From the NCBI GenBank assembly GCA_015665275.1, contig JADFAL010000007.1, forward strand, positions 168,150-210,841: a stretch of 42,692 nucleotides of DNA, given 5' to 3'. The position numbers and the translations under genes were made by a program. The notes below the pieces were generated by a model. That model saw only the letters and a program-made list of their open reading frames with translations. It was not told where the DNA came from and searched no databases. Position 1 is the stretch's first letter, and every line of letters starts with the position of its first letter. The DNA is from Flavobacteriales bacterium (lineage in GTDB: Bacteria; Bacteroidota; Bacteroidia; Flavobacteriales_D; Crocinitomicaceae). Positions 1-42,692 of the stretch are shown piece by piece.

Positions 1-120
1 GAACAAAGAATGCAAATGACAAATAGAAATCGTTTCATGCTATGTTTTTAACTCAAATATACGGCATTTAATAGAAGAGGAAATCATTAATAAATGTGTG
101 TTATAAAACAAAGGTTCTTC

Positions 121-128
121 TATCTTTG
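121..128 (+). promoter_or_regulatory. Bacteroidota -7 promoter box for folD
   Basis: TATCTTTG is an exact match to the Bacteroidota -7 consensus TAnnTTTG. It ends 20 bases before the folD ATG. A TGTG at 97-100, 20 bases upstream of the box, is a weak -33 candidate. The predicted leader is about 14 bases. Promoter activity is inferred from sequence only. Confidence 0.6.
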
Positions 129-148
129 AAGAAAACAAACCTTACAGC

Positions 149-1027
149 ATGCAACTCCTAGATGGTAAAGCAACGGCAGAAGCGATTCGCGCCGAACTCA
201 GAAAAGCAGTAGAAGAAAGAAAGGAAAACGGGAAAAAAATCCCTCATTTGGCAGCGGTACTCGTTGGAAGTGATGGCGGTTCCCTGACCTACGTGAATGC
301 GAAGGTGAAGGCATGTGACGAAATTGGATTCCAGAGCACACTCATTCAATACCAATCAGATATTTCCGAAGAAGCATTGCTGCACAAGGTGAATGAATTG
401 AACAACGATCCGGATATTGATGGATTTATTGTACAGCTTCCTTTGCCAGACCATATCGACGAGTTGAAGGTAACGGAAGCAATCGATCCAAAAAAGGACG
501 TTGATGGTTTCCACCCGATGAACCTAGGAAACATGGTGCTTTCCTTGCCTGGATTCTTGCCAGCAACACCCGCAGGAATAATGGAGTTGCTGAAACGAAA
601 CAACATCGAAACTTCAGGGAAGAATTGTGTAATTATTGGAAGAAGTAACATCGTTGGAACGCCACTTTCTATTATGTTGAGTAGAAATAGCAGCCCAGGA
701 AACTGTACCGTAACCTTAACTCACAGTCGAACGGCGAACTTGCCTGAGGTAGTGAAGCAAGCAGATATTATTATTGCAGCAATCGGTCGCCCTGAATTTG
801 TAACTGCCGATATGGTAAAAGATGGAGCCGTTATCGTCGATGTAGGTACAACGCGTGTTCCCGATGCAACTAAAAAACGAGGCTGGGCATTGAAGGGGGA
901 TGTGAAATTTGACGAGGTAGCACCAAAATGTTCGTTCATCACTCCAGTACCGGGAGGTGTTGGTCCAATGACCATTGCATCGTTGATGATTAACACACTG
1001 CGTGCAATGGATTTAAACAATAAATAA
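149..1027 (+). CDS. folD: Bifunctional methylenetetrahydrofolate dehydrogenase/cyclohydrolase FolD
   Basis: This cytoplasmic enzyme interconverts 5,10-methylene-THF, 5,10-methenyl-THF and 10-formyl-THF for purine and formyl-Met synthesis. At 292 residues it has the family's usual length. The substrate-site YxxxK motif is visible (Y48, K52), followed by [10 protein letters not shown] and the KKDVDGFHP block, a Rossmann-type NADP site with GRSNIVGTP near residue 168, and the C-terminal [10 protein letters not shown] signature. The ATG at 149 fits both the family N-terminus (MQLLDGK) and the promoter at 121-128. It appears to be a single-gene unit. Identification is firm. Confidence 0.97.
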
Positions 1028-1028
1028 G

Positions 1029-1059
1029 CAACGAATAGGGATAGTAAGCCAATTCGTTG
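1029..1059 (+). other. 8-bp inverted repeat after folD
   Basis: CAACGAAT (1029-1036) pairs perfectly with ATTCGTTG (1052-1059) across a 15-base loop, directly after the folD stop. There is no T-run on either strand, so it may stabilise the 3' end rather than act as an intrinsic terminator. It is weak evidence on its own. Confidence 0.35.
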
Positions 1060-1090
1060 TCATACAATAACAACATCTAAAAAAGTACAA

Positions 1091-1744
1091 ATGAAAAAGT
1101 TATTAAGCCTAAACCTACTGATTGCATTGGCAGTTGTATTTGCGTCTTGTGGCACCAACAACAACGTTGTAAACAACCGCTTGATTTCGAAAAGAAAATA
1201 CAACAAAGGGTTCCATTTTAACAAAAAGGGGAACATGAAGTCTTCTAAAGTGGAGAAAGAGGAAGGGGAAAGCATCGCATTTGAAGATGTAAAGTCAGTC
1301 GAAAAGAAAGCAAAGAAAACTACGAATGTTTCAAATCGAGTGGAAGACAAAAATGCCGACATGGTTGTACCTAAGTCTGAAAATGACGCAAACGCCACAG
1401 AGTCATCTCAAGCTTATAAACCCGTTTTCGGAAAGTCCCTAGACGCGCCTGTTCGCGGCGAAGAATCAACATTTAATGAAGCACATCCTCAGGAAGATTT
1501 CGAGACGGATAACGAAACTTCAAGTTCGGAGCAAACCATTTCCAAGAAAGAACTCAAGAAGAAAGCTCGTTCTTCGGCGCGAGGAGGGAATAGTGATCTT
1601 TTGAACATTCTTTTGATTGTTCTACTGGTACTGGTAATCCTAGCTCTAATCTCACTTATCGGAGGTACACTCGGATGGATTTTATCTGTGCTTGTACTCG
1701 TTGTGATTATATACTTCTTGCTAAAATTGCTAGGAGCGTTTTAA
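1091..1744 (+). CDS. Lipoprotein with charged middle and two C-terminal membrane segments
   Basis: The family was not recognised. Residues 1-19 form a lipoprotein signal peptide, with lipobox FASC and the acylated Cys at position 20. The middle, about residues 30-165, is rich in Lys, Glu and Ser and is probably disordered. It includes a stretch of basic residues just before the membrane part. Residues about 168-190 and 195-215 are two strongly hydrophobic helices separated by a Gly-rich turn (IGGTLGW). A lipid anchor at one end and a helical hairpin at the other suggest a protein bridging membrane leaflets or envelope layers, which is inference. The gene stands alone between folD and a strong terminator. 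Confidence 0.8.
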   Translation: MKKLLSLNLLIALAVVFASCGTNNNVVNNRLISKRKYNKGFHFNKKGNMKSSKVEKEEGESIAFEDVKSVEKKAKKTTNVSNRVEDKNADMVVPKSENDANATESSQAYKPVFGKSLDAPVRGEESTFNEAHPQEDFETDNETSSSEQTISKKELKKKARSSARGGNSDLLNILLIVLLVLVILALISLIGGTLGWILSVLVLVVIIYFLLKLLGAF

Positions 1745-1767
1745 GAAGCCAATATCAAAATACTTTT

Positions 1768-1807
1768 AAAACCGGTCGCCGAGGTTCTCGAAGCGCCGGT
1801 TTTTTTT
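1768..1807 (+). terminator. Strong intrinsic terminator
   Basis: The outer stem AAAACCGG/CCGGTTTT (1768-1775 with 1796-1803) continues into CGC/GCG after a one-base bulge, and then into a CGAG/CTCG stem around a 3-base loop. A T-run follows to 1807. It ends the lipoprotein transcript and lies immediately before the promoter of the next gene. Confidence 0.9.
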
Positions 1808-1822
1808 ATGATCAAAATTGGA

Positions 1823-1830
1823 TACCTTCG
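1823..1830 (+). promoter_or_regulatory. -7 box almost touching the ykgJ-like start codon
   Basis: TACCTTCG matches TAnnTTTG except for one T to C change. It ends 5 bases before the ATG at 1836, so transcription would start at or next to the start codon. This argues against the in-frame TTG at 1818, which lies upstream of the box. Confidence 0.5.
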
Positions 1831-1835
1831 ACTCC

Positions 1836-2321
1836 ATGGAATACCAAAACCTTCTTGACGACCATAATCTACACAAGGCAGAACGAGAAAAATATGTTCG
1901 TAAAATCAAGAAAAAACGACCGAAAAATTTGGACCAGGTGTTCCATGCCCAACACGACAAAGCCTTCGAGGAAATTGATTGTCTAAAATGTGCAAATTGC
2001 TGCAAGACAACGAGTCCTATTTTCAGAGATGTAGACATTCAAAGAATTTCTAAAAAACTCAAAATGTCTCCTGAAAAATTCGAGAACGCTTATCTAAGAA
2101 AAGACGAAGACAAAGATTGGGTGCTGCAGACGGCACCTTGTACTTTTCTACAACCCGATAATACCTGCTTTATATACGACATTCGACCTCAAGCGTGTCG
2201 TGAGTATCCGCATACAGATCGTAAGCGAATGAATCAGGTCTTGGATTTGACGCTAAAAAACGCCGAAATATGCCCAGCCGTCAGCAAAATTCTGGGAAAG
2301 GTGATGATTGAACTGCCGTAA
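1836..2321 (+). CDS. YkgJ-family cysteine cluster protein
   Basis: This is a 161-residue cytoplasmic protein of the zinc/iron-chelating CxxCxxCC family. The first cluster is CLKCANCCK and the second is the C-terminal NTCFIYDIRPQACREYP region with further Cys, plus a final Cys in EICPAV. These are the typical metal ligands. The family is widespread but its biochemical role is poorly defined. The start is placed at ATG 1836 rather than the TTG at 1818, because the -7 box at 1823-1830 lies between them. The mRNA would then be leaderless. It is preceded by a terminator and followed by a separate promoter, so it is probably monocistronic. Confidence 0.88.
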   Translation: MEYQNLLDDHNLHKAEREKYVRKIKKKRPKNLDQVFHAQHDKAFEEIDCLKCANCCKTTSPIFRDVDIQRISKKLKMSPEKFENAYLRKDEDKDWVLQTAPCTFLQPDNTCFIYDIRPQACREYPHTDRKRMNQVLDLTLKNAEICPAVSKILGKVMIELP

Positions 2322-2340
2322 AAACAAACCATTTTTTCAG

Positions 2341-2348
2341 TATTTTCG
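2341..2348 (+). promoter_or_regulatory. Putative -7 box for the giant adhesin gene
   Basis: TATTTTCG differs from TAnnTTTG at one base and lies 30 bases before the ATG at 2379. No convincing -33 element was found at the expected distance. Confidence 0.4.
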
Positions 2349-2378
2349 TCTACGTACCAAGCAGACCAAACTGAGACT

Positions 2379-5300
2379 ATGAATACGATACTACGTTACA
2401 TCCTTGTTTTACTAGGATTTCTCTTCATTTCAGATGCCAATGCACAACGCGCAAAAGACGGTAGTTACACCGTTACTGGGGCAGCTGAGGTTCTTAATAC
2501 ATACACGAATCTTACGGTAAACGCAACGGCTGGAGCTACATCAATTTCAGTGGCAAACAATGCGATGACCGGAGGCGCGTTCGGAGGAACTCCACTTCAG
2601 CAAGGTGATTTGATCTTGATAGTTCAAATGCACGGAGCCACGGTGGATGTCAACTTCTTCCCCGTAGTCGCAGGTTGGGGAAGTTATACATGGCCACAAT
2701 CGTATTTTGATTCGGGGTTTGGTACAACTCCCGAAACATTTGGACAAGTAACGAATTACAATAACTCAGGACGGTATGAGCGTGTTGAGGTACTCAGCAC
2801 TTCTGGTGGAGGTACGATCAATCTTACGTGTGGTCTTACCTACAACTATACAGCAGCCGATGAAGTACAAATTGTTCGAATCCCGAGATTGGATGATTTG
2901 ACTGTGAACGGAGGGGCTGCCGTGGTTCCTGATATTTGGGATGGAACAACAGGAGGTGTTGTCGCTCTGGAGGTTGATGGAACTTTAACATTGAGCGCAG
3001 GGGGAACAATCACCGCTTCCGGATACGGTTTCCGCGGTGGACAATTAGATACTGATTTTGTTCCCGGTGCAGCCAATACAGGAGGACAGGGTAGTGACCG
3101 ATTCTTAGGTTCGCCTTCAGGATTTGAAGGTTCAGAAAAAGGAGAAAGCATCGGTGGGTACCACGTAGAATATGATTTAATTTACTCAAGATATGGAGTC
3201 TCTGGTATCGCCAATGGCGGTGGGGGAGGTGGATTCGTGAACTCCGGCGGTGGAGGTGGATCCAATGCTGAAGTAGGTGCTGGAGCATTCAATGGCCGAG
3301 GTAACCCCGTAGCAGGATATGCAGCGGCATATGGTCAGGATCCAACAATTACTGCATCCAGTGGTGCTGGACAAGGAGGATACTCACTTTCACAGAGCAA
3401 TCAAAATGCTGGTTTTACTGGACCAAATCAAGCCGCTTGGAGTGGTGATGGTCGTAAGAATGCTGGTGGTTGGGGAGGACATCCCTTGGCGTATGACGCT
3501 GGTCGCATCTTCTTTGGAGGAGGTGGAGGAGCCGGCGATCAAGATTCCGGTGAAGGTGGAGATGGTGGTCGCGGTGGCGGAATTGTCTACATCGTGAATT
3601 ACGGAACTGTTACCGGAAGTGGAGGCATTCAAGCAAATGGAGGTGCAGGAGAGAACTCAAACCCATTAAATCTACCTCTAGGATTTAACGCTTATCGTGG
3701 AAACGATGGTGCCGGTGGAGGTGGAGGAGCAGGAACGGTTTACATCGAAAATGCTGCTGCAATCCCAGGAACGGTTTCTATTGACGCAATCGGTGGAGAT
3801 GGAGGTGATCAAAACCTTCAAGTAAATGCATTTCAAGCAAACGAGGCTGGAGGTCCTGGTGGAGCGGGTTCTGGAGGTATTGTTAGATACTCAAGCGGAA
3901 CTCCAACAACTTCGGTGATTTCCGGAAACGCTGGAACCACTACCTCAACACAATTGTCAGAATTCCCTCCGAACGGAGCAACGAATGGTTCCGCGGGAGA
4001 TACTTTGACAACTGCACCGTACTATGATTTAATTCCAAATGACGTAACGATCTGTGCTGGACAAATGGCCTCGCCAAGTGTTACAGTGAATGGCTCATAT
4101 ACAGGAACATTGAATTGGTACACCGTTCAGTATGGCGGATCTCCAATCGCAGGTCAAACCAACCAATTATCATACAACGTTTCTCCGGGAACAACAACTA
4201 CCTACTGGGTGGGTGTTTGTCCGGGTACATTCCGAGTACCAGTTGTGGTAACGGTTTTGGCATCACCGAACTTAGTGATTACGGATCCAGCGGCAGTGTG
4301 TGCGCCGGCAACTGTTGATATTACATTACCAGCAGTTACAGCTGGAAGTGATGTAGGAACCTTAACGTATTGGCAAGATAATGGAGCTACTATTTCCCAG
4401 CTGACACCAACGAGTGTAGGCGGAGGTTGGCACTACATTCAATTGGATGTTGGTGGTGGATGTACTGCTCTCGATTCTGTTTTCGTTACAATCAATCCAC
4501 TGGATGACGCTTCGTTTAGTTATTCATCAGCGACGTATTGTTCGGATGCAGCGGACCCAACACCTACGGTAACAGGACTTGGTGGAGGAACTTTTAGTTC
4601 AACTCCAGGACTTTCCATTAATACAAGCACAGGTCAAATTGATGTTTCTGCTTCAACGCCAGGAGCGTACACGGTAACGTATACAACATCGGGGCCATGT
4701 CCAAACTCAAGCAATCAGTCAGTAACAATTTATGCCGCTCCGACTATTTCTGGCCCTACTTCTGTATGTCCGGGTGCAACAATTGCATTAACTGGAACTG
4801 GCACTCCAGATGGTACTACTCCTTGGACGTCTTCCAATACGAGTGCAGCCACAGTAGATAATTTAGGAAACGTAACAGGGTTTGCTGTAGGGGCAACAAC
4901 AATCACCTATCTAGATGCCAATGGTTGTTCAAATACGTATGTAGTAAATGTATCCGCAGCTCCAGTTTTGGATCCTGTGGCAAATGTTACCGGATGTGAT
5001 AGCATTCAATTGGCCACGATCACAGGAACTGGATTAACAGGAAACGAAGCATATTACTCTGGAACAGGTGGTACAGGAACAATGTTTACTGCAGGCGATT
5101 GGATTTCTTCTTCCATGACGATGTACGTAAATGATCTTAGTAATCCTTGTACGGTTGAGCAATCATTCACCATTACAATTAATGTTTCTCCGACTATTTC
5201 CGGTCCAACATCCGTTTGTCCTGGAGCTACCATTGCATTATCAGGAACAGGTACACCCGATGGAACTACTCCATGGACGTCTTCCAATACGAGTGCAGCC

Positions 5301-8300
5301 ACAGTAGATAATTTAGGAAACGTAACTGGGGTTGCAGTAGGAGCAACAACAATCACGTACCTAGACGCCAATGGTTGTTCAAACACGTATGTTGTGAATG
5401 TATCCGCGGCACCAGTTTTGGATCCTGTAGCGAACATTACTGGATGTGATAGCATTCAATTGGCTACGATCACTGGAACAGCTTTGACAGGAAACGAAGC
5501 GTATTACTCAGGAACGGGTGGTACGGGAACCATGTATACTGCAGGCGATTGGATTTCTTCCTCCATGACGATGTACGTGAATGATCTTAGCAATCCTTGT
5601 ACAGTTGAGCAATCATTTACAATTACAATAAATGTTTCACCGACCATTTCGGGTCCAACTTCTGTTTGTCCAGGAGCCACCATTGCATTATCAGGAACAG
5701 GTACACCCGATGGAACGACACCGTGGACGTCTTCCAATACGAGTGCAGCAACAGTAGATAATTTAGGGAACGTAACAGGAGTAGCGGTTGGAACTACAAC
5801 CATTACCTATTTGGATGCGAATGGGTGTTCAGATACGTATGTAATCAATGTCTCTTCCGCACCAGTATTGGATCCCGTAGCGAACATTACTGGATGTGAT
5901 AGCATTCAATTGGCTCCTATCACAGGAACAGGTTTGACAGGAAACGAAGCATATTACTCAGGAATGGGTGGTACGGGAACCATGTATACTGCAGGCGATT
6001 GGATTTCTTCCTCCATGACGATGTACGTGAATGATCTTAGCAATCCTTGTACGGTTGAGCAGTCATTCACCATTACCATAAATGTTTCACCGACTATTTC
6101 TGGTCCAACCTCGGTTTGCCCGGGAGCTACTATTGCATTATCAGGAACAGGTACTCCGGATGGAACTACACCATGGGCGTCTTCCAATACCGGAGTTGCG
6201 ACTGTGGATAATTTGGGGAACGTAACGGGGGTTGTGCCCGGAGGAACTACAATTACGTATTTAGATGCAAACGGATGTTCGGGAACTTACGCGGTAACTG
6301 TCATTGCGGCTCCAGATATTACGCCAATCCCTAATTTGTCCGATTGTGATAGTATTCAATTACCTGCGATCGCTGGAACAAATTTATCTGGTAGTCAGGC
6401 CTACTATGATGGAATGGGAGGTACAGGAACAATTTACACCGCAGGCCAATGGATTTCCTCGAGTATTACATTGTATGCCTACGATATTAGCGGAGGTTGT
6501 TTTGATGAAGAAACCTTCAATGTAGTTATCGAAACAATTCCAACGGCAGCATTCACAGCTAATCCAGTTACAGGGTGTGTAATTCCACAAGTAGTATTCT
6601 TTACCGACAACTCAACATTACCGGATACCTGGTTCTGGGATTTTGGAAATGGCAATACATCAGCACTTCAAAACCCAGTACATTCGTATACATCGTTTGG
6701 GGTATTTACAGTAACATTAACGGTGACTGATACCATTAATGGATGTTCAGATCAGGCAACAACAACAATTACAGTTACGTCGCCGCCGGTATTAGATCCA
6801 CAGGCGAATATTTCTGGATGTGATAGTATTCAGCTCCCAGTTATTACCGGAACTGGATTAACAGGGAACGAAGCGTACTATTCAGGAACAGGAGGAACGG
6901 GAACTCAATATGCTGCTGGAGATTGGATTACTGCATCCATGACCATGTATATTAACGATCTCAGCAATCCATGTACGGCAGAGCAATCGTTCGCAATATC
7001 TGTGAACCCTTCACCAACGATTTCGGGACCAACATCCGTTTGTGCCGGAGCATCAATTGCATTAGTAGGTACAGGAACACCTGACGGTACTACTCCTTGG
7101 ACTTCATCCAATACTGGAGTTGCGACGGTAGATAATCTCGGAAACGTTACGGGTGTTTCTGCCGGATCAACCACTATCATTTATTTGGATAATAACGGTT
7201 GTTCGGATACATACACTGTTTCGGTTATTGCTACGCCAATTCTGGATCCAATGGCTAATGTAACGGCATGTGATAGCGTTCAGTTGGCAACAATCACGGG
7301 TACCGGATTAACAGGAAATGAGTCTTATTATTCTGGAACGGGAGGAACTGGAACCGTTTACAGTGCAAGTGATTGGATTTCCTCTTCAATGACGATGTAC
7401 ATTAATGACTTAAGCAATGCTTGTACCGCAGAGCAGTCATTTAATATTACGATTAATGTTTCGCCAACCGTTTCAGGGCCAACTTCAGTTTGTCCGGGTG
7501 CAACGGCAGGGTTAACAGGAACAGGTACTCCTGATGGTACTACACCTTGGACGTCTTCAAATACAGGTGTGGCGACAGTTGACAATGCAGGAAACGTAAC
7601 GGGTATTGCAGCAGGAACATCGGACATTACCTACACAGACATCAATGGTTGTTCAAATACAGTAACGATTACTGTGAATGCAACGCCAACAATTTCAGGA
7701 AATGCTCCAATTTGTGTAGCCGCTACGAACACATTAACTGGTTCGGGAACTCCGGACGCAACAACACCTTGGACATCTTCAGATCCATCGGTAGCTACAA
7801 TTGATAATGCAGGTGTGGTTGCGGCGGTTGCAGCAGGAACAACGACAATCACATATTTAGATGCCAATGGATGTTCTACTACGGAAGTAGTAACAGTGAA
7901 TGCAGCTCCGAATCTTGTAATTACAGATCCGGTGGCAGTGTGTGATCCATTGACAGTGGATATAACCGATCCAGCTGTAACGGCGGGAAGTGATCCAGGA
8001 ACATTAACGTACTGGACGGATAACCTTGCAACAATAACACTTGCAACTCCGAACGCGGTAAATACCACAAACACGTATTACATCCAATTAGATGATGGTA
8101 ACTGTACCGCAATTCAGCCGGTAAACGTAACGGTGAATCCAGCGCCTACTATCGCGTTGACAGATCCCGCACCCGTTTGTGATCCTGCATTGGTAGATTT
8201 GACTGATGCAGCGGTAACTACAGGTAGTGATCCGGGAACATTCACATACTTTGACGGAATGGGTACAGCGGTTCCAACTCCTACAGCAGTGGGATCAGGA

Positions 8301-9137
8301 ATGTACTTTATTACACTTACTGATGGTAATGGTTGTCAGAGTGCTGGGCAGGTTACAGCGACTGTGAATCCAACGCCGAACTTAGTTGTAACAGATCCAT
8401 CTCCGGTATGTGAGCCAAATACAGTTGATTTAAATGCTGCGATTGTGACGGCAGGAAGTGATCCGGGAACCTTGACGTATTGGATAGACGCGGGAGCAAC
8501 AGCAACATTATCTACACCAACCGGAGTATTGACGGGTATGTACTACATTCAGTTGGAGGATGGGAACGGTTGTTCTTCGATTGCATCGGTTAACGCGACG
8601 GTAGATCCGTTGGATGATGCATCGTTCTTCTTGAATCCTACATGTGATGGGGCAACCGCTACCTTAACGGGAACAGCGGGAGGAACCTTCTCACTTTTAA
8701 CTGCGACATCTGCAACTATTGATCCGACAACAGGAACGGTTACAGGAGCTTCATACAATGAGGCGCTGGATATAGAATATGCAACTACGGGTATTTGTCC
8801 GAACAATTCTGTTGAGTTAGTTATCGTTGACGATTGTACACCGGAAGAGTTGATTATTCCAACGGCATTTACTCCGGGATCGGATGGTGCACATGATACG
8901 TGGGAAATCGTTGGACTGGATAATGTATATCCAAACAGTCGAGTAACTGTTTATAACCGATGGGGAAATAAGGTGTTTGAGCACAATGCAAGTTCAAGTG
9001 ACCCTTATAACAATAACATGTGGGATGGAACGTTTAACGGCGCACAGTTGCCGGCAGCCTCTTATTACTACATTATCGAAACAAACGATGCGAGTAGTAC
9101 GGAGAAGTATGAAGGAACCGTAACGATCTTACAATAA
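2379..9137 (+). CDS. Giant secreted repeat protein with PKD and gliding/T9SS C-terminal domain
   Basis: This 2252-residue protein begins with a Sec signal peptide (about residues 1-22, ending ANAQ). The N-terminal third contains an extremely Gly-rich segment, about residues 205-510, with runs such as NGGGGGGFVNSGGGGGSN. From about residue 788 it alternates two modules: an Ig/BIG2-like unit (SGPTSVCPG ... TYLDANGCS) and a second unit (VLDPVANITGCDSIQL ... EQSFTITIN). Together they form 150-residue repeats. A PKD domain (FWDFGNGNTS ... VHSYTSFGVF) occupies about 1388-1470. More diverged modules follow. The last 90 residues, from TAFTPGSDG at 2162 to YEGTVTIL, are the CHU_C/gliding-motility C-terminal domain, the usual type IX secretion signal in Bacteroidota. 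The likely role is a surface adhesin or motility filament. Regular Cys pairs in each module suggest disulfides. Confidence 0.93.
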   Translation: MNTILRYILVLLGFLFISDANAQRAKDGSYTVTGAAEVLNTYTNLTVNATAGATSISVANNAMTGGAFGGTPLQQGDLILIVQMHGATVDVNFFPVVAGWGSYTWPQSYFDSGFGTTPETFGQVTNYNNSGRYERVEVLSTSGGGTINLTCGLTYNYTAADEVQIVRIPRLDDLTVNGGAAVVPDIWDGTTGGVVALEVDGTLTLSAGGTITASGYGFRGGQLDTDFVPGAANTGGQGSDRFLGSPSGFEGSEKGESIGGYHVEYDLIYSRYGVSGIANGGGGGGFVNSGGGGGSNAEVGAGAFNGRGNPVAGYAAAYGQDPTITASSGAGQGGYSLSQSNQNAGFTGPNQAAWSGDGRKNAGGWGGHPLAYDAGRIFFGGGGGAGDQDSGEGGDGGRGGGIVYIVNYGTVTGSGGIQANGGAGENSNPLNLPLGFNAYRGNDGAGGGGGAGTVYIENAAAIPGTVSIDAIGGDGGDQNLQVNAFQANEAGGPGGAGSGGIVRYSSGTPTTSVISGNAGTTTSTQLSEFPPNGATNGSAGDTLTTAPYYDLIPNDVTICAGQMASPSVTVNGSYTGTLNWYTVQYGGSPIAGQTNQLSYNVSPGTTTTYWVGVCPGTFRVPVVVTVLASPNLVITDPAAVCAPATVDITLPAVTAGSDVGTLTYWQDNGATISQLTPTSVGGGWHYIQLDVGGGCTALDSVFVTINPLDDASFSYSSATYCSDAADPTPTVTGLGGGTFSSTPGLSINTSTGQIDVSASTPGAYTVTYTTSGPCPNSSNQSVTIYAAPTISGPTSVCPGATIALTGTGTPDGTTPWTSSNTSAATVDNLGNVTGFAVGATTITYLDANGCSNTYVVNVSAAPVLDPVANVTGCDSIQLATITGTGLTGNEAYYSGTGGTGTMFTAGDWISSSMTMYVNDLSNPCTVEQSFTITINVSPTISGPTSVCPGATIALSGTGTPDGTTPWTSSNTSAATVDNLGNVTGVAVGATTITYLDANGCSNTYVVNVSAAPVLDPVANITGCDSIQLATITGTALTGNEAYYSGTGGTGTMYTAGDWISSSMTMYVNDLSNPCTVEQSFTITINVSPTISGPTSVCPGATIALSGTGTPDGTTPWTSSNTSAATVDNLGNVTGVAVGTTTITYLDANGCSDTYVINVSSAPVLDPVANITGCDSIQLAPITGTGLTGNEAYYSGMGGTGTMYTAGDWISSSMTMYVNDLSNPCTVEQSFTITINVSPTISGPTSVCPGATIALSGTGTPDGTTPWASSNTGVATVDNLGNVTGVVPGGTTITYLDANGCSGTYAVTVIAAPDITPIPNLSDCDSIQLPAIAGTNLSGSQAYYDGMGGTGTIYTAGQWISSSITLYAYDISGGCFDEETFNVVIETIPTAAFTANPVTGCVIPQVVFFTDNSTLPDTWFWDFGNGNTSALQNPVHSYTSFGVFTVTLTVTDTINGCSDQATTTITVTSPPVLDPQANISGCDSIQLPVITGTGLTGNEAYYSGTGGTGTQYAAGDWITASMTMYINDLSNPCTAEQSFAISVNPSPTISGPTSVCAGASIALVGTGTPDGTTPWTSSNTGVATVDNLGNVTGVSAGSTTIIYLDNNGCSDTYTVSVIATPILDPMANVTACDSVQLATITGTGLTGNESYYSGTGGTGTVYSASDWISSSMTMYINDLSNACTAEQSFNITINVSPTVSGPTSVCPGATAGLTGTGTPDGTTPWTSSNTGVATVDNAGNVTGIAAGTSDITYTDINGCSNTVTITVNATPTISGNAPICVAATNTLTGSGTPDATTPWTSSDPSVATIDNAGVVAAVAAGTTTITYLDANGCSTTEVVTVNAAPNLVITDPVAVCDPLTVDITDPAVTAGSDPGTLTYWTDNLATITLATPNAVNTTNTYYIQLDDGNCTAIQPVNVTVNPAPTIALTDPAPVCDPALVDLTDAAVTTGSDPGTFTYFDGMGTAVPTPTAVGSGMYFITLTDGNGCQSAGQVTATVNPTPNLVVTDPSPVCEPNTVDLNAAIVTAGSDPGTLTYWIDAGATATLSTPTGVLTGMYYIQLEDGNGCSSIASVNATVDPLDDASFFLNPTCDGATATLTGTAGGTFSLLTATSATIDPTTGTVTGASYNEALDIEYATTGICPNNSVELVIVDDCTPEELIIPTAFTPGSDGAHDTWEIVGLDNVYPNSRVTVYNRWGNKVFEHNASSSDPYNNNMWDGTFNGAQLPAASYYYIIETNDASSTEKYEGTVTILQ
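4741..6540 (+). repeat. Four tandem 450-bp coding repeats
   Basis: Units start at 4741, 5191, 5641 and 6091, an exact 450-bp (150-codon) period. The first three are nearly identical at the nucleotide level, including silent positions (for example the shared GGCGATTGGATTTCTTC block near 5095, 5545 and 5995). The fourth diverges in its second half. Each encodes one Ig/BIG2-like module plus one CDSIQL module. Further diverged copies, interrupted by the PKD domain, follow at about 6784-7460 and 7464-7680. Confidence 0.95.
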
Positions 9138-9144
9138 TACGTTG

Positions 9145-9152
9145 TAAATTTG
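9145..9152 (+). promoter_or_regulatory. -7 box for the SiaB-like kinase operon
   Basis: TAAATTTG matches TAnnTTTG exactly. It lies 27 bases before the ATG at 9180 and just after the adhesin stop codon, so the kinase and the downstream deacetylase gene probably share this promoter. Confidence 0.55.
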
Positions 9153-9179
9153 CGTTGATATTGAAGCGCATTACGCACT

Positions 9180-9761
9180 ATGAATGAGACTTTGAACACG
9201 GTTGCACAAAAGATTAGAGCACTCTTTAAAGAGACGCATGATGACTTAGTGAATAACGAAGACCGTAAAATTCTCGTTTCTCATAATGGAACCTTCTCAC
9301 AAGATCTTGTTGGTTCACTGTCGAATGGAGTAGAGGAATTATTAGTTTCCAAAGGTGATAAACGCATCGTAATTAAGCGCATGTTCTCCATTTTATTGGA
9401 AGGTCTTCAAAATATCCGTCTGCATGGCAAGGAGGATGAAAAAGAAGAACAGTTGGCGTTTCTCATTATTGCAGCCGACGAAGATTCGTACAAGATTTAT
9501 ATGGCCAACATAGTAACGAATTCTGAAGTTCAGAAGATTCAATCGTACCTAGATGAATTGAACGACTTAGACGAAGCTGTTCTGAAGGAAAAATACCTCT
9601 CGGTCTTATCCAATGAATTTATAAGTGCTAAGGGAGGCGCGGGTCTAGGGTTGATCACAACTCGAATGAAGTCAGGGCCACTTGGAAGTCGTTTTGCAGA
9701 ACTAAATGATGAGCAAACGCTCTTCGTTCTCGAAGTAACGTTGCCTCGAATCAAGCGCTAA
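9180..9761 (+). CDS. SiaB-family (DUF6272) GHKL-type protein kinase
   Basis: This 193-residue protein resembles the SiaB/DUF6272 kinases, which have a histidine-kinase-like ATP-binding fold and phosphorylate a SpoIIAA-like partner. An N-box, EGLQNIRLHG (residues 74-83), and a Gly-rich ATP lid, GGAGLGL (152-158), are visible. There is no sensor or transmembrane part, so it is a soluble kinase. In Pseudomonas the SiaB partner SiaC and a diguanylate cyclase are neighbours. Here neither is adjacent, although a STAS-domain protein lies at 15179. The stop codon abuts the GTG of the next gene, which implies translational coupling to the histone-deacetylase-family enzyme. Family assignment is from recognised motifs, not a search. 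Confidence 0.78.
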   Translation: MNETLNTVAQKIRALFKETHDDLVNNEDRKILVSHNGTFSQDLVGSLSNGVEELLVSKGDKRIVIKRMFSILLEGLQNIRLHGKEDEKEEQLAFLIIAADEDSYKIYMANIVTNSEVQKIQSYLDELNDLDEAVLKEKYLSVLSNEFISAKGGAGLGLITTRMKSGPLGSRFAELNDEQTLFVLEVTLPRIKR

Positions 9762-10664
9762 GTGCTTCAGGTTTCCTACAACGATATATACGTCCATCCG
9801 CTTCCGGAGAACCATCGATTTCCCATGGAAAAGTATGAGTTGTTAATTCAGCAACTTTTATACGAAGGAACTATTTCAGAGGAACAGGTGTTTAGCCCAG
9901 AATCAATCGATCTCCAAGATGTCTTAAAAGTACACGATAGCGATTATCTGAAACGATTGCAGCGATTGGAAATTTCCCCGAAAGAACAACGCGTTTCCGG
10001 ATTCGTTCATAACCAACGACTGATCAGCAGAGAACTAATGATCATGGGGGGGACGAGAGCATGTGCGGAACGTGTTCTCAACGGAGGAGCGGCGATGAAC
10101 ATTGCAGGTGGAACACATCATGCGTTTACTAATCGCGGAGAAGGGTTTTGTTTATTGAACGATCAGGCAATTGCCGCAAAATGGCTGTTGGATGCTACAA
10201 ATGTCCAAAACATTCTTATTGTTGATTTGGACGTGCATCAAGGAAACGGTACTGCGGAAATATTTAGAGACACATCAGAAGTGTTTACCTTCAGCATGCA
10301 CGGAAAGAATAATTATCCATTAAAAAAAGAAACTTCAAATCTCGATGTGGAATTGGAAGACGCCATTGGCGATACTGATTATTTGTACAAATTGGAGGCT
10401 TCGCTCGATAGTATTTTGAAAGAAGTAACTCCTGACTTTGTATTCTATCAATGTGGCGTTGATGTTGTTGCAACCGATAAATTGGGAAAGTTAGGAATGA
10501 CTCGAAACGGTTGTAAGCGCAGAGATGAGATTGTTTTTGAGACGGTGAAACAGTTAGAGGTTCCGGTGGTGTGCACCATGGGAGGAGGCTACAGTCCGCA
10601 TATAAAAGACATTGTAGAGGCGCATGCAAATACCTATCGAGTAGCTCAGAATATTCTTTTCTAG
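9762..10664 (+). CDS. Histone deacetylase superfamily (AcuC/acetylpolyamine-type) hydrolase
   Basis: This 300-residue zinc-dependent amidohydrolase removes acetyl or other acyl groups from lysine side chains or small amines; the substrate is not predictable here. Catalytic motifs are present: GGTHHAF with the His pair at 119-120, DLDVHQGNGT with zinc ligands D157 and H159, FSMHGKNNYP, the QCGVDV region with the third Asp ligand, and CTMGGGYSP near the C-terminus with the family Gly-Gly-Gly-Tyr. The start is GTG, immediately after the stop of the kinase gene with zero spacing. The pair is probably one operon under the promoter at 9145. Confidence 0.93.
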   Translation: MLQVSYNDIYVHPLPENHRFPMEKYELLIQQLLYEGTISEEQVFSPESIDLQDVLKVHDSDYLKRLQRLEISPKEQRVSGFVHNQRLISRELMIMGGTRACAERVLNGGAAMNIAGGTHHAFTNRGEGFCLLNDQAIAAKWLLDATNVQNILIVDLDVHQGNGTAEIFRDTSEVFTFSMHGKNNYPLKKETSNLDVELEDAIGDTDYLYKLEASLDSILKEVTPDFVFYQCGVDVVATDKLGKLGMTRNGCKRRDEIVFETVKQLEVPVVCTMGGGYSPHIKDIVEAHANTYRVAQNILF

Positions 10665-10694
10665 TTACACTGAAGATCGAATCAATTTTTGCCT

Positions 10695-10702
10695 TATATT
10701 TG
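10695..10702 (+). promoter_or_regulatory. -7 box for the 51-residue Cys/Lys-rich protein
   Basis: TATATTTG matches TAnnTTTG exactly. It ends 19 bases before the ATG at 10722. The small gene therefore has its own promoter and is not just a tail of the deacetylase transcript. Confidence 0.55.
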
Positions 10703-10721
10703 TTTAGAATTAATCTAAATA

Positions 10722-10877
10722 ATGAGATTTTCGGACATACAAACGACTCAGAATACAGCCAATCAAGATGCTCAATTCTTTGTGCCTTGCTCGAATGAAT
10801 TGTGCGGAAAGAAAAAGAAGTGCTGTAAAAAGTACAAGAAAAAGGCTTTGCATTGTAAGAAGTGTCCGAAGCTGTAA
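10722..10877 (+). CDS. 51-residue Cys- and Lys-rich small protein
   Basis: An ATG-initiated 51-codon frame follows an exact -7 box. The N-terminal half (residues 1-22) is polar and uncharged-to-acidic. The C-terminal half carries six Cys (23, 28, 34, 35, 45, 48) among about 15 Lys, including the segment GKKKKCCKKYKKK and a final HCKKCPKL. There is no signal peptide. The spacing C-x4-C-x5-CC-x9-C-x2-C suggests a metal- or nucleic-acid-binding knuckle, which is inference. I recall similar short CCKKYKKK-type proteins in Flavobacteriales but cannot confirm this. The amino-acid bias and promoter make it unlikely to be a chance ORF. Confidence 0.7.
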   Translation: MRFSDIQTTQNTANQDAQFFVPCSNELCGKKKKCCKKYKKKALHCKKCPKL

Positions 10878-10907
10878 TTAGTCTCAACTCCTACAGACTA
10901 AAAAGTC

Positions 10908-10970
10908 ATCCTTACATCCTCCACCTTCTACTTTTAATCTCTAACCTTCCAGCTTTTATCATCAATCTTC
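10908..10970 (+). repeat. Degenerate heptanucleotide tract
   Basis: Successive 7-mers keep a NA(T/C)CTTC-like pattern: ATCCTTA, CATCCTC, CACCTTC, TACTTTT, AATCTCT, AACCTTC, CAGCTTT, TATCATC, AATCTTC. The strand is strongly pyrimidine-biased. It lies between the small Cys-rich gene and the promoter of the CotH gene. Confidence 0.6.
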
Positions 10971-11000
10971 GTTATTTCAGATTCATGATTCCCAGAATTG

Positions 11001-11008
11001 TATCTTCG
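11001..11008 (+). promoter_or_regulatory. -7 box immediately before the cotH-like start
   Basis: TATCTTCG has one mismatch to TAnnTTTG and ends 4 bases before the ATG at 11013. Transcription would begin at the start codon. An in-frame TTG at 10998 lies upstream of the box and is therefore unlikely to be used. Confidence 0.5.
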
Positions 11009-11012
11009 CATT

Positions 11013-12215
11013 ATGTTCAAATGGTTTGCTGTATTTCTGTTTTTGTTCTCACTGATATCATGTGGTTCTCAAAATAAGGAGCCACGGAAGGAGGAGCCAA
11101 TTGCACAAGACGGTACCATAAGGATTTATTCAGATTCTATTGGCTGGAGTGGAAAGCTTCCTTGTCAAATTCACTATAACGGAAAGAAATATAAGGCAGC
11201 GGTAAAGTATCGTGGTGGGATTTCAAGTATGTATCCGAAACATTCTATGACGGTTGAGTTTGAAGATCAAGTGAAGTTAGGTGATCTTCCCATGAATGAT
11301 GATTACATCTTCAACGCAAATTATATCGACAAAACGTTTCAAAGGCATAAACTAAGCTATGATATTTTTCGCCTTATGGATGCTAAGAATAAGGCACCGA
11401 GATGCGATTATTTGCCCATTTATTTGAATGACAATTATCTCGGACTTTACGTGATTATGGAGAAAGTCAACGGTTCTTGGCTGGGCTTCGATAATGCCAA
11501 TCCCAAAGGCGCAAGATTGTTTAAAGATCCATTTGTATTTATTGAGGAACGATTGCCGAACGTTCAAGAGCCCAACAATTATTATCAGCAAAAATTTCCA
11601 AAACAGTCCATTGCAGATTTTAATGACGAACCGGAAGAGTTTAAAAAAGCCATCTTCAATACGGATGATGAAACTTTCGAATTAACTTGTTTCACTAACA
11701 TCCAAGTGGATAATCTGTTAGATTGGCATTTGCTTCTATTGTTAACAAATAATGATGACGGGTTATTTAAAAATTTCTACCTCTACAAAGAGGAGCGAGG
11801 GGGGCAGTTTAAGTTCATTCCGTGGGACTATGATCATTCATTTGGACGGGACGGTAATTACGAATTCAATTTAATTGATCGCCCTGTGGATTGCTTGAAG
11901 GTTCCTTTGTTGAAGCGACTTATAGAAATGCCATCAACGAAATACGCAGAACGTCTTACACAACGCTATTTAGAACTGAGGAAGACACTTTTCACTGAAA
12001 AGGCGCTATTGGAGTTGATTGACAAGAATGAAAAGGAAGTTCGACCATTTGTAGATGCGAACAGAAATAAATGGCCTATGGATGGCATGGGGTATTTAGA
12101 CGCCAATGATTTCGATCAGGAGATGGCTATAATAAAGCAATACATTCCTATGCGATTGAAGCAACTAGACGCGTATTTTTATAATTTAGAGTATGGCGAA
12201 GAAGAAAAAGACTAA
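11013..12215 (+). CDS. CotH kinase family lipoprotein
   Basis: This 400-residue lipoprotein (signal peptide with lipobox LISC within the first 20 residues) belongs to the CotH family, atypical protein kinases first known from Bacillus spore coats and common in secreted proteins of Bacteroidota. Family blocks seen in order are a substrate-side YRGGISSMYPK, LPIYLNDNYLGLYVIMEKVN, and the metal/active-site motif FIPWDYDHSFGRDG. The lipid anchor places it in the envelope, so any kinase activity would act on extracytoplasmic targets. The ATG at 11013 was chosen over the TTG at 10998 because of the promoter box between them. Its last 23 bases overlap the SUI1 gene. Confidence 0.85.
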   Translation: MFKWFAVFLFLFSLISCGSQNKEPRKEEPIAQDGTIRIYSDSIGWSGKLPCQIHYNGKKYKAAVKYRGGISSMYPKHSMTVEFEDQVKLGDLPMNDDYIFNANYIDKTFQRHKLSYDIFRLMDAKNKAPRCDYLPIYLNDNYLGLYVIMEKVNGSWLGFDNANPKGARLFKDPFVFIEERLPNVQEPNNYYQQKFPKQSIADFNDEPEEFKKAIFNTDDETFELTCFTNIQVDNLLDWHLLLLLTNNDDGLFKNFYLYKEERGGQFKFIPWDYDHSFGRDGNYEFNLIDRPVDCLKVPLLKRLIEMPSTKYAERLTQRYLELRKTLFTEKALLELIDKNEKEVRPFVDANRNKWPMDGMGYLDANDFDQEMAIIKQYIPMRLKQLDAYFYNLEYGEEEKD

Positions 12216-12531
12216 TGTGGTGTATTCCACGAATCCGGATTTCAATTTTGATTACGAAGAAGAAGAATCTGAAGAGACGCTTCCTTCTGGCGAGCAACGA
12301 TTGTATGTATCAATTGATCGTAAGCAACGTAAAGGAAAAGAGGTGACGCTTGTGGAAGGGTTCGTGGGGGATCCTGACGACTTGAAGGACCTTGGTAAAA
12401 TGCTCAAGAGCAAATGTGGAGTAGGTGGATCTGCCAAAGACGGTGAAATCCTTATTCAAGGAAATGTGCGAGATAAAGTCTACGATCTTCTCGTGAAAGA
12501 AGGATATTCGGTAAAGAAGAAAGGAGGTTAA
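12193..12531 (+). CDS. SUI1/eIF1-family translation factor (YciH-like)
   Basis: This 112-residue protein has an acidic N-terminal extension (DYEEEESEE, residues about 15-25) followed by a complete SUI1 domain. Visible features are RKQRKGKEVTLVEGF, LGKMLKSKCGVGGSAKDGEI and IQGNVRDKVYDLL, with the conserved GGSAKDGEI signature. Bacterial SUI1 proteins resemble eukaryotic eIF1 and are thought to affect start-site selection or initiation fidelity. The ATG lies inside the 3' end of the CotH gene (23-base overlap, different frame), suggesting co-translation. The stop codon overlaps the stop of the opposing lipoprotein gene by 4 bases. Confidence 0.92.
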   Translation: MAKKKKTNVVYSTNPDFNFDYEEEESEETLPSGEQRLYVSIDRKQRKGKEVTLVEGFVGDPDDLKDLGKMLKSKCGVGGSAKDGEILIQGNVRDKVYDLLVKEGYSVKKKGG

Positions 12532-13202
12532 GACTTCTTGAACTTCATAGATTTAACTATTTCCTCCAACTCATTTAGTTCCTCCGACTCGGTATAAGAG
12601 AGTGCGAAAACAAGGGCGAATCCTTTATCAACAATGCAATAGTAGTCTTGGTAGGCTTTACCGCTATATGGAATCGTTAATTCAGCCTGCATTTTATAGA
12701 ATTCTTTGCCGCCAACTTTAACAGGTTGAATTGTTCCAACTTGACTTATTTTTAATTGCGTCTGTTGCCCCCATAATTCTCGAATCAATTCCAGGTACTC
12801 ATCGCCATATTTTACACTAGGAAATTGCTTAATGTTTTCGGCAATCATTAACATGTTTGGATTGGACTCAATACTTCCAATGTCATGTTTAAAGACTCCA
12901 AAAAGATTTGCGGTTCTTACTTTGGCGGCATCAAGCAATTGTTCTTTCTTCTCATTTTCACTGAAGGCATCACTTCCCATCTGCATAATGCGTTCCATGT
13001 CATCATAACTCTGTAAACTCCAATCTTCGTTATAAACAAAGGAGAATCCAAAGAATTTATTCTTGTAGGTTCCATTCTTTGCTTCACCGAGATCAAAATC
13101 AACAGGAACATCTTTGTCTTTAAGGCGTTTGTCCGGATTCTTATTGTCAGGTTGACATCCGATAAGAACAAAAAGTGCAAGTAAAAGAGATAGGTGTTTC
13201 AT
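12528..13202 (-). CDS. Lipoprotein of unknown function
   Basis: This is a 224-residue lipoprotein with lipobox LIGC (Cys at position 16). After a polar linker (residues 17-45) comes a globular region beginning YKNKFFGFSFVYNEDWSLQ. This resembles the PsbP/MOG1-like fold found in many small Bacteroidota lipoproteins, including a late TIPYSGKAYQDYYCIVDKGFALVFALSY segment split here by description only: the residues near 170-200 carry the PYSGKAYQDYY and FALVFALSY motifs. The fold comparison is an impression from pattern, not a search. It is a single leftward gene, convergent with the SUI1 gene, whose stop codon it overlaps. Confidence 0.78.
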   Translation of the reverse strand: MKHLSLLLALFVLIGCQPDNKNPDKRLKDKDVPVDFDLGEAKNGTYKNKFFGFSFVYNEDWSLQSYDDMERIMQMGSDAFSENEKKEQLLDAAKVRTANLFGVFKHDIGSIESNPNMLMIAENIKQFPSVKYGDEYLELIRELWGQQTQLKISQVGTIQPVKVGGKEFYKMQAELTIPYSGKAYQDYYCIVDKGFALVFALSYTESEELNELEEIVKSMKFKKS

Positions 13203-13503
13203 GGCGGTAATGCTTTCATTTCAAATGCACAGAAAAAAAGAAGCCTGATCTCAAACCCTTGATTCGCAAGAACGGATTTAAAATCAGGCAACCTAAACCA
13301 AAAACAAACGAAAACCTGAGATAGTTTTCTTTTCTACTCACCTAACCAATACCAAGATACATGGTTTTAGCCTTCGATTTCGGAGAAAAATGTGAACTGT
13401 AAATACGATTGATTTAACGGGGTGAAAATTGATTTTAAATGATACCGTGTTGCGTTAGGTGTTGTCATTTGCAGAGAATTTGATGTAAGAGTCATTGTTA
13501 GTA

Positions 13504-13570
13504 GAAAGCTGAAAGCAGAAAGCGGAAGGAAAGTCAATCTTTCAGCTTTAAACCTTCCACTTTCAACCGT
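13504..13570. repeat. Opposed heptanucleotide repeat arms
   Basis: The left arm contains GAAAGCT, GAAAGCA and GAAAGCG in direct 7-bp register (13504-13524). The right arm (13536-13570) is the pyrimidine counterpart in the same register: AATCTTT, CAGCTTT, AAACCTT, CCACTTT. The two arms could form an imperfect hairpin. An element with the same architecture occurs at 33764-33806. Confidence 0.7.
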
Positions 13571-13658
13571 AGCTTACAATTTAAACTACTCATATTTCAC
13601 TTTTTACATTTGACTAATTTCCTTTTAACGATCGTAACGTTCTATTAAAAATTCCACG

Positions 13659-13666
13659 TATCTTTG
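13659..13666 (+). promoter_or_regulatory. -7 box overlapping the upstream edge of pyrR
   Basis: TATCTTTG matches TAnnTTTG exactly and ends 5 bases before the ATG at 13672. An alternative in-frame GTG at 13666 begins on the last base of the box and so cannot lie inside the transcript. The mRNA is predicted to be leaderless. Confidence 0.65.
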
Positions 13667-13671
13667 TGGCG

Positions 13672-14220
13672 ATGGAAAGGCAAGTAATTCTCAATGCAAA
13701 ACATGTTGAACTTACCGTTAATCGCCTTTGTTATCAGTTAATCGAAACCCACAACGATTTCTCGAACGCCGTATTAATTGGTTTGCAACCCAGAGGTGTG
13801 AACGTTTTGACGCGTCTTAAAGAACGATTGGAAGCAATCTTAGGGCATGAAGTTATATGCGGAAACCTGGATATTACATTTTATCGAGACGACTTCCGCC
13901 GAAGAGAAATTCCGTTAATTCCAAGCGCAACCAATATTGATTTCGATATAGAAAACAAAGACGTTGTAATTATTGACGATGTTTTGTACACCGGACGATC
14001 GATCCGGTCAGGATTAGACGCTTTACTGGCATTTGGTCGACCGCAAACAGTGGAATTGCTCACGCTCATCGATCGGAGGTTCCAGCGCGATTTGCCCATT
14101 CAGGCAGATTATGTAGGTAAAACAGTCGATTCATTGACGTCGGAAAGGGTTTCAGTAGAATGGAAAGAACTCGAAGGAGAAGATAAAGTAGTGCTATTTA
14201 CACCAGATACCAATGGATAA
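13672..14220 (+). CDS. pyrR: PyrR pyrimidine regulator / uracil phosphoribosyltransferase
   Basis: This 182-residue type I phosphoribosyltransferase converts uracil plus PRPP to UMP. In Firmicutes it also binds pyr mRNA to control attenuation. The PRPP-binding loop VVIIDDVLYTGRSI spans residues 98-111, preceded by the flexible-loop region and an IGLQPRGV block near residue 42 that is typical of PyrR. The ATG at 13672 is preferred because the -7 box ends just before it. Its last 8 bases overlap pyrB, the classical pyrR-pyrB arrangement. With no 5' leader, RNA-attenuation control of this promoter by PyrR looks impossible, so here it may work mainly as an enzyme or act elsewhere. Confidence 0.95.
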   Translation: MERQVILNAKHVELTVNRLCYQLIETHNDFSNAVLIGLQPRGVNVLTRLKERLEAILGHEVICGNLDITFYRDDFRRREIPLIPSATNIDFDIENKDVVIIDDVLYTGRSIRSGLDALLAFGRPQTVELLTLIDRRFQRDLPIQADYVGKTVDSLTSERVSVEWKELEGEDKVVLFTPDTNG

Positions 14221-15145
14221 TTTAAGTGTTGATCACCTTACGGGAATTAAGAATCTGACTGAAAATGACATTCAACTCATTTTCAAAACGGCGGATGCTT
14301 TCAAGGAAGTAATCAACCGCCCAATTAAAAAGGTACCATCACTTCGAGATATTACCATTGCCAATTTGTTCTTCGAAAACTCAACACGAACAAGATTGTC
14401 TTTTGAATTGGCAGAAAAACGACTTTCAGCCGATACCGTAAACTTCTCGGCTGCTAGCAGTTCTGTGAAGAAAGGGGAAACGCTCATTGATACAGTGAAT
14501 AACATTCTGTCCATGAAAGTGGATATGGTGGTGATGCGTCACCCAAACCCTGGAGCAGCGAAATTTCTCTCAGAACGCGTAGATGCACGAGTAATAAATG
14601 CCGGAGACGGAACCCACGAACATCCGACACAAGCATTGCTAGATTCATACTCCATTCGCGAGCGATTGGGAGATGTTTCAGGAAAGAAAGTGGTAATCGT
14701 AGGAGACATTTTGCACTCAAGAGTGGCCTTATCAAATATTTACTGTCTTCAGAAATTGGGGGCTGAAGTAATGGTGTGTGGGCCTACAACGCTTATTCCA
14801 AAATACATCGGAGAACTAGGTGTGAAAGTAGAGCACAATTTGCAGAAAGCACTGGAATGGTGTGATGTGGCAAACATGCTTCGAATTCAATTGGAACGAC
14901 AGGATATCAAATACTTCCCTTCCCTTAGAGAATACAGCATGCAATACGGATTGACCAAAGATATTCTTGACAGCTTGTCGAAAAAAATTGTTGTAATGCA
15001 CCCGGGACCAATCAACCGCGGGGTAGAGATTACAAGTGATGTCGCAGACTCAGAACAAGCAATTATTTTGGATCAAGTTGAGAACGGAGTAGCGGTTCGA
15101 ATGGCCGTTATTTATTTGTTGGCGTCAAAAATCAAGCGGCAATAA
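14213..15145 (+). CDS. pyrB: Aspartate carbamoyltransferase catalytic subunit
   Basis: This 310-residue enzyme condenses carbamoyl phosphate with L-aspartate in the first committed step of pyrimidine synthesis. The carbamoyl-phosphate loop FFENSTRTRLSFE includes STRTR at residues 57-61. HPTQALLD and the aspartate-binding MHPGPINRGVEI motif are intact. Length is normal for the catalytic chain. The ATG lies inside the end of pyrR, so translation is probably coupled. No pyrI regulatory subunit is adjacent. The next gene has its own promoter box 9 bases beyond the stop codon. Confidence 0.97.
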   Translation: MDNLSVDHLTGIKNLTENDIQLIFKTADAFKEVINRPIKKVPSLRDITIANLFFENSTRTRLSFELAEKRLSADTVNFSAASSSVKKGETLIDTVNNILSMKVDMVVMRHPNPGAAKFLSERVDARVINAGDGTHEHPTQALLDSYSIRERLGDVSGKKVVIVGDILHSRVALSNIYCLQKLGAEVMVCGPTTLIPKYIGELGVKVEHNLQKALEWCDVANMLRIQLERQDIKYFPSLREYSMQYGLTKDILDSLSKKIVVMHPGPINRGVEITSDVADSEQAIILDQVENGVAVRMAVIYLLASKIKRQ

Positions 15146-15153
15146 AAAATTGT

Positions 15154-15161
15154 TACATTTG
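15154..15161 (+). promoter_or_regulatory. -7 box for the STAS-domain gene
   Basis: TACATTTG matches TAnnTTTG exactly, 17 bases before the ATG at 15179. It would allow the STAS-rnz-GH113 run to be transcribed independently of pyrRB. Confidence 0.55.
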
Positions 15162-15178
15162 AAAGAAACAGCTAACTC

Positions 15179-15517
15179 ATGGAATTCACGGTAACGCAAG
15201 ATAACGGAACAGCAATCATTGAATTGAATGTAGAACGTTTGAACGCTTCCAATGCTTCCGGTTTGAAAGCAGAGTTGGCGCTTTTGAACAAGAAGAGTAT
15301 CAATAACATTGTGATTGATATGTCGAATACCAAATACTGTGATTCATCTGGTTTGAGTGCTTTGTTGTTGGCAAATCGTCTATGCAAGGATACCAACGGA
15401 ATGTTTGTTTTGTGTGGATTACAGGACAACGTTCAGAAATTGATCAGCATTGCTCAGTTGGATAAGGTCTTGAATCTTGCAGCAGACAAAGATGCAGCGA
15501 TGGCACAAATCGCCTAG
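15179..15517 (+). CDS. STAS-domain protein (anti-sigma-factor-antagonist type)
   Basis: This 112-residue single-domain protein has the SpoIIAA/STAS fold pattern: an N-terminal beta pair, VERLNASNASGLKAEL, and the phosphorylatable loop YCDSSGLSALL with the candidate Ser at 56 or 57. In partner-switching systems such a protein is phosphorylated by a GHKL kinase and dephosphorylated by a PP2C phosphatase. The SiaB-like kinase at 9180 is a possible partner, which is inference, and no PP2C gene is in the window. The stop codon overlaps the GTG of rnz by one base, so the two are translationally coupled. Confidence 0.88.
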   Translation: MEFTVTQDNGTAIIELNVERLNASNASGLKAELALLNKKSINNIVIDMSNTKYCDSSGLSALLLANRLCKDTNGMFVLCGLQDNVQKLISIAQLDKVLNLAADKDAAMAQIA

Positions 15518-16428
15518 TGGATTTCTCAGTTACCATATTGGGTAGCGGAGCAGCAGTTCCTACATCTCGCAGGAATCCTTCCAGTCAATACATTCAGTGC
15601 AGAAATCGTCATTTTTTAATAGATTGTGGTGAAGGCACACAAATGCAAATGCGCAAGTTTGGTGTTAGCTTTAATCGCATTACCCACGTATTTATTTCGC
15701 ATCTCCACGGAGATCATTTTTTTGGTCTAGTCGGCCTTTTGAGTACTATGCATTTGATGGGGCGTGTTAAGGCAATTCATATATACGGACCGGTAGGATT
15801 GAAAGAAATCATCCAAATGCAGTTGGAAGTTGCGAAGGGGAAATTAGCGTATGACCTAATTTTTCGAGAAATTGAACCAGAAGAAACATCCGTGCTCTTT
15901 GAAGATGATAAAGTATCGGTCGCTTGTTTTCCGCTCGTCCATAAAATACCTACCAGTGGCTTTCGGATTGAAGAAAAAGAGCGAGAGCGGACATTGTTGG
16001 CGGAAAAAGCAAGGGTGGACGGAGTAAAATTGGAGTATTTTCATAGGCTCAAGAAAGGTGAAGATATCGAGGAAGACGGAACAACCATTTCGCATCTCGA
16101 TTATACAAAAGCAGCCGAGCCTCCCAAGTCATATGCGTATTGTTCGGATACAGCACTTTCGGATAAAACCGTCGCAGCAGTTGCGGGAGTGAACTTTTTG
16201 TATCATGAAGCCACATTTATTGAAGCGCTGAGAGATCGAGCGAAAGCTACGAAACATTCTACTGCCAGAGACGCCGCTGAAGTTGCCAAAAGAGCAAAGG
16301 TTGGAAAATTGTTGATGGGGCATTTGAGCGCAAGATATGATTCGGGGAAGCAGCATTTAGAAGAGTCAAAAGAAGTATTTTTGAACTCCGAATGTGTAGA
16401 GGACGGACAGGTAATTGAAGTGATATGA
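15517..16428 (+). CDS. rnz: Ribonuclease Z
   Basis: This 303-residue metallo-beta-lactamase-fold endonuclease makes the 3' end of tRNAs by cutting after the discriminator base. Zinc ligands are seen in HLHGDH (residues 62-67), in the later PLVHKIPTSGFRIEE region including the exosite-type segment, and in LLMGHLSARYD near the C-terminus. The length matches the short form. The start is GTG at 15517, sharing its first base with the last base of the STAS gene's TAG stop. The stop overlaps the next gene's ATG (ATGA). This compact coupling suggests one transcript from the promoter at 15154. Confidence 0.95.
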   Translation: MDFSVTILGSGAAVPTSRRNPSSQYIQCRNRHFLIDCGEGTQMQMRKFGVSFNRITHVFISHLHGDHFFGLVGLLSTMHLMGRVKAIHIYGPVGLKEIIQMQLEVAKGKLAYDLIFREIEPEETSVLFEDDKVSVACFPLVHKIPTSGFRIEEKERERTLLAEKARVDGVKLEYFHRLKKGEDIEEDGTTISHLDYTKAAEPPKSYAYCSDTALSDKTVAAVAGVNFLYHEATFIEALRDRAKATKHSTARDAAEVAKRAKVGKLLMGHLSARYDSGKQHLEESKEVFLNSECVEDGQVIEVI

Positions 16429-17465
16429 AGTATGTATTCTTAGTAGTGTTAGTTTGTGCGGCAGCCTGCGCAAGCAAGCAAGAGGCGACAGATTATGGTT
16501 ATCGTCCGGCAAAAGATGTGGTTAATTCTGAAGGCAAAATGACCGGAGTAAATCTGGAGATGCCCAACAAGGAGATCGATACCACGGACATGGACAGTAT
16601 CAATGATATGAACGCGGAATGGGTTTCATTGGTACCATACGGTTTTACTGCTCGCGGTGATGCCAAAGTGCAATATGGTAGCGGTTATCAATGGTGGGGA
16701 GAAACGGAAGAAGGAACAATATCTATCGCGACATCGGCGCACGCAGTTGGGCAGAAAGTAATGATTAAACCGCATGTATGGGTTGTGGGCGATGGATGGC
16801 CCGGAGATTTTGACCTCGACAATGAAGAGGATTGGAAGATTTGGGAGGATTCGTACCGAAAGTATATTTTAACTTTTGCAAAGGTAGCTGATTCCGTAGA
16901 TGCCGAATTGTTCTGTATCGGAACAGAGTATCGATCCCCTGCAAAGAAACGAGAGGCTTTCTGGCGTCAATTGATCAAGGAGGTAAAGGAAATTTACGAC
17001 GGTCCGTTGACGTATGCCGCCAATTGGGACAATTACGAATTTGTAAAATTTTGGGATGATTTGGATTATATCGGAATCGACGGCTATTTTCCAGTTTCCA
17101 AAGAACAGCAACCGAGCTTCGAAATCATAAAGACAGGTTGGGATGGTGTCACGCAAAACCTTAAGAAGTACAGTGAAAAATGGGATCGAAAAATCATTTT
17201 TACGGAGTACGGATTCAAGAGTAGTGAATACAATGTATCGGGCATGCAAGATGATAAAACGAAGGTCGCAAACATGGAAAATCAGTTCAATGGGTACCGG
17301 GCCTTCTTTGAAACGATTTGGAAGGAAGATTTTTTTGCCGGTGGTTTCTTGTGGAAATGGACTTTCTTCCCAAGCGAGAAAAATTCTGGTCCCAAAAACG
17401 CGCGCTACACGCCACAAGGTAAGCCCGCTTTCGGATTGATCCGAGATGTGTATGGGGCGAAGTGA
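16425..17465 (+). CDS. GH113-like glycoside hydrolase lipoprotein
   Basis: This 346-residue lipoprotein (lipobox near residues 12-15, AAAC) has a TIM-barrel pattern resembling glycoside hydrolase family 113, a beta-mannanase-related clan A family. The candidate acid/base is E168 in FCIGTEYRS and the candidate nucleophile is E261 in IIFTEYGFKS. Other clan-like blocks are WVSLVPYGF, KPHVWVVGDGWPG, LTYAANWDNYE and GIDGYFPVS. The product would be envelope-anchored and face the periplasm or cell surface. The substrate cannot be read from sequence. Its ATG overlaps the rnz stop by 4 bases. No SusC/SusD pair or other polysaccharide-utilisation genes are adjacent. Confidence 0.82.
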   Translation: MKYVFLVVLVCAAACASKQEATDYGYRPAKDVVNSEGKMTGVNLEMPNKEIDTTDMDSINDMNAEWVSLVPYGFTARGDAKVQYGSGYQWWGETEEGTISIATSAHAVGQKVMIKPHVWVVGDGWPGDFDLDNEEDWKIWEDSYRKYILTFAKVADSVDAELFCIGTEYRSPAKKREAFWRQLIKEVKEIYDGPLTYAANWDNYEFVKFWDDLDYIGIDGYFPVSKEQQPSFEIIKTGWDGVTQNLKKYSEKWDRKIIFTEYGFKSSEYNVSGMQDDKTKVANMENQFNGYRAFFETIWKEDFFAGGFLWKWTFFPSEKNSGPKNARYTPQGKPAFGLIRDVYGAK

Positions 17466-17476
17466 TGGATCCGAAG

Positions 17477-18106
17477 CTAGAGAATGTTATTAATGATATA
17501 GTGGATTATCGCTATTGACAGTGGTATGATTACCATGATCATTCCTAAAGTTTTTGCTTGAAAAATGTTGATAGCCGGGGTCTTTGTGTCAGGATGTTCA
17601 GCTGTATCTTCTTTGTATGATTTGAAACGAACTTGACGAATTGGAGGTGTTTCGCGATTGATAAAAACGAAGAACTCTGAATAATTCCCATACATCATTT
17701 GCCTTGGCGCCACATCCATTCTTGATTCATTTTCTGAAACCACGATATGCACAAAGCTACCGTCTTTGAATTTTAAAGTACATTTCTCTGGTATTCGTAA
17801 CTGCTCACTTACAAAGTCAACTTCGACGCTTTCAATGATCTTATTTTTAACTGAATACCACTCTTTTGTTGCGTCCACTTGACTGAAATTTTCATTACTA
17901 TCAAACAATTTGACAGCGTCATAAGGTGTATTGTGGAATTCTGGATGATGATTTCCGTTCCATCCCAAATGAATGAATGTTCCGTTCTTAAACTCAATTT
18001 CAATTCCTAAGTCAGTTTGGTGGAAGTCCTGATAGAAAAAGTTTGGATTAAAGTAATTGAGATTGAAGTACGTGACGCGAATGATTTGATCTGGGGGAGA
18101 GGGCAT
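17477..18106 (-). CDS. C-terminally membrane-anchored protein of unknown function
   Basis: The family was not recognised. The 209-residue product has a soluble N-terminal region with two similar beta-rich stretches, LGIEIEFKNGTFIHLGWNG (about residues 32-50) and CTLKFKDGSFVHIVVSE (about 110-126). Each has the pattern F-K-(N/D)-G-(T/S)-F-(I/V)-H, which suggests an internal duplication. Residues about 184-207 form one hydrophobic helix at the C-terminus, so the protein is probably tail-anchored facing the cytoplasm. There is no signal peptide. It converges with the GH113-like gene (11-base gap) and diverges from parE. Confidence 0.72.
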   Translation of the reverse strand: MPSPPDQIIRVTYFNLNYFNPNFFYQDFHQTDLGIEIEFKNGTFIHLGWNGNHHPEFHNTPYDAVKLFDSNENFSQVDATKEWYSVKNKIIESVEVDFVSEQLRIPEKCTLKFKDGSFVHIVVSENESRMDVAPRQMMYGNYSEFFVFINRETPPIRQVRFKSYKEDTAEHPDTKTPAINIFQAKTLGMIMVIIPLSIAIIHYIINNIL

Positions 18107-18410
18107 TTTTGAGTTATTAACTATTTAAAATACGGAATCTAAATGTGAATCAAAAGCATTTTTGAACTTTCAAAAACGCATTTTTGCGTTGAAGGTTTTT
18201 GGTCTTCAGTTGTAACTGTATGGCCAGTAATGCTTTAAAGTCACTCACTTAAAGCAAGGAAATTTTCTATACCCCCAAAAAAGCCCCTTCATTTACTCCT
18301 CAGTTTTCAACAGTGTTTTCCACCTCGATTGGTGGATAAAATCTCAGCGACCAGTGCGTTCTGCGACTTATTCTTAGCTAACTTTAAAGCTTGTCGAAAA
18401 GCACTTAACT
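18107..18410. other. Divergent intergenic region upstream of parE, with a hairpin
   Basis: This is a 304-base gap without an ORF. A hairpin at 18165-18197 has AACGCA/TGCGTT around a TTTT loop, extended by AACTTTC/GAAGGTT across a 3-base bulge, and is followed by TTT on the plus strand. It looks terminator-like for rightward transcription although no rightward gene ends nearby. A TAACTTTA close to 18380 is a weak parE -7 candidate. Confidence 0.5.
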
Positions 18411-20279
18411 ATGGCGGAAAATCAATATACGGAGGACAATATTCGTTCACTCGATTGGAAGGAGCATATCCGACTCCGACCGGGGATGTACATTGGTAAA
18501 TTGGGCGATGGATCGTCTGCAGATGATGGAATCTATATTCTAGTTAAAGAGGTAATGGATAACTGCATCGATGAATTTGTCATGGGAAATGGGAAGCGCA
18601 TTGATATTGTTGTGAAGGATGGCAAAGTTACTGCCCGCGATTTTGGCCGTGGAATTCCACTCGGGAAAGTACAGGAAGTGGTTTCTAAAATGAATACCGG
18701 AGCTAAGTACGATTCCAAAGCATTTAAGAAAGCAGTTGGATTGAACGGAGTGGGTACAAAGGCCGTAAATGCCTTGTCCAGTCATTTCATGATTTACTCG
18801 GTACGTAACGGTGAAAAGGCGCAAGTTTCCTTCTCACAAGGAAATGTGGTAGAAGAACTCAAGCGTTCAAAGTCAGATGAGCCTGATGGGACCTATGTAG
18901 AATTTATTCCAGACGATACTGTTTTCAAAAAGTATGCGTTCAAAACGGCGTATTTGGAGAAAATGATTTGGAACTACTGTTACCTGAATCGAGGATTGAC
19001 CATCAAGTTTAGCGGGAAAAACTTCCTTTCCAAGAACGGATTGAAAGACTTGTTGGAGAACAATATGGACGGTGATCCATTGTACCCAATCATTCATTTG
19101 GAAGGCGAAGATATCGAAGTAGCATTTACCCACGGGAAAACATATGGAGAGGATTACTACTCCTTTGTGAATGGTCAGCATACAACCCAAGGAGGTACGC
19201 ATCAAAGTGCCTTCAGAGAATCGGTAGCGAAGGTGATCAAAGATTTTTACGGTAAGAATTACGAGGCATCCGATATCCGACAATCGATTGTTGCAGCCGT
19301 TGCCGTGAAAGTGATTGAACCAGTTTTTGAATCGCAAACAAAAACAAAATTAGGATCGCTAGAAATTGAACCGGGAGGGGAGACCATGCGTACTTTTATC
19401 AATAACTTCCTCAAAGAAAAACTCGACAATTTCCTACACCGAAATCCAGAGGTAGTTGATATTCTTGAGAAGAAAATCAAGCAAAGCGAGAAGGAGCGTA
19501 AGGAACTTTCAGGGATTCGTAAAATTGCCCGAGATCGAGCGAAGAAAGCAAATCTACACAACAAGAAATTGCGCGATTGTCGTGTACATCTAACGGATCT
19601 TAAAAATGATCGCCGAGAAGAAACGACCCTCTTCATTACCGAGGGAGATTCAGCCAGTGGATCCATTACGAAATCACGTGATGTGAATACCCAAGCGGTT
19701 TTCTCATTGAAAGGAAAGCCACTCAATAGCTACGGGTTAACGAAGAAAGTAGTCTACGAAAACGAAGAGTTCAATCTTATTCAAGCCGCATTGAATATTG
19801 AAGACGATATGGACGATTTACGCTACAACAATATTGTAATCGCTACGGATGCCGATGTCGATGGAATGCACATTCGAATGCTGCTGTTGACATTCTTCCT
19901 TCAATTCTTTCCGGATTTGGTGAAACGCAACCACGTTTACGTGCTGCAAACACCTTTGTTCCGTGTTAGAAACAAGAAAAAAACCATTTATTGTTACTCT
20001 GAAGAAGAGCGCCGTTCAGCGATGGCAGAGCTCGGAAAGAATCCGGAGATTACCCGATTTAAGGGACTTGGGGAGATTTCACCAGACGAGTTCAAACATT
20101 TTATCGGAGAAGATATCCGATTGGAGCCTGTAATGCTCTCGAAAGAAGCTTCCATTGATTCGATTCTTTCCTACTATATGGGGAAAAACACACAACAACG
20201 TCAGGAGTTCATTATTGATAACCTGCGTGTGGAAGAAGCAGTGGATAATGACACAAACGAATTAGATAAAGCATCTTAA
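18411..20279 (+). CDS. parE: Topoisomerase IV-type subunit B
   Basis: This 622-residue ATPase subunit of a type IIA topoisomerase decatenates and relaxes DNA together with the next gene product. The GHKL ATPase signature has [17 protein letters not shown] and the [14 protein letters not shown] lid. The TOPRIM part has EGDSASG (411-417) and DADVDG (480-485), the Mg-binding Asp triad. The compact length and the adjacency to a subunit A gene match the second topoisomerase pair of Bacteroidota rather than the longer gyrB. A gyrase assignment cannot be wholly excluded. The stop lies 3 bases before the subunit A start. Confidence 0.92.
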
Positions 20280-20282
20280 AAT

Positions 20283-23006
20283 ATGGCTGACGAAGACGAA
20301 AAGCTAGACAACGAAGATTTGAATCCAGATGAGAATGACGAAGGTCAGGAAGGAAGTGATGACGGATCTGCGTTTGGTGATAAAGTAGTTGATGAGAATA
20401 TTATTCCGGTTGGCGGATTGTACGAAAATTGGTTCTTGGATTATGCTTCGTACGTAATACTTGAACGTGCTGTACCATCCCTTTACGATGGATTTAAACC
20501 CGTGCAACGACGGATCATGCATTCCATGAAGGAGATGGATGACGGTCGGTATAATAAGGTGGCGAACATTATCGGTAATACGATGAAATACCACCCGCAC
20601 GGTGATGCTTCCATTGGAGATGCGTTGGTGAATCTCGGACAAAAGGATCTCCTTATTGATTGTCAAGGAAACTGGGGAAACACACTCACAGGAGATAGTG
20701 CGGCTGCTCCGCGTTATATCGAGGCACGTGTTTCGAAATTCGCACAGCATGTAGTCTTCAATCCAAAAACAACGAACTGGCTAAAGAGTTACGATGGCCG
20801 AAATGACGAGCCCGATCAATTACCCGTAAAGTTTCCATTGCTTCTAGCACAAGGAGCAGAAGGAATTGCTGTAGGGATGGCGTGTAAAATCATGCCGCAC
20901 AACTTCGTGGAGCTTATAGAACAATCGATCAATCATTTACGAGGAAAGGGAGTGAAAATCTACCCAGATTTCCCGAATGGAGGTATGATTGATGTTTCCA
21001 ATTACAACGACGGATTACGAGGAGGAAAAATTCGTGTCCGTGCTAAAATCAAAAAGGAAAGCAACAAACTACTGGTGGTTACGGAAGTGCCATACGGTAC
21101 AACGACTTCCTTGATTGAGTCAATTCTTAAGGCGAACGACAAAGGCAAAATCAAGATTAAAAAGATTGAGGACAACACCGCGGCAACAGCTGAGGTGATG
21201 ATTCACTTGGCACCTGGCGTTTCTCCAGATAAAACATTGGATGCGCTGTATGCCTTTACGGATTGTGAAGTGTCCATTTCGCCAAACTCATCCGTAATTG
21301 ATGGTGACAAACCCCGATTCATGGGTGCGTCTCAAATTTTGAAAGTAAATACGGACACTACCGTAGAACTTTTGAAAAGAGAGTTGGAAATTCGTCTGAA
21401 AGAACTCGAGCAACAATGGCATATGTCCACCTTGGAGAAGATTTTCATCAACGAAGAGATGTACATCGAATTCAAGGAGTACAGCGACAGAGAAAACCTT
21501 TACGGATACCTCTACAAACGATTTAAGCCATTTAAGAAGCAGTTGATTCGAGAAATTGTCGACGAGGATCTTGAGCGCTTGACACGCATTCCAATGATTC
21601 GTATTACGCGTTTTGATAAGGACAAAGCCGACGAACAAATTGCGAAGATTGAAGCGGAAATGGGAGTGGTGAAAGAGAATCTTGCCAACCTCATCGATTA
21701 CGCAATTGACTATTACAAAGACCTCAAAAAACGCTTCGGAGAAGGGAAAGAACGCAAATGTGAAATCAAAACGTTTGATTCCATTAATGCCAATAAGGTA
21801 ATTATCGCCAATCGAAAATTCTATGTGGACTATGAAGAAGGGTTCATCGGTTATGGATTAAAAAAGGCGGAATACATTGCAGATTGTTCAGAAATCGATG
21901 ACGTAATTGTCTTTTTCTCCACCGGTAAAATGCTAGTAACTAAAATCTCCGACAAGAAGTTCGTAGGGAAAGGAATTATCTATGCCAATGTTTGGAAGCG
22001 AGGTGATACGCGAACGGTATATCACATGATGTATCAAGACGGTAAGGGCGGATCGACGATGATGAAGCGCTTCAACGTAAAGTCTATTACACGAGATACC
22101 GAATACGATCTTACTCGAGGAACGAAAGGTTCGAAGCTTCTCTACTTTAACGTTCACAAGAACGGAGAGCGCGAAGTGGTAACGGTGGTTCTGAGAGCAC
22201 GTCCTCATTTGAAACGTTTGAAATTTGATGTTGATTTGGGTGACCTGCTCATCAAGGGTCGTGGAGCAGGTGGGAATCGTGTTACGAAAGAAATCGTTTC
22301 GAAGATCGTTCAGAAAGAAGTTGGTGGATCTACACTGGCGGCCCGTAAAATCTGGTATGATGATGTTGTAGGACGTTTGAACGACGAAGGTCGAGGTAAA
22401 TTCCTTGGACAATTCAAGGGAGAAGACAAAATTCTTACGCTGTATAAAACGGGAGAATATCGATTGTCTGGTTTCGACTTGGCAACTCACTTCGACGACG
22501 ACATGATGCATATCGAAAAATGGCATCCAGCCCGACCAATTTCAACCGTGTATTATGATGCGGACAAGGAATTGCATTACGGGAAGAAATTCTTGTGTGA
22601 AGTGACTTCCGATAAGAAAGTAAGTTTCATTTCAGAAGGCGAAGGATCAACAATGGACGCCGTTTCAACGGCATTCAAACCAAGATTCCGTGTGGTCTAT
22701 AACAAACTGCTTAAAGCAACAAAGAATCTACCAGACACCATTTTAGAATTCGAAGAGTTCATCGATGTGAAGGGTATGAAAGCGCAGGGAAATCAGGTGA
22801 CTAAGCTTAAGGTGAAGGAAATTATTCTGGATCACGCTATTGAAGGCGATGAGCCCTGGCCTGAAGTGGAGAAGGAGGAAGTGAAGCCAGAGGCAATGGA
22901 ACAGACAGAAGAAATTGAAGGAGCTGAAGACGAAAAGCCGCAAAAAATGGAATGGGATGTCTCGAAAGATGAAGAAGAAGATCCCAAACAGGAGAAGTTG
23001 TTTTAA
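20283..23006 (+). CDS. parC: Topoisomerase IV-type subunit A
   Basis: This 907-residue DNA-breakage subunit is the partner of parE just upstream. It opens with an acidic tail (about residues 1-40) and then the winged-helix breakage domain with YASYVILERAVPSLYDG and KPVQRRI. The catalytic Tyr is Y145 in AAPRYIE. The C-terminal part contains beta-pinwheel-like repeats and ends in a second very acidic tail. Quinolone-region residues near the start (PHGDASIGDAL) look ordinary. The 3-base gap to parE means co-transcription and probable coupling. No terminator is evident after the stop. Confidence 0.92.
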   Translation: MADEDEKLDNEDLNPDENDEGQEGSDDGSAFGDKVVDENIIPVGGLYENWFLDYASYVILERAVPSLYDGFKPVQRRIMHSMKEMDDGRYNKVANIIGNTMKYHPHGDASIGDALVNLGQKDLLIDCQGNWGNTLTGDSAAAPRYIEARVSKFAQHVVFNPKTTNWLKSYDGRNDEPDQLPVKFPLLLAQGAEGIAVGMACKIMPHNFVELIEQSINHLRGKGVKIYPDFPNGGMIDVSNYNDGLRGGKIRVRAKIKKESNKLLVVTEVPYGTTTSLIESILKANDKGKIKIKKIEDNTAATAEVMIHLAPGVSPDKTLDALYAFTDCEVSISPNSSVIDGDKPRFMGASQILKVNTDTTVELLKRELEIRLKELEQQWHMSTLEKIFINEEMYIEFKEYSDRENLYGYLYKRFKPFKKQLIREIVDEDLERLTRIPMIRITRFDKDKADEQIAKIEAEMGVVKENLANLIDYAIDYYKDLKKRFGEGKERKCEIKTFDSINANKVIIANRKFYVDYEEGFIGYGLKKAEYIADCSEIDDVIVFFSTGKMLVTKISDKKFVGKGIIYANVWKRGDTRTVYHMMYQDGKGGSTMMKRFNVKSITRDTEYDLTRGTKGSKLLYFNVHKNGEREVVTVVLRARPHLKRLKFDVDLGDLLIKGRGAGGNRVTKEIVSKIVQKEVGGSTLAARKIWYDDVVGRLNDEGRGKFLGQFKGEDKILTLYKTGEYRLSGFDLATHFDDDMMHIEKWHPARPISTVYYDADKELHYGKKFLCEVTSDKKVSFISEGEGSTMDAVSTAFKPRFRVVYNKLLKATKNLPDTILEFEEFIDVKGMKAQGNQVTKLKVKEIILDHAIEGDEPWPEVEKEEVKPEAMEQTEEIEGAEDEKPQKMEWDVSKDEEEDPKQEKLF

Positions 23007-23149
23007 CTAAGTATTTGTCACAACTTACTGATTAGTAGGTGCATGCGTTTTACTGATTAAATGCATAAACATAATCTTATCCTTCTTTCGTGATACGTGT
23101 GGAATAGTTATAGGTATCTTGCCCGCCGATAACCTAAATTATATTACAC

Positions 23150-24763
23150 ATGTTAAGAACAATTTTATTTTCATTACCGCTATTACTAATCGGCTTTTCA
23201 GTAAGTGCTCAAGAACTGGACATCGACTGGGGAGAAGAGTTTGATAGCAAATCAGAAATTCAGAAAATTCTGGGATTATCCTCGGATGGGACATTGGTAG
23301 CCTATTCCATTAAAGGAAAGAATCGTTACATTGAAACGTATGCCGAAAACACAATGAAACTTACCAATACTGCTGACTACGAACTTCCAGATCTTGGCGG
23401 AAAAGTCAACGGAATGCTCAATGTAGCTTTAATTGGTAATGAAGTGAATATGCTTTTATATTCATACAGCAAGAAAACGCGCTCCTTCAAATTGTACGTT
23501 CAGACGCTTGAAATTAACGGAAAAGAAAAGAGTGCACCCAAAGAAATTTATGATTCTGGAGCATCTGACGAAAAAGCCAAAGATGCGAAGGTAGACTTGG
23601 TATTCTCGCCTGACAATACAAAAGCAGTGGTATTCTTCGACAGAAGCGACCGCGATCGTTTAACGTTCTCTTCTGACAACTTAGTAATTAACTTAGAAGG
23701 AGAATTGAGCGTTGTAAGTACATCGAAATTCGAATTCGAGATTCGTAGTGACAAGTCGGAGAACGTTACCCACAAAGCATACCATCAAGTAGAAAATGAC
23801 GGATCGTTTACCATTGTTCGTGAGAAATTAGAATCGAAAATTCTGAAAATTCTTGATTTCGGATTGGAAGTTGGACGTTATGATAGCAATGGAGAATTGC
23901 TTGGTGAGTCAGAGATTAAGAAGGACGGAATGATTTTCATGTCACCGACAATGATCACTAGCAACGGTCAAACGAAAATGGTTGGATACTACATGAACAA
24001 CAAAAAAGGGAGTTCCCTTATCTCTGGATACAGCGGTATGTTCGTAGCAGATTTCTCTTCGGAAATGGAAATGTTGAACATGCAGACGAATGAATTTTCT
24101 TATGATTTCATGAGAAACGTTTACGGTAAGCGTTATGTAGCGCGAATGGAGGACAAAGGGAAAGAAATCCGTGTTCCTGTGCAGTACACAATGAACGATA
24201 TCTTCATTCACGAAGACGGCTCCATGACAGTTTTGTCGGAATTTTTCCAGCAAGTTAGTACTACAGAGCGTGGTCAAACAACGACAACAACAACGTACGG
24301 ATCTATTTTGTACTTCAAGCTAGATGCGGAAGGAGAATTGGTAGCAAGCGACGCTATTCGTAAGTTGCAACGAAGCTCCACTTCAACTATTGGGATCGGA
24401 ATTGGTTTTGGCGGAGCAATGATGTTCGCATCGATTGAATTGCCCGATAAAATGATGAAGTACTGGTCATACGCTGCATCAATGAAAGACGATGTTTTGT
24501 ACGTGGTGTTCAACGATCACTTTAAAAATGAAGATGACGGCGAAGATGAATTGAAGCGCGCACTTGCGAACCCTAAGAAAGGAATTCCTTACCTCACGAC
24601 GATTGATACAGATGGATCGTTCAATAAGAAAGCGATGGTTGATTCTGGTGATTCAGAAACGTATTTGGTACCTCAGGTAACATATGGAATGGAAGAATCT
24701 CAGTTCATTATTTGGGGAATCTGGAGAAAAGCGAACAAATTTGGGGTAGCGTCAATCGACTAA
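23150..24763 (+). CDS. Secreted protein of unknown function
   Basis: This 537-residue protein has a Sec signal peptide ending SVSAQ (about residues 1-20). No domain was recognised. The mature part is beta-rich with many short charged strands and alternating hydrophobics (for example SYSKKTRSFKLYVQTLEI and YGSILYFKLDAEGELVASD), which would suit a beta-propeller-like fold, an inference. Two glycine-rich hydrophobic stretches lie near residues 405-430 (IGIGIGFGGAMMF). The C-terminus does not carry an evident type IX secretion domain, so it is probably periplasmic. It stands alone, 143 bases after parC and before a terminator. Confidence 0.78.
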   Translation: MLRTILFSLPLLLIGFSVSAQELDIDWGEEFDSKSEIQKILGLSSDGTLVAYSIKGKNRYIETYAENTMKLTNTADYELPDLGGKVNGMLNVALIGNEVNMLLYSYSKKTRSFKLYVQTLEINGKEKSAPKEIYDSGASDEKAKDAKVDLVFSPDNTKAVVFFDRSDRDRLTFSSDNLVINLEGELSVVSTSKFEFEIRSDKSENVTHKAYHQVENDGSFTIVREKLESKILKILDFGLEVGRYDSNGELLGESEIKKDGMIFMSPTMITSNGQTKMVGYYMNNKKGSSLISGYSGMFVADFSSEMEMLNMQTNEFSYDFMRNVYGKRYVARMEDKGKEIRVPVQYTMNDIFIHEDGSMTVLSEFFQQVSTTERGQTTTTTTYGSILYFKLDAEGELVASDAIRKLQRSSTSTIGIGIGFGGAMMFASIELPDKMMKYWSYAASMKDDVLYVVFNDHFKNEDDGEDELKRALANPKKGIPYLTTIDTDGSFNKKAMVDSGDSETYLVPQVTYGMEESQFIIWGIWRKANKFGVASID

Positions 24764-24783
24764 TCCTACATTTAGAAATTATG

Positions 24784-24811
24784 AAAGGCTCCTGATTTAG
24801 GGGCCTTTTTT
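24784..24811 (+). terminator. Intrinsic terminator
   Basis: AAAGGCTCCT (24784-24793) pairs with AGGGGCCTTT (24799-24808), with one T-G wobble and a 5-base loop, then a T-run. It ends the secreted-protein gene. The opposing gene's 3' end lies 31 bases beyond. Confidence 0.88.
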
Positions 24812-24841
24812 GCGCCTTGTTGTTTTGAACTACCGGAACGG

Positions 24842-25210
24842 TTAACGACGATTCCACTTTGATCGTTCAATATTTCCTCCTTTGTTTGTGCGTCTAACCG
24901 CGATCATAGCTGAGCCGCTAAAGATCAAAATGTACGTTAGAATACCGCGAATCCCTATAAAAAGTAGTACCAATCCTATGGTGCCTAGAACGAATCCAGC
25001 AATCATTATTGGAGGGGGACCAAACTTTTTCTTTTGGTACGTTGCGATTACCGAATCCTCAATTTCTCGCATCATAATGGACACCTTCTCTTTGGAATAT
25101 CCTTTGGCAATCAATTCTTTGCGAATCGCAGAATAATCTTCTCCGTTTCGTTTTCTTTCGATGTAGAACTGAATTTCTTCGTCCTCGGTTAAGGTTTCGT
25201 CCAGAAGCAT
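24842..25210 (-). CDS. Small two-helix membrane protein with N-terminal charged domain
   Basis: The family was not recognised. The 122-residue product has an N-terminal soluble helical region (DEEIQFYIERKRNGEDYSA, then LIAKGYSKEKVSIMM). This resembles short DNA-recombination-regulator-like or SHOCT-like helices in which a Gly-Tyr turn is conserved. Two transmembrane helices at about residues 66-85 and 87-102 follow, then a basic tail. Its ATG directly abuts the stop codon of the alpha/beta hydrolase gene upstream, so the two are one transcription unit. Confidence 0.72.
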   Translation of the reverse strand: MLLDETLTEDEEIQFYIERKRNGEDYSAIRKELIAKGYSKEKVSIMMREIEDSVIATYQKKKFGPPPIMIAGFVLGTIGLVLLFIGIRGILTYILIFSGSAMIAVRRTNKGGNIERSKWNRR

Positions 25211-25879
25211 TTAGTTCGATTTTGCTTTTAAAATTCGGTGCAGAAATTGGGATATTTCGTCGCCCTGAGTATATACGGTGAAATGTCCACCATCTGTTTC
25301 TAGATCGACCTTTTCAGGGGCTGAGATCATTTTGTCATTGCGTCCATGAATATAAATGGCGCCTTTTATTTCTTCTGAATTCCATTGCAGTAAAGCACCC
25401 GTCGCCCATCGTAGAAATTTAGGATCTGTATCCCTAAGAATTGCTCTCAATAAGTGTTTGTCTTCTTTTGTTTTGGCACCAAAGAGAGCATTGCTGATTG
25501 GAGAGAAAAATACTGCAATTGACGGGTGCAACAGACGATTCAATCCTAGCTTCCCAGGAACTTTGAGGAACGACCTTAGGTGGTTTGGTTCATGAGTGCT
25601 GGAAATTAGAATAAGATGTCGGGGTGCCGAAATTTTGGACCATTCCTGCGCGATCATACCGCCAAACGAAACGCCAATTATGGAATAATTGCAGTCAGGT
25701 TGCGTTTGATCGTACAGTCGCTTAGCATACGTTTGAAGGGATTCTCCCTTTTCAGCGGGAATCCACGGAACATGAATCAACTCAGCATCGGCAATCGTAA
25801 TGCGCAGGAAGGCACGATGATCCACGCCAAGTCCACTAATACAATAAATTTTTCGTTGATAAGTAGGGGCTTCCGACAC
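25211..25879 (-). CDS. Alpha/beta hydrolase
   Basis: This is a 222-residue cytoplasmic alpha/beta-hydrolase-fold protein. The nucleophile elbow GVSFGGM holds the candidate catalytic Ser, HGRNDKMI carries the acid loop (Asp), and DGGHF supplies the His. An oxyanion-hole block, YCISGLGVDHRAF, lies at the N-terminus. The substrate is unknown. The start is GTG at 25877-25879 on the minus strand; no better-placed ATG was found. It is followed without a gap by the small membrane protein gene. Confidence 0.85.
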   Translation of the reverse strand: MSEAPTYQRKIYCISGLGVDHRAFLRITIADAELIHVPWIPAEKGESLQTYAKRLYDQTQPDCNYSIIGVSFGGMIAQEWSKISAPRHLILISSTHEPNHLRSFLKVPGKLGLNRLLHPSIAVFFSPISNALFGAKTKEDKHLLRAILRDTDPKFLRWATGALLQWNSEEIKGAIYIHGRNDKMISAPEKVDLETDGGHFTVYTQGDEISQFLHRILKAKSN

Positions 25880-25911
25880 GGATCAATAGTGCAATTAATA
25901 AAAGGAGAGAT

Positions 25912-26247
25912 TTAAATCTCAATCATTTTCTGAACGAAAGCTCCTATTTCTTTTTCTACCGCTTTTTGCTTCGGTTGGAATGCAGCAAGATAAACGATGA
26001 ATGGAATCAGGATTCCTAGTAGTAAGAAACTAAATACAAAGAGCATTTGACCGCCCATAGTTGGGAATGCCGCACCAATTTGCACACGATTTTTATAGAC
26101 TATAATATTAGCCCCGGCAACATTTGACCTTTTGGCAACCAACATTTTTTTGTTGCGCTTAATAATAGTCATGTCAGGGAATTCGGCTTCTAGTTTGGCT
26201 TTCAGGTCATCTGTTTGAATGGACCCTTCGGGAATTTTTACTTTCAT
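25912..26247 (-). CDS. Small single-span membrane protein of unknown function
   Basis: The 111-residue protein has a soluble N-terminal domain (about residues 1-65) with a pattern KAKLEAEFPDMTIIKRNKK and a beta hairpin, IIVYKNRVQIGAAFP. One transmembrane helix follows at about residues 70-90 (LFVFSFLLLGILIPFIVYL), and then a short cytoplasmic helix. The family was not recognised. It lies upstream of the alpha/beta hydrolase gene with a 32-base gap and could share its transcript. It diverges from the ornithine aminotransferase promoter. Confidence 0.72.
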   Translation of the reverse strand: MKVKIPEGSIQTDDLKAKLEAEFPDMTIIKRNKKMLVAKRSNVAGANIIVYKNRVQIGAAFPTMGGQMLFVFSFLLLGILIPFIVYLAAFQPKQKAVEKEIGAFVQKMIEI

Positions 26248-26307
26248 AGTAGGTGTTTTGTAGTTGCTATTAGTTTCGATTTCAAAATAGCATTAATTGC
26301 GCTTAAA

Positions 26308-26338
26308 TTGGCTTTCTCGGTCCAAAAAATTATTTTTG
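26308..26338 (+). promoter_or_regulatory. Promoter for ornithine aminotransferase
   Basis: TTG at 26308-26310 and TATTTTTG at 26331-26338 are separated by 20 bases, the best -33/-7 pair in the window. Transcription should begin near 26343-26346. This leaves a leader of about 50 bases that contains a short upstream ORF. Confidence 0.65.
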
Positions 26339-26362
26339 TTTCGCTCGGATGATTTCTCTCCT

Positions 26363-26398
26363 ATGAATGAGGAAAGGATTAGGCGTTCTCCGGGATGA
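26363..26398 (+). CDS. 11-codon upstream ORF overlapping the rocD start
   Basis: ATG at 26363 opens an 11-codon frame, [11 protein letters not shown], whose TGA (26396-26398) overlaps the ATG at 26395 as ATGA. Three of its 11 codons are Arg (AGG, AGG, CGT). It lies inside the predicted leader. It could couple or tune translation of the aminotransferase gene, but such short frames also arise by chance. If the real rocD start is ATG 26425 or 26437, the overlap would not matter. Confidence 0.3.
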
Positions 26399-27711
26399 AC
26401 GCACATTTCAAAACATCATTAAACATGAATGTTACTATGGATAAATTGACATCAAAAGACTTGATGCAAATGGAAGACAAGCACGGAGCTCACAACTATC
26501 ATCCGCTCGGTGTTGTTTTGGAACGAGGAGAAGGCGTTCACGTATGGGACGTTGAAGGGAAGAAGTACTACGATTTCTTGTCAGCATACTCTGCAGTAAA
26601 TCAAGGACATTGCCATCCAAAAATTGTGGATGCAATGGTAGAACAAGCAAAAACGTTGACATTAACGTCACGTGCTTTCCACAACGACGCACTAGGACCT
26701 TACGAGAAATTCGTTACTGAGTATTTTGGATACGACAAAGTATTGCCGATGAATACAGGGGCGGAAGCCGTAGAAACTGCAATTAAATTGTGTCGTAAAT
26801 GGGGATACGAAGTAAAACGAGTTCCTGAAAATACAGCACAAATTATCGTTTGTGATAACAACTTCCACGGAAGAACAACAACAATTGTTTCGTTCTCTAA
26901 CGACCCTGTGGCAAGCAAAAATTTCGGACCGTATACACCAGGATTTATTCGAATTCCTTACAACGATACAGCAGCTCTGGAAGATGCTTTGAAGAACAAC
27001 GATAACGTTGTAGGATTTTTAGTAGAGCCCATTCAAGGGGAGGCTGGTGTATTTGTTCCAGACGCAGGATATATTGAAAAAGCACAACAATTGTGTTCAG
27101 AAGCTGGAGCCTTATTCATTGCGGATGAGGTACAAACTGGAATTGCAAGAACAGGTTCATTGTTGGCTGTTTGTGGTGATTGTAGCTGTGGAAACACATG
27201 TGAGAAAGATCCAAATTCTTACGTGAGGGCAGATATCTTAATTCTTGGAAAAGCAATTTCAGGAGGAGCGTATCCAGTTTCGGCTGTGTTAGCGGATAAC
27301 GAAATTATGAACGTGATTAAGCCAGGACAGCACGGTTCCACTTTCGGAGGGAATCCAGTTGCGGCGAAGGTAGCGATTGCGGCTTTGGAAGTAGTTCGTG
27401 ATGAAGAATTGGCAGCGAATGCACGTCGTTTGGGTGAACTTTTCCGCAATGAAATGCAGCGTATTATCGACAACACAGATCTTGTAGTGAAAGTACGTGG
27501 TCGCGGTCTATTGAATGCGATTATTGTGAATGATACAGAGGAGAGCGATACGGCTTGGAATCTTTGTGTCGCATTAATGGAAAATGGTCTCTTGGCTAAA
27601 CCGACACACGGAAACATTATTCGATTTGCACCACCGTTGGTAATGACGGAAACGCAATTGATGGAATGTGTAGCAATCATCGAAAAAACGATTAACGCTT
27701 TCGAGAAGTAG
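26395..27711 (+). CDS. rocD: Ornithine aminotransferase
   Basis: This PLP enzyme transfers the delta-amino group of ornithine to 2-oxoglutarate, giving glutamate semialdehyde (arginine/proline metabolism). The class III aminotransferase pattern is clear: [40 protein letters not shown]-like [25 protein letters not shown] and the PLP lysine K286 in [12 protein letters not shown]. There is a Cys-rich insert ([13 protein letters not shown]) between the Asp motif and the Lys, about residues 260-275. Counted from 26395 the protein is 438 residues. ATG 26425 or 26437 would better match family N-termini, so the first 10-14 residues are uncertain. Confidence 0.95.
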
Positions 27712-27732
27712 TAGACTTCCTAAAATAAGACT

Positions 27733-27774
27733 GGGTAGTTCATCAAGCGGAGGCAAGATGAACTGCCCTTTTTT
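27733..27774 (+). terminator. Intrinsic terminator after rocD
   Basis: GGGTAGTTCATC (27733-27744) pairs with GATGAACTGCCC (27757-27768), with one wobble and a 12-base loop. Six T follow. It separates rocD from the DUF4157 gene. Confidence 0.92.
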
Positions 27775-27865
27775 ATGCATAAACCTTTCAATTTCAACAG
27801 ATTTTACGTGTATTATTTGTACATTTAATCTTGTACTGTCTTGATGTACACAAAAACACATTCAC

Positions 27866-28408
27866 ATGAAAAAGTCCAGCGAAGAAAATCGTTCTACTTC
27901 TCATGCAGTTGCCAATTCAGAGGTAGTGCAAAATAATTCTGTCAGCCAATTGTTTGGCGATGATGAGCTTCAAGCTAAGTTTATTGGAACGCAATTGAAG
28001 GGAGATGATGAACTTCAAGGCAAATTCAAGACAACGCAATTAAAAGGCGATGATGAACTTCAAGGTAAGTTCAAGACAATCCAACGACAGGAGAATAAAA
28101 CTGGGATGCCAGACAATCTTATGAGTGGTATTGAATCTATTTCGGGAGTGGATGTTTCCGATATACGTGTACATTACAATTCGTCAAAACCAGCGCAAAT
28201 GAACGCACATGCGTATGCGCAAGGAACGAATATTCATATTGCTCCTAGTCAAGAACAGCATTTGCCACATGAGGCATGGCATACTGTACAACAAAAACAG
28301 GGACGCGTACAACCAACGACTTCTGTGAATGGAACGCCTGTGAATGACAATAAGAGTTTAGAAAGCGAGGCGGATGTGATGGGAGCTAAGGCCGCTTCAT
28401 TTAAGTAA
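27866..28408 (+). CDS. DUF4157 (eCIS core domain) protein, minimal form
   Basis: This 180-residue protein has three parts. Residues 1-30 are polar. Residues 31-75 are three near-identical 15-residue repeats (GDDELQGKFKTTQLK type). Residues about 80-175 are the DUF4157/eCIS core domain, with SGVDVSDIRVHYNSS, AYAQGTNIHIAPSQ and the zinc-protease-like LPHEAWHTVQQ (H135, E136, H139). A downstream Glu in LESEADVMG (E166 or E168) is the likely third ligand. DUF4157 is strongly associated with extracellular contractile injection systems, where it usually sits at the front of long toxin or cargo proteins. Here the protein ends right after the core, with no effector domain. There is no signal peptide. 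It converges on the operon below, which encodes a Pvc16-type protein. Confidence 0.87.
   Translation: MKKSSEENRSTSHAVANSEVVQNNSVSQLFGDDELQAKFIGTQLKGDDELQGKFKTTQLKGDDELQGKFKTIQRQENKTGMPDNLMSGIESISGVDVSDIRVHYNSSKPAQMNAHAYAQGTNIHIAPSQEQHLPHEAWHTVQQKQGRVQPTTSVNGTPVNDNKSLESEADVMGAKAASFK
27956..28090 (+). repeat. Three 45-bp tandem repeats inside the DUF4157 gene
   Basis: Units at 27956-28000, 28001-28045 and 28046-28090 encode GDDELQAKFIGTQLK and two near copies. The second and third units are closer to each other than to the first. The same kind of LQGKF repeats precedes the DUF4157 domain in related flavobacterial proteins, as I recall, so a conserved function such as a loading signal is possible. 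Confidence 0.9.
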
Positions 28409-28430
28409 GAACTGGGGTTTTCTTATAATT

Positions 28431-29407
28431 TCATTCGTCAAGAAGAATAACGATGGACTCATATTTAATGTTTTCCTTATTAAATATTGCGTTCATGAAT
28501 TGAGCAAATTCGTCGTTGAGAATTTTCTCAGTCGCAAATTCAAAACCTTCTTGATACGTCATTTCCCCATTTGAATCGTTTTGATAATACTCTTTGCTGC
28601 GCATGATAAGCCAATAGATGCAGATGGATTGTTCGATGTATCCCTTTTTGTAATATTGAAATTGTTCGAAATGAGATAGCGCCATACGGTTCTTCTGTTC
28701 TTGAAATGGATTTTGAATTCGGGTGAAATCATAGTCCAATCGGACTCCAAAATTGGCGCGTATTCAGCGTTATTTGGATCGACAAGAATTTGAATCGCTC
28801 CATGCGCATTGGCATTGCCCTTCAAGTGGATGAATTTCCGTTCCGTTTCGTCAACCGTAAGCACATAGATGCCTTCGTCGAGGTTTTTCGTTTGAAGAAC
28901 TTGTTTATCTTGAACGGTTATGATAGCCTCCGTTCGATCCTCTTCAGTAAGAGATAAACGTATCAATTTCACTTCAGATTCTCCGGGCATTTCAATAGTC
29001 GTTGTTCCAATCAACTCCGTTTGATTTTCTTCTGAAACACGCTCTGCGGAATGGAGTATGGTAGCATCATCACTCGTGCTTGTTTTACTATTCGAGAAGA
29101 AGTACACTTGATTGTTCTCAGGAAGAAAATCAGTATAATTCGCCCAATAATTGTCGTTTAATTGGAGAGTGAACCACATTTCCATAGGTTCTTGAATTCG
29201 ATCGGAGAGTACCGATTGGCCATCCACCAATTCAGCTTCTGCACCAACTTCCAACGTCCCGCGATTCATTCTAGAGATCATCCGGTAGTTGTTCATCAAA
29301 GCGTGCGTATCAGAAGACGGCCGAATAGCTATTGAAAGATCCGGACCTCCCTGATAGAAGTCATGAGCAATACTTAATCGAAATAATGTACCGTAATGAA
29401 TTGTCAT
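28431..29407 (-). pseudogene. Frameshifted last gene of the Pvc16-type operon
   Basis: Two minus-strand frames make one protein. The first runs from ATG 29407 and is protein-like to about P218 (28754). The second is open from 28763 and protein-like from NFGVRLDYDFTRIQ to the stop at 28431. Beyond 28754 the first frame continues 64 codons as unconvincing sequence. One extra base near 28753 (for example an added A, giving EYAPNFGVRLDYDF) restores a single frame of about 325 residues. No canonical slippery heptamer is present, so programmed frameshifting is unlikely. A real mutation or a sequencing error fits better. The function was not recognised. It starts with ATGA overlap after the DUF4255 gene, so it belongs to that operon. 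It has no signal peptide and looks like a soluble, beta-rich protein followed by a helical C-terminal part. Confidence 0.75.
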
Positions 29408-29988
29408 GCGTCTTTCTTTTTTATATCGATGTCCATTGTTCGAATTGTTTCCAGATGACCCTGAACGGAAGCATCCTCGATTAACACCGCACGAACTCTA
29501 TACACTATTGAGGGCATGTATTTGGCTCCAAGCGTTGCCCATAAATTGTTTTTCGTGTTCGAGTCCAAGTGCAACATTTCGAACTGGAGTTTTTCTATTC
29601 CTCTATCTGCCAGCGTAGGCGTGTTCTGTTCTGTAAATGCAGGTTTTGAATGAAAGAATTGAATCACGGCTGAGGTGAATTTCAAAGCTTCATTGTAATT
29701 GCTCGGATTGAAATACGCGAAGAACCCAACCTGAAGGTTTAGATGCATATTTGGACGCGCCACGTATTCCCCAAACTGCGAATTGCGGTATTGTCCGGGT
29801 CCATTGGTGTACACTTCTTCCGAAATATCTAACAGAGAGAAAATCATTTTGTTTTTTTCTTCTGTGGCTACAGATCCATCCTGATTTATCAGATAAGAGA
29901 GCGCGACCATATTTTCGGTAAGGTCGAATCGCAACTTCAAATACTGATTCAGTTGCTCTGAAATGGTATGTAGTGCTTCATCAATCAT
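29404..29988 (-). CDS. DUF4255 / Pvc16-type contractile tail-terminator protein
   Basis: This 194-residue cytoplasmic protein matches the Bacteroidota DUF4255 pattern: an N-terminal helix, ALHTISEQLNQYLKLRF, then VALSYLINQDGSVATEEKNK, the core strand MIFSLLDISEEV, PNMHLNLQVGFFAYF, a helix ending AVIQFFHSK, and LWATLGAKYMPSIVYRVRAV. In eCIS such as PVC and Afp, the Pvc16/Afp16 protein caps the inner tube and sheath and sets particle length. This is the only recognisable structural eCIS component in the window. It overlaps its neighbours on both sides by 4 bases, so it is co-translated with a small membrane protein upstream and the broken gene downstream. Confidence 0.82.
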   Translation of the reverse strand: MIDEALHTISEQLNQYLKLRFDLTENMVALSYLINQDGSVATEEKNKMIFSLLDISEEVYTNGPGQYRNSQFGEYVARPNMHLNLQVGFFAYFNPSNYNEALKFTSAVIQFFHSKPAFTEQNTPTLADRGIEKLQFEMLHLDSNTKNNLWATLGAKYMPSIVYRVRAVLIEDASVQGHLETIRTMDIDIKKKDA

Positions 29989-30260
29989 TCTTCGTCGTCT
30001 TCGTTTTCATCTTCTTTTTGTAGCAGTACTTTTACGGCCGATCTTGTGAATCGCATGAGAAGAATCCCAATAAAACACACAATCACCATGAGCAAATAGA
30101 GTAGGATCACCTGATCGTCTATGCCTTCTACAAATGCGTCGTAATCATCAATGAGAATATCCACGAATGCCAAACCAACCAGCCCTAAAGGGAAAGCGAG
30201 AAGAGCTGCAGAAATAATCCACATGAATTCAGTTGCCAGAAGTTTTTCTAGAAATTTCAT
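29985..30260 (-). CDS. Two-helix small membrane protein of the Pvc16-type operon
   Basis: The 91-residue protein has two transmembrane helices, about residues 12-35 and 50-70, separated by an acidic loop (DILIDDYDAFVEGIDD). It ends in an acidic tail, KEDENEDDEE. The family was not recognised. Four-base ATGA-type overlaps link it to the genes on both sides, so it is expressed together with the DUF4255 protein. A role as a membrane platform for the system is conceivable but unproven. Confidence 0.75.
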   Translation of the reverse strand: MKFLEKLLATEFMWIISAALLAFPLGLVGLAFVDILIDDYDAFVEGIDDQVILLYLLMVIVCFIGILLMRFTRSAVKVLLQKEDENEDDEE

Positions 30261-30580
30261 GGGACATCTTTATTTACGCGTAAAAAGGACTTCCAACTCA
30301 ATGCCGAAATCACAATAACTCCAATAACCATTATGCTGTTCAAAGGTTTTTTCACTCGTTCGCTTGAAAGCAAATCCAACTTATGATCTTCGATGTAGCT
30401 ATCTGAGTGGAACACAAAACTTGCAATGAACAAAAGCATAAACATCAACGCGAGGAAAATGCCGAGTACTTTCAAATAGATTCGGAATTCGAGAATCAAC
30501 AAGCGATCGAAGATAGAACTGGATGTAAGTGCAAGGAAAGCTCCAAGCACAACGAAAAACAATACAATACACAAGATCAC
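30257..30580 (-). CDS. Three-helix small membrane protein of the Pvc16-type operon
   Basis: The 107-residue protein has hydrophobic helices at about residues 1-20, 35-57 and 82-97, and a short charged tail. The start is GTG at 30578-30580 on the minus strand, 15 bases after the stop of the GH18-like gene. The family was not recognised. It overlaps the following small membrane protein gene by 4 bases. The two small membrane proteins look like a co-expressed pair. Confidence 0.72.
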   Translation of the reverse strand: MILCIVLFFVVLGAFLALTSSSIFDRLLILEFRIYLKVLGIFLALMFMLLFIASFVFHSDSYIEDHKLDLLSSERVKKPLNSIMVIGVIVISALSWKSFLRVNKDVP

Positions 30581-30595
30581 AATCTGAACTTCCGA

Positions 30596-31939
30596 TTACT
30601 TCAAAATTTTCCGGACGTCTGCATTGGCTGCCGCTTCAGAAAGTGGAGGCTTGAACTCTGGAATGGAGTCATTTACTACTTCATTGAGTCCGTGATTTTT
30701 CAGCACATTGACTTCATTGGCAAGAAGATCCCAGAATTGTGTCTCTCCCGCGTCATATCCGAGGGTCCACATACCAATTCCAGCTAATTTCTGGCCATTT
30801 ACCCAGTTGTATTTGTCTTTTAGTGCTTGAACGTTGTCGAAGAAAACGACATATCTTTTCCCATCCGATTTACGGGTATACGTGCATTGAGCAGTAGCTG
30901 CAACTTCGTCATACACTACGGAATCCTGTGCCTCTGAATCTTCTATGTCCTGCAAGATTTCGTTAATTGGAGGGTTTCCGTAGAACGAGTATTGGATTTT
31001 GCTTTTTCCCGAATCTTTGATTTCCCACATGGCTCCGTAATAAGGAAATGCGACGATTAATTTGTTTCTTGGAACACCATAACTCAAGTATTCCGTAACG
31101 CCTTGTTGGACATTCAGTTCTCCCCATTCCTTGCTGTGTTTAAGCGGGGAGACCGGTCCTGGTTTGTAGCTACCACTGTAGTAATAATTATACCCAAGCA
31201 TTACGAACTGGTCGGCGTATTTATTGATGGTTTTAAGATCGTATTTGTTCTGACCTCTTGCTGGTGGAATCGCAATTACTAGAGCTTTGTCGAATACGTC
31301 TAGCGATTTTTTCATGCGTTCAACAAGTAGGTTGAACTCATCTTTCAAATTGAAAGGCATTCCTTCGAAACTGATCACCAATCCCTCAACATTCGGTCGG
31401 TCTGTAACCAAGTCACTCACAAATTTGATGCACTGCGTTCGATTTTCTTCACTTCTCAGCAGTTCTGCAATTGCATTGCTGTCATCACAAGTAAGTGCCA
31501 ATAACATGTTGCAAGAATCAGCGTCGGTTTCGTGTATAAGTCCTTGAACACTGGATGAGAACCAATCGCCATAATCATATTCGATAAAACCATCATCCCG
31601 CAGGACGATCCGGCACCCATGGTAAGCAACAGAAGTCAAAGATTCGAAATGGTAATCCTGGTAGGCGCTCCCAATGAAATCAGCGTGCCAACCGAAAACC
31701 TGCATCTTGTAATCTGGGTTGTAAATTTTTGAAGAATCAGTTGTGGCTTTTGTCTCCAACTGATCTTTCATAGCAGAGCCAAGCTCCATGATTTGATCAA
31801 AGAGGGTGTAGACCAATCGCTTGTCATCTTTTTTCAAAGCATCATTCCCGTTTTGAGAGAATGAAACTTCAGGCAAGATGAATAGCATTGCTACCATCAA
31901 CAGGGCGCGAATAGCGTTATATGTGGTGTGTGCCGACAC
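30596..31939 (-). CDS. Exported GH18-like protein with degenerate catalytic motif
   Basis: This 447-residue protein has a Sec signal peptide (about residues 1-29, ending VSFSQ) and a GH18 (chitinase/spore-hydrolase-like) TIM barrel: FGWHADFIGSAYQDYHFESL, LVIAIPPARGQNKYDL, FVMLGYNYYYSGSY, KLIVAFPYYGAMWE and LAGIGMWTLGYDAGE. The GH18 catalytic signature DGxDxDxE appears as EGLVISFE (residues 185-192). The general-acid Glu E192 is kept but the three Asp are E, V and S. The protein may therefore be weakly active or a carbohydrate-binding relative. The start is GTG at 31937-31939. It is the first gene of the leftward operon that includes the DUF4255 protein. Confidence 0.82.
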   Translation of the reverse strand: MSAHTTYNAIRALLMVAMLFILPEVSFSQNGNDALKKDDKRLVYTLFDQIMELGSAMKDQLETKATTDSSKIYNPDYKMQVFGWHADFIGSAYQDYHFESLTSVAYHGCRIVLRDDGFIEYDYGDWFSSSVQGLIHETDADSCNMLLALTCDDSNAIAELLRSEENRTQCIKFVSDLVTDRPNVEGLVISFEGMPFNLKDEFNLLVERMKKSLDVFDKALVIAIPPARGQNKYDLKTINKYADQFVMLGYNYYYSGSYKPGPVSPLKHSKEWGELNVQQGVTEYLSYGVPRNKLIVAFPYYGAMWEIKDSGKSKIQYSFYGNPPINEILQDIEDSEAQDSVVYDEVAATAQCTYTRKSDGKRYVVFFDNVQALKDKYNWVNGQKLAGIGMWTLGYDAGETQFWDLLANEVNVLKNHGLNEVVNDSIPEFKPPLSEAAANADVRKILK

Positions 31940-32335
31940 TACAGTGAATAAATAGTTATTCTTAGAAAAATGGATTCGTAATATATGGAAAGAAAGGTGC
32001 TGATTTCCAGAGCTATCGACTGGGAGAGTTTATATCACTTCAGGATCTTTAATAATTCAGGGGTCTTAATTATCACGTTATCAATACGATATAGGTTGAG
32101 GGCTAGGTAATAATACTTAAAAATAAATTGCGTACTTATACTTGATAAATTAGGTATATGTTGAAGTGTAGTTACGTGGATTCCTCCAAAAACCATAATT
32201 ACGGGCTATTCAGGTGACTTTGAAAGGCGTTCTATTGCTAGCTGAAACGAAACTGGACTTTATCGGTTAAGTAGTGAATGGATCAATTTTTACCAGATTT
32301 CCGAGGGCGTTTGTGGCTTCCTGACTATATTTGAG
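31940..32335. other. Divergent intergenic region between the GH18-like operon and the phosphohexomutase gene
   Basis: This is a 396-base, AT-rich gap. The only ORF noticed is a 19-codon frame at 32158 without support. A -7 box at 32326-32333 serves the rightward gene. No clear -7 box was found for the leftward operon and no tRNA or structured RNA was recognised. Confidence 0.55.
32326..32333 (+). promoter_or_regulatory. -7 box directly before the phosphohexomutase start
   Basis: TATATTTG matches TAnnTTTG exactly and ends 2 bases before the GTG at 32336. The message would start within or just past the annotated GTG, so either it is leaderless or initiation uses a later codon. Confidence 0.5.
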
Positions 32336-33754
32336 GTGAATTTAAAACCAAAGAAATTGGCACAAAAAATCAAGTTTGGAACAGACGGATGGCGCGCGAT
32401 TATCGCAGATGATTACACAGTAGAAAATGTTGCTCGTGTGAGCATTGCAACTGCTAAGTGGTTGAAAGACAATTTTGAAAACCCAACAGTGGTGATCGGT
32501 CATGATTGTCGTTATGCTGGAGAATTGTTCGTTCAAACGGCTGTAAAAGTCTTCATAAGTGAAGGAATTGGTGTAAAAATGGCCGTTGGATTTGTATCCA
32601 CGCCTATGGTTTCTTTGGCTGCCGTAAAGTTGGGGTGTTCAGTAGGAGTGGTTATTACAGCCAGTCACAACCCACCATCTTACAACGGTTACAAATTAAA
32701 ATCGCATCACGGAGGTCCATTATCGCCAGGCAAAGTGCAGGAAATTGAAGACATCATTCCTGATACGAACTCGGTTGATTTGAAATCAATCTCGATGAAT
32801 AGCCCATTGGTGGAAATCGTTGATTTAGAAACGATGTACGTAGAACATGCGAAAGCTAATTTCGACATTGATGCTATTGAGAATTCAGGCTTGAATTTGG
32901 CATATGATGCAATGTATGGATCGGGACAGAATGCATTGAAACGTATTTTACCGAAAACGCATTTCTTGCATTGCGAGCACAACCCATCGTTTATGGGGCA
33001 GGCGCCAGAGCCAATAGCGAAAAATTTGAAAGAACTAGAAGCCTTCATCAAAGAACGTGGAGATATTGATTGTGCCCTCGCCACAGATGGCGACGCGGAT
33101 CGTATCGGTTTGTACAACGGTTCTGGTGAATTTATTGATTCGCACCACATCATCCTGTTATTGATTCATTACTTGAAGAAGTATAAGAACATGGATGGTA
33201 AAGTGGCGACAGCGTTCAGTACTACGCCTCGAGTAGGTGTCATGGCAGATTATTACGGACTGGAAAGTGAAGTGGTGAAAATTGGATTCAAGTACATCGC
33301 GGATATCATGGTAGAAGAAGATGTTCTTGTTGGTGGGGAAGAATCTGGAGGTATTGCAACCAAAGGGCACATTCCAGAGCGCGATGGAATTTGGATGGGG
33401 TTGATCATTTGGGAATTCATGGCAAAGTCAGGGAAAACACTGGATGATTTGATTTCTGAAGTATATGAAATCGTTGGAGCGTTTAAATTTGAGCGCAGCG
33501 ATTTGCACATTACCGATGAATTAAAGCAAGAAATCATAGAGAATTGTAAATCAGACAAATACAAGAGTTTCGGCGAATATCAAGTCAGAGAAGTAGGAAC
33601 CATTGACGGATTCAAATTCTTCTTTGATGATGATCGTTGGGTAATGATTCGCCCTTCTGGAACCGAGCCTGTTTTGCGTACATATGCGGAAGCCCCAACC
33701 ATGGATGAAGTTCGCAAGATTTTAAAAGTAACAGAAGAAACGATTTGTAAATAA
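32336..33754 (+). CDS. Phosphoglucomutase/phosphomannomutase family enzyme
   Basis: This 472-residue alpha-D-phosphohexomutase interconverts 1- and 6-phosphates of a hexose; whether glucose, mannose or glucosamine is preferred cannot be fixed from sequence. All four active-site loops are present: the phosphoserine loop TASHNPPSYNG (Ser 110), Mg-binding DGDADRIG, sugar-binding GGEESGG, and phosphate-binding RPSGTEPVLR. FGTDGWR marks the family N-terminus. The start is GTG, with no upstream alternative because the promoter box ends 2 bases before it. An in-frame TTG a few codons later is another possibility. Confidence 0.93.
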   Translation: MNLKPKKLAQKIKFGTDGWRAIIADDYTVENVARVSIATAKWLKDNFENPTVVIGHDCRYAGELFVQTAVKVFISEGIGVKMAVGFVSTPMVSLAAVKLGCSVGVVITASHNPPSYNGYKLKSHHGGPLSPGKVQEIEDIIPDTNSVDLKSISMNSPLVEIVDLETMYVEHAKANFDIDAIENSGLNLAYDAMYGSGQNALKRILPKTHFLHCEHNPSFMGQAPEPIAKNLKELEAFIKERGDIDCALATDGDADRIGLYNGSGEFIDSHHIILLLIHYLKKYKNMDGKVATAFSTTPRVGVMADYYGLESEVVKIGFKYIADIMVEEDVLVGGEESGGIATKGHIPERDGIWMGLIIWEFMAKSGKTLDDLISEVYEIVGAFKFERSDLHITDELKQEIIENCKSDKYKSFGEYQVREVGTIDGFKFFFDDDRWVMIRPSGTEPVLRTYAEAPTMDEVRKILKVTEETICK

Positions 33755-33763
33755 AAACTAGCG

Positions 33764-33806
33764 GAAAGTAGAAGGTTGAAATAATCTTTCTGCTTTCTAC
33801 TTTCAG
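33764..33806. repeat. Opposed heptanucleotide repeat arms between mutase and aroC
   Basis: GAAAGTA and GAAGGTT (33764-33777) are followed by CTTTCTG, CTTTCTA and CTTTCAG (33786-33806), all in 7-bp register. The purine-rich and pyrimidine-rich arms are partly complementary and could fold as a hairpin. The same architecture occurs at 13504-13570. Confidence 0.72.
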
Positions 33807-33819
33807 CCAATAATAAACA

Positions 33820-34878
33820 ATGTCTTCAACCTTCGGAACGATATTCAAACTAAGCACTTTCGGTGAATCTCATGGAGTAGCTATTGGTGGAGTTATTGAT
33901 GGCGTTCCGGCGAACATCCCTCTGGATATAGAAGCCATTCAAGGTGAATTGGATCGGCGCAAACCCGGTCAATCGGCAATTGTAACGCAACGTAAGGAAT
34001 CTGATACGGTAGAATTGCTCTCCGGAATTTTTGAGGGAAAAACAACCGGGACACCGATAGGCTTTGTGATTCGCAATGCCGATCAGAAATCCAAAGATTA
34101 CGACCACATTAAAGATGTATATCGTCCTTCTCATGCAGATTTCACGTACGACAAGAAGTACGGAAATCGCGATTATCGTGGTGGAGGCCGGTCATCTGCC
34201 AGAGAAACGGCTTGTAGAGTAGTCGCAGGAGCTGTAGCAAAGCAAGCTTTAGAGCAACTCGGCATCGATCTTGTTGCCTATGTAGATCAAGTGGGAACAG
34301 TTCGCATGGAGGGAACTCCAGACTTCAATGAGATAGATAACAATCCTGTGCGATGCGCAAATCCTGAAGATGCGGAGCGGATGGAAGCATACATTCGAGA
34401 AATTCGAAAGGAAGGGGATACAGTAGGGGGAAGCATTAAATGCGAAATCCATCATGTTCCTCCTGGATTGGGTGAACCTGTATTCGACAAGTTGCATGCG
34501 GAACTCGGAAAGGCAATGCTTTCTATTAACGCCGTTAAGGGGTTCGAGTACGGAAGTGGTTTTGCCAGCATCGAAATGAAGGGTTCTGAGCACAACGACC
34601 TGTTCAATGAGGATGGCAGTACCCAGACAAATTTTTCAGGTGGAGTCCAAGGCGGAATTTCCAATGGAATGCCAATCTCCATGCGTATTGCGTTCAAGCC
34701 TGTAGCAACATTAATTCAAGAGCAAACTACTCTCAACAATAAAGACGAATTGGTGAAAATGCAAGGAAAAGGACGTCACGACCCATGCGTTGTTCCAAGA
34801 GCTGTGCCTATTGTAGAAGCTATGGCGGCCATGACAATTCTTGATTTTTATCTTCGAAACAAAGCAGTTCAGTTGTAG
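33820..34878 (+). CDS. aroC: Chorismate synthase
   Basis: This 352-residue enzyme converts 5-enolpyruvylshikimate 3-phosphate to chorismate, the last shikimate-pathway step, using reduced FMN. The family signatures are intact: [13 protein letters not shown] at the N-terminus, [19 protein letters not shown], and [20 protein letters not shown] near the C-terminus. The length is typical. It lies 65 bases after the mutase gene, across a heptad repeat element, and may be read through from it. No other aro gene is adjacent. The tail after the stop has a T-run (34880-34887) but no clear stem. Confidence 0.97.
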
Positions 34879-35112
34879 CTTTTTTTTGGTGGAAGCTATA
34901 AGGTCATCGGGCCCGCCGAGATGCCGAAGCCGTAGTTTTTATTGATGAAGGGTGGAAGGCGATAGTCTGATCGTTTATTTTCCTTTATGGATTACAACTT
35001 CCCATCCCTCTTACCATTTCCGTGCAATACCTGTGCATATTTATGATATTCTTGATTCTTCTAATTCGAATCTTTAAGTTAGGCCAATCTTAATCACTGA
35101 AAAACACACATT

Positions 35113-36033
35113 ATGCTTTTGAAAATTGGCTATAGAGGAGCTGAAGTAAAAGAACTTCAAGAAATGTTAGGCATTCCTGCCGATGGCATTTTTGGTTCAC
35201 AAACGGAAACTGAAGTAAAGAAATTCCAAAAAGAGAACGGTTTATCTGCCGATGGGATCGTTGGTCCAAACACCTTAAAGGTATTGAATGCTACTACGGA
35301 TTTGCAGGAAAACCCTGAAAAGGAAGAACCGAAAGAGAACACAAAACCCGTAGAAGTTTTACGAAGCGGTTCCATTGAGATCAAACAACAGTTTCTTCCA
35401 GCAGGAGAATACAAAAAAGGTCCAACGGATAAAGAGTATTTGTTTTTACATCATACTGCTGGTTGGCACAATCCATACAATGTAATTAGTCAGTGGGGAC
35501 GCGATTCCCGAGGAGCGGTTGCAACAGAGTTTGTACTTGGTGGTCAGTCTGTAAAAGGCAACGATAACAAGTACGACGGAGAAATCGTTCAAGCATTTCC
35601 CGAAGGAGGATATGGATGGCATCTAGGTAAAAGTGGATCACAGCGCATGCATACCAATTCTGTTGGAATTGAAGTATGTAATTTCAGCTACCTCAACGAT
35701 CAAAATAAAACCTACGCAGGAGTATCAGCGCATGAGAGTCAAATTGTAACCCTAGCACAAGCCTTCAAAGGTAAGAAGCGCTGGCATCGCTATTCTGACG
35801 CACAAATTGAATCTTTGCGTCAACTTATTTTGTACATCGGAAATCGCGACAATATTGATGTTCGCAAAGGACTGGTTGAAGAAGTTCGAGCAAAAGGGGC
35901 TGCAGGATTCGAGTTTAATTCAGACGCGTTTTACGGCAAAACTAAAGGTATGTGGACACACACCAATACGCGAAAAGATAAATCAGATATGTTCCCGCAG
36001 CAAGAATTACTAGATATGCTGCTAAGCCTCTAA
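35113..36033 (+). CDS. Peptidoglycan-binding domain plus N-acetylmuramoyl-L-alanine amidase, no signal peptide
   Basis: Residues 3-60 are a PG_binding_1 domain (GYRGAEVKELQEMLG, DGIFGSQTETEVKKFQ, GLSADGIVGPNTLKVL). After a Glu/Pro linker (about 63-82), residues about 108-300 form an Amidase_2/PGRP-type domain with FLHHTAGWHN (candidate zinc ligand H113 or H114), NSVGIEVCN, and a late THTNTRKDKSDMFP segment with the second His and catalytic region. It would cleave the amide bond between muramic acid and the stem peptide. There is no signal peptide or membrane segment, as in phage endolysins, so it needs another route across the membrane or acts after lysis. It has no neighbouring holin or phage genes. 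Confidence 0.88.
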   Translation: MLLKIGYRGAEVKELQEMLGIPADGIFGSQTETEVKKFQKENGLSADGIVGPNTLKVLNATTDLQENPEKEEPKENTKPVEVLRSGSIEIKQQFLPAGEYKKGPTDKEYLFLHHTAGWHNPYNVISQWGRDSRGAVATEFVLGGQSVKGNDNKYDGEIVQAFPEGGYGWHLGKSGSQRMHTNSVGIEVCNFSYLNDQNKTYAGVSAHESQIVTLAQAFKGKKRWHRYSDAQIESLRQLILYIGNRDNIDVRKGLVEEVRAKGAAGFEFNSDAFYGKTKGMWTHTNTRKDKSDMFPQQELLDMLLSL

Positions 36034-36036
36034 GAA

Positions 36037-36396
36037 TTACTTTTTCTTCTTAATGTATGCCATGTCGTAAGACAAAGACTTTAGTGAGTCTCCCATTACA
36101 ACAAACTGAGGCATGAAATCTTTGGAGATATCATTTGTATCACCGTAATACGTACGAGTTCGCATATAAATGGTGTCTCCTTTCTTTTTGAACTTGGTGC
36201 TTTCCTGATACATCTCTACTGCTGAATTCGAGTACGCGTAATATGTGTATTGCGCTTTGCCACAAAGTTTTAATTTCATTGGAGCTTGCGAAATTGTGCG
36301 CTCTCCTGTAGGTTCGGATACGTAATTTCCAGTCATGCAGCTAGTGAACAATAGACTGGAGAATAAGAGAATAAAAGCAACTTTTAAAACATTCAT
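36037..36396 (-). CDS. Small lipoprotein of unknown function
   Basis: The 119-residue product has a lipoprotein signal peptide with lipobox FTSC (Cys at 20). The mature part holds a single small beta-rich region with an aromatic stretch (QYTYYAYSNSAVEMYQ) and TIYMRTRTYYGD, and a C-terminal Lys run (YIKKKK). The family was not recognised. Its stop lies 3 bases from the stop of the amidase gene (convergent), and it diverges from the DUF4293 gene. Confidence 0.72.
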   Translation of the reverse strand: MNVLKVAFILLFSSLLFTSCMTGNYVSEPTGERTISQAPMKLKLCGKAQYTYYAYSNSAVEMYQESTKFKKKGDTIYMRTRTYYGDTNDISKDFMPQFVVMGDSLKSLSYDMAYIKKKK

Positions 36397-36481
36397 TTTG
36401 CAGAGTTTTTGCTGAATTTACGAATTCTCATGTAAAAAGTTTCGAAACTCTTTAGTAATCTCATAATCGTAGCAATGTTAC

Positions 36482-36489
36482 TATCTTTG
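36482..36489 (+). promoter_or_regulatory. -7 box for the DUF4293/ABC-F pair
   Basis: TATCTTTG matches TAnnTTTG exactly, 14 bases before the ATG at 36504. The predicted leader is about 8 bases, too short for a Shine-Dalgarno element. Confidence 0.6.
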
Positions 36490-36503
36490 ATTGAAAATTC
36501 TAC

Positions 36504-37016
36504 ATGTTACAACGCATTCAAACATATTACCTCGGAATCATCATTGTGATTCAGATCATTGCCGTTTCTGGGATGGATTTTATCCGATTTTACTCGGAAA
36601 AATTTATTTATGTCCTGAATGCTTGGGGAGTGAGTGTGGAAAGAAACCCGGAATGGAAAAAATTTCTCCCCTCTGAATTTTCCCCTGCTGATGAAGTAGT
36701 TCCAAAAGGCTACATGATTCCCGTTTTTATTGGTTTTATCAGTTTAACATTGCTCGCTTTCCTTTGTATTATGTCGTATAAAAACCTAGATCGACAGCTT
36801 AAATTGGGAAGGACCTTATTCTACCTTTATTTTGTTTCTGTAGTGAGCGTTTACCTTATGGCAACTTTAGGAAGCAGCTGGATTGATGAGAAAATTACAT
36901 CTCAAGAAGTAGGCTTGCCTTATTGGGTGTTTATTTGTGGCTTACCACTTGCATTCCTTGCAAATACTGGAATTAAACGTGACAAGCGAATTCTCGATTC
37001 TTTGAAGCGTCTCTGA
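36504..37016 (+). CDS. DUF4293 family integral membrane protein
   Basis: This 170-residue inner-membrane protein has four predicted helices (about residues 7-27, 70-92, 104-125 and 137-156). It shows the DUF4293 pattern: N-terminal MLQRIQTYYL and C-terminal LANTGIKRDKRILDSLKRL. The family is confined largely to Bacteroidota and its function is unknown. The stop is 2 bases before the ABC-F gene start, so the two genes are co-transcribed, and coupled expression suggests a link to translation or membrane physiology, an inference only. Confidence 0.88.
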   Translation: MLQRIQTYYLGIIIVIQIIAVSGMDFIRFYSEKFIYVLNAWGVSVERNPEWKKFLPSEFSPADEVVPKGYMIPVFIGFISLTLLAFLCIMSYKNLDRQLKLGRTLFYLYFVSVVSVYLMATLGSSWIDEKITSQEVGLPYWVFICGLPLAFLANTGIKRDKRILDSLKRL

Positions 37017-37018
37017 TT

Positions 37019-38923
37019 ATGAATTATTTATCTGTTGAAGAAATAACTAAATCGTATGGAGAGCGCGTGCTCTTTGAAGATTTAACCTTTGGGATCGATC
37101 AAGGGCAGAAAGCAGCCATTGTTGCGAAAAACGGCATGGGCAAAACTACTCTGCTCCGCTGTTTGTTGGGCAACGAGTCGGTTGATGAGGGCAGAATTGT
37201 GTTCCGCAAAGGCCTTCGGATCGCTTTCATGCAGCAATCCGATGAATTGGATTCGAATCATACCATTTTTGAAGAGGTGTTTTCTCATGATCTCCCTGAA
37301 TTAGAGGCAGTCAAGGCGTACAACAAAGCGATGAGTGAAAACGATGAGGAAGGGATCACGAAGACATTCGAAGCGGTTACGGAATTAAATGCTTGGGATA
37401 TTGAAGTGAAGGTGAACCAAATCCTATCTGTATTACAATTGGAGAATACCAATCAGTTGGTAGGAACCTTGTCTGGAGGTCAGAAGAAACGTGTGGCTTT
37501 GGCCAAAGTACTGATTGCCGAACCGGATTTCTTGATTCTTGATGAGCCAACCAACCATTTGGATTTGGACATGATCGAGTGGTTGGAGGAATATCTTTGC
37601 AAATCGAATTCGACCATTCTTATGGTAACGCACGACCGCTATTTCTTGGAAGTTGTTTGCGATACCATTTTAGAAATGGACAACAAAACCTTGTACAAAT
37701 ACAAAGGGAATTTCTCGTATTTCCTTGAAAAGAAGGCAGAACGGGAAGATCAGCTTTTATCGACGATTGAAAAAGCTAAGAATCAATTCCGGAAAGAGTT
37801 GGATTGGATGCGTCGTCAACCGAAAGCGCGAGGAACGAAGCAGAAGGCAAGAATCGATGCGTTTCATGATACGAAGAAAGTTGCCAAGCAACGAATTGAC
37901 AAAGACGAACTTGAGATCCCAGTTAAGATGGAGCGTCTCGGAACCAAGATTCTAGAACTGCATAAGGTTGGGAAAGAGTTCGGAGAGAAGAAGATATTGA
38001 ATGATTTCTCCTACGTTTTCAAACGTCAAGAACGTGTAGGAGTGGTAGGAAATAACGGTACGGGGAAAACTACTTTCCTGAACATGTTGTTAGGTCTAGA
38101 GCCGCTTAGTAAAGGGAAAATTGTCACGGGTGAAACAGTGGTTTTTGGATACTACAATCAGGATTTACCCGATTACGAAGATGATAAAAAGGTAATCGAC
38201 GTCATTCGCGACGTTGCCGAATACATTCCATTGGAGAAAGGCCGTCAGATGTCAGCGGCACAATTTCTAGAGAAATTTTTATTTCCGCGAGACATGCATT
38301 TCAATTTCGTGCACAAGTTGAGCGGGGGAGAGAAACGCCGTTTGAAATTGATGACCGTACTTATGGAGAATCCGAATTTCTTGATTCTTGATGAGCCAAC
38401 GAACGATTTGGATGTCTTTGTGATGAGCGTTCTGGAAGATTATCTCCGAAGCTTTCAAGGATGTTTAATTGTCGTCTCTCACGACCGTTACTTCATGGAT
38501 AAAATGGTCGATCATTTGTTTGTTTTCAAAGGAGAAGGCGAACTCAAGGACATCACTGGAAACTACACGGCTTATCGATCAGAGCAGCAAAAGTTGGCGC
38601 GTGCGGAAAAACGTCAGGAATCGAACCAACCTTCAAAGGAACAGAAGTCCAATCAAACTTCGAGTGAACGCCGCGTTGAACCAACGGAAGTGGCTGAAAA
38701 GGTGGTAAAGCGCAAACTCAGTTACAAAGAAAAGGTAGAATTCGAATCGCTGGAAGGGGATATGGAGAAGTTGGAAACCGAAAAGGCAAAATTGACAGAG
38801 ATCTTATCGAATCCGGAAGCTTCCAATGAAGATTTAATGAAATCTGGAGAGCGTTTGTCAGTGGTTGTTTCTGAGCTTGAAGAGAAAGAATTTCGATGGT
38901 TGGAACTATCAGATTATGAGTAG
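37019..38923 (+). CDS. ABC-F ATPase (Uup-like)
   Basis: This 634-residue soluble protein has two ABC ATPase domains in tandem and no transmembrane helices, as expected for ABC-F translation factors. In the first, Walker A is AKNGMGKTT (36-44), the signature LSGGQKKRV and Walker B LDEPTNHLD. In the second they are GNNGTGKTT, LSGGEKRRL and LDEPTNDLD. The linker between them is charged and helical, and a C-terminal coiled coil (about 565-630) points to the Uup subgroup, which binds ribosomes or branched DNA. The first Walker A is AKNGMGKT where GxNGxGKT is usual. This one-residue change is noted without claiming loss of function. Confidence 0.94.
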   Translation: MNYLSVEEITKSYGERVLFEDLTFGIDQGQKAAIVAKNGMGKTTLLRCLLGNESVDEGRIVFRKGLRIAFMQQSDELDSNHTIFEEVFSHDLPELEAVKAYNKAMSENDEEGITKTFEAVTELNAWDIEVKVNQILSVLQLENTNQLVGTLSGGQKKRVALAKVLIAEPDFLILDEPTNHLDLDMIEWLEEYLCKSNSTILMVTHDRYFLEVVCDTILEMDNKTLYKYKGNFSYFLEKKAEREDQLLSTIEKAKNQFRKELDWMRRQPKARGTKQKARIDAFHDTKKVAKQRIDKDELEIPVKMERLGTKILELHKVGKEFGEKKILNDFSYVFKRQERVGVVGNNGTGKTTFLNMLLGLEPLSKGKIVTGETVVFGYYNQDLPDYEDDKKVIDVIRDVAEYIPLEKGRQMSAAQFLEKFLFPRDMHFNFVHKLSGGEKRRLKLMTVLMENPNFLILDEPTNDLDVFVMSVLEDYLRSFQGCLIVVSHDRYFMDKMVDHLFVFKGEGELKDITGNYTAYRSEQQKLARAEKRQESNQPSKEQKSNQTSSERRVEPTEVAEKVVKRKLSYKEKVEFESLEGDMEKLETEKAKLTEILSNPEASNEDLMKSGERLSVVVSELEEKEFRWLELSDYE

Positions 38924-38924
38924 C

Positions 38925-38957
38925 TTCTCCCTTTGGAGGGGGACTGAGGGGGAGGAC
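38925..38957 (+). repeat. CTCCCTTTGGAGGG-type intergenic element
   Basis: A short palindromic stretch, TCTCCCTTTGGAGGG, is followed by GGACTGAGGGGGAGGA. Similar CTCCCTTTGGAGGG sequences occur widely between genes in flavobacterial genomes, as I recall. It may be a small mobile-element remnant or a structured 3' end for the ABC-F gene. Confidence 0.45.
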
Positions 38958-38985
38958 TTAACAGATAGGTGAATAATTAAATGCA

Positions 38986-39022
38986 AAAAGGAGAATCCAA
39001 AGATTCCCCTTTTCTGTTTTTT
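38986..39022. terminator. Bidirectional terminator between converging genes
   Basis: AAAAGGAGAATC (38986-38997) pairs with GATTCCCCTTTT (39002-39013), one mismatch, 4-base loop. T-rich sequence follows on the plus strand and the A-run before it gives T on the minus strand. It lies between the ABC-F gene and the serine hydrolase pseudogene. Confidence 0.82.
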
Positions 39023-39033
39023 CTTGTTAAATA

Positions 39034-40735
39034 TCAATGCGCTATCGGCTCCAAAACATCTTCTGAAAGTTGATTTCCGCTTTTATCTATCTGAATCAAC
39101 CAGACATTCGTATCGCAAGCAGTTTCTACGAGTTTGTCGGCATCCTCACATTGCTGTGTAGTTCCTTTCACGATGTACCCTGATTTTGTGACTTCCAAAT
39201 CATAGCCGTAATCATTCATAACCTTACCGTAGGTCTTCTGCCAAACCTTCTTTCCTTTCTCGTCAATTTTAATGACAAGGATGTCGTAGTTTCCTTCACC
39301 GAAAGAACTGGTTGAACCCACAAGGAGATATCCATCTTCCACATCAATAATGGCGCTGGCTTTGTCGTAACTTTTACCGCCGTATTGCTTCCACCAAATC
39401 TCATTGCCATCAGGCTTATTCGCTGTTACCAGTACTTGTGACGAATTGCCGTTTTTTGCATAGACGGTGCTTACGTTTATTGTTCCGAAATCAGTCTCTA
39501 TCGTAGAATTTGTATTAAACTCCGTTGTTTTCTTAAAGCGCACATTTACCGCACGTTCATACGAAAGACGAATGGCACTTACTCGATCCAGACCGTCTCT
39601 TTCAATGGTCAGGAAATAGTCCATTACCATGAGCTTGTTGGCATTCACCAATTCAACTTCGGCCGCACCTTCAACTTCTTCTATCGCAACCATTAGTTTC
39701 CCGTCGTTGAGGAACAATTCAAAACCAGTATCTAATTCATCACTAAAATACTTCCCTGTTAATTGGGATAGTTCATTGGATGATAGTTGGGACTTCGGCA
39801 ATTTGGCGTATTCTTCCTCAATGCCAGATCCCACTGAGTAAACAACACGGTCTTCTGTAAAAATTGCTTTCAGTCGACTGTTAATTTCAAATGCATATAC
39901 GCCCGCTTCGTCTTGAATCAAGGGATAAGGATTGTTCGTCGCATTTCGCCATTGAAGCTTTCCGTTTGCCTCTTCAATGCAGATAATATATCCATCAGCC
40001 GAAGCATAATAGCCCAAGGCGTCAGAATTAACAAATTCCGGATTGCTTGCCAATTCCGTAGGATAAACTCGCTTACGTTCTTTTTCAGGAAGAAAGGTTT
40101 TTGCTACTTCATTTGCAATGCCGTCCATCCACAAGTTACCATTGTTGCTCATCACAAATATAGACAATTGCTCTTCAGGGAAACGATACATTTGGGAATG
40201 GTAGGAACCGGTACCGCCCCCATGGTGAATTGCGTTGAATCCAACTTTCTGTCCAAATTCAAGTCCGAAACCATAGTTAGTAACAGTAGCATTCGGGACT
40301 GGAGCTTGACTTTTGATGAGTAGTTTGTTATCATTCTTAGTAGCGTTTTGAACCGCTTTTTCATACACTAATTGGTCGTGTAAAGTCGTAAACAAAGCGC
40401 CATCGCCGTGCACATTAACCAAGGTGGGGAATTGCTGCCATTTGCCATCGCCCCAATCGGAATACGGAGAAGCCAATCCTGGAATAACTGCCATATAGTT
40501 ATCGGAAAATGCAGTGTTATTCATCCCCATTTTCTGGAAGAAACGCTCAGAATAGGAAGCGAATTCCATATCCTTCGTAAATTATTTCACCATTCATAAC
40601 AACGCCTACAAAAAGTCCGGGGGTATCGTTAGTTACATTGGCATTGATAACAGAATCCAATTTAGAAGTAGATGTTTCTTGTGCGATGGCAGCTGCTCCG
40701 ATAAATGCGCTAAATGCAATAAGTATAAATTTCAT
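39034..40735 (-). pseudogene. Serine hydrolase (beta-lactamase-family) gene with internal deletion and frameshift
   Basis: The N-terminal piece (from ATG 40735) has a signal peptide ending AIAQ and the start of a class C/serine beta-lactamase-like domain (GLFVGVVMNGEIIYEGYG), then runs out of frame to a stop. A second frame from 40569 begins with the late part of the same domain: SYSERFFQKMGMNNTAF, and HHGGGTGSYHS, the H-x-G triad-equivalent. Between them about 130 residues are missing, including the catalytic SxxK and YxN motifs. The junction is near 40558-40566. The C-terminal part (about 150 residues) has repeats of WWKQYGGKSYDKASAII and WQKTYGKVMNDYGYDL type, suggesting a beta-propeller-like extension. 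The gene cannot make an active hydrolase. Confidence 0.85.
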
Positions 40736-40810
40736 GTGGCGTATTATTTTAGAGCAAATCTGCTGAAGAAATGGGGTTCAATCGCTTCAAATCTTGATTT
40801 GAGACCTATT

Positions 40811-41987
40811 TTACACAAGTGAATCGACGAATTCCTTAGGTGAAACTCCGGTGCTTTTTTTAAATGCCCGATTGAAGGTTGCTTTGCTGTTAAAGCCGAA
40901 ATCTAAGGCGATTCCAAGTAGTGTGGACTTACGATTTTCTCCGTTTTTAATGCGATTTTTAACCGCTTCGATACGGTGAAAATTTACGAAATCGTTAAAA
41001 TTCATTTCGAACCCTTCATTGACAATTCTCGACACATTTTTAGTAGTGGTGTCAAGAGCATTGGCAACATCTAGTAGCGTCAATCTAGGATTTTCGAATA
41101 GGCGATCGTTTGAGATAAGTTCAGAAAGTTTCTTTTTCCAATCGGCCAATTCAGACTCGGGCATTTTAGAATTTGTGGTCTCGGAATCGTCATTTTTTTT
41201 CCTCTAAAAAGACATCTACTTCTTTCAACTTCAATTGAAGCAAAGTCGAATTTCGAACGGCATTGGTATATCCATTCAAAGAAATGTAGAAAATTACCGC
41301 GGAAAAGAGCAGGTAATGCCAGAATTGATTTCCAAACTGGCCCCATTCCGGATTTAAGGCAAAGAGCAAGACACGCAAAACAATAATGCTGAGAAAAGCA
41401 ATGAGGAAATTAAGAATCCACGAAAAGCGAATGGATTCCGCATAACTCACCGTTTGAAAGATGCGTTGTTTGTAGTTTAAATAGTAGCGTAGGCTTAAAA
41501 TAAGATAGATCGACATGGAAACAACTCCTGAAAATTGATACCAGTCTGCGAGGTCTTTATCGCGACCGTCCGCGTAGAAGTAGAAGGAATCTAAGATGAA
41601 CTTATCGGTAATAAATACAATCAAACTGAATCCAAGGTAAATGCAACCCGGAACAAAATGCAGCCAGTCAATATTCTTAAATTCAAAGGACTTATTTAAC
41701 AGTGATTTCGTATAAAAATAGACCACGGGTCCAATAACCAAAACTTGCATGAGCGGCAAAAAGAATAGGATTTCTCGTGTCCAACTTTGGCTATACCAAT
41801 TTGCATATCCTAGCATGTAAGGGCAGATGTACAACGCGCATAGAAATAACAAAAGGCTCAGCCATTTTTGCGCCTTGCTTGAATTCTTTATTCCATGATA
41901 GAGTAGCAAACCACAGAACAATACTCCATGAAAGAAAAAGATCAGAAGTAGTGAACTTTTTTGTCCAAAACTAAAAGGAAAGTCCAT
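40811..41987 (-). pseudogene. AraC-family membrane-bound regulator split at an A8 run
   Basis: The upstream frame (41987 to the stop at 41190, 265 codons) encodes a protein with about seven transmembrane helices, ending LKEVDVFLEEKK. The downstream frame is open from the A-run to 40811 and encodes ELADWKKKLSELI followed by an AraC-type helix-turn-helix (TLLDVANALDTTTKNVSRIVNE, then GIALDFGFNSKATFNRAFKK). In Bacteroidota these are normally one protein of about 380-390 residues, a membrane sensor with C-terminal DNA-binding domain. Removing one A from the A8 tract (41193-41200, minus strand) restores it. The locus is either phase-variable, rescued by transcriptional slippage, mutated, or a sequencing error. 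It lies 75 bases upstream of the serine hydrolase pseudogene, its likely target. Confidence 0.85.
41193..41200 (-). repeat. A8 homopolymer at the frameshift in the AraC-family gene
   Basis: The minus strand reads GAGG followed by eight A and then TGAC. With eight A the frame ends at TGA (41190-41192). With seven, it reads through as EEKNDDSETT into the helix-turn-helix part. It is a typical length for slippage during replication or transcription. Confidence 0.95.
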
Positions 41988-42052
41988 GCAAATTTTTTAC
42001 GTTGATCGCTTAAAATCAAAAGTAAGACTATTTTTAAGTTATAACTTTTGAC

Positions 42053-42388
42053 ATGAACTATCACAACAAAAAATTCAAGGTCGTTGAGACTTCAGGAAGC
42101 GGAGAAATAGCTGGCGATTTTATCTTTCACTATCAGCAAGAAGGAGATGTTTTGTCTTGCTCGTATTCTGGAGGAGATATCAAAGAAGGTATGATCGTCG
42201 GTTCTGTCGATGAAGAAGGAATCATCACATTTACGTACAGACAAGTTAATTGGAAAGGATTGGAACGCTCTGGGATTTGCGTATCGACACCAGAAATTCT
42301 TAAAGACGGAAGGGTTCGCTTGCACGAACAATGGCGCTGGACAGATGGAGATCAATCTGCGGGAACCACTGTACTGGAGGAATGTTGA
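42053..42388 (+). CDS. Conserved small beta-rich protein
   Basis: This 111-residue protein has an all-beta pattern of about ten short strands (FKVVETSGSG, FIFHYQQEGDVLSCSYSGG, GMIVGSVDEEGIITFTYRQV) ending RLHEQWRWTDGDQSAG and TTVLEE. I recall close relatives in Bacteroidota that are labelled n-acetylglutamate synthase, but the sequence shows no acetyltransferase fold, so that label should not be relied on. There is no signal peptide. A TAACTTTTG sequence just before the ATG resembles a -7 box with one extra base. It diverges from the split AraC-family gene. Confidence 0.75.
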   Translation: MNYHNKKFKVVETSGSGEIAGDFIFHYQQEGDVLSCSYSGGDIKEGMIVGSVDEEGIITFTYRQVNWKGLERSGICVSTPEILKDGRVRLHEQWRWTDGDQSAGTTVLEEC

Positions 42389-42395
42389 TTATTTT

Positions 42396-42437
42396 GAATA
42401 ACGAATAACGAATAACGAATAACGAATAACGAATAAC
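42396..42437 (+). repeat. Six perfect GAATAAC heptamers
   Basis: GAATAAC is repeated six times without error, then breaks at GATGACTG. It begins 8 bases after the stop of the small beta-rich gene. Confidence 0.97.
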
Positions 42438-42471
42438 GATGACTGAGGCTCTCGAAGTCGGAGTTATATTT

Positions 42472-42492
42472 TTGAATATTGAATATTGAATA
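42472..42492 (+). repeat. Three perfect TTGAATA heptamers
   Basis: TTGAATA is repeated three times (42472-42478, 42479-42485, 42486-42492) and continues into ACGTAATACG, related to the GAATAAC unit nearby. Confidence 0.9.
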
Positions 42493-42605
42493 ACGTAATA
42501 CGAACATCGAGCGGAGCCGAGATGTGAATAATGAATTAAAGAAAGGTCTTAAGTAGCAAGTGAAAGGAAGGCTCGAGTCTAGAATCTACAGTCTAAATTT
42601 TAGAA

Positions 42606-42626
42606 TCTAAAGTCTAAAGTCTAAAG
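42606..42626 (+). repeat. Three perfect TCTAAAG heptamers
   Basis: TCTAAAG at 42606, 42613 and 42620, preceded by diverged copies (TCTAGAA, TCTACAG, TCTAAAT) from about 42578. Confidence 0.9.
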
Positions 42627-42692
42627 TCTCATATCTCGTATCCATCACTCTTCTGCTATTCTTCCTATCTTCACAGTACTAACTCACACTGA

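Follow-up and report, generated by a model that had tools for sequence, protein, structure and literature searches.

The six open reading frames at positions 27866-31939 of the window, the 42,692-nucleotide stretch of Flavobacteriales DNA analysed here, are very probably the recent remnant of a complete extracellular contractile injection system (eCIS) that was lost in this lineage. The locus represents neither a novel eCIS nor one that is split or linked to the membrane. An initial annotation of the same DNA had considered a split system, a membrane-linked variant and a remnant side by side; direct synteny with an intact locus in a sister genome now supports the last of these. Set against the intact sister locus, it shows gene by gene how an eCIS can be lost in nature, and it cautions against taking the pair DUF4157 and DUF4255 as proof of a functional eCIS. 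PMC8213781 contains none of the words 'gene loss', 'degenerat', 'pseudogene' or 'remnant', and a targeted literature search for decayed eCIS loci was also empty.

All six frames described in the initial annotation are present (Table 1). The leftward genes overlap by 4 bases at three of their four junctions (29404-29407, 29985-29988 and 30257-30260), as expected from the description of these genes as linked mainly in this way; the fourth, between the GH18 gene and 30257-30580, is a 15-base gap. The assignments to DUF4157 (eCIS core) and DUF4255 (Pvc16), the latter for 29404-29988, and the GH18-like character of the exported protein were all upheld, with the PF13699, PF14065 and PF00704 matches exceeding their curated cut-offs. 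Profile searches likewise agreed that sheath, tube, spike and ATPase genes are absent from the six frames.

Table 1. Features of the locus and its left flank, in window coordinates.
Feature	Position	Strand	Evidence
Truncated DUF4157/eCIS_core cargo gene, 180 aa	27866..28408	+	PF13699, E 2.6e-10
Scar, 269 bp	28393..28661		blastn and tblastx boundaries
Truncated cap-adaptor gene, Alg16B/All3326 type	28559..29407	-	7adz_1A, E 3e-9; 7b5i_AB, E 5.3e-6
Pvc16/Alg16A-type cap (tail terminator), intact frame	29404..29988	-	Pvc16_N PF14065 (DUF4255), E 4.7e-30
Small membrane protein, 91 aa, intact frame	29985..30260	-	G025 counterpart of 93 aa
Severed C-terminal transmembrane part of GH18 gene	30257..30580	-	Single open frame in G025, L037, L039, L052
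In-frame stop codon between GH18 domain and membrane anchor	30596..30598	-	Frame reading of junction
Exported GH18-fold protein, now without anchor	30596..31939	-	Glyco_hydro_18 PF00704, E 6.5e-30
Flanking aminotransferase gene	26395..27711	+	Syntenic with G025 C55:23510-24826; protein 91.3% identical; blastn block

On contig C55 of a same-genus genome, G025, these genes occur in a matching context and enclose a complete eCIS. Window positions 31279-28662 are collinear with C55 87-2710, and positions 28392-25931 with C55 22789-25289; further collinear blocks extend leftward to about position 5 kb of the window, and the flanking aminotransferase gene, which we take to be of the ornithine-aminotransferase type, is syntenic with C55 and thus serves as an anchor for the comparison. 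Contig C55 begins inside the GH18 gene, and the comparison covers that gene and the DNA leftward of it. Between the two blocks, ~20,078 bp of the sister contig (C55:2711-22788) are replaced in the window by 269 bp. The intact locus encodes a GH18 protein with membrane anchor, a small membrane protein, cap, cap adaptor, sheath (very close to the solved sheath structure 9r9h), two gp19-type tube proteins, a LysM/CIS_tube protein, spike, PAAR, gp25, baseplate, tape measure, AAA+ ATPase and a convergent DUF4157 cargo gene. The two loci share gene order and chromosomal context, and their cap proteins are 84.5% identical over 194 columns, whereas the sister locus is complete, has GH18 and anchor as a single gene and encodes a cargo protein of 417 aa. 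Since the same order adjoins a complete eCIS there, the joint presence of DUF4157 and DUF4255 is not chance, as the initial annotation had argued. The window thus has the collinear flank, on the left of the locus, and the truncated edge genes around a deletion that characterise a remnant.

Both edge genes lose their 3' ends into the same 269-bp segment. The cargo protein, 180 aa against 417 aa in G025, retains three leader repeats and an eCIS_core domain with its HExxH motif (HEAWH); its C-terminal payload part is lost from the gene and the frame ends just past the core domain, DNA homology to G025 stopping at 28392 and the last ~five codons deriving from the scar. The opposite frame, 28559-29407, whose product is a cap adaptor, keeps ~249 codons homologous to the 344-aa G025 protein before scar sequence replaces its end. 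The scar has a G+C content of 33% versus 42% for the whole window. A translated search of 60 genomes, including the window's own, returned only the scar itself and matches at E 0.02 or worse, and tblastx and blastn searches of six relatives' contigs gave nothing beyond E 0.02 or worse. We propose that a complete eCIS operon stood at this site before the window's species and its sister diverged. In the window's lineage, a single event or several in succession would then have deleted ~20 kb between a point inside the cap-adaptor gene and a point inside the cargo gene, where 269 bp of other sequence now stand. Without tube or sheath, the residual cap and cargo leader presumably could neither make nor fill a particle; probably nothing functional is left, and the locus would be drifting towards loss.

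The structural genes sought by family or protein are absent from the assembly as a whole. Searches for gp19 tube, CIS_tube, the G025 sheath protein, tape measure (CIS_TMP) and gp25 gave no matches, versus four, two, three, three and two, respectively, in G025. A Phage_sheath_1 search was also empty, a result weak on its own as the profile scores even the G025 sheath below cut-off, and the DNA of C55:2711-20000 is unmatched in the genome, a comparison that has no positive control and whose query ends where the ATPase gene begins. Among the components sought, the genome holds the cap (DUF4255), as its only Pvc16_N gene, and lacks sheath, tube genes, tape measure and gp25. That the machine is merely split, with its structural genes elsewhere in the genome, is scarcely credible given these empty searches and their positive control; a second eCIS_core gene does occur on contig C58 (17.9 kb) and would suit such an arrangement, but tblastx at E 1e-8 linked this contig to none of the six relatives' contigs.

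The same results bear on whether the organism does have the eCIS, with the assembler having skipped it or fused sequence from a deletion strain with that from an intact strain. With 115 contigs and 2.11% contamination, the source assembly is probably a metagenome bin, in which such an error could arise. However, neither sheath, tube, CIS_tube, tape measure nor gp25 is found anywhere in it, the scar is non-homologous and of differing G+C, and an unrelated in-frame stop in the GH18 gene suggests independent decay. We regard an artefact of this kind, or a deletion confined to some strains of a mixed population, as unlikely, and the eCIS was probably lost in the living organism. The assembly is 96.12% complete, and a missing contig with eCIS genes would be possible though unlikely.

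The stop in the GH18 gene is separate from the ~20-kb replacement. GH18 domain and anchor form one open frame in G025 and in three other relatives (L037, L039 and L052), and the GTG start of 30257-30580 is only formal. The in-frame stop thus makes a gene fragment of one of the two membrane proteins described initially, while the other, 29985-30260, is a real gene; the six frames in two convergent units exist, but the ancestral locus had five genes. The small membrane protein has two predicted helices and an acidic tail, is 80.2% identical to its 93-aa counterpart in G025 and belongs to no Pfam family above its cut-off. The GH18 protein has a hydrophobic N terminus. Active GH18 enzymes carry the motif DxxDxDxE, with the catalytic Glu and an Asp two residues before it; the corresponding stretch in the window is S-F-E, in which the Glu is kept and the Asp is replaced by Ser, and the complete motif is absent.

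The rate of change of the retained genes does not exceed that in G025, and the loss therefore looks recent. Relative-rate counts on the window and G025 branches were 7 v 12 for the cap, 24 v 23 for the cap adaptor, 4 v 2 for the small membrane protein, 20 v 23 for GH18 and 7 v 7 for the anchor piece, with no significant difference in a test that is weak because identity to the outgroup proteins is only about one third. Cap dN is 0.097, and dN/dS is uninformative because synonymous sites are saturated (dS is undefined for 6 of the 21 pairs listed). As judged from these sequences, the retained genes show no sign of long neutral decay. Open frames and an unchanged rate in the cap and small membrane protein would also be compatible with these genes still being in use.

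One form of such use would be domestication, in which the cap, GH18 and small membrane protein outlived the machine by taking on a new role in the envelope. The intact cap and small membrane protein frames, the dN of the cap with its saturated synonymous sites, the lack of a rate increase and two congeners, L050 and L056, in which the cap gene has conserved small neighbours but no sheath are in its favour. Yet the GH18 anchor and the ends of cap adaptor and cargo are lost, the truncated set recurs in none of the 37 relatives' cap loci examined, and the rate test, with its distant outgroups, is weak. We consider domestication very unlikely, and a recent remnant remains our preferred account.

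Of the relatives' loci, 35 of 37 have a sheath gene after the cap gene, as do 76 of 80 sampled loci, which makes a cap gene without a sheath exceptional. The other features of the window's locus are widespread. Other Bacteroidota share the order GH18, small membrane protein, cap, cap adaptor, sheath, and a GH18 protein with C-terminal membrane helices, often without the catalytic glutamate, adjoins the cap gene in 67 of the 80 sampled loci, mostly from Bacteroidota. The initial annotation had looked to structural genes elsewhere in the genome and to a conserved gene order; the genes sought are absent from the assembly, whereas the order is conserved. A GH18 gene and a small membrane protein gene preceding the cap gene are thus a common layout in this eCIS branch, not the peculiarity of a membrane-linked variant. 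In the divergently transcribed GH18 branch (Chitinophaga, Mucilaginibacter, Pedobacter and others) the catalytic Glu is lost in 39 of 39 counted members, while the co-directional branch (Aquimarina, Tenacibaculum and others) usually keeps it and regularly has the small membrane protein alongside. This association of Glu loss with orientation is not statistical evidence, as the tree holds one orientation change and a single independent pair. Among relatives whose motif can be read, those nearest to the window (L088, L089 and L090) also have no intact Asp-x-Glu pair, which, at the level of sequence, speaks against hydrolysis in this sub-branch.

We tentatively suggest, with somewhat less than even confidence, that a dedicated inner-membrane protein, its GH18 barrel facing the envelope and its C terminus forming membrane helices, is a regular partner of the cap in this Bacteroidota-dominated eCIS branch: the Glu-less divergent proteins might be glycan-binding pseudo-enzymes that dock, sense or gate the particle at the cell wall, the Glu-keeping co-directional ones might resemble a hydrolase plus holin-like release pair, and the window might show the fate of such a partner, its anchor lost once the machine was gone. 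A holin-plus-endolysin reading of GH18 and small membrane protein was rejected, given the non-statistical association, the missing Asp-x-Glu pairs in the window's sub-branch and the small protein's lack of a Pfam family. The comparison points to wide conservation of the membrane-bound GH18 (often pseudo-GH18) partner, and we found no description of it in the literature searched on contractile injection systems with GH18, chitinase or glycosyl hydrolase, in which two Pseudoalteromonas papers name both contractile injection and GH18. With this gene, the question of how particles contact the producer's envelope, or get out through it, becomes testable.

The GH18 barrel is common to the eCIS partner and to GH18 chitinases, chitinase-like lectins and SleL-type spore enzymes, from which the partner differs in its C-terminal membrane helices, its eCIS linkage and the frequent loss of the catalytic Glu. 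The thylakoid-anchored system of Anabaena (7b5i), a cyanobacterial system reportedly described as an assembled structure, has in its cap All3327, the best fold match of the window cap, and its cap adaptor All3326 homologues of the window genes. AlgoCIS of Algoriphagus machipongonensis, in whose main text the words chitinase, hydrolase and transmembrane do not appear, has a short single-domain cap (Alg16A), a separate cap adaptor (Alg16B) and DUF4157 cargo (Cgo1/Cgo2) (PMC8894135). The window shares this arrangement of short cap, separate adaptor and DUF4157 cargo, and its cap and cap adaptor match 7adz chains; AlgoCIS, however, is complete and makes particles (PMC8894135), whereas the window retains only a cap, a truncated adaptor and a truncated cargo.

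Relatives of the cap protein (the Pvc16/DUF4255 tail terminator) were found in 28 of 199 genomes, the window's own counted, and by far the nearest outside the window, at 86% identity, lies on contig C55 of G025, a genome of the same genus. The two sites share collinear DNA in two blocks (window 31279-28662 with C55 87-2710, and window 28392-25931 with C55 22789-25289), and synteny extends leftward in more blocks, to ~5 kb of the window. Between the inner edges of these blocks, C55 holds ~20.1 kb coding for an eCIS (see the table), the window counterpart of which is a 269-bp scar with a G+C content of 33%, vs 42% for the window, and with no convincing relative in sequence searches of the relatives' contigs and of 60 genomes, its own included. 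A very close match to the G025 sheath (E 1.6e-191) is the solved sheath 9r9h, on which no paper was found in the literature available. Elsewhere in the window, a 2252-aa frame has many internally matching blocks against C55 38.5-43.9 kb and, judged by sequence, is a large repetitive protein conserved in this sister genome.

Features of the window, of the G025 eCIS and of compared loci
Feature	Location	Remarks
Large repetitive protein (predicted)	window 2379-9137	2252 aa
Cargo (DUF4157/eCIS_core)	window 27866-28408(+)	
Scar	window 28393-28661	269 bp
Cap adaptor	window 28559-29407(-)	
Cap	window 29404-29988(-)	
Small membrane protein	window 29985-30260(-)	91 aa
Severed GH18 membrane end	window 30257-30580(-)	
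GH18	window 30596-31939(-)	
Remainder of cap adaptor	G025, 20.1-kb segment	
Sheath	G025, 20.1-kb segment; L034 3018-4589	Phage_sheath_1C above cut-off, Phage_sheath_1 below cut-off
Two gp19 tube proteins	G025, 20.1-kb segment	
CIS_tube/LysM protein	G025, 20.1-kb segment	
Spike	G025, 20.1-kb segment	Phage_base_V
PAAR	G025, 20.1-kb segment	
gp25	G025, 20.1-kb segment	
Baseplate-J protein	G025, 20.1-kb segment	
Proteins of 259 aa and 1051 aa	G025, 20.1-kb segment	both without Pfam match
CIS tape-measure protein	G025, 20.1-kb segment	1088 aa
AAA+-type ATPase	G025, 20.1-kb segment	named from Walker A (GPPGTGKT) and Walker B motifs in frame
309-aa frame, likely lipoprotein type	G025, 20.1-kb segment	without Pfam match
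C-terminal part of DUF4157 cargo gene	G025, 20.1-kb segment	gene product 417 aa
Second eCIS_core gene of window's genome, contig C58	L002 790-2475	561 aa; whole contig (L071) 17.9 kb
Pvc16 cap, sheath absent nearby	L056 (G022:C27), locus 9444-10762	cap 184-188 aa
Pvc16 cap, sheath absent nearby	L050 (G032:C282), locus 4275-5410	cap 184-188 aa

Three window genes are broken. The cargo frame ends directly after its eCIS_core domain, at 180 aa vs 417 in G025, and the cap adaptor retains ~249 codons of a 344-aa protein, its end consisting of scar sequence. The GH18 domain and the membrane segment that follows it form a single open frame in G025 and in three further loci (L037, L039 and L052), whereas an in-frame stop parts them in the window; what the initial annotation took for the second of two small membrane proteins beside the cap is therefore the severed GH18 C terminus, while the other, the 91-aa gene, stands. 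The frames of that gene and of the cap are uninterrupted. The suggestion that the locus could be a remnant is supported by the intact G025 locus, the collinear edges and the truncated genes. The cargo leader carries three tandem 15-residue repeats starting GDDELQ (residues 31, 46 and 61) before the core domain.

Compared as proteins with their G025 counterparts, the cap and the small membrane protein are 84.5% and 80.2% identical, the kept parts of the cap adaptor and cargo 67.5% and 77.8%, and the GH18 overlap and its severed end 59.2% and 62.6%; 15 neighbouring control genes (match covering >80%, <1000 aa) span 46-97%. Changes are split about equally between the two branches in all five pieces tested, against distant outgroups, and dN/dS is a rough guide only, because synonymous sites are saturated. 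Far heavier decay would be expected had these genes been unconstrained since the split from G025, so that either the loss was recent or something is still used; as three of the five ancestral genes are already broken, a recent loss of the eCIS in the window's lineage is favoured over continued use.

The genome to which the window belongs is assembled in 115 contigs that total 3.64 Mb, with a completeness of 96.12%. In it, searches for gp19 tube, CIS_tube, tape measure and gp25, and with the G025 sheath protein as query, gave no match; the same searches of G025 gave 4, 2, 3, 2 and 3, respectively, lying on C55 and on a second eCIS on contig C19. A Phage_sheath_1 profile, a weaker test than the G025 sheath query, also had no match in the window's genome, nor did 17.3 kb of the G025 eCIS as a DNA query, a search run without a positive control. 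The sole other eCIS family match found there was on contig C58, which carries a second eCIS_core gene; at E 1e-8, tblastx matched this contig to none of the eCIS contigs compared. The product of the gene has a long acidic stretch rich in glutamine and methionine.

The cap search among relatives gave 39 places, two of which were set aside: that of the window itself and G106, where the match covers 82 residues within a 2085-aa frame. A sheath gene lies downstream of the cap in 35 of the 37 loci examined. The two with no sheath nearby, L050 and L056, belong to the same genus, come from genomes with a sheath match elsewhere, and have in common another small gene neighbourhood, possibly an orphan cap gene kept separately. 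The cap is flanked there by an 89-119 aa protein, which we take to be a small carboxypeptidase-regulatory-like one, and by a peptide of 76-77 aa that is rich in lysine and arginine and apparently secreted. At L048, L049 and L053, the eCIS operon includes, downstream of the cap, three genes that are sheath-like and one additional tube-like gene. In the wider contig collection, a sheath follows the cap in 76 of the best 80 of 248 loci (cap frame picked up only in a second pass in five of the 80); of the four others, three contigs end too soon (L090, L105, L111), and L149 has a spike gene after the cap, at the contig edge.

This collection also contradicts the earlier impression that the window layout is unusual: in 67 of the best 80 of 248 loci (27 co-directional, 40 divergent), a sample biased by seeding with caps from five GH18-bearing loci, a GH18 gene with C-terminal membrane helices occurs upstream of the cap, no more than three genes away. 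All 39 members scanned from these 67 have a Pfam GH18 match. GH18 was absent by profile in 13 of the 80, some cut by contig ends; among these 13, a membrane protein of about the same size, without a label, is present at L148 and L155, and L152, L157 and L159 are labelled as coming from other phyla. Among the relatives' loci, GH18 adjoins the cap in 4 of 37, by a less sensitive single-sequence search. In the cases first called from the best 80 of 248, a small membrane gene accompanies GH18 in 23 of 24 co-directional vs 2 of 39 divergent loci.

The catalytic Glu is present in 17 of 22 full-length co-directional members and in 0 of 39 divergent ones (best 80 of 248), a count without the four loci recovered later and without two co-directional members truncated at a contig end. 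The motif is S-F-E in the window, and V-F-E (L088, Roseivirga pacifica), D-F-S (L089) and V-L-K (L090) in its nearest named relatives. On a cap tree of 74 rows, which omits 7 of the 80 loci, orientation shows a single switch and the Glu state no fewer than three; only one independent pair remains, and the link between orientation and catalysis is therefore without statistical support. From a simple hydropathy scan, the GH18 partner would be a membrane-held, envelope-facing barrel; it may have begun as a cell-wall hydrolase that served to release particles, and may have turned repeatedly into a non-catalytic glycan binder. No description of a GH18 partner turned up in searches of the literature available. 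The remnant alone is of modest interest; this conserved membrane partner is the part worth following.

DUF4157 is described as an eCIS core domain that is fused with toxins or lies next to them, and DUF4255 as the tail terminator (PMC8213781). A cap, a cap adaptor and a DUF4157 cargo are described in AlgoCIS, where deletion of the adaptor gave mis-assembled particles with empty tubes (PMC8894135). By this analogy, a particle with a broken cap adaptor would probably be impaired too. With an intact sister locus for comparison, the window locus is well documented as what a deletion, probably a recent one, left of a machine of known type.
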